Below are positions 1 through 64,000 of a DNA stretch of 64,000 bases, piece after piece. The DNA is taken from positions 40,869,501-40,933,500 of the forward strand of contig NC_091670.1 in NCBI RefSeq assembly GCF_042453785.1, written 5' to 3'. The DNA comes from Malus domestica. Its lineage: Eukaryota; Streptophyta; Magnoliopsida; Rosales; Rosaceae. How positions within the stretch are numbered: the stretch's first letter is position 1; each line of letters begins with the position of its first letter. Below the pieces are notes generated by a model, which saw only the letters and a program-made list of their open reading frames with translations, did no database searches and had not been told where the DNA came from. Position numbers and translations under genes: made by a program.

Positions 1-197
1 TTGCGTGTGAAGATTACAGACAAGCTTTATCCAAGGAGATCCAGCTCTTGAAGTTGGGAAAGTGGTGCCTCTTCGATTTTCGAACAAGCAATCCTGTCGG
101 GGATCTGGCTCTCGAGATTCGAAGAACGATGCCTCTTCGATTTTTGAGAAAGCAATCCTGCTGGGGGTCTGGCTCTCGAGATTCGGAGAGCGGTGTC

Positions 198-851
198 TCT
201 TCGATTTTTGAGAAAGTAATCATGTTGGGAGTCTGGCTCTCGAGATTCGGAGGGCAGTGCCTCTTCGATTTTGGAGCAAGCAATCTTGTTGGGAGTGTTT
301 TCTCGAATGTGAGTAAAGGTTGGACGTGTTTGCTAGTCTACCTTGCCACGAAGCACAGAGGTTGACACACAGGGACTTTCCAATTATCCAGCAGTGGTAT
401 TGTTCCTTTACCCTCTCTTCGATTTTTGAGAAAGTAATCATGTTGGGAGTCTGGCTCTCGAGATTCGGAGGGCGGTGCCTCTTCGATTTTGGAGCAAGCA
501 ATCTTGTTGGGAGTGTTTTCTCGAATGTGAGTAAAGGTTGGGCCTGTTTGCTAGTCTACCTTGCCACGAAGCACAAAGGTTGACACACAGGGACTTTCCA
601 ATTATCCAGCAGTGGTACTGTTCCTTTACCCTCTCTTCGATTTTTGAGAAAGTAATCATGTTGGGAGTCTGGCTCTCGAGATTCGGAGGGCGGTGCCTCT
701 TCGATTTTGGAGCAAGCAATCTTGTTGGGAGTGTTTTCTCGAATGTGAGTACAGGTTGGGCATGTTTGCTAGTCTACCTTGCCATGAAGCACAGAGGTTG
801 ACACACCGGGACTTTCCAATTATCCAGCAGTGGTACTGTTCCTTTACCCTT
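198..851. repeat. 218-bp tandem repeat, 3 copies
   Basis: The start motif TCTTCGATTTTTGAG recurs at 198, 416 and 634, which is exactly 218 bp each time. The three copies differ at only a few bases, so the array is young or homogenised. Each unit carries two CTCTTCGATTTT-type sub-motifs. The same sub-motif recurs in front of the array (about 61-200) and in the second array, so the whole 1-1.4 kb region grew from one short seed. Confidence 0.9.
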
Positions 852-1172
852 GTGGGTAATAATATGGTAGCTAGACCTTCAAAATTTATGTGTTTAAACT
901 TTGTTAGTGTTGTTTCTTTGCAATTCTTTTACCCTTCTTGGTCATTGCGATGTAGTGGGAGCTGCAAGCTTCACGTGTCTCAACTTTGTCAGAGAACTTT
1001 GGCAAAGTTATCTGTGGTACCCATGAGCTACTGTTGCGTGTGGGAAGTGGGTGATTGAACAGTACGATTCATGTGCTTTCTACTTCGTTAGAAATCTTCG
1101 ACAGAATGCCCATAATTTCCGCAAAGCTGAGTGTGCGTGTGACAGGTGCTGACAAGGCTGGAAAAGTAGGTG

Positions 1173-1395
1173 CCTCTTCGATTTCTGAGATCGGCCCTCG
1201 TGGTCTCTGAGCATCCCATCTTTTGAGAAAGCAAGCCTCTTCGATTTTTGAGATTGGCCTTCGTGGTCTTTGAGCAGCCCAGCTTTTGAGAAAGCAAACG
1301 CCTCTTCGATTTCTGAGATCGACCCTCGTGGTCTCTGAGCAGCCCAGCTTTTGAGAAAGCAAACGCCTCTTCGATTTCTGAGCAGGCGCCTCTTC
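1173..1395. repeat. 63-65-bp tandem repeat, about 3.3 copies
   Basis: CCTCTTCGAT starts recur at 1173, 1236, 1301 and 1366, with a truncated copy at 1388. Each unit contains a CTCGTGGTCTCTGAGCA-like core and TTTTGAGAAAGCAA. Open frames on the minus strand across this array are by-products of the repeat. Confidence 0.85.
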
Positions 1396-1543
1396 GATTT
1401 CTGAAGCTTCGTCGAGTGCAGATTTTTATAGGGGCTGACATTAAGTTCCAAAGCACACTTGACTATCCACCAGTAAAAGCTCCATTCTTGCACTTCTAAG
1501 ATCTTGATTTGTCCGACCTCTTCTCTCTTCAACACCTTTGAAA

Positions 1544-2218
1544 ATGTCTGGCCCCTCCGACCGTCGTTTTGACTTGAACCTTGTTGAAGAGGCAGCCCCG
1601 CCTTCTCCAGACAACATATGGCGCCCATCCTTCGTCTCCCCTACTGGTCCTCTTACCGTTGGGGATTCCGTGATGAAGAATGATATGACCGCTGCGGTAG
1701 TGGCCAGGAACCTTCTCACTCCCAAAGATAACAGACTACTTTCCAAACGGTCTGATGAGTTGGCTGTTAAGGATTCTCTGGCTCTCAGTGTTCAGTGTGC
1801 AGGTTCTGTGTCTAATATGGCCCAACGCCTATTTGCTCGAACCCGCCAAGTTGAATCATTGGCGGCTGAAGTGATGAGTCTCAAACAGGAGATTAGAGGG
1901 CTCAAGCATGAGAATAAACAGTTGCACCGGCTCGCACATGACTATGCTACAAACATGAAGAGGAAGCTTGACCAGATGAAGGAATCTGATGGTCAGGTTT
2001 TACTTGATCATCAGAGATTTGTAGGTTTGTTCCAAAGGCATTTATTGCCTTCGTCTTCTGAGGCTGTACCGCGTAATGAAGCTCCAAATGATCAACCTCT
2101 GATGCCTCCTCCTTCTAGGGTTTTGTCCAGTACTGAGGCTCCGAATGATCCTCCTCCGGTGCCTTCTCTTTCTGGGGCTCTACCGACTGCGGAGACTTCT
2201 CCTAAGCAACCTTTGTGA
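1544..2218 (+). CDS. Repeat-borne coiled-coil protein, function unknown
   Basis: This is a 224-residue open frame from an ATG at 1544 to a TGA at 2216-2218. The N-terminal third is polar. Roughly residues 85-155 have a heptad-like pattern rich in Leu, Glu, Lys and Arg (for example EVMSLKQEIRGLKHENKQL), as expected for a coiled coil. The C-terminus is Pro/Ser-rich with an imperfect duplication around EAPNDQPLMPPPS and EAPNDPPPVPS. No catalytic or zinc-knuckle motif is visible. It is flanked by tandem arrays and a LINE, so I read it as an element-encoded protein rather than a host gene. I recall similar uncharacterised proteins annotated many times in apple, but cannot verify this here. Confidence 0.55.
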   Translation: MSGPSDRRFDLNLVEEAAPPSPDNIWRPSFVSPTGPLTVGDSVMKNDMTAAVVARNLLTPKDNRLLSKRSDELAVKDSLALSVQCAGSVSNMAQRLFARTRQVESLAAEVMSLKQEIRGLKHENKQLHRLAHDYATNMKRKLDQMKESDGQVLLDHQRFVGLFQRHLLPSSSEAVPRNEAPNDQPLMPPPSRVLSSTEAPNDPPPVPSLSGALPTAETSPKQPL

Positions 2219-2409
2219 AGGCTCCCTCTTGTTTGTTTATTTTGACTCAAGTATATGTACATATTTGTAACTTATCGGGGATATCAATAAATAAGCTTTC
2301 CTTCATTTCAACGTATTGTGTTAAATACACCAAAGCCTTCTTCGCTAAGTTCTTTGAATTTTCTTTTGTTGAAGCTTGTATGTTGAAGCTTTGTGAGTGG
2401 AGCATATAG

Positions 2410-5400
2410 GTTGAGGTAGTGTTCCCTTAATTTCCCGAGTGAGGAAAACTTCTTGGTTGGAGACTTGGAAAATCCAAGTCACTGAGTGGGATCGGCTATA
2501 TGAATCTTAGAACGCCATTGTGTTCTGTCCTGTGTCATGTCCTCCGTTAGATCCAAGTACTCTAAGTCTTTTCTTAGGGTCTCTTCCAAAGTTTTCCTAG
2601 GTCTTCCTCTGCCCCTTCGGCCCTGAACCTCTGTCCCATAGTCGCATCTTCTAATCGGAGCGTCAGTAGGCCTTCTTTGCACATGTCCAAACCACCGTAA
2701 CCGATTTTCTCTCATCTTTCCTTCAATTTCGGCTACTCCTACTTTACCCCGGATATCCTCATTCCTAATCTTATCCTTTCTCGTGTGCCCACACATCCAA
2801 CGAAGCATCCTCATCTCCGCTACACCCATTTTGTGTACGTGTTGATGCTTCACCGCCCAACATTCTGTGCCATACAGCATCGCCGGCCTTATTGCCGTCC
2901 TATAAAATTTTCCCTTGAGCTTCAGTGGCATACGGCGGTCACACAACACGCCGGATGCACTCTTCCACTTCATCCATCCAGCTTGTATTCTATGGTTGAG
3001 ATCTCCATCTAATTCTCCGTTCTTTTGCAAGATAGATCCTAGGTAACGAAAACGGTCGCTCTTTGGTATTTCTTGATCTCCGATCCTCACCCCTAACTCG
3101 TTTTGGCCTCCATTTGCACTGAACTTGCACTCCATATATTCTGTCTTTGATCGGCTTAGGCGAAGACCTTTAGATTCCAACACTTCTCTCCAAAGGTTAA
3201 GCTTTGCATTTACCCCTTCCTGAGTTTCATCTATCAACACTATATCGTCTGCGAAAAGCATACACCAAGGAATATCACCTTGAATATGTCCTGTTAACTC
3301 ATCCATTACCAACGCAAAAAGGTAAGGACTTAAGGATGAGCCTTGATGTAATCCTACAGTTATGGGAAAGCTTTCGGTTTGTCCTTCATGAGTTCTTACG
3401 GCAGTCTTTGCTCCTTCATACATATCCTGTATAGCTTGGATATATGCTACTCGTACTCCTTTCTTCTCTAAAATCCTCCAAAGAATGTCTCTTGGGACCC
3501 TATCATACGCTTTTTCCAAATCTATAAAGACCATGTGTAAATCCTTTTTCCCATCTCTATATCTTTCCATCAATCTTCGTAAGAGATAGATTGCCTCCAT
3601 GGTTGAGCGCCCTGGCATGAACTCGAATTGGTTGTCCGAAACCCGTGTCTCTTGCCTCGATCTATGCTCAATGACTCTCTCCCAGAGCTTCATTGTATGA
3701 CTCATTAGCTTAATACCCCTATAGTTCATGCAATTTTGTACATCGCCCTTATTCTTGTAGATAGGCACCAAAGTGCTCATTCGCCACTCATTCGGCATCT
3801 TCTTCGTTTTCAAAATCCTATTGAAAAGGTTAGTGAGCCATGTTATACCTGTCTCTCCCAAAACTTTCCACACTTCGATTGGTATATCGTCTGGGCCTAC
3901 TGCTTTTCTATGCTTCATCTTCTTCAAAGCTACACCCACTTCTTCCTTCCGGATTCTACGATAAAAAGAGTAGTTTCTACACTCTTCTGAGTTACTCAAC
4001 TCCCCTAAAGAAGCACTCCTTTCATGTCCTTCATTGAAAAGATTATGAAAATAACCTTTCCATCTGTCTTTAACCGCGTTCTCTGTAGCAAGAACCTTTC
4101 CATCCTCATCCTTGATGCACCTCACTTGGTTTAGGTCCCTTGTCTTCTTGTCCCTTGCTCTAGCTAGTTTATAGATATCCAACTCTCCTTCTTTGGTATC
4201 TAGTCGCTTATACATATCGTCATAAGCCGCTAACTTAGCTTCTCTCACAGCTTTCTTCGCCTCTTGCTTCGCTTTTCTATACCTTTCACCATTTTCATCG
4301 GTCCTATCCTTGTATAAGGCTTTACAACATTCCTTCTTAGCCTTCACCTTTGCTTGTACCTCCTCATTCCACCACCAAGATTCCTTTTGGTGTGGGGCAA
4401 AGCCCTTGGACTCTCCTAATACCTCTTTTGCTACTTTTCGGATACAACTAGCCATGGAATCCCACATTTGGTTAGCTTCCCCCTCTCTATCCCACACACA
4501 CTGGGTGATTACTTTCTCTTTGAAAATGACTTGTTTTTCTTCTTTTAGATTCCACCATCTAGTCCTTGGGCACTTCCAAGTCTTGTTCTTTTTTCTCACT
4601 CTTTTGATATGTACATCCATCACCAACAAGCGATGTTGATTAGCCACGCTCTCTCCTGGTATAACTTTGCAATCCTTACAAGTTATACGATCCCCTTTCC
4701 TCATTAGAAGAAAATCTATTTGTGTTTTTGACGACCCACTCTTGTAGGTGATCACATGTTCTTCTCTCTTCTTAAAGAAGGTGTTGGCTAAGAAGAGATC
4801 ATATGCCATTGCAAAATCCAAGATAGCTTCCCCATCCTCGTTTCTCTCCCCAAAACCATGGCCACCATGAAAACCTCCATAGTTGCCTGTCTCCCTGCCC
4901 ACGTGTCCATTTAAATCTCCTCCTATAAATAACTTCTCTGTCTAAGCAATTCCTTGCACCAAGTCTCCAAGGTCTTCCCAAAATTTCTCCTTCGAACTCG
5001 TATCCAACCCTACTTGAGGTGCGTACGCACTAATCACATTGATAAGTTCTTGTCCTATTACAATCTTGATTGCCATGATTCTATCTCCAACCCTCTTGAC
5101 ATCTACAACATTTTGTGTCAAGGTCTTGTCCACGATGATGCCAACACCGTTTCTCGTTCTATTTGTGCCCGAATACCATAGTTTAAACCCTGAGTTTTCT
5201 AGATCCTTTGCCTTACGACCAACCCACTTAGTTTCTTGTAGGCACATAATATTTATCCTTCTCCTCACCATAACTTCTACTACTTCCATAGATTTTCCCG
5301 TCAAGGTTCCTATATTCCACGTTCCTAAACGCATTTTGCTCTCTTGAACTCTACCCTTCTGTCCTAGCTTCTTCACCCTTCCCCGTCTAATAGGATCAAA

Positions 5401-5745
5401 GTACTTCTTTTGTGTGTCCCGTGTAAAGTTGATAGGAGCATATACTCCCAAACAACTTTGAGTGGAGTCGTTCGAAAAGAAGTTTCTATAGCCCCCTTGC
5501 TCATTTAACACTGCATCCGGGTGCCGATGGAGATACAGCGACCCTTGCTCACTTATCACTGTGCTCAGGCCACACAGCGCGCCACTTACGGGTGACGCCC
5601 TAGCTTTAGCGCGATTTCGTTCTGGATTCATTTTCATAAGGATTCGACGTGATCATGGAGTGCCGGCTGTCGACTACCTGACGCCCTCCCCCTCCTCCTT
5701 TATCCGGGCTTGGGACCGGCAATGTAAGATAAACTTACACGGCGG
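2410..5745 (-). mobile_element. RTE-clade LINE, near full length
   Basis: This is a non-LTR retrotransposon on the minus strand. It has a GC-rich 5' leader at about 5640-5745, one long reading frame with apurinic-type endonuclease then reverse transcriptase, and a short 3' tail after the stop at 2479. The single frame with endonuclease plus RT and no separate gag frame, and the short 3' UTR, fit the RTE clade. The 3' end (about 2410) is a guess. I could not find a clear target-site duplication, so both ends are approximate. It abuts the repeat-element interior and may have inserted into it. Confidence 0.85.
2479..5637 (-). pseudogene. RTE LINE endonuclease-reverse transcriptase, one in-frame stop
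   Basis: The frame runs from ATG at 5637 to TGA at 2479-2481, 1053 codons. It is open except for one TAG at 4942-4944 (codon 232), just before GGDLNGHVG. Endonuclease signatures in order: [44 protein letters not shown] and [13 protein letters not shown] signatures in order: [37 protein letters not shown] and the catalytic LFADDIVLI (FADD box). The C-terminus has a Cys/His-containing region ([22 protein letters not shown]). It would nick target DNA and copy LINE RNA. The single stop means this copy is probably immobile but young. A LINE of this kind is often mis-annotated as a craniofacial development protein 2-like gene. Confidence 0.88.
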
Positions 5746-6281
5746 AGTTATATTTAATTATACTATTATATATAAAAAATGAAGAGTATAATCATACTTA
5801 CTATTTTATCTTGTCTAATATGATTTATGTTATACATACCAAAATGGCTACAAATATCGCAAAATTTCACAATAAATATTGAATGGTGGATGCACAAAAG
5901 TTTGAAAACTTTCATTTCGTAGTCTTGCAAAATGTAGGAGATCCGAAATATGTTCCGAAAATTCCGAGATAAAACCAATTCTGAAAACTCCAATAAATTC
6001 CAATAATCCAAAATTCCAAAATTCCAAAATTGGAGCTAATATTTGATTCCGAAACTTTTTTGGATTGGGAATGGAATTCATCTTTCCGATCCTATCTAAC
6101 CGAAAAATGGGGAAAACTTTAAGGACCAAAATGATATCCTGACAAGTAACTCCAGCTAACACAACAAATGATACTGAATGATTCATGCAAAGACAATTTC
6201 TTAAAAGAATTCTTTTTATTAATCACGATTATGTGTGCGCAGATAAGAGTAGTGTGCGCAGATATGAAGTGAACAACATAC
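5746..6281. other. AT-rich spacer, no gene seen
   Basis: AT-rich DNA between the LINE and the CTF18 exon fragment. It has a short run of repeated AATTCCAAAAT-type words near 6000-6030. Open frames here are short and show no family resemblance. Confidence 0.6.
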
Positions 6282-6547
6282 CTCCACCACTCGGTACCCA
6301 CAATGCTTTGCAGCTATATGTGCAAGTGTAGTCTTCCCAAGCCCTGGAGGGCCACAAAGTAAAAGGATCTTTTGTTCTGGGGGACTGGTAGACCTTGACT
6401 TATTCCACAACTCTGGAATGCTTTTTGAATTAGCACTTTCATCATTCATATCCTTAAAATGCATATTTTTTTCATTATTCCATCCTCTGTTATTCCTTGA
6501 AACCTTTGAATCAAAAAGTTTGTGGTGTTGAGTGATAGAAGAAACAC
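6282..6547 (-). pseudogene. CTF18: CTF18 clamp-loader exon fragment (Walker A)
   Basis: A single exon of 88 codons contains [20 protein letters not shown] followed by [15 protein letters not shown]. This is the P-loop segment of CTF18, the large subunit of the alternative RFC complex that loads PCNA for sister-chromatid cohesion. The Walker A motif GPPGLGKT is intact. The exon ends at a good GT donor (GTATG, 6281-6277) and is preceded by a plausible AG at 6549-6548. Upstream residues ([17 protein letters not shown]) also match the poorly conserved linker of plant CTF18. None of the rest of this roughly 900-residue protein is seen: downstream is AT-rich DNA and the LINE, and upstream is a CSU1 exon. 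It is therefore a captured or relic exon. Confidence 0.72.
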
Positions 6548-7019
6548 CTTAAGCACAAACCATATAAGTAACAGAATTTCTAGATATATAATACACCTTG
6601 GTGAAATTTTACTCAAGATCTACTGAAAGGAAATAAAACCAAAAGGCATCATCAAGCTGGGCAAAACTCACATCTTCCATAGGAAGCCTCGTGGAAACCA
6701 AAAAACATCAAGAACAGGCAACTACAAAGCTAACAACCAGCAGAAGGTTGCATTTGCTATAACCACGCTTAAATGCTTAAAATTAGTTTTACAGTCCCAA
6801 AATTGGCTCCGTTATACAAATAACTGGATTCATAGTCCACTTTCTCTTGAAGTCTCCCAAGGAGTCACAAAACCAATAGACTCTAGGGAATTACACTAAA
6901 TCTATGAACCAGATTCCCCAGTATAAAGCAATCCCATTCAGTAATGAGAATATAAAACTATACCACCAACCAAGTATATAAAGAAGAGCTATATAAGGAT
7001 TATGTTAGTCAAGAGGGGA

Positions 7020-7145
7020 CAAGGTGTTGGGTTTTTACCCATGCGTCCAGGGTTTGAAACTCCCCCTCCCCTAAATTGCTGTATTAGTTTCAAACTCTCC
7101 CCCTCCCCCTAATAATAGTAAACTTTTTAAAATAAAATAAACAAC
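7020..7145 (+). mobile_element. SINE with 13-bp target duplication
   Basis: A 126-bp insert is flanked by perfect direct repeats AGTCAAGAGGGGA at 7007-7019 and 7146-7158. It begins CAAGGTGTTGGG, has a box B-like GGGTTTGAAACTCC, and ends in an A-rich tail (AAAATAAAATAAACAAC). This is the structure of a tRNA-derived SINE mobilised by a LINE. The family is not named here. Confidence 0.8.
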
Positions 7146-7880
7146 AGTCAAGAGGGGATCTCAAGGAACCAAAACTACACCATTTCAATTAAATTAAAAT
7201 AGTTCGTATTTCTCCGAACCTCTTTAATCCCTTCGAAGAAAACCCCGTTGAAGTAGTAAACAATAGTAACAAAAACATCACATTCTGATGTGACAACAAA
7301 ACAGACTCAAGCATATTAGGAAAAAACTTTCGTCACCTAAAAATATGGACTAGAGAGACATACCACACGGCAGGGCAGAACGTAATTCAAATGGGATACC
7401 CTATGGCAACCTCCAAGACGGGTCCTATAACTTATGCCTTAACAAAGCAAGCTTGTTTCTGAAGGGATTCAATGCCAATGAAAAAACAAATACAGATGGC
7501 ACTGAACTTATGATCCCCAAGCAAAATCCCACTTTCGAAATTTGCGATTCAATGCAGTACGGGGGTTTTTCAAAAGATATTAGTGTTCTCTATGCATTTC
7601 AAGTTGGTTTATTTCACAACCAAGTACCTTCCACTTTGTTAAAGCTGAAATCTTTCGGTCTCGGGTACCCCCTAACACTCATATCATCTAGAAACCTAAA
7701 TCTCCGACTCCAAAGCTCTTAGCCACTTCAAAATCTCAATCCAACAGAAAAACCAAGCAATTCAACACATCAAAAGTCAAATTCACAGGAAAAAAAGACA
7801 CCAAATTGGACTGGACAAATAACAATCAAAATTGCGCGCAAACAGAGAGTTCGAGAAAGAGGGAGAAGCGGCATACTTAC

Positions 7881-8119
7881 CTATGGATATCCTTCTTCTG
7901 AGAAAGCAAGCACTCGAGAATGCATTCCTTGCAAAAGACGTGGCCTTTCTGGCAGCACATGGGGTCGATGAAGGGTTTCAGGCAGAGGCAGCAGGCGTCG
8001 AAGGGCTTGATGGAGTCCCTGCCCAACCGCTCCCTCTGGGTTCCATAGCCGAGCTTCTTCTTCTCGTCGTAGGTGAAGAAAGCGAGGTCGTTGTTGTTCT
8101 TCGAGTGCCTCTGCGGCAT
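7881..8119 (-). pseudogene. CSU1: CSU1/NOSIP-type E3 ligase, first exon only
   Basis: The exon starts with ATG at 8119 and encodes MPQRHSKNNNDLAFFTYDEK, then a U-box/RING-like segment with CCLCLKPFIDPMCCQKGHVFC and KECILECLLSQKKDIH. It ends at a good GTAAG donor (7880-7876) after 79 codons plus 2 nt. This is the N-terminus of the nitric-oxide-synthase-interacting protein family, in plants CSU1, an E3 ubiquitin ligase acting on the COP1/SPA pathway. A pyrimidine-containing leader precedes the ATG. No later CSU1 exon is recognisable in the next 1.3 kb, and the next exon-like sequence is CTF18, in an incompatible phase (2 nt left over, 1 needed). I read this as a truncated copy. A gene with a very long first intron interrupted by insertions is the alternative. 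Confidence 0.7.
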
Positions 8120-8733
8120 CTTTTCTCAGCGGATGATTGGGAATTTGGATTAAAATCCAACTCTTCTGATCGTGGATTCTGGGATTTTCGATTTGAGAAT
8201 TTGGGGAGGGAGATGCAAAAGCAGCCCTAATCAATTTGGGGGAACACTTGAAATCGGATTTGGATTTTGGAGTTTTATTAGCACCGCCATTTGAAACGAC
8301 ATGTCGCGCACGTTAGCGTAGCTCAAATTGTCATTTTATTATTTGTCTTTTTAGGTAAAATAGTTACTGACATAAGTTTTCATTTTAATTTTTGTGATTT
8401 AAAATAGTTACTGAGTCTAATATAAATTATTTTGGTCTCTTCGTAATAAAAAATTAGTTTTTTTGTAAATATTTTTCATTAAATAAGAATAAAATAATAA
8501 AAATACTTTCAATTTTGGTCATTATCTCTATTAATTAATAAAACATTAATTGTCAATCAAAATTCTATAAAATTACAAGTTTAACCCTTTAATTAAAACA
8601 TAATATGAATAAGAAATATGGGGCAGAAATGTAATTTCACACAATCAAATTTTGCTATTTTTTTTTTCAAAGCATCACCCCCATGTAATCATAACATATC
8701 TATAATTATAAAAAATAATTAAAAAAAAATTAT

Positions 8734-8762
8734 CACACACTTTGTGTGTGCCCATATGCTAG
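8734..8762 (+). mobile_element. Helitron-like 3' terminus
   Basis: A perfect 7-bp stem (CACACAC at 8734-8740 and GTGTGTG at 8744-8750, 3-nt loop) lies 8 nt upstream of CTAG at 8759-8762, followed by T. Hairpin, then CTRR, then host T is the standard Helitron 3' end. I could not fix the matching 5' TC end. If it lies before 6.28 kb, the CTF18 and CSU1 exons would be cargo. Confidence 0.6.
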
Positions 8763-9063
8763 TGATTGATTGATGGTGGACAAACTTAAAGATCATTTTT
8801 ATTGATTTCAAATCTCAAACATCAAAATGACGAGTTATGTCAATCTCATATACTATTGTTTAAAAAAAAACCTTGTTATTTTAGGTTATTTGAAGAAAAA
8901 AATGTAAAATTCAATAAATAAATCCCCAAAAAAAGAAGATAAAAGTATATTATTTTATTTTTGAACCATAATTTAATTGGCCTTAAGACCTTTAGTTAAA
9001 AAAAAAATTGCCTTAAGACCTAATTGACAAAAAGCACAGTTAAAAAATTACCCAAAATGGAAG
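8763..9063. other. AT-rich spacer upstream of the stress-protein gene
   Basis: Poly-A/T rich DNA. The segment 8780-8830 resembles one arm of the foldback MITE at 34.4-34.8 kb (similar word order around ATCAAAATGA and GAGTTATG). No gene seen. Confidence 0.5.
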
Positions 9064-9070
9064 TATAAAA
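9064..9070 (+). promoter_or_regulatory. Probable TATA box of the universal stress protein gene
   Basis: TATAAAA lies 126-132 bp upstream of the chosen ATG (9196). A CT-rich leader (TCTCTTTCTTCTTTCC, then CTCTCTCTCTACTC) follows, as is common in plant 5' UTRs. The transcription start would fall near 9095-9105. Confidence 0.6.
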
Positions 9071-9195
9071 CGATATAATTTCTCTTTCTTCTTTCCTGAA
9101 AACATTTGCGACCTCCACACACTCTCTCTCTACTCAAAAGAAACCACCTGAATCCTTTTGCCGTCTTTCTTTCCAAATATTCCAATCAACTCCCC

Positions 9196-11778
9196 ATGGC
9201 TTCTCCCCGAAAGAGCCCGTTATCAGAACCCGGAGATCGCCAGTCCGCCGCTGCAATCGTAGTCCAACCGTCGTCCCCTCGCTACCCTCCGAGCGGGACG
9301 CCCACCTCCGGAGCCCAGCGCCGAATCGGGATCGCCGTCGATCTCAGCGACGAGAGCGCCTTCGCCGTCAAATGGGCCGTCCAGAACTACCTCCGCCCTG
9401 GCGATGCTGTCATCCTCCTCCACGTCCGCCCCACTAGCGTCCTCTACGGCGCCGACTGGGGCGCCACCGACGTCTCCATCCCCGAAGACCAGGAGTCCCA
9501 GCAGAAGCTCGAGGACGATTTCGATAATTTCACCGTCACCAAGGCCAACGACCTCGCCAGGCCGCTCGAGGAGGCCAGGACGCCGTACAAGATCCACATA
9601 GTCAAGGACCACGACATGAAGGAGCGGTTGTGCTTGGAGGTCGAGAGGCTCGGCCTCAGCGCCGTCGTGATGGGCAGCCGGGGATTCGGGGCTTCGAAGC
9701 GGACCTCCAAGGCCAGGCTCGGCAGTGTCAGTGACTACTGTGTGCACCACTGCGTCTGTCCTGTTATCGTCGTGAGGTTCTCCGATGACAAGGATGATGA
9801 AAACGACGCTGAAAAGCAAGGTAAATTGGACTGCCCCGTCGTGCCTGAGGAGGAGCCGGAGTTTCATGACGCTTTGGATAAAGGTTTGAACTTTAAGCTC
9901 TCTCGCTCTGCTATTCTTCTTTAATTCTCGATTATTAACATCATTTGTTGTTATCCTGCTTTAAATCCATCAAATTTCATGGTTAGTATTAGTACCGTAG
10001 TTCTGCGTTTGATTGGGATTAGCTTTGGATTAATGTCTGATTAAAGATTCGTGCTTCGAGAGTATCTTTGGATTAATTTTTTATTAGTTGTTAATCCTGC
10101 TTCAAATCCATCAAATTTACTACTTTCTTCATTCAATTTCTTTTCAACCTGAGTATGTTTGATGATGATATGCTCTAGTATGTTAAAGTTCTTGCTTTCC
10201 GAATTTTGTTTACTCAAGCGGTCCAATTCTTTAAGGCTCCATCTAAGCCAGTGCAAATCCACAAGTTGACAAAGTTGTCTGTTTCCTTTGTTTTATCTCT
10301 TGTACCGAAAACATTGCATTCAGGAACAAGAGACGTCATAAAAGCCTTCTTTGTCATGTCGGGGTTAATTAGATGGTTTCCTTTTCTTTTTCTTTTTGTC
10401 ATTCTTTCCGAAGTAACATATTTGTTTAGTACGTAATACACGTAAGTAGGTGGCAGTTTATTTTCCGAGAGTGATAAGTTGTAGTAGTTAAACACCTGGG
10501 TGGATGTGAGGCAAGGGCATGATCCACTTGCTTGTCGCTTTTCATTTTTCTGATTTAAATGTAATCCACAAATAATGGCTTCATCATTAACATTCTCCTT
10601 TAGATTTTGAGACATCAAGTTTAAGGCCGTTTCAGCATTCATTGTCTAGTTTTAGCACCAGTTGAACCTTTAAAGGCTTGAAGTACACGCATTTGACTTC
10701 TAGTAAAATATAGCAACTAGGTATTCGGAGTCTCAAGTTTTCATTTGACTTCTAGTGCATCTGTATTCCTAGAGCATTTTCTTGGTGGTGGAATTTTAAG
10801 TCCATGTTGAACTATGTTGGTTGCATGGGACCTTATTGGGATCACGTTATAAATGATGTTTCATGGCATCAAACATTAGTTTCTTTTTTTGTTGGTATAT
10901 TGAAATATCAGTATAGGTCGGTTGCACAAACATTAGTTTTGATGGTATTTATACTTTTGAAACAAACTAAAGTTTTGCGACCAACATTCCTAATAATATA
11001 TACCCAAAAAGAAGGGGAAAAAACACATGCATTAATAGGAGAAACCAGTGTTTTTTATAGGAGCATCCTTGGCAGTGCTTCATGTTTTCAATGTGGATCC
11101 CTACTACCATTCTTGATAAATATTCAGGCAAATAAAAATGGCAGATTGTAACTACTAGTTGTGATGTCATGTTACGTGGGCTTGTATGCATTGTATCCTT
11201 GCTAGTGTTCGGCGTTTTCAATGTGGATCCTAACTACCATTCTTTCAATCGTTGTGCTGCTAAGTGTGTGGTATACATTGTACTATCTGAAACCTGCTTT
11301 ATTAGAAGTTTCTTCTAGTGGAAACTGAGGATTTAAGAACACTGAACGAAAAGCGTTTCATGATGATTTTAGGCATCTTGATTGAACGTGCAGTCCACAT
11401 TGTCAGTCGGCTGGATGAGTTTCATATAGTAGGTTGTTTCTTCAGAATACTGATGGCCATGTGGTATTGAATTATCTGGTGAAATGTTTCTTCGTGCTCA
11501 TTACCGTGCAGAAGGATTAAGTCAACTCAGTGTTCAATAGTAATCTGGAAATTCATCCTTTATTTGTTGGCATTTATCCTCGAACCAATTGTTTTGGACC
11601 AACTATGCGTGAGTAGCAAGCCCATGTGTTGTTTATAAGTTCATTTCGTTAGAGCTTTTACCGTACATTTTATATGGTTTACCTTGTAATGATTTGAGTC
11701 TCTCTCACTCTCTCTCAATACTTTGGTTGAAAATTGATACCGAATTTATGCCTTGCAGACGCAGATAAGGCGCGCTGA
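9196..11778 (+). CDS. Universal stress protein, PHOS32/PHOS34 type
   Basis: Two coding exons, 9196-9883 and 11759-11778, join in phase 1 to give a 235-residue protein ending DALDKDADKAR. The ATG at 9196 (MASPRKSPLSEPGD) is the first ATG of the frame; the open frame upstream of it has no ATG. A Ser/Pro-rich N-terminus leads into the USP fold, starting at about residue 36 with RRIGIAVDLSDESAFAVKWA and HVRPTSVLYGADWG. VKDHDMKERLCLEVERLGLS follows, and the nucleotide-binding loop is VVMGSRGFGAS then LGSVSDYCVHHC. PHOS32/34 are cytosolic, elicitor-responsive phosphoproteins of Arabidopsis. The donor is AAAG|GTTTGA and the acceptor TTGCAG|AC. A second donor at 9821 has the same phase and would shorten the acidic tail by 21 residues. 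The 5' exon is strongly GC-rich compared with its surroundings, which is normal for this family. Confidence 0.85.
9884..11758 (+). other. Long intron of the stress-protein gene
   Basis: 1,875 bp between the two coding exons. It contains two internal direct duplications: CCTGCTTTAAATCCATCAAA-like words at about 9957 and 10094, and TTTTCAATGTGGATCC words at about 11085 and 11214. The second pair lies about 130 bp apart, as does the first. No coding exon is recognised inside it. Confidence 0.6.
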
Positions 11779-13959
11779 ACAACAGATGGAGATGCTGGAC
11801 GAGCTTTCAGATGATGTTGATCAAATACTCCTGGTTCGTGTGTAATCATGTTGTATGAAAAAGTGTGGCAGTACTATTGAGTCTCTGTTTTTAATTTCTT
11901 TTATTCCGGTCTGTGGCGGCTACCTGAATCTACTGATCGTTGTTTCAACCACCTTTTCACTGCCTTCCATGTTTATGAAGCTCCGGGATGATGAATAATG
12001 GATGGATTGTCTTTGTTGTTCCTTCCAGTTTTCTGCACATACAAAGCCTGCACTTTCATCTTTTAGTATTCGTGATTCAAAATATTCGAAAGGGTAAATG
12101 TTTGGGCCTTTGGGGGTTTTATAAGGTAAATGCGGTTTAAGGCCCATACCTGAGGACCTCCACTGACCCAAGGGCCCAATCTTTCCTTAGGGTTTAGGGT
12201 AGGTTCTAACAGGGTGATAATCCTCGTATTAGTATCTCTCTCATTTCGAGATATACCACCTTCTTAGGTCTCGATATCCAGATCACGTCGCCGTCTAACT
12301 GCACATAACACTTGTATTGTGTTCACAACCCTTTGTGCTCGCTGCCATATGCAAGCGGAGTGTTTGTCTATTTTCCTCATAAAGATCGGCCAACTCTAAC
12401 CCAAAGAATCGGTCAGGGAGATTTTCTAGACCAAGAATTAACTGCAAAAAATTTCGATGGATGGGATACAACAGAGCATAATAGAATTTTCGTTGGGTCT
12501 TCTTGTTACAATGATCATGATTTCATTGTTTTGGCAATCTAAACTGAAAGAAAGAAGTTACTTAGGTGATGGTAAGTAAATGACGATATACAAGTAGTGT
12601 TATTAATTAACGTGTAGTAATCTAAGTATACAACCTAGTTGATGTGTCATAGTTCATAATGAAAAAAAAAAGTATTATAACGTGAGCAAGTGGACATTTC
12701 GAACAGAATTACAGTCGTACCAAATGACCAAAAAAGTTACACATAATCGTAAATGAGACGATCCAACAAAAATCCAAAATATCACACATCTCAAGATGTT
12801 TAACTTTTGAATTGGATCCACCACCACAACCATATTCTCCCTCTACAAGTAGAAGCAAAGAATTTCGATTTTCCACCACAAAACAAATCCACAAGGACGC
12901 TCTCCGCCCCTTTCTTGATTCCTTGTTTCTTTTCATTAAATCTTAATCTTTGTTTATTAACTTTCTTAACGATCACTAATCAACTTGCAACTAAAATACT
13001 ATTTGCTAAATCATGATTAATGGTACCCCACGAGGTCATGTTCCATGCTTTTACCCCACCAACCGCCCATGATTAAGCTTAGAGATATTCTCTTCTTAAA
13101 ATTTACCACGTATCAAACTTATGTTTAATGATGTTTCGCTTTATGGATACATAACAAAAGTTAATAGTTCGAATAATGTCACAAAAACTCAAAATTAGTT
13201 GTACGAGAGAATCTTTCCTTTTGTAATACAATATTCTTACACGAAGCAATTTTGTATGCCTTCCTCAAATCTAGTAACAACCTGCTTAGATCAACCCTCC
13301 CCAGTTTAAAAATGTATCAATATAATTTAATTTGATTGGAATTAAGGATGCTAAAGTGAAGCATTGGTCCACTTGTAAGGTCAAATTATATTCTAATATT
13401 TTGTATGCGCTTGTCTGAGTGTCTCACTCATCACGTTGTATGTGTGTACATTTTGATGACAATGTAATATTTCGCCAATCCCCCTACACTAGTGATGTTA
13501 TTCTGAAGACATCTCAAGTTAGTCATATACTGTTATAAGCATTAACATCTCCACATGACAGTTCGTGATTAATTCGAGACATTAAAAAATGGCATCCTTG
13601 TCTCAGTATGATCTCCACTTAGAGGAGGAGTGATCTTTTAACTCCGATCGCCCCTTAAATTGAATAATTGAGAGAAAAATCCATGGATAAAATTAAATAT
13701 AAGAGTTTAGAAAGTTAAAATGGATGTACGGAAATCATTCCCAATGTGCACCAATGGCAATGAAGTTGGCTACTTGCAGAACTTTGTGCACAAAATGGAT
13801 AAAAATGTGTAATGACAAAGCTAAATTACAATGCTTTTGAGGAAAAAGTTAGTGGCTTGGACTTATTACAAACATAATAATTTGTTAACACAGTAAATTT
13901 GCTTACATAACAGGATCGATGGCCCCATTGAAATTTTAACAATCACTCGTAGAAAAGAT
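11779..13959. other. 3' UTR and spacer between stress-protein and B-box genes
   Basis: About 2.2 kb with no recognisable gene. The first few hundred bases are probably 3' UTR of the stress-protein gene. The last part before 13960 is probably 3' UTR of the B-box gene on the other strand. Open frames at 12.3 and 12.8 kb have no family features. Confidence 0.55.
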
Positions 13960-14496
13960 TCACTTGAAATTAAGTTGGTTATTTGATCTGGTCAACCTGG
14001 GTTCCCTTCTGGTTGTTGATCTGGATATGCTCATGCTTCCACTGGAACATTCTTCTTCCCTACTGCTTGAAGAACTTGAAGACACAGGCGGAGGAGGCTT
14101 ACAAGACCATGGAACAACTTGGTTGTCATCATCATCATCTTTATCCCCATCATCCTGCTCCTCGTCCTCGTCCTCGTCTTCTTCCTCGTCGTCTTCTTCT
14201 TCTTCTTCTTCTTCTTCTTCTTCTTCTTCTTCTTCTTCTTCTTCTTCGTCTTGATGATGATTTCCTTCATTATTATTGACACAATTCTCGCAAACGGAAA
14301 CAGTTGGACAGAGCTTGAGACCGGAGCCAACCCAGGGGGTCGGAGATTGGCAGACTTGGCAGAGCAGAGTTCTTGAATGCTTAGCCACCAGAAAGTTTGC
14401 GCCGTGAACTTTGACATCGCAGTCCCAGCAGAGGCTAGCTTGATCGGATTCGCAGTACATTTTTGCTGCAGAGTCACACAGCTCGCACTTCTTCAT
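13960..14496 (-). CDS. B-box zinc-finger protein, BBX28/BBX29-like
   Basis: 178 residues in a single exon from ATG 14496 to TGA 13960-13962. The single N-terminal B-box is textbook: MKKCELCDSAAKMYCESDQA, then LCWDCDVKVHGANFLVAKHS, with the zinc-binding Cys/Asp/His residues in place. RTLLCQVCQSPTPW follows, which is typical of the BBX28/29 subgroup (group V, one B-box, no CCT domain). These are nuclear factors that bind HY5 or other regulators in light and stress signalling. The middle is an acidic tract of about 23 Glu followed by Asp/Glu runs, encoded by a GAA microsatellite. After that come NQVVPWSCKPPPP and a Ser run, both recognisable in the family. The C-terminus is shorter than the roughly 215-225 residues of the Arabidopsis proteins, so the 3' end may be altered or spliced. 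A TA-rich promoter with TATATAAAC lies about 75-95 bp upstream. Confidence 0.85.
   Translation of the reverse strand: MKKCELCDSAAKMYCESDQASLCWDCDVKVHGANFLVAKHSRTLLCQVCQSPTPWVGSGLKLCPTVSVCENCVNNNEGNHHQDEEEEEEEEEEEEEEEEEEDDEEEDEDEDEEQDDGDKDDDDDNQVVPWSCKPPPPVSSSSSSSREEECSSGSMSISRSTTRREPRLTRSNNQLNFK
14193..14247. repeat. (CTT/GAA)n microsatellite inside the B-box gene
   Basis: About 18 pure CTT triplets on the plus strand, read as poly-Glu on the minus strand. Less regular CTC/GTC triplets (Asp/Glu codons) continue on one side. Slippage would change the length of the acidic tract without a frameshift. Confidence 0.95.
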
Positions 14497-14753
14497 CTCT
14501 CTCTCTCTCTATGTTGTTAAGCCCCTGGGTGTGTGTGTATATTATATCCGTGGCTCTGTGTGTGTATATGTATGTTTATATATATATATATAGGAAGAAG
14601 CTGAAAACAAATGATGCAGGCCAAGTTGCAGCTCTTTGTATTAAAAACCGGCCCTGGTTTTTTCTTTTTTCTTTTTTCTTTTTTATAAAAAAAATGAAGA
14701 ATTCTTTTCTTCTTCTGAGCAGGGAAAGTGCACGAATCACTCTCTCTCCTTAA

Positions 14754-15617
14754 GAGCAAGTCCACCCCTAAGGACTTTGTGCCAGTACCTAGCGCATTTA
14801 TCCACTCAAGTGAACAGTAATAGACTGGAGTGAACAGTAATAGGCCAAGGCATCTCCACCCCTAAAAAAATGCGCTGGCACCCAGCGCATTTATTTGGTG
14901 TGTTTTTTTTTTTTAAGTTTATTTCGAATAAGAATTTTTAACCAATTTCAGATAAAATTTCAAATAAACTTAAAAAAAACACACTAAAATAAAATTACAT
15001 AAACTCATCAAATAAACTATAAAAAAAAACACACTAAAATGAAATTACATAAACTCATCAAATACACTTTATTCTTCAACCACAAGCTTTTTGGTATTTT
15101 TTTTCACACAAAAAGTATATGAAAGCTTTGGTAGAAAGTGTAGAAAATATTGAAATGTGGTGTAAGGTGGAAGATGAGGGTTAGGTATTTATAAATAAAA
15201 AAATAATTTTTTTTTTAATTTTATGTATTTTTTAATAATTTTTTTGTATTTTTTAATAAATATTAATTTAGTTAATTAACGTGGACCGTTGATCTGTGAT
15301 CAGACGGTCCAGTTTAAAAGTCAAATTTAAAATTTTTTTACCATTAGAAATCCAACGGTCTAGAAAAACTAGCCGTTGGAAATCTAATGGCATATAGCGT
15401 GACACGTCGCCTCTCCTTTGAGAACTGAGTGGGCCTGCGCCGCGGACCCCACCTGTCGGCTAGATGGACCGGGCCACGCCTCAGTCAATTTTGGACTGGG
15501 CTAGAGACCGGCTTGGGCTGGGTGCTGGGCAATTGGGTCGGCTGGATGGGATTCCCTGTGTGCTGGCCTATTTATTTGGCTGGGTGCTGGGCAAAAAGCC
15601 CTCCGGTGGAATTGCTC
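14754..15617. mobile_element. Non-autonomous PIF/Harbinger-like element with TAA target duplication
   Basis: The ends are inverted repeats GAGCAAGTCCACC (14754) and GGTGGAATTGCTC (to 15617), matching 12 of 13. TAA flanks both sides (14751-14753 and 15618-15620). A 3-bp TAA/TWA duplication is the PIF/Harbinger hallmark. The 864-bp interior holds a duplicated GTGAACAGTAATAG motif near the left end, a direct repeat of about 50 bp with ACACACTAAAAT, and a GC-rich right arm with duplicated GGCTGGGTGCTGGGC. There is no transposase. The open frame at about 15.43-15.62 kb is just this GC-rich arm. Confidence 0.8.
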
Positions 15618-15619
15618 TA

Positions 15620-16583
15620 AGTTTATGAGGCAAGTTTATTGGCTAAACTGCCAAAGAATAACAGATTAAAAAAAGAGTTTTTTATATATAAACCCTTACA
15701 ACTTTTATTTCTTAGATAAATACCCACCTAATTCTAAATATCCAAATAAAATTCAAATTTGAAAAAGACTGTCAAGTAAAAAGGTAATTGACCTATTTTT
15801 ACAAAATATTTACAACTTGTGCCACAATATTCAAATCAAATCAATAAATATTATTATTCACCACAAATAATTATTGCACATACTACCCCTAACATATATA
15901 TACACGTTCAAAAGTATATAGTACTACTTTAGGTTAAAATAAATAAATATATATATATGCATAGTACTAACATATATGTTAAAAATTATTATATGTAATT
16001 AATTTACCTATAATTTATGATTAGCCAATAATATATATTATGTGGTAAATCAATATTGAATCAAATAACATTCCTTTATTTTGTAGGTAACTTATTTTTC
16101 ATATATTATATGTCACATTTTGTTATTATAAGATATATGTACAAATAATAGGTAAATTAACTTCTAATCAAACAACATTACTTTATTTTGTAAGTAAATT
16201 AATTCTGAATCAAATAGCATTCTTTTGTTATGTAGGTATTTAATTTTGTATATATCAATATCATATACATATATATATATATATATATATTTGGCACATT
16301 TATTATTATATGCACATTTTCTTATTATATGTACAAATAATAGGTAAATTAGTATCAAATAAAATAATATTGTTTATTATGTAGGTAAATTTTGCATATA
16401 TTAGGTTTTGTTATTATGTAGGTAAATTATTTTAATGTATTTTACATATATTGGGTAAATTATTTTTCTTTTTTTTTAAAGCAATTTAACATTTTAAAAT
16501 TTTAATAGTAGGTGCACTATTTGAATCAAATATTTTTTTTTATATAGGTAAATTATTTTACATGAATTTTACATATATCAGGC

Positions 16584-16617
<34 letters not shown>

Positions 16618-17000
16618 AAAATAATTTACCTAATAATATGTAAAATATGATTTTATTGACTTAAATGAGCATGTATAATAACATATATTAGACATGTTTT
16701 ATGTTATTATATATTAGGCAATGAATTAACAACATTAATGTTTTTTTTTTTTGTAAAATCACTAATTCTCCCTTACAATCCGCATGGCATTAATTATGTA
16801 CATCAAACATTCAAATAGGGGTATTTTAGGCATCTGAAAAAATTTACATTTGTGAAGTCAAACATACTTAATGAATTTGCTGATGTAGAATATAGTCAAT
16901 AGGTTTTATTCAAGTAAAACACATGTCGGGTTTTATGTGGAGAAAATTAAGTTTTAGGGGCTAAAGTCATATTTTCAATTATAAAAGCATCCGACGAATT
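15620..17000. repeat. Very AT-rich region with degenerate repeats
   Basis: Words such as TAGGTAAATTA, AATCAAATAACATT and CATATATTATATG recur many times between about 15.95 and 16.65 kb, which suggests an old degraded tandem or nested repeat. It contains (TA)n at 16266-16290 and a (TA)n(TG)n tract at about 16583-16618. No gene is seen. Confidence 0.6.
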
Positions 17001-17040
17001 TTAACAATAACAACCAAAAAATGCTTCCATGTTACGGAAC

Positions 17041-17123
17041 ATTAAATGCTATGAGTATCGAATGGTGTGGATTAATTTGGATTATGTTGTCTAGTGAATC
17101 TAAAATATCCAATGCTCGTAGCA

Positions 17124-17163
<40 letters not shown>

Positions 17164-17296
17164 CACCTAAGTGGAACCTGTAAAAAGTGAGAACATTGAT
17201 GTAGGCATTATATATTATGAGCATTGGATGATATGTATTGGTTTGGATTATATTGTTCATTGAATCTAAATCATTCAATGCTCGTAGCATTTAATG
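17041..17296. repeat. Pair of palindromic ~90-bp modules around a (TA)n tract
   Basis: Two modules, about 17041-17129 and 17208-17296, each begin and end with inverted copies (ATTAAATGCTATGAG versus CTCGTAGCATTTAAT). Both contain GGATTATRTTGTYYAKTGAATCTAAA-like cores, so each could fold as a hairpin. A (TA)n run at 17128-17161 lies between them. This looks like a small MITE that was duplicated. Confidence 0.6.
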
Positions 17297-18792
17297 TTAT
17301 GTAGTACTGAGTGTTTAGACTCATATGAGTTCCTGCTCTATTAGAAAGATAATACAAATGTGATATGAAATATATATGATAAGAATATCATTTTTGCGTT
17401 TTTAAGGTCTTGTAGTAGTACCTTATAAAGTAGTTAATTTTTACACATCTTGTAATGTATTTTTTTAACAAATGAGTTCAATTTTTTTTTGGTTATGTTT
17501 AAGTCATTTGCCACATCAAATGGCACCAACCTTGCAGTGGATGTATTGGTGTGGGGTAGGAATGAAATCCGCGGTCCAGAGTTTGTGAATTAAGAGATTC
17601 AGATGTTTCAAGAGAGACAAAGAGAGATCTGGATCATTTAAGTTTTTAGGTTTGTGAAGTGAGTCAGTAAAGTAAATTAATGAAGACCGCAAAATTAAAA
17701 TTGAATGATCTGATTCTCTCAATCCATGAACTCCTGACACAAAAATTTGGAGTGAATCTCGTAGCGCTACTATTAAAGAGTAGAGAGTAGAGGTACACCC
17801 TTTGGGCCCAATTCAAGAAATCTGTGGTTGGTCGTGCATGCACTCACTGCTCTTTGAATTTAGACACCGAAATGGGTGAAATTGTCAAAGACATATAAGC
17901 TCAACACCACAAAGTGTCAGTTTTATTTATAGAGACTACACAGGTGTCTAATTTGCAGTGAACTACAAAATCTTGTGGACTCACGCGTTTGTAAGCTTTA
18001 AAAATATTTCCTCTGGGTAGTTGTGATGATTAATTTAGAGGTTGAAATTTGGTTTTCATTAGAACAAACGCTGTCACGTGGCTTCTAAAATTTGGGTTAA
18101 TTAGAGGAAGTCACTTTGGTAGTTGGTAGCTTAAAAATAATTCGGATCCTCAATTTGTGCGAGATGGACTATCGAATGAGTTAATGGAGACCGTTGGATT
18201 CATTTTAAATGTTCCAAATTGTAAGCTCTGAACAGTGAAATCTGAAAGGATCCAAATTCATGACAATATGACACTATTACAAGTTAAGTCAATTATACAT
18301 TATCAGATACAAAATTAATTAGAAATAAAATTCCCAAACAATAAAAAACTCTAATGTTACATGATTAGTTTAAGACAAGTATCATGATGATAAGATCTTC
18401 CAAAGTAGGTAAATCTCTTTCGGATGGTGTATGTCATACATATGGTACTAAAAACCCATCAACCTTTGTGAGCTCGGCCAAAATTCGTGGTTGACGCTGT
18501 TGCAATATTGCGTAGCGGAAAGATAGGAAGACAAAACGTGTGGATAGGGAATAGGGAGTAGGAAGTGGCCTGGTGTTCAATGTCCATTTCCATTCAACTT
18601 GAAAATTGGATAACTATAGCTCATTAGCCTTGCCTACATGGACATGTATATTTGTGGTCGAGGTTTTTAGCAGCAGAATTCAAAGGGTGGTTGTGACACA
18701 CTGTTTTTCTTTTTCCAACCCAGTGGACCAAGTAGTTCCTTGACTCTGTGGGCAGGCTTTGTAAACCTAATAGCTTCATGTACTGTGTCCTG
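17297..18792. other. Intergenic, no gene seen
   Basis: AT-rich intergenic DNA. Only short open frames without family features were found, and no clear element ends. Confidence 0.5.
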
Positions 18793-19021
18793 TATAGGAC
18801 CCAACTTACCAAATTTGTTGGTGGATGGATAATGACAGAATTGTAATTTAAGTAATTATGCTACGAGCATTATCATGCATGACTGTGAGTCCTATGTTCG
18901 GTCTATTGTGTATAGGACCCAACTTACCAAATTTGTTGGTGGATGGATAATGACATAATTGTAATTTAAGTAATTATGCTACGAGCATTATCATGCATGA
19001 CTGTGAGTCTTATGTTCGGTC
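18793..19021. repeat. 118-bp direct duplication, two copies
   Basis: TATAGGACCCAACTTACC starts at 18793 and again at 18911. The copies are nearly identical (about two mismatches over 110 bp), pointing to a recent tandem duplication. The unit has no coding content. Confidence 0.92.
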
Positions 19022-20172
19022 TCATCTTTCGATAAGAGATTTGCAGATGAGATGATTTCCACTATTTCCCAAACTCAAAATTCAATGGGAACGGGGTTTG
19101 ATCTCATTCTCATGCCGGTCTTACGCCTTTGAAATAACTTGACTATTAACTAATTGGTAGCTACCTTCATGTGTTAGAAGTTTCTATTTAAATTTTCAAA
19201 CAAGACCGAACAAATTAATAAGGGCTTGTTTAGAAGGGTTTAAAATGACTTAAAATACTTTTAGAGAAACTGTTTACAGGTTTCAAAAGCACTTCAAGTG
19301 TTTTTTCAAGATTCACTTGCATTTTAAAAAAAAATTGAATGCTAGGAAGATTAAATTTGCAAACTAAATGATGAGTCGCCAATAAGAATAAGCATATTTA
19401 TCAATGTTAAGGTAATAAATCAATCATCAACTTCCATGTCCTTTAGTTTTTAAAACTTTGTCTCTAAATTTAGTCTCCCTTACATTACCCATTCCAAAAA
19501 CATTTTACATAAAACATTTGCATCTTAGAAGCAGTTCCAAATAAACCCTAATTTATTTTAAATTTAGTGGGCTGGGCTAGTTCCATCTAGGCCATAACCT
19601 GATTCAGATTTCATAAGAGTCCAATATTGTGATCCTATGACTAGGACACCCAATTTAAATTATAAGGCACCCCCCCCCCCCTATTGCCTAATTGTCATGG
19701 CATTGGCATTGTCATTGGATAACCACGATGACAGTCTTTAATCGGATAAATTTATAATCGGATAATTACTTTTTAGAGTGAATAGTAACTGTCATTGCTC
19801 TCCCACGGCTCTTGTCATGGCACAATGGGAGAAACTGATCTTCCTCGAACCCCAATCGACCTCCCATATTGATCTCTGTTTTGGTAAATCTATAATTCAA
19901 CCTCTAGTTGATGGAAAAAATTTCAGAGTTGGTAGTTTTGCATAACTGAATTCAGGGGAAAAGGATTAAAACAATAAATTCACGTGAGAAAATTTATTTT
20001 GTTTGAAGCGTTTGCAGCTTTAAAAGAGTGTCAAAATTGTTTTTCGAATAAAAAAAAGCAAATAATGCAAAGAAGAGTAGTCTCTTCTATTATTTAAGCT
20101 ACCCGAAATTACAAAACTAGATGAACACCAAAGAAATTAAAGAACATGAAATTCTCGAGATCCTACATTTCA
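19022..20172. other. Intergenic, no gene seen
   Basis: AT-rich DNA with a C homopolymer of about 13 at 19668-19681. The last part before 20173 is probably 3' UTR of the EF-hand gene on the minus strand. Confidence 0.5.
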
Positions 20173-20511
20173 TTACATATCTAAAGCTTCCACCAATAAT
20201 TCTTCAGAACTTTGCATTATGGCAGGGCTCAATCTGAACATGAGGGTGCAAAATTCCATCTCATCCAAGGTGCCATCACCGTCCAAATCACCTTCCTTGA
20301 GCATGCACATGATCTCCTCATCGCTCATGCCTTGCAATCCAAGCAACACCGAGTTCTTCTTCAAGCTCTCAAACGTGATCACGCCCTTCTCTCCGTCCGT
20401 CAGCAACCGAAACCCTTTCGACAGCTCCTCCATAAACCCTTCTGCTCCCAGTTTCTCAACCATTGCTGGAAAGAAATCTTCAAACACAATAACCCCATTT
20501 CGACAAGCCAT
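20173..20511 (-). CDS. Single EF-hand Ca2+-binding protein, KIC/PBP1/CMI1-like
   Basis: 112 residues, one exon, ATG 20511 to TAA 20173-20175. The N-terminus VFEDFFPAMVEKLGAEGFME matches the family start. A canonical EF loop DLDGDGTLDEME follows, with Asp at 1, 3, 5 and 9, Gly at 6 and Glu at 12, then FCTLMFRLSPAIM. Plant proteins of this small family (KIC, PBP1, CMI1/KRP1) bind Ca2+ with one EF-hand and then bind partners: a kinesin (KIC), the PINOID kinase (PBP1) or ICR1 (CMI1). FESLKKNSVLLG upstream is the degenerate first helix-loop-helix. A TATATAAACC-like box lies about 150 bp upstream of the ATG. The length fits the family (about 115-135). Which member is orthologous cannot be settled from sequence alone. 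Confidence 0.85.
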   Translation of the reverse strand: MACRNGVIVFEDFFPAMVEKLGAEGFMEELSKGFRLLTDGEKGVITFESLKKNSVLLGLQGMSDEEIMCMLKEGDLDGDGTLDEMEFCTLMFRLSPAIMQSSEELLVEALDM

Positions 20512-22264
20512 TTGATTTAATAGATTCCAAAGTGAAAATTTGATGGAAATGAAACTACGGCTAGGGTTTATTATCCTATAGTTTGTCGAGGGTGACTCTG
20601 ATTGGAATTTCGAATATTTTATATGTGAAAAAGTGACCTAGGGTGGGTGGTTTATATATTAGAAGGGAAATTGAGTGAATTAATAGAGAAAATGAGGAAG
20701 ATTTCGAGGAAAGAGGGGTGGCTGTGGATGGCAACAAATTAAGGTGTACAGATAAGAGAAAATTTATGTTGTTGCTTACCGGCATGATCGAAGTTTGCTC
20801 TGTATGTTATAGTTGGGTGAGATGTTTGAGAGGCTTCTCTTTCCCGGAAATTACATGGGAAGGTCCAGAAAATAAAGAGGGTCAGGTAGTCATGGTAAGC
20901 AATTAATTAGCATTTTCCTGTGAAAAAATGAAACTTGGCCATTTTTGGCATTCACGGGCACTTTCCAAATCAGCATCTAATGGTTCTGACAGCTAGCAGA
21001 TACAGAATTTTGTGACAATTAATATGATTAGTTTATTTATTTATTTATTATTTGTTTGATAAAGTCATATATATGATTATGTTGTTATTTTGGAAAATGT
21101 GTTGTTGTGGAAAGAACCTTACCTTAAACAGATTTACTGTCACGTAGCATTTTGATTAAAAAATATTGTTATGTGAAGAAAATACTTGCACATGACAATA
21201 AATTATTGGATAAAAAATGTCATATAGCAGTGAATTCATTCATGTAAATCCTTGTTATTATGGGTTATATAGAATAGCATGATATGTTATAATCATATTA
21301 TGTGTTAGTATGTATGGATGAGATCACAAAGTTGATGATGTTCCCACTTTTAGTAATATCATATCAACAAAATTCACTTATAATATAACACTTATTTTAA
21401 AGTGTTGATGACAGTAACTTATTGATGATGCACTTAAATTGGGGGAACTTTTTTGCGTGTGACAATCCTTCGATGTCAAGTATTATAATATGAATTGAGG
21501 ATAGAACTAATATTTTTTACTTATGGTATCATGGATAAAATACATACGTTATGACACAAGTAACTTGTAACATAATGTGTTAGTTTGATGGTGTTGCCAA
21601 ATAATTATAATTCTTGAATTGTGTAGGATGACTTTTATAAAGTGTGATCATGTAAGAATTGCATGGAGTTGAATTCATTTTTCTTTTTCTTTATTGAGAA
21701 AATAAGAACTCTCTAATACTAAAATTTGGAATTCCACAAAAGTGCCTTTACTATCTTTGCAAGTAATACTTCTAGTAATTCTTTCCCACCACCAAATTCA
21801 AACGGTAGAAGAGTATCCCTGTGCATTTACCTAATCAAAGTAAATAACAAGACAATCCCTAATGTGTATTAGCCGTTAGTTTACCTAATCAACATCTGCG
21901 AAGTTTTGCCCGCCGAAAAGAAAGTGATGTCTATGCAAAATTCCACGTAGTACCTCCCCAAAATGAACATGAAAGGAAATTGCCTATCAATTTTGCTTTG
22001 AATGATACGCTACGTTTCGTACCTTCCAAGGGGGAAAGAGGCAGCATACAGCTGCAAAATTGAGTACATCCCTACAACTAAGAGTCCATTCAAATTTACA
22101 TGAAACAATTTGGCGTATTATAATATGGAATTTAAGAATATATACGTAGTAATTAAAGAAGAATAATTTCAAAGATATGCTCAAAAACTACAGAAAATGC
22201 AGATAATAGCCATGAAAAAAATATACACGCCCTAATACAACAATAACAAAGAAAGAGATCCTAA
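20512..22264. other. Spacer between the two EF-hand copies
   Basis: The first 200-300 bp are promoter and 5' UTR of the EF-hand gene. The rest is AT-rich with TTTATTTATTTATT near 21031 and no recognisable gene or element end. Confidence 0.5.
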
Positions 22265-22551
22265 CTAGAAGTCACAGGCAAGAGCTTCCTCCAAAAAGTC
22301 TTTAGAAGTTTCCATCAAAGCAGGACTCAATCTAAACATGAGAGTGCAAAACTCCATCTCATTCAAATTCCCATCACCATCCAAATCACCTTCTCTCAGC
22401 ATGCACCATAACTCCTCGTCACTCATCCCATGAAACCCCAATAATGCAGAGTGTCTCTTCAAGCTGTCAAATGTGATCAGGCCCTTATCTCCGTCCGTTA
22501 AAAACCGCAACCCGTTGGACAGCTCCTTCATGGACCCTTCTGCTCCCAATC
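22265..22551 (-). pseudogene. 5'-truncated tandem copy of the EF-hand gene
   Basis: From LGAEGSMKELSNGLRFLTDG to the TAG at 22265-22267, this copy matches the EF-hand gene at 20.2-20.5 kb. It has an intact EF loop DLDGDGNLNEME and the family C-terminus. Homology stops abruptly at about 22551, and the roughly 18 N-terminal residues are missing. They are replaced by an unrelated repetitive sequence in which GGCATGTC and ATTTTGCAAGG words recur. The frame remains open upstream, with an ATG at 22648 that would give 127 residues with a foreign N-terminus, so a translated chimeric protein is possible. The likely history is tandem duplication followed by replacement of the 5' end. Confidence 0.75.
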
Positions 22552-22933
22552 TGATGGGTTTGAAACATTTTAATGCATAAGAGACATTTTGCAAGGCTTG
22601 GCATGTCGTGATCGACGTTTTGCAAGGAAGACATGTCATGACCGACATTTTGTGAGGCTTGGCATGTCATTGGCATGTCTGGAACCAAAAATATGCCGCA
22701 ACGAAGGTACGAATGCTTTAGATTATTAATTTGTTTTAGGATTTATCTGCCAAGGAAGATTTTTTACAAATGCTAATTGAGAATACATAGAGTCAGATCG
22801 GGTCGGGATCCTATTTGTTTGTGGTTTGGCCCAGCCCCAGCCCGCCCCTCGCCACTGCCCCATTATTGCTTCAAATATTTTTATGACCCTCCCCAATTCC
22901 CCCGACCCGCGGTTCCAGTCTCACCATTGCACT

Positions 22934-23017
22934 AACCGTTAGATTTGATTTTAATGAAATTGTGTGGCATGTGATTTAATCTCAACTACACAATTTCATT
23001 AAAGTCAATCCAACGGT
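22934..23017. repeat. Imperfect inverted repeat, about 30-bp arms
   Basis: AACCGTTAGATTTGATTTTA and its continuation pairs with the reverse complement ending CAATCCAACGGT. The arms enclose about 20 bp and carry ATGAAATTGTGT / ACACAATTTCAT. It looks like a small foldback element. AACCGTTGGATT-type words are common in plant MITEs. Confidence 0.65.
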
Positions 23018-24026
23018 CAAGAAGGTGTCCCTATATTTTTTTTTTTGAAAAATGAGGATCCCACTTGTTAAAGGATCCGATCTTTTAAATATCTAGTTTG
23101 ATTTTTGTCTCTATCTGCTTCTCACTTCATTCCTATGTGCTCTTTCTTACGAGCTCTCTTCAATTGTTCAGCCATGGCGCCCATACTCACACTCAAACAG
23201 AAAAAAGGGTCTCTTTCAATTTCTCTACCCCACTCTTTCTCTTTCAATTTTCATTTCTTCCCTCTCTTTCAATTATCAATATTTTTTTTTAAATTCTCAA
23301 TTGGCGAGGAAGAAAGCAAACGATTCCACTCTTTCTCTTTCAATTTTCATTCCTTCCATCCCTGTCAATTATCATTTTTTTTTAATTCTCAATTTTGTAG
23401 TATCTTAACAACAATGACGAGGAAGAAAGGAAACGATTAGAAGAAAGAATGAAGGATTGGAACCATTTTGTAAGTTTGCTTCTTTATTATTTTATTTTAG
23501 TTTTAGTTTCAGAATACGTTATCCATGAATTTTCCTGTTTTCTTGAACTTGTGTATTAATTTTTTTTGTTTTGTTTTTTTGTTTCTGTATTTTGTTTAAA
23601 TTTTAATTTCAGAAAGAACGAAATCTTACTAAGAAGAAGCATACTTTTGTCAGTCTTGCTAAAGTTGGGGAGATGTTGTTCCTAAAACTAAGTTGGAGAC
23701 TCATTAGTGGGTTATCATACAATACATACACACAACACGAGTATGTAGATGTCTATGGTTATAGGACACAATTGAGGATATTTATGACATACTCTCAGCT
23801 TCACTGGCGAAACCGATGTCGGACAGCTTCACTAACCAAGGCTAGTGTCGATGTGTTATGTTTATTTCTTCTCTGGTATAACTTAGGGTCGTACAGCTTC
23901 ACCTTCGGGTGATGGGACCTACCATATTTCTTCATTGGAGTAACTCAGTGTCGTACATCTTCACCTTTGACTAATGGTTATGCCTTCTGACGAATATGAT
24001 ACCCCTAGTTGAGTACATCATCGATG
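23018..24026. other. Spacer with exon-like and short repeated sequence
   Basis: At 23.2-23.4 kb TTCCACTCTTTCTCTTTCAA-like words are repeated. Near 23410-23467 a short Glu/Arg-rich reading frame (NNDEEERKRLEERMKDWNHF) ends at a GTAAGT. It resembles the exon DSEEADELELRRKNWVEF of the unknown gene module at 26.8 kb, so it may be a distant relative. At 23.8-23.96 kb GTCGGACAGCTTCAC, GTCGTACAGCTTCAC and GTCGTACATCTTCAC recur. No complete gene. Confidence 0.4.
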
Positions 24027-25306
24027 TGTTTGGACCCAAAATTACATTATCGGCCCGTGCAATCAAGGCCATTGAATGTGCATAACTCCCAACCGTCGGA
24101 TGAAAAGGTAAAGATAATTTTGTTATTAAAGGATAATATTATGGTTTTTATCATAATTATCTTTTAATAATGATTTATCTTGACATTTTCTTATGAAAGA
24201 TGAAAAATATATCTCCAAGCTGGAAACAGTAGGCACAATTCAAATTGATTTGGATGTTTGGCGTGTGGATGTGTGGTTTGGATCAGTTTTGGTTGATAGA
24301 TATGCATGCATACGATAAGGGTGAAGTAAAAATGGTGATGTGCTTGGAAAAATGATTCTACACATGGTGGTGATAAGATGGCAACAATTATCTTACTGAT
24401 TATGCTAAATGATTTAGCATATTAGTATATGCTTTTGTATCATGGGCCATAATGTGGTTGTTCATGGAGCCAGATTCACTCAACATGGATATTTGGGATA
24501 ATTAGCAATAAGAAGTCTAAGTAGGCTTAGGCTTTTGGGAGTTTGAATTTCGGTTGGTTTCTATGAAATCATCAAGGCCACGACAAGCGAGATCATGCAT
24601 ATTTGAGAGATAATATTCCTATTATTTTGTAACTTACGACGGCAATCTCAGGGTCACTACTGAATTATAAATACAGAGGTAGTGGCAACATAAAAAAGCC
24701 ATCCAATTCAACACACAAATTGCTCTGTGCAAAGCTTCTTAACAACTCTGAGAATTTTATCCTTTTCCCATTTCTTCTCACTAACACATCTTCAATTTGA
24801 ATAAATAGCACTGTGAAGGCAACCGGTGACATTTTCAGTTTGGATAAACAGCACTGGAGCTGTAGAATCAGCCGATCGAGAAGCACTTTTAGTTTGGATA
24901 GACAACACTGCTTTGAGATCGACTGGTTATTTATCCAAGTCTTGGTCAACAAGGATTTCCGAGTCCTTGTTGGTAGAGGTTATCTCATTAGCCTTCTCGG
25001 TGAAGTGAGGTGTTACTAGGTTACTACATTTGGCACATTGAAAGCCGGATTTGGAATTGAACTTTGCAGAACTAGCAACCTTGTCTTCAGGCTCTAGAAC
25101 CCGAAGGTCGAGATGTGTTTCTTCCTCGGCCACAGTCGCAAGATCGAGAAGTCAGCATCGTGCCCAACGCGACATCAACACATTTTACTCCTCGCCCGAG
25201 CTCGGCTGATGAGTTGGCACACCCTGCACACAACCAAATGACGTAGTTAGCTTATTAATTACTCGGCATGCGCGCCACGTAGGCTTGGTAGTTTTTAGGG
25301 TCAACA
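24027..25306 (+). mobile_element. Solo LTR (fossil LTR retrotransposon)
   Basis: A 1,280-bp segment starts TGTTTGGACCCAAAATTA and ends TTTTTAGGGTCAACA (TG...CA). It is flanked by near-identical 5-bp repeats (CGATG at 24022-24026, AGATG at 25307-25311, four of five matching). A TATAAATA at about 24667 fits a promoter inside the LTR, plus orientation. No internal retroviral-type coding region is attached, so it is a solo LTR left by recombination. The family was not determined; Ty3-type is likely from its length. Confidence 0.65.
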
Positions 25307-26215
25307 AGATGTTTTACGGATTTGCCTTCGGACGAATATATTGTTATTACTGACCACTGGTTTACACGTACATGTTTTACGAATGTTTTTCATGGCATGC
25401 TAGAGTTTTCAGAAAACCTATTATGTAGTACTATATGAGCTTTCAAATAGGGGATTAGTATCTTCAGAAAGAAAATGGTTTTCTTATTATTGGTATAATT
25501 ATTATAAACTTTGGTCCACCCATCTTTTGTTTTTGCGCCCCTTTTAGGACATAGTGACAAGGAATACAATCCGAGTATCGAGGCATTTTCCTACCAGTGA
25601 TCTTGCGTTCTTCCACTTGTGTATGATTTCTTTATGAATAAATGTAACTTGATGTCTTATCTTTGACTAGTACTTCCATTTAGTGGTATGCTATGAACAT
25701 ATTCGTAGATCTTTTATTTCGGATTTGTAGCGGTTAGACATTATGTTTCGTTCATGTTTAATTTGGATTATTATTATTGCCTCTTAGCGTTTGTATATTC
25801 CTTATGGTTATTGTTGTTGCATGATTTTTGGATTACTTGTTCCTTCATGTCCTCACAAATTCATATATTCATGGCTTTCGTCACTATCGAGTGGTGGTCA
25901 GCATATGCCATCCAATTGTCATTGGATATCTGGTTGGAGCGTGTCATCGAGTCATACCTTTGATCGGGTTTCCATCCAACTGGCTCGACGCCAGCCACAG
26001 TACTTGCCTAATTTCCAAACTGCCTCTTTTTGACCACCATTCCCTCATCCACAACCACACCCTCTGCAGCTTGATTTCCACTTATACCCTTATGTCCCCT
26101 GTCAACTTACAACACCAGTACCACCACCAATACGTACCATCACCACCACCAGTAATGTCACTCCCCCTCCTAGCCCCAAACCCCAATCTCGATGCTTACC
26201 TACCCAGCTTCCACT
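25307..26215. other. Intergenic, no confirmed gene
   Basis: The word GCCTTCGGACGAATAT at about 25325 repeats one at 23975 on the other side of the solo LTR, so the LTR sits in locally duplicated DNA. At 26.05-26.19 kb the sequence is Pro/Ser/Tyr-codon rich and may be a decayed upstream part of the U-box fragment that follows. Confidence 0.4.
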
Positions 26216-26509
26216 ATCGAGTCCAAGCTCGACTCGCCTCTCCAAGTGCTCTTCCACGCCAAGCTCACCGAGTCCAACGCCGTCCTCAAGTAGGTTGTAA
26301 GAGATGTCAGCTTGGACGATGACAACAAAATGGGTCTTGTTGCCGAATGTGCAATCACTCGAATCGTGGTAGTTCTCTAAGGTGGGTCCCCCAATAGCCG
26401 CACCGTGGCGGTGACGATGCTGACAAGCTTAGCCGTGGTAGAGGTCAACAAGGCCACAATCGGGCCATACCCGTATGCAATTCGGGCTCTGGTTTGGCTC
26501 CTCAGGGTC
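26216..26509 (+). pseudogene. U-box/ARM-repeat E3 ligase fragment (PUB18/19-like)
   Basis: One frame reads IESKLDSPLQVLFHAKLTES ... MGLVAECAITRIVVVL ... VAVTMLTSLAVVEVNKATIG, then PYPYAIRALVWLLRV. The MLTSLAVVEVNKATIG and AIRALVxLLR blocks are characteristic of the ARM region of plant U-box ligases. Two in-frame stops lie at 26291-26293 and 26378-26380 (after AVLK and after VVVL). The U-box itself is absent. Homology ends where the inverted-repeat module starts, so the fragment was cut by, or carried with, that insertion. Confidence 0.65.
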
Positions 26510-28392
26510 AGCAAGAGTCGAAAGCAGAAAACGTTTTGATTTAGTTTAAAACGCTTTAGTTTATCTGTTTTAATTAGTGAACTTGGGTTTTGGGGGAATA
26601 AAACGGTCTCCACAGTCCTTCTTCGTTCCACTTTCATCACCAATTACTTTGAGAGAAATTCAGCTAAGAATTTTCCAGTAAGGTTTTGTGACTCAAAGGA
26701 TTCTCTGTGCATGGTAACACTGCACCATTCTCATTGTGCACGTTAACACTACAACATTCTCCAAGAAAGGTATTAAGCTTTTCATCCTCCTCACATTCTC
26801 TGTTTTCCTTTCGACATTCCTTCTTATTTGTAGTTTGCAGAAGAGAGAGGGTTCTTGACAGTGAAGAAGCTGATGAACTTGAGTTAAGAAGGAAGAATTG
26901 GGTTGAATTTGTAAGTAGAATTCTTGAAGTTTTGTTATTTAAACTTTTTATCCATGTTTCCTTTTCCATTGAATCGCTTTCTGCTTATATTTGTATTTTC
27001 AGACAAGAAAAATGTCAAAGAACCTGAGGATGAAGTTGTTTCGTAAATCTGGGTCTGTGGAAAACTAGATGGTTGATCATCCGGATGATCATAATCTCCT
27101 GAAAGTGCTTGATTCAGAAAAGATGAAGGCAAAATGGGATGGTGTTGGCCCGACTACGGTTTAGTCACAGGACAGTGGAAGAAAATGGCCGAAACTGTAC
27201 TTTTACTGACAAACAGTACAACTTCGACCATTTTCTTCCACCCTCATATGACGAAACTGTAGTCGGGACAATACCATCCCATTTCATCCTTTCTGAATCA
27301 AGCACTTTCAGGAGATTATGATCATCTGGATGATCAACCATCTGGTTTTCCACATACCCATATTTACGAAACAACTTCATCCTCGGATTCTTTGGCATTT
27401 TTCTTGTCTGAAAATACAAATATAAGCAAAAAGCAATTCAATGGAAAATGAAACATGGATAAAAAGTTTAAATAATAAAACTTCAAGAATTCTACTTACC
27501 AATTCAACCCAGTTCTTCCTTCTTGACTCAAGTTCATCAGCTTCTTCACTGTCAAGAACCCTCTCTTCCGGAAACTACAAATAAGAAGGAATGTCGAAAA
27601 GAAAGGAGAACAGAGAATGGGAGGAGGATGACAAGCTTAATACCTTTCTTGGCGGTGCCATTGGAGAATGTTGTAGTGTTAACGTGCACAATGAGAATGG
27701 TGCGGTGTTACCATGCACAGAGAATCTTTGAGTCACAAAACCTTACTGGAAAATTCTTAGTTGAATTTCTCTCAAAGTAATTGGTGATGAAAGTGGAACG
27801 AAGGAGGACCGTGGAGACCGTTTTATTCCCCCAAACCCAAGTTCACTAATTAAAACAGATAAACTAATTAAACTAAATTAAACCGTTTTAAACTAAATCA
27901 AAACGTTTTCTGCTTTCGACTCCTGACGAAATCGTAGTCGGGCCAACACCATCCCATTTTGCCTTCATCCTTTCTAAATCGAGCACTTTCACGAGATTAT
28001 GATCATTCGGATGATCAACCATTTGTTTTCCACATACCCAAATTTACGAAACAACTTCATCCTCGGAAACTTTGACATTTTTCTTGCCTGAAAATACAAC
28101 TATAAGCAGAAAGCGGTTCAATGGAAAAGGAAACATGGATAAAAACTTTAAAGAACAAAACTTCAAGAATTCTACTTACAAATTCAACCCAATTCTTCCT
28201 TCTTCATCAGCTTCTTTGCCGTCAAGAACCCTCTTCTATTTCGGAAACTACAAATAAGAAGAAATGTCGAAGTGAATTCAGAGCCAGAAAAGAAAGGAAA
28301 ACAAAGAATGGCAGAAGGATGAAAAGCTTCGTACCTTTCTTGGCGGTATGAAACTTTTCATCCTCCTCCCATTCTCTGTTTTCATCCTCCAT
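26510..28392. repeat. Long inverted repeat (arms about 700 bp) plus a third copy of an unknown gene module
   Basis: Copy A (about 26510-27206, plus) and copy B (about 27217-27927, minus) are reverse complements with a loop of only about 10-14 nt at about 27207-27216. Copy C (about 27925-28346, minus) follows in the same direction as B. A short plus-strand scrap comes at about 28347-28392. In B the module has gene structure: ATGGCACCGCCAAGAAAG then GT; an exon FPEERVLDSEEADELESRRK-NWVEL bounded by AG and GTAAGT; and an exon starting TRKMPKNPRMKLFRKYGYVE and containing HPDDHNLLKVLDSERMKWDG. I do not recognise the protein. Copies A and C carry changes that disrupt it. Transcription through A and B would give a long hairpin RNA. 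Confidence 0.85.
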
Positions 28393-28791
28393 TAAACACT
28401 TGGCTAGTACCATCAGAACTGGGCAATCTGTATTTAAGGTAATTCTTTATTTATTTTTATAAGTTAATTTTTGAACGAACACTTCTGTAAACATGCAGCG
28501 TATTTTTGTATACAGAAAGAACCAAAGGCCAAGGAAGAGGTGGAGGATGAAGATGCTGAAGGAGATCACTAACCAGGTGGATTATTTGCTAACTTGTGAT
28601 CTAAAATCAAAGTGCTTTTCTTGTTTATATTGCATTGTTTTGTTGATATCATGTTTATATTGGATTATTTTGTTGATGTTGAATCCCAGGTTAGTGCTTT
28701 GAAATTGATAGGTTATATGCAGTCCACATCCACACTCGTAAGTATCATAGACCGAAGATTGTAGGAAGCATATCAGCATAAAGTACACGAC

Positions 28792-28893
28792 CTTTTGAGC
28801 CTGCGAGGCAACTGTTTCAAGTCGATCCTTAGCATCCCGTGCTTTCGACTCATCAAAGTTGAACTTTCTAGACGCCTCCCATAAAATCCGTAC
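28792..28893 (-). pseudogene. Unidentified 34-codon exon bounded by splice sites
   Basis: Between TTTTCAG and a weak GTCGTG donor, an open exon of exactly 102 nt reads VRILWEASRKFNFDESKARD then AKDRLETVASQAQK. The composition and clean splice borders make it look like a genuine exon copied from a gene. I cannot name the family. It lies on the same strand as the MADS-box exon just upstream. Confidence 0.45.
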
Positions 28894-28955
28894 CTGAAAA
28901 GCAATACCAAAACTTATTTCTCAAAGTCCAACACTGGATTGAAAAATTGCAAAAA

Positions 28956-29024
28956 AAAAAAGGTCGTACCCAATGCACAAGGCTCTCGCTTTACGCAGTG
29001 CACAAGGCTCCCGCTTTACGCAGA
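28956..29024 (-). mobile_element. 5'-truncated Au-type SINE with 18-bp target duplication
   Basis: Direct repeats ATTGAAAAATTGCAAAAA occur at 28938-28955 and 29025-29042. The insert between them carries GGTCGTACCCAATGCACAAG and two copies of GCACAAGGCTCYCGCTTTACGCAG. This matches my memory of the 3' end of plant Au SINEs in reverse orientation (T-tail after GGTACGACC). Only the last ~70 bp are present, with an internal 27-bp duplication. Confidence 0.7.
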
Positions 29025-29100
29025 ATTGAAAAATTGCAAAAACAAATTGGAAAATTCGAAAGAATTAATAAGGCGGTGGGATGTTGTACAGGGTTGGTAC

Positions 29101-29282
29101 CTGGAGCTTGAGAAATTAAAGAGCTTGCCAGTTTGGGAAAAGATGATAACAACAGCTTCAGATTCACACAGAATCCATAGCTCTCCAGCTTTCTTCAAAT
29201 CCCCTCTTCTCCTCTTTGAGAAGGTCACCTGCCTTGCTCGCAAGTAGTCGATCTTCCTGATCTTGATCTTCTCCCTCATCAT
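29101..29282 (-). pseudogene. MIKC MADS-box first exon (SVP/JOINTLESS-like), orphan
   Basis: 182 nt from ATG 29282 to a GTACCA donor at 29100 encode MMREKIKIRKIDYLRARQVT, then FSKRRRGDLKKAGELWILCE and SEAVVIIFSQTGKLFNFSSS. This is the DNA-binding MADS domain, and 182-185 nt is the usual size of MIKC exon 1. Normally conserved positions are changed (RRRGLF to RRRGDL, ELSVLC to ELWILC). No I, K or C exons are recognised downstream. Upstream sequence to about 30.14 kb looks like a 5' UTR with an intron and ends where the hAT element is inserted. It is therefore a relic or captured first exon. Confidence 0.75.
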
Positions 29283-29291
29283 TTTCTCCAA

Positions 29292-29357
29292 TTCTTCCTA
29301 CCCCCTTCAGAAGCAATAATTCAAGTAAAATAAAATAAACCAACCACTTCGAATTTC

Positions 29358-29392
<35 letters not shown>

Positions 29393-30142
29393 ACAAACTC
29401 AAAAACTACCTGATATTTTCTGGGTTTCTGATAATTTTAAGGATTATTGACCACAAACCCTAGCATTTCAAATCTAAATAAGTAAAACAAAACCCAGATC
29501 AACCCACCAACCACAATCAACTGTCCAATATTTCGTATTTACCAAACTTGACCAACACCCAAAAAAAAAGAAAAGAGAACTCCCTAATTTTACAAAATAC
29601 AATCAAATCAATAAAACTCAGATGATTTCATGAAGCAAAAAACAAATTCAATCAGAGGCAGCACCATATAAACCCAGAAATAAATGCAAACAGTCCAAAT
29701 TTCTGAAACAGCATATGACCATAGAGATTGAGCGGAGAGGACCAAACAAAACTCTAAAATCTTGAAATCACTCACCTTAACTAGATAGGGATTTGAAGGC
29801 TGCAAACAAAAGCCCCAAATCCGAAGAACCATGATTTCCTAAAGTCAAAAATAAAACAAAATTAAACACTATGATGGGGAATCCAAAGCTATACACAAAA
29901 TCCTCAAAATCATACCGGTCACCACGTCCTTGTCTATGGAATCCGACGGAACCCATGCTAGTGAACCCCTTTGATTTTCTTTTGCTAAGCGGGAGAAATG
30001 GAGGGTGAATCGGTGTTGTAGCTGGTTGCGAGATAGAAACTGAGAAGTCGATGGAAAATAAGGAAATGAAGAGTCCAGAAGAGGAAAAGAAGAGCAAGGA
30101 AGCTGGTGGAACACCCCAGCTTTTTCAGCCGGATTTGGATCC
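29292..30142 (-). other. Possible 5' leader of the orphan MADS exon
   Basis: The segment contains a (TA)n at 29360-29387, CT-rich stretches on the minus strand, and a possible donor GACCG|GTATGA near 29917. No protein-coding match. The hAT element interrupts it at 30150. Confidence 0.35.
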
Positions 30143-30392
30143 TTTCCTGACAGGGCCGGTCCTGAGTTTTTTGGTGCCCAGTGCGAAAGCTCAAAATGTG
30201 CCCTTTTTTTAATACGAAAATACATGTTTAAAAAAAATATATTTAACGAGGATAATCACATGTATGTGTAAAAAGATTCACCACTAATATTAGCATGCAA
30301 AATGGCTTGCAATTTCCGTCATGATTGTATAAAATTTTATTCACATCAGCCAAATTACGATTAAAAACAGATGGATAATCAAATATACAAAC

Positions 30393-30707
30393 CTGCAAAT
30401 GGCTTTTGACTTCATCATTAGTAAGCCCATCAACCTTCATTAATTCTCTAATTTGGTTTGGTGTAGCAGCTGCAAGAAAGAAAAAGAAAAAAAAAAAAAC
30501 CAATCACATAACGCATTAAATACACATCCAATACATCCCAAATCCAACCAGATATTCATCCAATCATGTAAAATAACATATCCCACTAAATTAATCTCAA
30601 CTGCATACCATGTGAACCACCAAGTTGTTGAAGAGCATAAGCTGAAAGACCAAGCTCTCGTGGCGTCCTATTCCATGCTATTTCTCCTTGGAGGGGGTCA
30701 TCATTTC
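30393..30707 (-). pseudogene. HHO/NIGT1-type GARP transcription factor fragment (2 exons)
   Basis: Exon 30469-30393 (77 nt, the usual size in G2-like genes) encodes [20 protein letters not shown] then VKSHLQ, the second half of the GARP/MYB-like DNA-binding domain. It is bounded by TTGCAG and GTTTGT. Exon 30707-30609 ends YALQQLGGSH and joins it in frame across a 139-bp intron, so SH|AATP is restored as in HHO proteins. The expected upstream CWSPELHRRF motif is scrambled (NRTPRELGLSA), so it has decayed. HHO/NIGT1 factors repress nitrate and phosphate starvation genes. Here only a piece is present, inside the hAT element. Confidence 0.75.
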
Positions 30708-30965
30708 CTGCAACAAATAGGGGATTAATCATGAGTTGATGTATGGTCGCTTCAAAACCAAAGCATGTGGCAAAGGGAAAGGTGAAACCACTTGCAAAGC
30801 AGTGTTAGGTTGAGTCTTGAAAAAACACGAAAATTTGGTTGCCTCTATTTTTGGTTCTGCATTTACCACTGTTCAACAATCTACCAACTGGAACTCATCC
30901 AGTTAAAATAATCATAAACTAAAGAAAAAACCCTTTCATGTCTTGTCAAATAAAGATTTTCTTAC

Positions 30966-31319
30966 CCTGCCTTCTAGAAAAACAAGGTGGGATGGAATCA
31001 AATCATCATATGCAGCAGCGGATAAGTAATCAATTCCTATATTTAACAAAAGACGAACACGTCAGCTTCAAAAGAAAGAACAGAAATGATACCATAAACA
31101 GCAAAATAATCAGTTATATCTCACTGAGAAGAGCTCAGTATAAGATTATATTACCCTAATCATACACGCAGACTGTTAGAAACTACATGTCATAAAAAAT
31201 AACATAAGTGCGAATATATATATCTCACCAACAAGTTTAATGTCTGTGTTCTCCACAAACCACTGTGCTCCATCCCTCATAAATCCCACATAGCTGCTGT
31301 ATTCTTGAACATAATCCGC
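30966..31319 (-). pseudogene. Cyclase-family protein fragment (2 exons, CYCLASE1-like)
   Basis: Exon 31319-31229 encodes [20 protein letters not shown] then [10 protein letters not shown]. Exon 31036-30966 continues in frame with GIDYLSAAAYDDLIPSHLVF and LEGR. SSYVGF, [17 protein letters not shown] and DDLIPSHLVFL are signature blocks of plant cyclase/kynurenine-formamidase-like proteins (At4g34180 family). Splice sites TTTTAG|G, TTG|GTGAGA, ATATAG|GA and AGG|GTAAG are all intact and phases agree, so these 54 residues are still spliceable. The N-terminal metal-binding part and the last exon are absent. Confidence 0.8.
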
Positions 31320-31645
31320 CTAAAATTGAAGTAAGCTCTAGTTAATAACTTAATATAAAGTTTCTTTGATAAATACACCATAATCTCATGCCCTCTCGAC
31401 GCAACAGGAAGCCAATTTGTAAACTTATTCCCAAAATTATAGTTCTCAACCCTAATTAAGTTATAATAGCAAACATGTAACAGCAATTGATAAATACACC
31501 CCTATACTCTGTACAGCACACCCAAATTCCCAGAAACCCTAAAATGACAATACAATTAAAAACGGGAACAGAAAATTAGGGAATTAAATTCGAAAAGTCG
31601 ATTTGAGGGTTTGCAAAGTGAAGCATACCTGATTACTGAAGGTAA

Positions 31646-33176
31646 GGATTTAAATATCGATACTAGCGGCGAAATATCACCGATATTATCGTTTTTTTGA
31701 AGATCTAAAATTTTTTTAACTATCCAAATAATTTTCGTCAAAATATCGCAATATTATCGATAATATCACGATATTTTCAATATTTTCAATAAATATCACA
31801 ACATAATATTAAAAAATACTTAAATATGTTGAGAAACTCAACATATACTTCACTTGATCATAACCCAAAGGCCAATCAAGCTAGGATTTTCTCAGCTGGG
31901 GGAATGTGGATTTTATAGGAAAAATTGCTTGCTCACTGCCCTCACATGGGCGATGTGGGACTCCCCCAATGGGAGAGAAAATCAGAATTTTGGCCGAAAT
32001 TTTACACCCACTTTAAACGGCCATAACTTTGTCAAAACTCAACGAAATCAAGCAAGACAAAAACGAAAGTTGTAGCCCTCGAAGAGACGAAGAGAATGGT
32101 ACCTCACACGACGTCTAAATCGTCGTGGTTTGGCCGGAAAATGCCTCGAACGTCACTGAGATCGGCAGAAACTGGGTAAGATTCAAATGAGTATAACTTT
32201 TTTAATACTCAACGAAATTGAGTGAAACAAAAAGGAAAGTTGTACTACTCGACGAGACGAAGAGATTGATACCTTGCACGCCGGCCAACTCGCCGTGGTT
32301 TGGCCGGAAATTGCCTCGAAAGCCACTGAGGTCGCCGGAAATTGGGTAAGATTCAAATGAGTATAACTTTTTCAATACGCAACGACATTGAGTGAAACAA
32401 AAAGGAAAGTTGTAGCCCTCGAATAGACGAAGAGAATGGTACCTTACACGACGTCTGACTCGTTGTGGTTTGGCCGGAAATTGCCTCGAAAGCCACTGAG
32501 GTCGCCGGAATCTGGGTAAGATTCAAATGAGTATAACTTTTTCAATACTCAACGAAATTGAGTGAAACAAAAAGGAAAGTTGTACTACTCGACGAGACGA
32601 AGAGATTGATACCTTGCACGCCGGCCAAAATTCAATTGACACACTCCTGGCTTCCAAAATTCAATTCTTTTACTTTATATAAACTTGAAAAAACATAATC
32701 GGCATCCAAATTAAAGTTTAGTCTTATTCTTATGTGTAAGAAATTTAAAGTATCAAATTTGGCACATTATTCTTCATCATTTTATTCACTTCCCTTTTTT
32801 TTTTAATATCCTAAATAAAACCTCCAAATATTGTACTAATTAATTATATATAAATGATTATGGTGTGTTTAAACTTCTTTCATTAATTACTACATATTTT
32901 CTATACTCACAATGTTTGTCAGCTCGCTATATAATCAACTTAAATCAGTTAAATCCATCATGCAATGCATTTCCTTCCAATTTTTTGTGATAAACTAATA
33001 GATAATTGACTAAATAAACATCCTACAAAGTTTCATTAAAAATTTCCAAGTTTTTCTTACAATTTCCGTGGTTTCCATGTAATTTTTATCGATATCGATA
33101 TTTTACCGATATTTCCATCGATATTTCCGTGTTTTCGGACTACCGATATTTCCGATATTACCGATATTTTCTTCCT
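31646..33176. mobile_element. Mutator-like non-autonomous element nested in the hAT
   Basis: Near-identical 9-bp flanks TGAAGGTAA (31637-31645) and TGAAAGTAA (33177-33185) enclose 1,531 bp. The ends are ATATCG-rich inverted repeats: GGATTTAAATATCGATA on the left, and AGGAAGAAAATATCGGTA on the right read inward. A 9-bp duplication is typical of Mutator-like elements. The inside holds a ~170-bp tandem array and no transposase. Confidence 0.7.
32020..32630. repeat. 170-bp tandem repeat, about 3.6 units
   Basis: GGGTAAGATTCAAATGAGTA recurs at 32174, 32344 and 32514, exactly 170 bp apart. Each unit contains a CGAAATTGAGTGAAACAAAA block, GACGAAGAGA, and GTGGTTTGGCCGGAAA. The same unit occurs about 1.8 times in the solo LTR at 51.3-51.6 kb. 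Confidence 0.9.
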
Positions 33177-33485
33177 TGAAAGTAACGAAAGACTACGAAA
33201 TTCAACTCCACGGAGGTGATGGAGGTCATCGTCGCAGAAGTCGTGCCGACTTCAATGACTGTGATGAGGTCCGCGGCCCAGTTTCAATGAGAGAGAGATT
33301 GCAATGGCAAATGGGTAGGGTTAATTGGGGGATGGGTCGTTCAACTCTTTTGTCAAACTTGGGCTGGATAATTTTTTATTTTTTTTTATTCTAATTATGT
33401 GGGTTTTTCTTTTTTGGTGCCCCCTTCAATTTTGGGCCCCGGACACCAGTCCCGGTTGCACTGGGCCTGGGCCGGGCCTGTTTCC

Positions 33486-33650
33486 TGAGCAAAGGGTCCG
33501 AATCCTGCTTACCAAGAAACATGAACTGTTGGATCAAAATCTAAAAGTTACAATTATTATAATTTTTAAAGAGTGTTTCTGTTTGTAATTGTTGAATTTT
33601 GATCTAACGATTCGTGTTGCTTGGTCAGCAGAATTCGGATCCTCTGCTCA
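33486..33650. mobile_element. Foldback MITE next to the hAT
   Basis: Arms of about 58 bp: TGAGCAAAGGGTCCGAATCC onward, and the inverted partner ending GGATCCTCTGCTCA. Both arms carry ACCAAGMAACAYGAAYYGTT and GATCAAAAT. The hAT insertion lies at its left edge, because the hAT target TTTCCTGA overlaps the start, so the hAT probably jumped into or beside this MITE. Confidence 0.7.
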
Positions 33651-34406
33651 TCGATGACAAACACGTGTAAAACATGGTGCAATTGAAATTAAACAGACCA
33701 AGCAGGGCAAACCCGCCATTTCATTACTATTGGTGAACACTACTCTCTCGTGATGAACTGGAATTTTAAATTCCAGTGGAGGAGCAGGTCGAGATGATCG
33801 TGTTTGATTTGATATCTATGGTAATCCAAATAGGCAGCTTTGTGCATTTAGCATGCAGATTTTGTGAGGATGGAATCTAATCTGCCTTAATTGATTTTGT
33901 CAATGGTAGAGTACTTTTTTTTTTTGTTGAAAAACAGGGCTAAAAGTAAGAGTCCAAATAAATTTGCTTAAAATTAAGGGAACTTTAACAAAAAAAATTT
34001 CGATAATGTTCACTTTAACGAAAAATCATATTTTTACACTAAAAAGTCAATCATGATACTATTTATTTTACCCTTTATTTTGTCCGTATCGTTAAAACTC
34101 AAAGTTTTTAAGCCATTTTCATTGGTTTTCTTTAAAATTAAATCTAGATCGTAACATCTCAAGTCGATTCTCACGGATAAAACTAACTAAATAAGAATAT
34201 GAGGAGTATCAAAATAAAAATTACCTAAATCTAAGTCAATGGTACAGTACTTCATTAAATGAATTCCAAATGGACATAACAATTTATATTGAGCCTTAAA
34301 ACGGACTAGCATTACAAAAAAAAAACTGTCATTTATGCAAACAAAGTATGAATAATAGTTTTAGTATCTATCTACGACATTTGTAGAACAATGAATAAAA
34401 GAAAGA
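33651..34406. other. Intergenic, no gene seen
   Basis: AT-rich DNA without coding features. The words AAGTTTTTAAGCCATTTTC and similar recall other MITE remnants but no ends are defined. Confidence 0.45.
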
Positions 34407-34769
34407 TTTTTTAGCCAAAATGATATTTGATATTTGCATAAATATTCACTTTGGTCCCTGAGATTTAGAATCAATAAAAGTGGTCCATAAGATTGCCCAT
34501 CATTAATCATTTTGGTTATTATGTGAAAAATTATGTTAAATAAGGATCAAAATGACAAAATACCCTTAATTTAATAATCAACACGTCAAAATGATTAGAC
34601 AAAAATTGAGGGTATTTTTGTTATTTTATTCTTATTTAATGGAGATTTTTTATGGAATGACCAAAATAATTGATTGCGGACAAATTCAGAGACAAATTCT
34701 ATCGATTTCAAATATTAAATACCAAAATGAGGAGTTATGCAAATCTTTGAGATCATTTTGGCTAAAAAA
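34407..34769. mobile_element. Foldback MITE, about 360 bp
   Basis: The ends are TTTTTTAGCCAAAATGAT and its reverse complement ATCATTTTGGCTAAAAAA. Similarity of the two arms continues about 115 bp inward (TTTGCATAA, ATTTTGGTCATT). No target duplication could be fixed because both flanks are A/T runs. Confidence 0.75.
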
Positions 34770-35036
34770 AACTTAAAAAAATACATAAAAGGTTTCAACA
34801 CACTTAAATACTCTGTCCAACTAATAGAGCCCAAAAAATATCTAGTAGAGAAAACCCTAAAAGCAAAAGCGAGGGATGACCTGCCGTTGCCTGAAAACTA
34901 GAAGCGACCAACGACCAATTCTTACAACACTCACTATTTATATATACGTGTACGTGCATGGAGTGTAAACTGCAATTGATCTGCACATCAATTGCGATAA
35001 CGCATCGATATCGATCATAGGTCTTAATTTTTCCCC

Positions 35037-36508
35037 ATGAGACGCACCAAAAGATTCAAAAGATCAAAACTCACCACCAACACCATCGGCTTCAATCTCG
35101 ATGATCTCCATGATTCCATATTGGTTGAAATCCTTCGTCGGCTTCCCTGGAAATCCGCAGTTCAATGCATGTGCGTGTGAGCGTTGGTGCAGACTTGTTT
35201 CTAACAATCCTTGTTTTGCTGACCGCTTTTTGCGTGTCCAAATTGATAAGCAGAGTTCCGTTAGTCGTACTAGTCTGATCTTCACGAATCCAGGAAACCC
35301 GAGGGATTTCCTTACCACGTCCGAGCACCCTTGGGCGCCCAAAAGAGTACTCCGTGGCGACCGGCTGCAGCGCAACTTCTCTTTGAGTTTCCTCCCTTGT
35401 TTTCAGGGGCCTGTCAAGACAATAGCCGAAGGGGGTGAACCCATTGTGGTAGCAGCTCACAATGGCTTTCTTTTATGCCCCGGGACGAGATGGGTTCAAC
35501 AGGATTATTACATATGTTATCCATACACCAAGCAATGGCATGCCCTTCCTCGCCCTCCTCAATGCACCAACAAAGTAATCGTTGGACTCATGTGCAATCC
35601 CTACAACAACCTTGGTGATCGCCGTGTTTGTGAGGATCAATATGGGTACAGGGTTGTGCGAATAATTATTCCAGATGATGATAGAGATGAAAGGTATAAT
35701 TCATTCCTCGGCCAATTCAAAGCGGAGATTTTTGCTGCCGAGACTCATAAATGGACAGAAAGAGTAGTGTTATACCCAAAAAAACACAAAATTTTGTGTT
35801 GGTAATTTGGTTTCAAGGCAAGTGGCAGTTGTTTTCAATGGAATGTTGTACTTCTTGAGCACCGACGGCTTTGTTATTGGTTTGGATCCCTACTCCAACG
35901 ACGACAACTGTATCACTCCTCCCGCGAGTCTTACTACTACTGCTACTGGTGGATGCGAAGATGATGGTAAGAACTATATTAATTGTCATTTCATTTATAA
36001 GCCTGAAGGTGAAGATGCAGCAACATCTGACTTGCTAGGTGTGTGTAGATGGTCATCAGGACCTTGTATGCGAACGTGCCAGCTCGCTAAAGATAGTTCA
36101 GATTCCTTTCGTGATCTGTGTGTTTGGGATTACGAGCAAGATAATCCGGCTGCAGCAGGCAAATACTTTTGGAGCTTAATTGGCAGAGTGAACCTTAAAA
36201 CAATGGTTACGCTTAATCCGCTCTCCATGAAATGGACTCTGGACCACCGCTTTTATAACGGCGTACGTGTGCTTGCTTTCGACCCAAACGATGGGGATAT
36301 CTTGTATCTAGAATTGTGTCAACACATTGTCATGTTCGACGGTGCTGCAGGAACGCTAAACGAAGCTTGGAAAACTAAGGTTTCTTATCATAATCGGGCC
36401 GAAGGAGATTCTGTCTTCCCACTCGTGCTCCCAAAGTGGCCGATTTCAGTTCATGGACACAAACAACGGGAGCAAGCTAGCTCAAGTAATTCAAGACTGC
36501 CACATTAG
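35037..36508 (+). pseudogene. F-box protein gene with two frameshifts
   Basis: ATG 35037 opens MRRTKRFKRSKL, then the F-box LDDLHDSILVEILRRLPWKS and AVQCMCV. The frame hits TGA at 35178-35180. Reading continues in the +2 frame with ERWCRLVSNNPCFADRF, consistent with loss of 2 nt. That frame stops at 35803-35805, and the C-terminal F-box-associated region resumes in a third frame from 35807 (LVSRQVAVVFNGMLYFLSTD ... YFWSLIGRVNLKTM) to TAG 36506-36508. Overall length (about 480 residues) fits intact plant F-box proteins of this kind, SCF substrate adaptors. Two separate shifts make it a pseudogene, unless the sequence has errors. Confidence 0.8.
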
Positions 36509-36901
36509 CCGCCCTCCCACCTGCCATCACCATGGCTATACTTGGTTTGAATCTCATGCTAAAGAGATTAAATTGTGGACTAAATTTTTGAACTAAATAA
36601 CATGGAAGTTGATGATTGTTTTATTATTTAAACGTTAATAAATGTGTTCATTCTCATAAGTGGCACATCATTTAGATTACAAATTTAATATTCCTAACAT
36701 TTTGTCAAAGTCACTCTTTAAATATGTGAGACAACCCACATCATAAAATGCTTTTTTTTTTCCTCGTTGAATTCGACTATGGAGAAGGCCAGAAGCCTCC
36801 AGAAGCCCAGAACAGAAAGTCCTATTGAGTAACAGGATAAATTACCCAACCATAATGCTAGCTAAGTATCCTTCGTTTACCTTTGCCGATGAAATCAAGA
36901 C

Positions 36902-37353
36902 AAATTGTAACAGGCCTCATTTTACATGGTCTATTAACTAAAAATTTATGATTATTAATTCTTTAACTCATCAAAATGTGCATCTATGATTATTTTCATC
37001 AATTCCATTGAAACTTCCGTCAAAATGAATCATGTACACGCACACGTAAGACTGAATTAAGGAGCAAATATGGAAAATCAAATGAAAAAAATTGTAGCAA
37101 AAATCTTTCAACTTTAATCCAATTCAGAAATGATCTCTCAGTTTGAACCCAATTGGAGAAATGATTCCTCAACTTTAACCTAATTGTAGTAATTGTCCTT
37201 TCAACATGACTTATTTTGACAAAATTCTAATGGAGTTGATGAAAGGGACCATATCTGTATATTTTGATCAATTAAGGGATTAATGGTCATGAATTTTTAA
37301 TTGAAAGACCATTACTCCAATAGAGTTAAAATTGAGACACCATTTCTACAATT
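36902..37353. mobile_element. Foldback MITE, about 450 bp
   Basis: Outer ends are CAAATTGTAACAGG-like and the inverted TTCTACAATTTT. The arms 36927-37024 and 37214-37313 pair over about 98 bp at roughly 75-80% (ATCAAAATRTRCAKMTATG, TTCATCAAYTCCATT). The central part has repeated CAACTTTAAYCYAATT words. No gene inside. Confidence 0.75.
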
Positions 37354-37404
37354 TTCTTTTCATTTTGTGAATAAATTTGTATTCTTTTTCCGTTTCAATG
37401 ATAT

Positions 37405-40400
37405 TCTGTATATATTAAAACCCAAACTCCGGTGCCATTGTTCTAGGGCAGTGTGCGGACCAAAATGCCCTTGCTTTTTTTTTGTTATTTCAACTTTGCC
37501 CTTCAACATTTTTGTCCGGTTCCTTTTCTTTCCTGCTTTCTGCAGTGATTCCTTTTCACTGCTTTTGGTCCAATTTTTTTCCCACTTCTTTTGCTTCGCT
37601 TCTTCCGTAGCCGTTTGCTCTCCCCTCTCTTCGCCTCTACTGGTCTCAAAGTGGATAGTTTTGTGGTGAGTTCTTCTAATCTTGCATCTACAAGTTTTTT
37701 ATGCAACTGTATGGATTGTGTTCTGTTAAATTTTAGATGTTAGAAGCTTTTAATTTTTTTTGGGTTCAATTTTAAATGGGTTGTTGCTTTCAGAGTTTTC
37801 GTTTGATGACAGAGATGGGGTTTTTGGGGAGAAACTTTTAATCCGTGAGTTTTTTAGTTAGGTTGTGTTGTGGGTCTTGAGAAATGGATTTGTAAATGGA
37901 TTTTCTATTGAAATTGTTTCTCTTCTCATTTTTTTTTTGTGCCATCGGGTTTTGCATATGGGTGTATAATCAGGTTTTCTTTTGAATTTCAGGGGATTCA
38001 GGTTTTTATTTTTCTGGAACTTTTGTCTGCAGCTTTGGAAGACATTTGTGCTTAAGGTGAGAAACTTTGGTTGCTTGCTTTTGGGTTTTGTTGTAGAATT
38101 AATTAATTTTTTTTAAGAGTTACATTCGTGGGAATTCTTTTGTTCTTCTTTTTTCCTGCATCTCAAAAATGCCACATAATGTGAGTTTATAATTAAATAA
38201 GAATATCAAAATGGGTTTTCTGTGCAAATTTTCTTTTTCTGATTTTATAGAACCGAAGAGGATGTTAACAATAACATTATTGTGTGATATGCGATCTAAA
38301 GTTCTTTGGTGAGTTATTTGGTTTTCTTGCCACATGGGATTTTAACATATTTTTTTTTCGTGGTTTATGCGTGGTTCTCTGATATGTTTTGATTTTTTAT
38401 TTCAGGAAAAGTTAACGATACGATCAAACGTTTACTGGTGAATTTTCTATTTTTCTGATTGTGTGTGATTTAATTTTTTTCAAGCTTTGGGTGTACTTTT
38501 CTGAACTGCTTTGATTTTTAGTTGCAGCAAAAGTTGTTGCTCGAATTTTCCAGTTTTTATCTGCAGCTTTGCAAGCTCTTTATCAACAAGGTATATAATT
38601 TTTATTCTTTTTCCTGAATCTTTTGTTGGATGGAATCGTTTTTTTTGTTTTTGGTGAGTTCTTCTAATCTCGCATCTGGTACTGTTTTTTTTTCCGACTG
38701 TATAGATTGTGTTTTGTTGAATTTTAAATGGTAGAAGCTTCTTGGGTTCAATTTAAATGGGTTGTTATCAACTATTGAATTGTTTTCGAAGCTATTTGGC
38801 TACTCCCTTAACGCCCTTTTTCCTTTTCTTTTCAGCTTCTTTGATTTGCAGCCCCCTTCTTTTTTTTCCTTTTCCAGATTTAGCTTTTTTCCCCTATATT
38901 GTATCTTTTGGCTAATTTTGTGGGTCTTGGTCAGTGCTGTGGGTATTGGTGAATTTCTAGCATGTTTATGCATGCAGTTTTTGTTATAATTTATGGATTG
39001 TGTTTTGTTCAATTTTTAAATGTCAGAAGCTCTTAATTTTTTTGGGTTCAATTTTAAATGGGTTGTTATCAACCATTGAATTTCTTTTGGAGTATTCATT
39101 TGATAAGAGAGATGGGGGGGGGGGGGGTTCTTTTGGGTGAAACTTTTGATCCGTGAGATTTTTAGTTAGGTTGTGGTGTGGGTTTTCGCAAATTTCTATC
39201 GTGTTTATGCATGCTTTTTTTTGTTATAGATTTGGAAGAACATAGCATTACAGGGTGTTGAGGGTTTGCTGGCGGGGGAAAGTAGCAGCGTTAAGATTTT
39301 GCAGGTGAGATATTAGGGTGAGAGAATAACGGGACAAAGAGCATCGAAGACACATTTGGGATTAGGGGTAGCAAAACAGGGGAAAAGAATATGACAGAGG
39401 AATGGACTCTTAATTTTTTTTCTTAACTGGTTTGGGATTTTGCTTGCCTTTGGGGTCGTTGTTGGCGTCAAGCCATTTGGTGGTGTTAAGTGGTGTCTGT
39501 TTTTTCATAACTTTTATTACTAATTTTTATGTTGTTTGCGATTTTGTGTCCTGGGATTTCTGAATTTTATCGTTCATTGTCGGTTTTTTAAATTTTTTTT
39601 TGTCTTCATTTGTTTGTTTAATATGTTGTGTTTGTCCTGGGACGCCGTTTTGCAAGTTTTCTTTCCATTGGGACCGCTACATTTTATAAGTGATGCGGGT
39701 GAGGTTTAGATACTCAAAACACTCCATTTTTTTTTTTTTCCAAACATGCACGTTTGGTTCTCTTCGGTTTTAAATGTTTAAAATTAAATGGTTATTTTGA
39801 TAAAATGGTTTATTAGTTTTTCTTATGTGTTATGATCAGGAATTCAATTGGATTGGGTAAAATGCTTTATCAATTTACACTATAGGGAATTTTATGTATT
39901 ATGGTCTGTGAGTTTTATTGCTCATCGTTTGTTCTTTTTTCTTTGTTTGCCGGTTTCTTTTGCAAGGGATCACAATAGTTTGGGCATCTTTTTGAGTTTT
40001 AAATTGCTTGAGGGTAAGATTTAGATAATAAAATTCGAAACGAGGCGTTACTTTTCTTTTCGGAAACTAATTTAAAAGCTCTACATGGATAGTTAACTGT
40101 GTGGAAATGTCTTGATAAAACCTGAACCTTTTGTATATGTGAATGTTGATTCCTTACTACAAATATAATAGGCATAGTGGTCTAAAAAATTAAAACCCAC
40201 CGACACATGACATCAGAAATTCAATCCAATTTCTACTGTTACCATTACCTTCTTTCATTCAGATCATCAGCATACAATTCAAATCTAGATCAAACCTAGA
40301 TGAAATTCAAGTGACAAGATTTATTGTCATTATTTCAATAATTTACATTGTTTTAGTACCCAGGTTTACAGCATGAGCTGAAGATCCAAGATCATTTTGG

Positions 40401-40516
40401 CAGACTTTGATATTGAAGACACTAATTTTGCTCCTTATTTTGTACTTTAATGTCCAACTTTTTACATGTTTTATACACTTATAACACCTGCAGCAACACG
40501 CAGGCACCATGACTAG
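37405..40516 (+). mobile_element. Non-autonomous Helitron, about 3.1 kb
   Basis: The 5' end is TCTGTATATATTAAAACCCA at 37405, followed by ACCAAAATGCCCTTGC, a leader style common in plant Helitrons. The 3' end is a hairpin (CCTGC 40487-40491 with GCAGG 40500-40504), then CACCATGA and CTAG at 40513-40516, followed by T. The base before the 5' TC is T rather than the usual A. There is no Rep/helicase frame. The interior has three diverged copies of a ~115-bp module (37676, 38663, 38968) and two of a ~85-bp module (37803, 39100), with exon-like CTGCAGCTTTGSAAG pieces followed by GT. It probably holds captured non-coding or 5' UTR sequence. Confidence 0.72.
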
Positions 40517-40539
40517 TTATATGACTAAAAAGACCCATG

Positions 40540-40743
40540 AGGATCCTCTGGATTCTCTTTGTAAGGATCCTCCAATCATATCCATTCAACGTACATTATG
40601 CGGTTATAAATCATTGTAAATTTTTTTTATTTAAAATTGAATATAAACAGTACTTGACGAAAACTGACTGCACGATGTAAGATGAATAGATGTGATTGGA
40701 GGATTCTCAGGATTCTCACAAAGATGATCTGGCGAGAATCCTC
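40540..40743. mobile_element. Foldback MITE, about 200 bp
   Basis: GAGGATCCTCTGGATTCTCT and its continuation (CCTCCAATCAYATCYATTCA) pair with the inverted right arm ending GCGAGAATCCTC. The middle is AT-rich. Only its right part recurs in the duplicated segment at 41.7 kb, so the duplication breakpoint lies inside this MITE. Confidence 0.7.
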
Positions 40744-42367
40744 TCTCTAAGAAGACCACATGTCTTGCCCGTTTAAAATTTTAAAAATTGTACCTTCCTA
40801 GCACTGTCTGATCAACGGATGGTCAACACTTAAACTTATATTAATTATGGGATGGTTTTATGATTGTCCCTAATCCCAAGGGCAACATAAAAACACAGGA
40901 AATGGAATCTCTCTGTATCATTTCCATCAAATTCACTAAATCAATCAATTTAAACCCTTAAAATTTGATCCAATAGCTATAAACAAGGGATTTATCTAAA
41001 AGATATGGACAAGGATTGTTTGCCCTCCCACTTCCGATGCCTTCCTGTTTTGTGTGGTCACGGTTAAGCCACGTCAACATTTTTTTTTTTTATAGAGATA
41101 ATAAGACAAAAATGAATAGTAATAAAAAATGTTGATGTGGATTAACCGTGACCAAACAAATAGGAGGGCACCGGAAGTGGGAGGGCAGACAATCATTGTC
41201 CAATAAATATAACAACTTTAGCTTTTAGATTAAATTTTAAAAGTCTGAATTAGGTGATTGAGTGGATTTGATGGAAGAGCTACTGAGAAGATCCATTTTC
41301 AAAAACACATATGTAGTTTAACAGTTGGTCACTAGTCGAACTAATCAATTAAACCACAAGAAAAGACAAGGTGCCTTCTAATAATTAAAAACGTCATTAA
41401 AAGTAAATTAACAACATGGAAACCGTGATTAAAGATGGTGGAATCAATTGGGTCCCAATTCCATCCTTTCTCTGTGGGTTCAAATGGGTCAATATGCTTT
41501 TTTTTTTTTTTTTTTTTTTTTTTTTGGAAACTGTATTTTTACAAAGAGAAGCTCCCTCTGCTCTCCCCCTCTCAATCCCTTCACCTCTCAGAGGAATACA
41601 ATATTAGTGTGGACGTAACCCAAACATTGAGGTGAACCACGATACATCTTGTGTTATTTACATTTTTTGTAGATTCATGTTGTTCCAAGACCTCTGGTTT
41701 TGTGCATCAACCTAAACAATACTTGACGAAAATTGACTGCACGATGTATGATGAACGAATGTGATTGGAGGATTCCCAGAACCCTCAAAAAGATGATCTG
41801 GGGAGGATCATCTCTCTAAGAAGACCACATATCTTGCCTGTTTAAAATTTTAAAAATTGTACCTTCCTAGCACCGTCTGATCAACGGATGGTCAACACTT
41901 AAACTTATATTAATTATGGGAAGGTTTTATGATTGTCCCTTATCCCAAGGGCAACATAGAAACACAGGAAATGGAATCTCTTTGTATCCCTTCCACCAAA
42001 TCCATCGAATCAATCAATTTGGGCCCTTAAAATTTGATCCAATAGCGACAAACAAGGAGCTCCTCTAAAAGATATAACAACTTTAGCTTTTAGATTAAAT
42101 TTTAAAAATCTGAATTAGGTGATTGAGTGGATTTGATGGAAGAGTTCCGGATAAGATCCATTTTCAAAAACACATATGTAGTTTAACAGTTGGTCACCAG
42201 TCGAACTAATCAATTAAACCACAAGAAAAGACAAGGTGCCTTCTAATAATTAAAAACGTCATTAAAAGTAAATTAACAACATGGAAACCGTGATTAAAGA
42301 CTGTGGAATCAATTGGGTCCCAATCCCATCCTTTTTCTGTGGGTTCAAATGGGTCAATATGCTTTCT

Positions 42368-42405
<38 letters not shown>

Positions 42406-42412
42406 GGAAACT
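40645..42412. repeat. Segmental duplication: 40645-41533 and 41714-42412
   Basis: Two direct copies begin AAACARTACTTGACGAAAAYTG and end in a long T-run plus GGAAACTG. They share ACAACATGGAAACCGTGATT and GTGGGTTCAAATGGGTCAAT. Copy 1 is about 190 bp longer because a MITE sits at 41007-41201. The offset at the start is 1,069 bp. No gene content. The short frames with poly-Phe or poly-Lys come from the homopolymer tails. Confidence 0.9.
41007..41201. mobile_element. 195-bp MITE (Mutator-type) with an empty site in the same window
   Basis: Terminal inverted repeats of about 77 bp: GGACAAGGATTGTTTGCCCT on the left and the inverted GGACAATGATTGTCTGCCCT on the right. The 9-bp flanks AAAAGATAT (40998-41006) and AATAAATAT (41202-41210) match at seven of nine. 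In the second segmental copy the same place reads AAAAGATATAACAAC with no insert (about 42067-42081), i.e. the empty site. Confidence 0.9.
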
Positions 42413-43799
42413 GGATATATAACCATAATGGGTCAATATGCTTATCAAAGACATTTATTAAAGGAGAAACTTGATATGAATCTAATTTTATGAGTCATTT
42501 TTTAGATGAGTCCAATTATATTTCATATCAGTTTTTTTTTTCATTTTCATACCAATTTACCCCTAAAATTACTTATAAGTAATCAATATTATCCCTTGAT
42601 TTTAGGATTAGTATTTGTGATAAGTTTGACCTATTTGAGGTTTAAAGAATAAAATTCCCTTAATGATAGGATAATTGTTGGAATAAAATTACTACCTATA
42701 TATCTCCAAGTGAGGATACGCCTCTTCATTTCTTCTTCTTTATCATTGTTCAGTTTTCCTCTTCTCTTCTTAGGCTTCCACTATATATGAAATTTGATTC
42801 TATTTGATCAAAGAATGGAGGTTGGTTGGCTTCTTTCATCAAATTGCTTGTTGTGTTCAAATTAGTTAATTTGGTGGTCAAAGTTGAATCTTCATTTGAG
42901 TTGTATTTTTACTCAAATTAATTGATTTCATGGCCGATATTTATCTACCTGTATCACAAGATTTTGTTATATAACCTACCTCTATTATAGGCAGATTATA
43001 TTTTTCTATTTTTTATTATCTATCTCTATCACAAATTGCTTCTATATGTTTTCCTATATTACATAGTAATTTATCTTGCTTATAGGTAGGTAAATTGTGT
43101 ATTTGTACATTTCAGTTCGTTTATCTACCTATTGATTAGATATATTTTCTTCGTTTGATATCTTACTTATAGGTATATGTACATTTATGTATTAGTATCT
43201 TTTAATTAGGTTGTATATTTTTGCAACTTAATCTATGATAAAATATTTTATTTTATTAAAAGGTAAAGAATTGAAACGGTTTTTTAAATGTTTAGTAGAT
43301 TGCATATGTTTAAATATTCAAAATTTGAAAACAAAGGGTAAATAGGTTTAAAAATAGTTAAGTGGACCTAAATTAGAAATTTCAAAAAATTGGACTAAAG
43401 CCAATAGTACGTCAATTTTTTGGACCTATATCTTAATGCCCTAACCTAAAATCTCTAACTTCCAGTACCATCTTATTTGAACATTCACAATTAAGCCACA
43501 TCAATATTTTTTGTTGCTTTCTTTGGAAAGAGAAAGAAAAAGAAGAATTAGAGATAGGACGGGACCAGAGGGCAAGAGAATGAGAGGGGAGAGAATCACA
43601 CTCCTTGTATACCAAGCGATTCTACTACAAAATAAATATTAGAGCAATTTGATTTTTCTTTTTGATTGCAAAGTGATTTGATTTATATGCACATAGGAAA
43701 TAAGGACCTCTCACTTACAATTCAAAAGTGAAAAAATATCACTAGACTACAACGTAGCAATAGAGCTAGTTATAACTAAGTAACTTAACTCATTATCAA
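42413..43799. other. Intergenic, no gene seen
   Basis: AT-rich spacer. Repeated TAGGTAAATT / TACCTATTAT words at 42.95-43.2 kb recall the AT-rich repeat field at 16 kb. No coding exon recognised. Confidence 0.5.
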
Positions 43800-43949
43800 C
43801 CACCACGGGGTGGCTAGTAAATGGGAATGAATTCTAGGCTTGTATCCCCATGTCACGTCCTGTGCTCGATTGAAATGCCTTTGAGTTTTTTCGGCCTCTA
43901 GAATAGTGAACTGTCATGAATCCATCAACTGATCTCATTTAAAAAAAAA
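43800..43949 (+). mobile_element. SINE with 13-bp target duplication
   Basis: AACTCATTATCAA flanks it perfectly at 43787-43799 and 43950-43962. The body starts CCACCACGGGGTGGCTAGTA (box A-like TGGCTAGTAAATGG), has a box B-like GCTCGATTGAAATGCC, and ends in an A-run. This is a clean tRNA-type SINE, probably young because its duplication is perfect. Confidence 0.85.
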
Positions 43950-43962
43950 AACTCATTATCAA

Positions 43963-44536
43963 TATATTTAGTTTTCCACATCTATGCGAGTCAAACTTGA
44001 AACATCTGCAACAAATGTAAATATAATACCATTAACACAAATAGAAAAAGACTAGTTGATGTGTTGGATTACCTAATGTTAAGAAATTGGTAGTTGGCTC
44101 GGTACCATTATGTTCTTAACCTTAATACTAGTAACATATGGAAAAAGTTGTCTTTTGAAGCGTGTCATCCAATGTGACATTGACTCGTCTCCACAGGGAC
44201 TTCAACTAACCAATATTCCTCGATTAATGGGAAGTCAAATCTTTTGCCATTCTACCAAACGATTGTAATCTTCCTGCGAACATCCAGATTCTAAAGGGCT
44301 AGAGGCCAAAACACAAACAATCACCACCCAAAAGACTCCCAGCCCCATAAAATATACACACTTTTCCAATACAATACAAGATTTTCGCTTAATTCCGCAA
44401 CTCTCAGAAAAAGCGAGTCAGAGTCAGCCAAGAGCAGCAGAACGCCGCCATTGAAGCCCATATGCTGACTAAACTACCTTTACGCGCACCCACATCATTC
44501 TTCCCTTTTTATTAGTAGACTTTTTGTTTACTGCTA
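43963..44536. other. Upstream region of the B120-like kinase gene
   Basis: 574 bp of promoter-side DNA. CATAAAATATACACAC at about 44345 is a possible TATA region about 190 bp before the ATG. A short upstream ATG (44462, codons MLTKLPLRAPTSFFPFY, then a stop) precedes the main start and could be a uORF. Confidence 0.4.
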
Positions 44537-47500
44537 ATGAATGCCTGCACTTCTGTGAGTTCATCAATGGGAGTCGATAGAAAAAACCCAGGTACCAGAA
44601 TTTGTAACTTCTCATTCCTTATTGTTTTCTGCTGGGCTCTCCCTCTGTTTTGCTCTGCGTCGAGTTCGATTTCGCGGGGGCAATCTATAAAAGATGGAGA
44701 GACTCTGATCTCGGATGGCCAAATATTCGAACTGGGTTTCTTCAGTCTGGGGAATTCATCGTCCCGGTACGTCGGAATTCGATATTACAAAATTTCGGAC
44801 CCGTCAGTGATCTGGGTTGCAAACAGAGAAAACCCAATTTCTGATAAATCTGGAGTTTTGGAATTTAGAAGCGATGGAAATCTGGTTGTTTTGGATGGAA
44901 ATGGCGCCACTGTTTGGTCTACTAACGCTTCAGCCGCCACTAACTCGACGGCGAGGCTCAATGACGAAGGAAGTCTTATTCTTTCCCGCCGCGGCGATGC
45001 CAGCATGGTCTATTGGCAGAGCTTTGACGATGCAGCGGACACATTTTTGCCGGGAATGAAAGTTGAGGTGAGTGATGAGATCGGAGAGAATCGGTTTCTG
45101 AGTTCGTGGAAGTCGGAAAGTGACCCTTCGGCCGGAGGGTACTCAATGGGCGTTGATCCTCGAGGATCGCCGCAGATTGTGATATGGGAAGGATCAAAAC
45201 GGCGGTGGAGAAGCGGGCATTGGAACAAGCAGATATTCATTGGACTTCCGAATATGCCAACTACTTATGCATATGGTTTTAAGCTTAGTGATGAGAATGG
45301 GAAATCATACTTTACTTACAAGCCGTGGAATCCTTCGGATAAGTTGAGGTTTCGGATAAGGTGGGACGGGTACGAAGAGCAGCTGAAGTGGGCGGAAGAG
45401 AAGAGCCAGTGGGATGTGATACAATCTCAGCCTAACAAGACCAACCAATGTGAGTTTTACAACAAATGTGGAAGGTTTGGGGTGTGTAGTGCATCTGATG
45501 AATCGAGTTCAATTTGCCGTTGTATGCGTGGATTTCAACCGAGGAATTTGGATCAATGGACTGGGGGAAATTGGTCGGAAGGGTGTTATAGGAAAACCCC
45601 TTTGCAGTGTCAGGGAAATAGTACTAATGGAACGGTGGCAAGTGATGAAAAAGATGGATTTGTAGCGATAAGGTGTGCCAAGTTGCCGGATTTTGCAGAC
45701 TTCGTTGTTGCAGTTCCAGGGGAGAGCTGCGAGGAGAAATGTCTCGAGAATTGTGCTTGTACTGCATATGCAAATGTTCAAGGGATAGGTTGTATGATGT
45801 GGACCGAAGACTTGATTGATGTCGAACAATTTACAAAGGGAGGAAACACATTGCATATTCGTGTTGCGCATTCAGATTTAGGTAAAGTTCAAATCCATTT
45901 GTCCTTCTTGTTGTTGGTGCTATTCGATTCAGTTCTTTTCCTAAAATTCATTTGTGTTCATTATTGAGGTTTCTGGTTTTGGCTTTTACTTTCTATACAA
46001 GAAAAAGCAAATGGTGAATTTTGGTCACTTCATTTTCCTTAAGTTCTGTTCCATTCAATTGCTGTGAGGAAAATTTAAACTGATGCATTTCACAGGAAAT
46101 CAAACCTTCTGCCTTTTGCGGATCATTGAATTCTAAATTCGCCTCGAGGCAAGCTGCAGCAGCGAGTCCATAAAAGATAATCTAAAACGCCTTTGCTTGT
46201 TCTCCCATTCCATTTGAATCGTCTTTTTATCTGGCCAGTTCTTCTGCAGCAATTTTTCTTTTAGTCATATTGCACTCGTAACTTTAGTAGACCTTGATCT
46301 GTTTTTTTTGTCATCCATCCAAAAATGAAAAATAAGTTATTGTCTTTTGATTCCATGTCCTTTAATAATATCAAAGGCCAGACATGCTTTCTGTGCTGTA
46401 TATTCAAATCATTGAAAATACAAAACATAGCACGGAAAGGGCCAGGAAACTGCTCAAATAACTATTAACTGTTTGAAATGTTACAACTTACAATGCATTA
46501 TACTGCACTAATCTTTTAATTGATCTCCTTTTATATATAGGTAGCAAGAACAAATTGTCCACTGCTGTGATAGCAGTAATTTCCGTAGCGGGAGCATTGT
46601 TCGCTGTCATCATCCTATTGCTTTTGTGGAAGTTCAAAGCAAAACTGAAAGGTAGGACGCACATTTCCATCCTTCTGGTGAATGAGAGGGCAAATTTTTT
46701 AGTTAACTTAAGAAAGCTGGTAACTGTTCCATGATTTATTCTCCTGTCCATTTAGTTTCTAACTTATTTTTCTTCCTTTTGTTATCTAGTGTTGCCCACC
46801 ACTTCTTCAATTTCATGGTTAAGGGGAGGTGATACATCAACGCTCAATGCTGGAAAAAGTACAGAATTTTCAACAGATGCTTCAGGATCGGTAGATGTTT
46901 ATGCAGAAGGGAATCAAGTAAATAGATCCGAATTACGGCTGTTAAATTTGAGTTGTGTAGCAGCTGCAACGAACAACTTTTGTGAAGAAAATAAGCTTGG
47001 GAAGGGGGGATTTGGTACTGTCTACAAGGGTAGCCTTCCAGGGCTACCACAAATAGCTGTAAAAAGACTTTCGAGAAGGTCTACTCAAGGATTGGAGGAG
47101 TTCAAGAATGAGATTAGTCTGATTGCTAAGTTACAACACAGGAATCTCGTGAGACTATTGGGCTGCTGCATTGAAGGAGAAGAAAAGATGCTGGTTTATG
47201 AATACATGCCAAACAAAAGCTTGGATTTCTTTCTCTTCGGTATGTTCTCTTTCAGCTGATCAAGGGTTCTTTTTTCTGATAATTACATATCTGAAGTTTG
47301 TTTCACTTAGCAGTTGCCTTTTTGGTAAAATGACAGATCCAGCCAACCAATCACTACTAGATTGGAGAAAACGCTTCACAATTATTGAAGGGATTGCACG
47401 AGGGCTACTTTATCTCCATCGTGATTCAAGACTTAGAATTATTCATCGAGACCTAAAAGCTAGCAACATTTTGCTGGATGAAGATATGATTCCCAAAATT

Positions 47501-48226
47501 TCAGACTTTGGTATGGCAAGAATATTCGGGGGTAATGAAAATGAAGAAAATACAGCCCGAGTTGTTGGCACATAGTAAGAACAACCTGTCGACACTAATG
47601 CATTATAACTTATTTACCTCATGTTAAAATTATCAACCTGATCACAATATGCGTAATGCAGCGGTTATATGTCACCTGAATATGCAATGGAAGGTCTGTT
47701 TTCAGTGAAGTCAGATGTCTATAGCTTTGGTGTATTGCTGCTAGAGATTGTGAGTGGCCGAAGGAACACAAGTTTGCGATCAACGGAACACTTAAGCCTT
47801 ATTGGATATGTAAGTTATTCTTGCATGATGTTTTAAATGCTAAATCCTAGCTATTACTTCTCCAATCAGTAACTACAACAATGGAATATGAAATTTTTGG
47901 AACGTTTTCAGGCATGGCATCTTTGGAACGAGAATCGAGCAGTGGACCTCATTGATCCTTCCATCGCAGAAACATGTTCCCAGAATGAAACTGAATTATT
48001 GAGATGCATACATGTAGGGTTGCTGTGTGTGCAAGACTACGCAGCTAGTAGACCAACCATGCCGGCCGTGGTGTTGATGCTGGAAAGTGAAGCTGCAAAT
48101 CTTCAGTTACCAGTACAACCTATATTTACTTCAATTAGGAGACCCGTGGATACAAAATTTGGTACAGAAGGCCAGGATGTAGCATCCTCGAACAATGTAA
48201 CGATTACAGTGTTGGAAGGGAGATGA
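44537..48226 (+). CDS. B120: G-type lectin S-receptor-like Ser/Thr kinase, B120-like
   Basis: Six coding exons: 44537-45881, 46541-46651, 46790-47239, 47337-47574, 47662-47809 and 47912-48226. All have GT-AG borders and consistent phases, giving 868 residues. In order: signal peptide (about residues 22-43); bulb-lectin domain ([33 protein letters not shown]); S-locus glycoprotein domain; EGF-like/PAN Cys-rich region ([33 protein letters not shown]); one TM helix (about 454-478); kinase with [10 protein letters not shown] at 556, the ATP Lys in [13 protein letters not shown] and SDFGMARIF. The C-terminus VTITVLEGR matches the family. An in-frame ATG at 44567 could also start it. The protein acts at the plasma membrane; the ligand is unknown. 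Unlike the three downstream kinases it lacks the intron after VYK. The kinase looks catalytically complete. Confidence 0.92.
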
Positions 48227-49479
48227 TAGTTAATCTTCCTCCATGTTTATATGCTATTCCATCTCCTATGGGGGTTATTAGCAAAATTTGTATAGCCTGT
48301 AATTTTTCGTTAAACAATCGTCAGGGGAAAGGTAAATACTCGCAACGGAATTCTAAGAGACGGTGAAGTTGGGAGGAATATGGACTGGGTGGGGGGTCCA
48401 CATTGTTTTTATTAAAAAGTTTAAATTTTTCTATTCTTTTAAAGGAATTTTTTTTTTCCAATTTGTTTTCTTTTTGCTTATGTGGCATATTTGTGACATT
48501 CCTGTCAGCATAAATAAAGGTTTTTAATTTGTCATATCATCACTTAATGGTTAAGTTAATGGATTGATTAACGGTTGTATGTTATTGAAATAAAATAAGT
48601 AAATGTATGAAATTGAAATGTTTTAAAAATATTGTATAAGTTTCAATTAACCCTAAACTTGAGGGAAAAAAAAAACTTTTTACCCTAAATCATGAGTCAA
48701 AAACCTCGGAAAGCAGAAGTAGGTGAGACCATGCTTCTAAAAAGAGTGTGTTTTTTAATGAGATGAGTGAATAGTGCGCATTAATGAAACTTTCTAAATG
48801 ACAACTCTAGCCTCCCTTGACTCCCTATTGTCTCCGTTCTTATTCCACGTGAAACTAATCAGGCCTAATTTTGCACTGTTCACAGCTCGCTCTCTCGTCT
48901 CTAGCTAGTCCTGTATTGTAACAATGGCTGCAAGGGTCGAATCCGATTTTCTCGACTAAGACTATTACGTATATGTAGACTTCAAATCTCCAATACCTTT
49001 TGTACCAGATGAGATTGATTTCAGTCATCTTTTTAATTTAAATAGGAATGATGGATGTAAGGTGATGGGGCCCTAATGTATAGTTAGGTGGTGTTTATGC
49101 ATATTTCTCGAATAATTATTTAGAGTTTGAGTTATATCTTATTTTGTCGAATGATAAAACTAAAAGCATAAATAACGTCATGTCATTTTCAGTCATTTTA
49201 CATAATCAAATATACTTATAATAAAAGTTTACAAAACATTCCGACATTGGTTTTTTAGCTAAAAGTACTTTTTATAATTATACTTTATCAATCACATAAT
49301 TGATTTATTTCACAGCTATTTATTATCATAACACAACACAGCAAAAACAGTTTAAAAAAATGGTACTGCTACCCCGCACTAGCCCTTAATCTCTCTGTTC
49401 GTGTAGAATTTTCTTTCATTGTACAAAAGACAGATGCAAGAAATATCATTTACCGAATGAGAGTACAGATTTTTATAAT
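48227..49479. other. Spacer after the B120-like gene
   Basis: 3' UTR then AT-rich DNA. From about 49.40 kb the sequence is related to the upstream region of the third kinase gene (TGTAGAATTTTCTTTCATTG versus TGTAGAAGCTTCTTTCAATG at 55.61 kb), so the promoter side of the tandem kinases begins here. Confidence 0.6.
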
Positions 49480-52090
49480 CTCAGCTGCCGAAATAAAACG
49501 TGACATGCCCCGACCCTGATATTTCCTGAATACCAGGATAGACGCGTGCTGACCGACATACGAGGGTGACGAAATCCATTAATTGATACAAAAGCTAAAA
49601 ATAAGAAATAAATAAGGGTTATGAATTTAAAATACAATGAAATAATAATTTAGGAACGTGCTCAGAGTATAGTTACAACTAAACCTAATCACTAAAAAGA
49701 ATTAAGATAAAATTGAATGAATAAAGAAGTGGGTCCTACATCAACAAGATTCAAAGATGCTGCTGCGAAAGTGTCTTGACGCTGGGATTAGGTGCCTTAA
49801 TCCTAAGTCCTGAATGGAGGCGTAAAACAAAGGTGAGTGGACCAAGTTCATATATATAATAATAATAAAACAGTTATCAACATACTAACCCCCAAAGTTT
49901 AATAGTGAAAACTATTAGCATAGTAAGTGAAGGATTTAATAAAAATCCTAGCATGCCAAAAATATCTCAAAAGTCATATCGCGGAACAACATTGCGGAAA
50001 TCAAAACAGTAAACGTATCGTATATCGTCTCGTAAGTGTGGTGTGTTGCTAGAAAGATCACTAAATAAATATAACTCCCGGCCCAATACCTGCTCCGTGG
50101 TCTCTGCGCCCGTAACCAGAGATTACCAACTCCCGGCCCAATGCCTGCTCCATGTCCCTCAGCCCATAGCTAGGGATTATTTCTCCCGGCCAAAATGCCA
50201 ACACCAGATCCTCGCCCTAGGCAGCATAGTGTCCTCTAGGTACGCACAAATAGTTACGTCTTTCATAAATAACCATTTTATAGTATAAGGTCATCCATCG
50301 TCTATACTATAAAGAAGGGTTTCTAAAACATGTTCTAGCATCCTATCGTCATCCATCAGATAGTCTACCAGATCATGGTTTTTATAGAAAATACGATATA
50401 TTAAAATATACCTCAAAATAGGCCAACAATTGATTCCTCACCAAAAACACGAGACGAAAATCAATATATTTAATAAACAGGCTTCACATAAATCAAATCA
50501 TAAACTTGTAGGCATGCTAATCATTTATGCAATTAAATTATAAAATCATGTAATTTTAGAAGGGGTCCACTCACAGTACTTAGTTGCCAAAAGCTGCGCC
50601 ACTAGCGAAGATGAAAACGTAGATATAATTGCCCCTAAGCACATTAAATGGTACAATTAATAAAACTATATTAGGACAATTGAATTTGGAAAAAACGAAT
50701 ATTGGAAACGGATTCAGAAAGTCAACTCTAAAGTCAACGTTGACCGGGGGTCAACGGTCAAACTAGGTCAAACGGGTTTTAGGCTTGAATCCAGGTTAGG
50801 GTTTAAGTTAAATAGGATTAGGATCTATTGGGTTTAGGGTCTAATGAGTTTTAGAATCCTAAGGCTTTTGGATTAAAAGGGTTTAGGGTGAAGAAATGTG
50901 GTTTGGGCCTAAGCCCAAACACACACACACCACACAACACAAGCACGACACATGCACGGCATGCATGGGTTTAAGGTGAAGCAATGTGGTTTGGGCCTAA
51001 GCCCAAACACACACACACACACCACACAACACAAGCACGACACATGCACGGCATGCATGACATGCATATACACACACGCACACACACACTAAATACACAC
51101 ACACGCACACACACACACTAAATACACACACACGGGCTGCACATCACACACACCACACACACTTACACACACAACACACACACGGCCCAAAGGCCTCACA
51201 ACCAAAAGGGTTGGGCTCGGCAGGAAGGCCCAAAGGCCTTGGGTTTGGTGGGTCGCAGGACCCAATGGAAAAGAAAGCCGGAAATTCGGCCGAAAAGTTC
51301 TCTAACTTTATACGCTCATAACTTTGTCAATACTTAACGAAATCAAGTGAAATAAGAACGAAAGTTGTAGCCTTCGAAGAGACGAAGAGAATAGTACCTC
51401 ACACGACGTCTAACTCGCCGTGGTTTGGCCGTAAAATTCCTCGAAAGCCTCAGAGGTCGCCGGAAACTGGGTAAGATTCAAATGCGTATAACTTCTTCCA
51501 TAGGCAACGAAATTGAGTGAAACAAAAAGGAAAGTTGTAGTTCTCAGCGAGACGAAGAGATTGATACCTTGCACGTCGGCCAAATCGCCGTGGTTTGGCC
51601 GGAAATTGAGACACGGGTGAGAGGGAGAGAGTTGCAGAGAAATGGAGATACGGGAAAGAGAAAACAGAGAGAGAAGAGAGAGATGGGACGCTGGGGTCAG
51701 AAATCAGGGGTGGGTCCCCAGGCTCACCATTTAAGACCCAACAACAAATTTTAAAAGGAAAATAAATTCCCAAACTTGGTGAAAACACAAAAATACTTTT
51801 TCTGTAGAGTAAATTGCGGAACGGGTTGTTACAAAACGTGAAAGTGCAAAAAGATTGAGCAAAGTCAATAAACCTCAGCTGCTGAAATAAAACGTGAAAC
51901 TGCCGAAAGATGAAGTCAAGTGAGTAAATCTCAGCTGTTGGAATAAAACGTGAAAGAGATGAAGCAAAGTCAATAAATCTCAGCTGTTGGAATAAAACGT
52001 GACACTGCTGAAAAATGAAGCAAAGTCAGTAAATCTCAGCTGTTGGAATAAAACTTGAAACTGCTGAAAGACGAAGCAAATATATTGACT
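49480..52090. repeat. 56-bp tandem array upstream of kinase 2, split by a solo LTR
   Basis: CTCAGCTG starts lie at 49480, 51874, 51930, 51979 and 52035. Spacing is 56, 49 and 56 bp on the right side. The left gap of 2,394 bp minus the LTR and one target duplication (2,338 bp) is again exactly 56. Units contain GAATAAAACGTGAAACTGCT. The third kinase has only one such unit in its upstream region (about 55680-55735). Confidence 0.92.
49501..51833 (-). mobile_element. Solo LTR, 2,333 bp (fossil LTR retrotransposon, probably Ty3 type)
   Basis: On the minus strand it runs from TGTTACAACCCGTTCCGC to a GGTCGGGGCATGTCA end. Perfect 5-bp flanks AAACG lie at 49496-49500 and 51834-51838. No internal coding region is attached. 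It contains a CA-rich stretch (about 50.92-51.18 kb) with a duplicated GTTTGGGCCTAAGCCCAAAC segment, and about 1.8 units of the 170-bp repeat at 51.3-51.6 kb. The intact duplication suggests moderate youth. It lies about 450 bp upstream of the second kinase start. Confidence 0.88.
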
Positions 52091-52283
52091 TAGAGAGCAT
52101 TCGCAGAAGTTTTCTGCTCAAAGAAATGGAAGTCATTTCACTGACTGAAGTTTAAGAGCAGTCCAGTACGCTTCAAATGCGAATTCACCTGCTATTCGTA
52201 AAATTCTTTCATCTCAATTCTAGCCCAAAACAGTATTTCAATGTTCCATCGCATTGTACTCCCAGCAAATTTTAACCATTCAG

Positions 52284-55414
<3,131 letters not shown>

Positions 55415-55877
55415 GCAATCCCATACCATTGAATCACAATGCAATGAAATTTCGATCATTATTCTGGAATGTTCTTAGACCTACAACTCAATTTAATCTC
55501 AGTCACATCAATTGTTACGTTTGTTTAATAGACTAGTCAGTCTTAGTCTATCAGTATTATATGTTAAATAGTCAGACTGCTTGTTGAAATTGGTTGTAGT
55601 TGGTCAAAGTTCGTGTAGAAGCTTCTTTCAATGTATAAAACGCAGACGTAAGCACCGCATGAGATTACTGAATTTTATAATCTCAGCTGTTGAAATAAAA
55701 TGCGAAACTGCTGAAAGATGAAGCAAAAATATTGACTTTGAGAGTGAAGTTTACTAATAGTTTAATACGCTTAAAATGCGAATCCATCTGCCATTCATAA
55801 AATTATTTTATCTGAATTTTAGCCCAAAATGGTATTCAATTGTTAGTATTGCGACAGTTAATGCTTTGAATTTCTTC
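55415..55877. other. Intergenic and upstream region of kinase 3
   Basis: The last about 270 bp match the region upstream of kinase 2 in order, but with one 56-bp unit only and no LTR. This shows the ancestral promoter layout. Confidence 0.6.
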
Positions 55878-59022
<3,145 letters not shown>

Positions 59023-60243
59023 ACCTACGAGTCGAGTTAATCTCAGCCACATCAGTTGCTAGGTTTGGTTATAGACTAGTCATAGTCTTCGTCTAGTTTA
59101 TATGTTGAATAGTCAGATTGCTTGTCAAAATTGGTTGTACCTACTCGGAGTTCGTGTTGAAGCATCTTACATTGTATAAAATGTCAAATTATTAGAGAGA
59201 TGGGCCAAAGCTCATTTCCAACAGTACCGATATCATCCACAACTTGTTAATTATCACCTGTATAGTCTGATAGATGTGGCGTTTTACCACAAAAGACCTC
59301 GGTGTTAGATGGAATGCAGTTGAAATATTTAAACTCTTCTTTCTTTCTTTCAGCAGCTGATGTGGAATATTCAATTTATTTGATTCATAAACATTTAAAA
59401 AACTAAGATGTTATTGATGAAAGGATGTGGTTTAGAGTGCAGGCATCCTTTTCCAATTATTGTTGCCTATTCAATTTATTTGATTCATAAACATTAGAGT
59501 ACATTTATCTTGTTGGACTATTTGTCATGGGAAAATTGTTGTCTGGACATGCCACACTGCATTCGTTATTACAAATGCAAATATGTGGCATGAACGGCAA
59601 AATTACCACGATGCAAGTTGATGCACTTTTTTAGTGACTGCTAATTTTAATAAAAAAAAATTGTTATTATGCCATTCATTATATTTTATGTTGGCCATTA
59701 ATCATATATTCATGTGTTGGCAGTGCCATTATATGAACTTTTAGGAAAAAAATAAAATTGCCCATTCTAAATATATTTCACTTTCATTCTACCAATAGAG
59801 TTATTATTTCATCTCTGCGTTTACATCCTTTACAATATAAATTTGTTGATATCTAATTTCATTGCACCTTTTATTTTATTTTATTTTTTCTTTTGACTAG
59901 GCTACTTTCTTGGCAATCAAGAATACAAGGAAACTTTAGATATTCTAGTGAACAACTTTTGTTATCTTTTATCAATATAAATCAAACAATACTCCCTAAT
60001 ACTTCTTTCCATGTATTTCACAATCTTTTATATGTAAGTACTACTATTGATCAAAAGCCACATAAACTACTTAAATAAACTCACATCTAATCTTTTTGGC
60101 ATTCACAAAACAAATATGTGATCTTTTGTATGTGGTCCAAATCAATCAAATTTTTTCCATGTAAAAATCTTCTTAATGTTGTCAATATAAATAATATTAA
60201 TCTTTTATATTTTTTAGACATAACCTATCATATAATTTTTAAA
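59023..60243. other. Intergenic; possible Helitron body
   Basis: No gene. ATTCAATTTATTTGATTCAT repeats directly at about 59369 and 59466. An imperfect stem CATGCCACA ... TGTGGCATG spans about 59549-59595. The right part may be the body of the Helitron whose 3' end follows. Confidence 0.5.
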
Positions 60244-60274
60244 CCCGCAGCAACGTGCGGGTGCTAATTTCTAG
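60244..60274 (+). mobile_element. Helitron 3' terminus
   Basis: CCCGCA (60244-60249) pairs with TGCGGG (60256-60261), a 6-bp stem. Then TGCTAATTT and CTAG at 60271-60274 follow, then host T. This is a classic plant Helitron end (CCCGCAGCAACGTGCGGG style). The 5' end was not found. AT-rich sequence from about 59.6 kb may belong to it. Confidence 0.75.
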
Positions 60275-61884
60275 TTTGCTTTCTAAAACTCAGTAGTTGA
60301 CCCTCAACCACATCATGCAAATGTTTTCTCCGCAAATGAAACTACCATACAACAACAATCTTAGGACATTAAGAAATTCTTGCATGTTTATTGTTTTCAT
60401 TGTATGTTTTTTGTTTTTGTTACTAGAGGGGTAATGTTTTATATCCTCCTTCTTCTTCATGCATTTTATCATCATTTTCTTTTGTATTATAAGGGGTTAA
60501 ATTTATATCCTACTGATTAGGTGTAATTTTTTTTTGACTTTATCAATAAAATTCTTCTTGTATCATTGAGGTCTCTAAAAAAAATTATCCATGTTTTAGT
60601 TTCAGAAAAATGCATAGCAACATCACGATTAAACGGATCCATCTAAAGCAATCACGACAAGTAACGGCACGGAAAAATATGCAGAGGTACTTGCAGAAAT
60701 GTTTGATCGAGGCAGATGCTAATTTTCTGTGAAGAAAAGCCAAGACAATCGCATCCACAGGATTCAAATCAACCACCGCACTAGCTTATTTTAGTTAGTG
60801 GGATTTTTAGTTTTGGTTAAAATTGATTAGTCTATCATTAGCATTAAGCTTCCTCACTAGCTAGTTAGGTTGTTTGTCAGAGTTGGTCGGCATCGCATGC
60901 AAATACTTTTGGTTTTTGCTTTTCTTTTGTGATTATTTTCATAACTGGTCATGCAAGCAATATTTTTACTCAGTTTTTATGGTTTTATAACAGCTACAGC
61001 TTACAAGTAGAGCTGGTCCAAGATAGAAGAAGATTATCTTCCTTTTTACTTAAATGATTACAGTTAAATAACGTTAATATTTTATATTAATTTTTTATTA
61101 AAACAATAAGAAAAAAACATAATGCGTGGTCAAACACCTACACTACACCCGTGCTTTTCACGACGGTATATTCAAATAGAAAAACTAACCCTGTGGTTGG
61201 TGAGGGACTTTATTTTATTCTTTTGGTGAGGGACTTTATTTTATTCTTTTTATATTGAAGTTTCAAGAGTCTGCTTTTGTAGTCTGAATAAAAAAGTGAA
61301 TGGCCAAAAGGTTAAAAGAGAGACAAATGCGGATAACGTCGGTTAGTCAGGCATATGAATCTCACCTTTTTCTACCGAAGTTTGGATTTTTTTTTTTTCA
61401 AAAATAATATACTACAGTTATTTTTACTTTTAAGTAAGAAACTTTTTTTATTCGAATTTAGTATGTGAGTTCGATATCAAATTATTCTTTCTCTACTAAT
61501 TTTATAGCATGTGGAGTAATACCCAGTAATAGAAAAAAAAATATTCAAAAAGAGCATAGTGGACACTCTGAAGTGGGAGGGATTTTTTAGTGAAATTTCT
61601 CATAATTCTTATTAAAACACGTAGTGTACCACTTGTGTTTCCATTACAATTAAAAATTTCTCCGAACTAGGAAGGATGAATTTCTAAGATAGGAATAAAG
61701 TTATCTAAAAAAGCTTTACGATGATTAATTAGCTAAAAACAGTACACGTGGAGTATCCTCATCATTAAGGTTTTGGAGGACAATTTGGTGACCCCATGTG
61801 AGTTGGTAAGAAAACTAACAAGCTTCAAATGTACATCCATTATTCAGGTGTATCATTAATTGATTTTTTTCACCAACAGAACAT
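60275..61884. other. Upstream region of kinase 4
   Basis: No gene seen. A 29-bp direct repeat GGTGAGGGACTTTATTTTAT occurs twice at about 61199-61255. Confidence 0.5.
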
Positions 61885-64000
61885 ATGGGTATTATTAACT
61901 CGCAAAGTTTTTGTGATTTCCTATTCTTCTCTATCATCTCGCTTCTTCTGTCGCAGATTTCTTCTGCTGCAAAAGTTTATAACATAACTTCTTTGCAACC
62001 ATTAGCACAGGGACAAACTCTCGTCTCCTCTGGTGGCATTTTCGAATTGGGGTTCTTTAGTCCTAACAGTTCTGCTAACAAGTACGTTGGGATATGGCAC
62101 AAGAGTGTATTTCCGCGGAAAGTTGTATGGGTGGCCAACAGAGACAGCCCTCTTGCAGTTACAGACGCATTAGCTACTTTGACAATCACGAGCAATGGAA
62201 ATCTGCAGCTTGTAGATGGGAAGCGGAATTCAGTTTGGTCAACGAATATTTCGGTGTTATCTGACGGTTCAGCAGCTGCACTTCTTTTAGACAACGGAAA
62301 CTTTGTTGTCAAATTCAATACAGGAGATGAGTACCTATGGGAGAGCTTTGATTATCCTGGCGACACAATTCTGCCGAGTATGCTGCTGGGATTCGATAGT
62401 AAATCTGGTAAGCGGAGTTTCTTGACTTCTTGGAAAAGTGAGAATGATCCATCAACCGGAGAATTCGTGCTTGGATTGACACCACAGAACCCGGCACAGA
62501 TTTTCATTTGGATTAATGGATCAACTCCATTTTGGAGAAGCGGTCCGTGGGAAAAATCAATGTTCATCGGCATACCAGGCAGGGATGATCAATATCTAAG
62601 TGGATTTCATCTGGATGCTAATGTGCAGCAGGGAACAAAGTATTTCTGGTACAATTTGTTCGACAAGACTGTGGAATATATGTACATCTCTTCGAAAGGA
62701 ATACATAAGTGTATGGATTCAAAAAATGGAGAAAACTGGAATCTTCACTGGGAGACCCCAAAAATTCCATGTGACATCTATGGAACGTGCGGACCTTTTG
62801 GGGTTTGCGAAGCTTCAGAATCTTCAACTACTCCGATCTGCAAGTGTTTGAAAGGGTTTGCACCCAAGTCAGTTGATGAATGGAGCAGGGGAAACAGGAC
62901 AAGAGGTTGTGTGAGGCAAACCCAATTGTTTTGTGGGAGTAACACAAGTCAGTCAGTTTCTTTGAGCAGAAAAGAAGATGGGTTTTGGAAAATGTCAAAT
63001 GTAAAACTACCAGATTATCATGAATATTCGCCTTTATATGAAGAAGACTGCAGGATACTTTGCCGAGATAATTGTTCGTGCTTGGCTTATGCTTACGTTA
63101 ACACTATAGGTTGTTTGGTCTGGTCCAAAGACCTTATTGATATTTCGGAGTTTTCCTCTGGTGGAGCAGATCTTTTTATCCGCTTAGCAAACGCGGAACT
63201 CGGTAGGTGACTATATTGCTTGCACAACTTTGCTTACAAATATCTGTTGTTTTCTGTCTTAGTACTTTATGTAATACAAATTCAATTTTTCAGGTGAAGA
63301 AGGAAAGCGAATAAAGTTAGTTGCCAGCCTCGTATCAATTTGTTTTATTATCATGGCTGCCATTGTGTTCGGTTTGTACAAGTTGCGAGTTAACCCAAAG
63401 GGTAAGAGCATGAGGTAGAGGGATGCAGTCAGTCAATACATTAACAATGCATAACTTTATATCTCTGCAACCTTTGACATAATAAATTACTTAGGTGAGT
63501 AAATTGATCCAACTTCTTTGTTGTTTCTCTAACTCCAATTTTGGTTGTTTTATACCTGCAAAATCAGGAATCATCAAAGTGACGAGAAATGAGATTAGAT
63601 TGACTGATACAAATGAGACATCAAGAGAGAGTCTTCGAGAATATATCAGAACACATGATCCATCAGAGCTATTAGTCTACGAATATGATTTCAATAGCAT
63701 ATTAATTGCTACGAGCAATTTCAGCATCACAAACAAGCTTGGAGAAGGAGGATTTGGAGCAGTTTATTGGGTAATTATTCGTTTGCGCTTTCTTCAGTTC
63801 AAAGGAAAATATGTAATTATATAGACATAAATGTAATGTGCAATATGTGGACCTCGTGCGCGTAGGGTAAGCTAGAAGAAGGGAAGGAAATAGCAGTAAA
63901 AAGACTATCCAGCTGCTCGGGGCAAGGCATAGAAGAGTTCAAGAATGAGATGTTGTTGATCTCCAAACTCCAACACAAGAACCTTGTAAGGCTGATGGGC
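61885..64000 (+). CDS. G-type lectin S-receptor-like Ser/Thr kinase 4, cut by the window end
   Basis: Exons 61885-63202, 63294-63401, 63568-63770 and 63866 to beyond 64000, with consistent phases and GT-AG borders. ATG 61885 gives [20 protein letters not shown], then a signal peptide ending near SSAAKV. Domains seen: bulb-lectin ([20 protein letters not shown]), SLG ([16 protein letters not shown]), Cys-rich [16 protein letters not shown] ([18 protein letters not shown]), TM ([20 protein letters not shown]) and the start of the kinase ([23 protein letters not shown]). The usual Lys after VY is Trp here; that Lys is conserved in the family but is not the ATP-anchoring Lys, which is present in AVKRL. 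Exon 3 is 27 nt longer than in kinases 2 and 3. It is more diverged than those two. Catalytic loop and tail lie outside the window. Confidence 0.88.

Follow-up and report, generated by a model that had tools for sequence, protein, structure and literature searches.

A non-autonomous hAT element, a Pack-hAT, occupies positions 30151–33480 of the window, the whole stretch of 64,000 nucleotides of apple DNA that was analyzed (C10:40869501–40933500). Pieces of three host genes, an HHO/GARP gene, a cyclase-family gene and a HOS15-like gene, lie between its ends, and perfect 8-bp copies of TTTCCTGA enclose the element. The preliminary description of this DNA had proposed that a hAT element had taken up fragments of unrelated genes, and this has been borne out by sister copies that share the cargo, each with a target duplication of its own. 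Taken as a whole, a history of HHO capture, partial replacement of the captured piece, transposition and a late insertion, with the cargo carried passively, is highly probable.

Ends, sister copies and related elements

The two copies of TTTCCTGA are found at 30143–30150 and 33481–33488, where perfect 8-bp duplications and element ends had been described from the start. The left end, comprising terminal and subterminal sequence, covers 30151–30272 and the right end 33321–33480 (both on the plus strand), with CAGGGCCGGTCCTGAG and GGGCCTGGGCCGGGCCTG as the termini. The terminal inverted repeats are short, as in hAT elements (CAGGGCCGGTCC versus CAGGCCCGGCCC, alike at 10 of 12 positions), and the 8-bp target duplications of the C10, C8 and C5 copies, all perfect, are also those of hAT elements. 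Within the C10 copy, no match to a transposase was detected. Two other features are present nearby. An inverted repeat of 68 nt at 33486–33650 (arms 81% complementary, spacer 29 nt) shares 3 bases with the right target duplication and looks like a small MITE. A MADS-box exon at 29016–29291 on the minus strand (SRF-TF, 7.9e-18) lies ~0.85 kb outside the left end, and the cargo is sense on the same strand.

The ends are those of a family present in many copies. In a search of the 651-Mb assembly (19 contigs), the left query (30151–30392) gave at least 40 matches (40 scored of 121 candidates) and the right query (33175–33480) at least 42 (40 scored of 128 candidates), both numbers being lower bounds. 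Among the left-query matches listed, 12 extend over nearly the whole query and 26 over about its first 100–111 bases. One more, covering 123–242, is the HHO parent on C16 itself, and the match to L040 covers only 82–242, owing to an interruption in that copy. Among the right-query matches listed, 36 reach the right end and six cover the HOS15 piece only. The preliminary description had called for a search for further copies of the ends, with members carrying other cargo as support and ends found nowhere else in the genome as refutation. The ends recur many times, and both HHO-only and HOS15-only elements have been found.

Two sister copies carry the cargo of the C10 copy in the same order. L030, at C8:3.50 Mb, is 1786 bp long and is flanked by ACGTCACC; L029, at C5:38.05 Mb, is 1916 bp long and is flanked by CAACGTAT. 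The three copies agree at 98.1–98.5% of positions in the first ~1.49 kb and at 94.1–96.0% in the last 300 bases. Since the same cargo lies at three loci between different perfect 8-bp duplications, the unit has moved whole, and movement together with the cargo, as in Pack-TYPE elements, is thus indicated at all three. L029 also has about 47 extra bases in the HOS15 intron and about 80 extra bases that repeat the cyclase-side sequence 30727–30805, neither of which is present in the other two copies.

The C10 copy is longer by a nested 1.53-kb insertion at 31647–33176, which splits the third, HOS15-like piece. Both sisters lack a counterpart of it, which makes it a later insertion in the C10 copy. 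A 10-bp duplication, imperfect (8 of 10 positions by eye, 31637–31646 versus 33177–33186), borders the insertion on both sides. Inside it are units of about 170 bp arranged in tandem (three 277-nt matches that overlap, 82–90% alike), and its ends are AT-rich and built on CGATATT motifs. Repeats related to both of these ends are present in L041, the locus of the HHO parent (at ~1033–1376 and ~2335–2486), a few kb from the HHO match.

A candidate for the autonomous hAT relative that the preliminary description had wished to see is L049 on C14. Here both ends are present, the target duplication is 8 bp long (TTGCTGGG), and an open frame of 869 amino acids contains DUF4371 and Dimer_Tnp_hAT (5.4e-14). 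A protein search with the transposase gave at least 69 matches (52 scored of 910 candidates). Among the matches listed, a second copy at C13:15.80 Mb is stop-free over its full length and adjoins a right end, and the remaining ones are interrupted, shorter or distantly alike. The left ends of L030 and L029 are 89–90% alike to that of L049 over about 100 bases, a stretch that recurs widely, and their right ends are 80–82% alike over the last ~110 bp. These likenesses suggest that a transposase of the L049 group may move the three-gene element; with a right-end identity of only about 80%, L049 itself is no more than a candidate for the direct source.

The three captured gene pieces

The HHO/GARP fragment is located at 30273–30638 on the minus strand, and its parent is at C16:3.20 Mb (L041, 4746–5092). 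The parent exons match Myb_DNA-binding in Pfam (1e-7), and we take this GARP-type gene to be HHO, the name used in the preliminary description as well. The fragment consists of part of an intron, the whole of exon 4 (~30393–30469), a further intron and the last 29 bp of exon 3 (30610–30638). Its identity to L041 is 89.3% in the window, 91.7% in L030 and 93.0% in L029. The stretch 30151–30392 had been read as element end; about 120 bp of it is HHO, the captured piece starting at 30273. A supposed exon at 30610–30707 is HHO only as far as 30638. The peptide NDDPLQGEIAWNRTPRELGLSAYALQQLGGSH, considered as part of an HHO exon, gave no Pfam match at an E-value of 1 when joined to the next exon, and beyond the three elements its DNA matches the C5 cyclase locus only, over 59 bases; this reading was rejected. 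The bases concerned, 30663–30721, match sequence lying past the stop codon in the C5 cyclase gene. Between the two genes, a short stretch of 24 bp (30639–30662, minus strand) gave no source in the genome search.

The cyclase piece extends over 30663–31347 on the minus strand, with the nearest match at C5:18.63 Mb (L043, 4065–4989). It includes exon 4 (~30967–31039), an intron, exon 3 (31229–31319) and sequence from downstream of the gene, and the last exon of the gene is absent from the element. Identity to L043 is 86.6% over the main piece, with gaps. The parent exons match PF04199 at 7.9e-19, and the two element exons at 0.00097, which is below the curated cut-off. Exon 3 has a 7-bp deletion relative to the nearest parent that is absent from both L043 and L044. 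As cyclase identity is 87% against 89–93% for HHO, and as the 24 bp at the junction are sourceless, the true cyclase donor may be lost or unassembled.

The HOS15-like piece had not been recognized, the cargo being ascribed to two genes only. That reading is ruled out by a parent at C15:26.466 Mb (L045) and by a LisH exon. The parent exons encode MTSITSVELNFLVFRYLQESG and then FTHSAFALGYEAGINK (Pfam LisH, 2.1e-9), and from this protein sequence we presume the gene to be HOS15. The captured piece comprises the 5' UTR, the first exon and the start of intron 1, all on the minus strand. Its proximal part (31378–31646) holds the start of intron 1, the splice donor and the end of exon 1, and its distal part (33177–33320) most of exon 1, the ATG (33227–33229) and the 5' UTR. 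Identity to L045 is 93.8% and 86.2% for the two parts in the window and 91.7% for the main piece in L030.

The junction between the cyclase and HOS15-like pieces (31348–31377, minus strand) is also found in a fragment on C1 (L044, C1:27.377 Mb, 4379–4791), without the 7-bp deletion. This fragment lies a few kb from a frame that appears LINE-like by eye, and may represent an older remnant of the three-gene element. It is the one locus that would fit an ancestral gene neighborhood beside which hAT elements happened to insert. Such an origin of the piece order is extremely improbable, given that the nearest parents lie on three different chromosomes and that three copies have independent target duplications. 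The match in L044 moreover stops before the HOS15 exon, has no element end by motif scan and reads as a fragment. An ancestral locus with the same order and no ends, which the preliminary description had named as refuting a transposon, is thus not what has been found. The picture is that of a Pack-TYPE element, with host gene fragments between the ends and with parents on C16, C5 (the nearest, 87%) and C15. These parents keep their introns, and within its limits the motif scan detected no element ends at any of the parent and fragment loci L041–L045.

Family history and probable order of capture

In 13 of the 14 loci with HHO sequence that were compared, the left end is followed directly by the same base of the HHO parent, and the exception, L048, lacks that part of the gene. 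The 14 are the window, L029–L040 and L048 (L036–L039 judged by alignment only), set apart from three short HHO matches at C16:15.92, C15:3.07 and C2:3.23 Mb and from about 25 short left-end copies outside the loci compared. The simple reading of the shared junction is one capture, and a single ancestral HHO capture is therefore probable as judged from these alignments. Three lines can be told apart by what they retain of the parent. In the first, L031–L034, L040 and L048 stop at parent base 5029–5030, and L031 resumes at 5778–5950. In the second, L035–L039 lack about 100 bases including the whole of exon 4; L035, the sole member compared over its length, runs with a gap to parent base 5950, so that L031 and L035 both reach this base. 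In the third, the three-gene elements run to parent base 5092 and then leave HHO.

A scan for paired ends in 21 sequences (the window and L029–L048, five of which are parent or fragment loci) gave a perfect 8-bp duplication in nine. The HHO-only elements L035–L039 and L032 have perfect duplications at both sides, and for the other HHO copies no paired ends were found within the motif limits of the scan. L037 and L038, both on C1 and about 80 kb apart, have the same duplication, ACCTCAAC; they are probably one insertion copied with its surroundings, as a segmental or an assembly duplicate.

HOS15 sequence without HHO or cyclase is present in L046 and L047 (both C17) and in L050 (C4). L047 has a perfect 8-bp duplication by eye (GGGGAGAG) and a HOS15 exon that stays open, and L046 and L050 look truncated. 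The comparison of these pieces, made apart from a match at C2:15.54 Mb, suggests that a second capture of HOS15 is likely. It is possible, if somewhat doubtful, that the pieces in the three-gene and HOS15-only elements go back to one capture, with recombination or deletion turning one class into the other. The captured 5' region is shared by the two classes, orientation included, and six sites are common to L029, L030, L046 and L047 as against the C15 parent, but these sites may be changes on the parent itself. The alignment contains no shared indel, and the parent breakpoints by BLAST differ (3679–3238 in L030, 3625–3278 in L046, 3625–3260 in L047 and 3552–3247 in L050).

On the reading of a single HHO capture, an ancestor with these ends would have taken up about 1.2 kb of the HHO gene and then spread. 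The HHO sequence of one descendant would later have been replaced in part by the cyclase piece and the HOS15-like 5' end. This three-gene element would then have transposed to C10, C8 and C5, presumably by means of the transposase of related full-length hATs, and the C10 copy would have received its 1.53-kb insertion afterwards. Introns are kept in the captured pieces, so the template was DNA. The likely route appears to be repair of double-strand breaks, or replication that switched templates within the element. One genome here keeps several forms, namely ends with transposase, HHO only, HOS15 only, three genes, and three genes with a nested insert, so that break points and the succession of steps are directly readable.

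State of the cargo and known systems

All three gene pieces are sense on the minus strand, and the HHO and cyclase exons, as had been stated, lie on one strand with GT/AG splice sites. The statement that the exons are in frame holds within each exon pair and fails for the cyclase exon 3, with its 7-bp deletion, and for the HOS15 piece, with its in-frame stop. The C10 copy has a TAA at 31633–31635 in the parent's HOS15 frame, in the proximal part. In L029 this frame ends at a TAA after 18 codons, the same TAA being found in the C10 copy past the insertion, and in L030 a frameshift leads to a stop after 11 codons. Among eight elements, HHO exon 4 is variable at 13 of 77 columns and the introns at 45 of 201 (p = 0.41), with amino-acid changes in seven of the eight. 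This test concerns elements that retain the region (L035–L039 and L048 lack the exon or much of it), and a one-base insertion in L033 does not count in it.

A spliced chimeric RNA that runs from the HOS15 5' end through the cyclase to the HHO exons and acts as a new gene has been considered. The common orientation, the 5' UTR and ATG of the first piece and the retained splice sites would suit it, as would the few differences of the HHO exon from the parent (1–4 of 77, against 9–17 of 201 in introns), although constraint on the parent gene would be enough to account for these. It is nevertheless very unlikely, in view of the HOS15 stops in all three copies, the cyclase deletion, the splitting of the HOS15 exon by 1.53 kb in the C10 copy, and exon variation that is not significantly below that of introns. 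The coding potential once suggested for a chimera is contradicted by these stops and indels and by the lack of significant constraint; an open frame under constraint was not found, and the sequences give no sign of a working protein made by the element.

Silencing of the HHO, cyclase or HOS15-like parents by small RNAs from the cargo is unlikely, if less so. In the C10 copy, 21-nt windows identical to the parent number 31 of 58 in HHO exon 4, 32 of 53 and 23 of 78 in cyclase exons 4 and 3, and 30 of 158 in the HOS15 5' UTR and exon 1, but 0 of 271 in HHO exon 3. Such identity is a precondition only and is expected of any fairly recent capture, and none of the inverted repeats above 17 nt overlaps the cargo. 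A broader proposal is that the hAT lineage has repeatedly and independently captured the HOS15-like 5' end, in the same orientation, as a host transcription start, yielding one sense RNA from which small RNAs controlling the parents or the neighboring MADS-box gene would derive; this we regard as quite improbable. The cargo is probably passive and decaying.

Pack-hATs are known in maize and rice (PMC8903248), and gene capture by hAT elements has been reported in grapevine (PMC2528002) and for maize Ds, in a report that calls such capture a "rare feature" among hAT elements (PMC3260210). The view that capture is much less known for hAT elements is thus fair by the last of these sources, yet the phenomenon is published in all three. 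The maize and rice elements resemble the apple element in having hAT ends, 8-bp duplications and gene fragments and in being non-autonomous, and a fusion of smaller elements is reported among them (PMC8903248). The apple element differs from those described there in its three genes in one orientation, its stepwise cargo genealogy within one genome and its dicot tree host. Hatvine-6 of grapevine is likewise a hAT with a variable interior that matches genic introns and exons, but its members are described with similar transposase coding sequence, of which none was found in the apple element (PMC2528002). Maize Ds2-22 and Ds-l4-354 have, like the apple element, an intron-containing gene piece from another chromosome, and no three-gene element was found in the available text of that report (PMC3260210). 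For metazoan Pack-TIRs, template switching followed by transposition serves as a model of multicopy captures; that work concerns animals and, in its available text, leaves the fit of the model to plant Pack-MULEs open (PMC8277862). Maize Bs1 is likewise a mobile element with sequence from three host genes, but it is a retrotransposon, whereas the apple element, with its introns, was copied from DNA (PMC13317346). In the available open-licence literature neither a three-gene hAT capture nor a Pack-hAT of apple was found. The apple element clearly exemplifies a known phenomenon, and what is unusual is that three captures are combined in one element and that the intermediates can be read in one genome.
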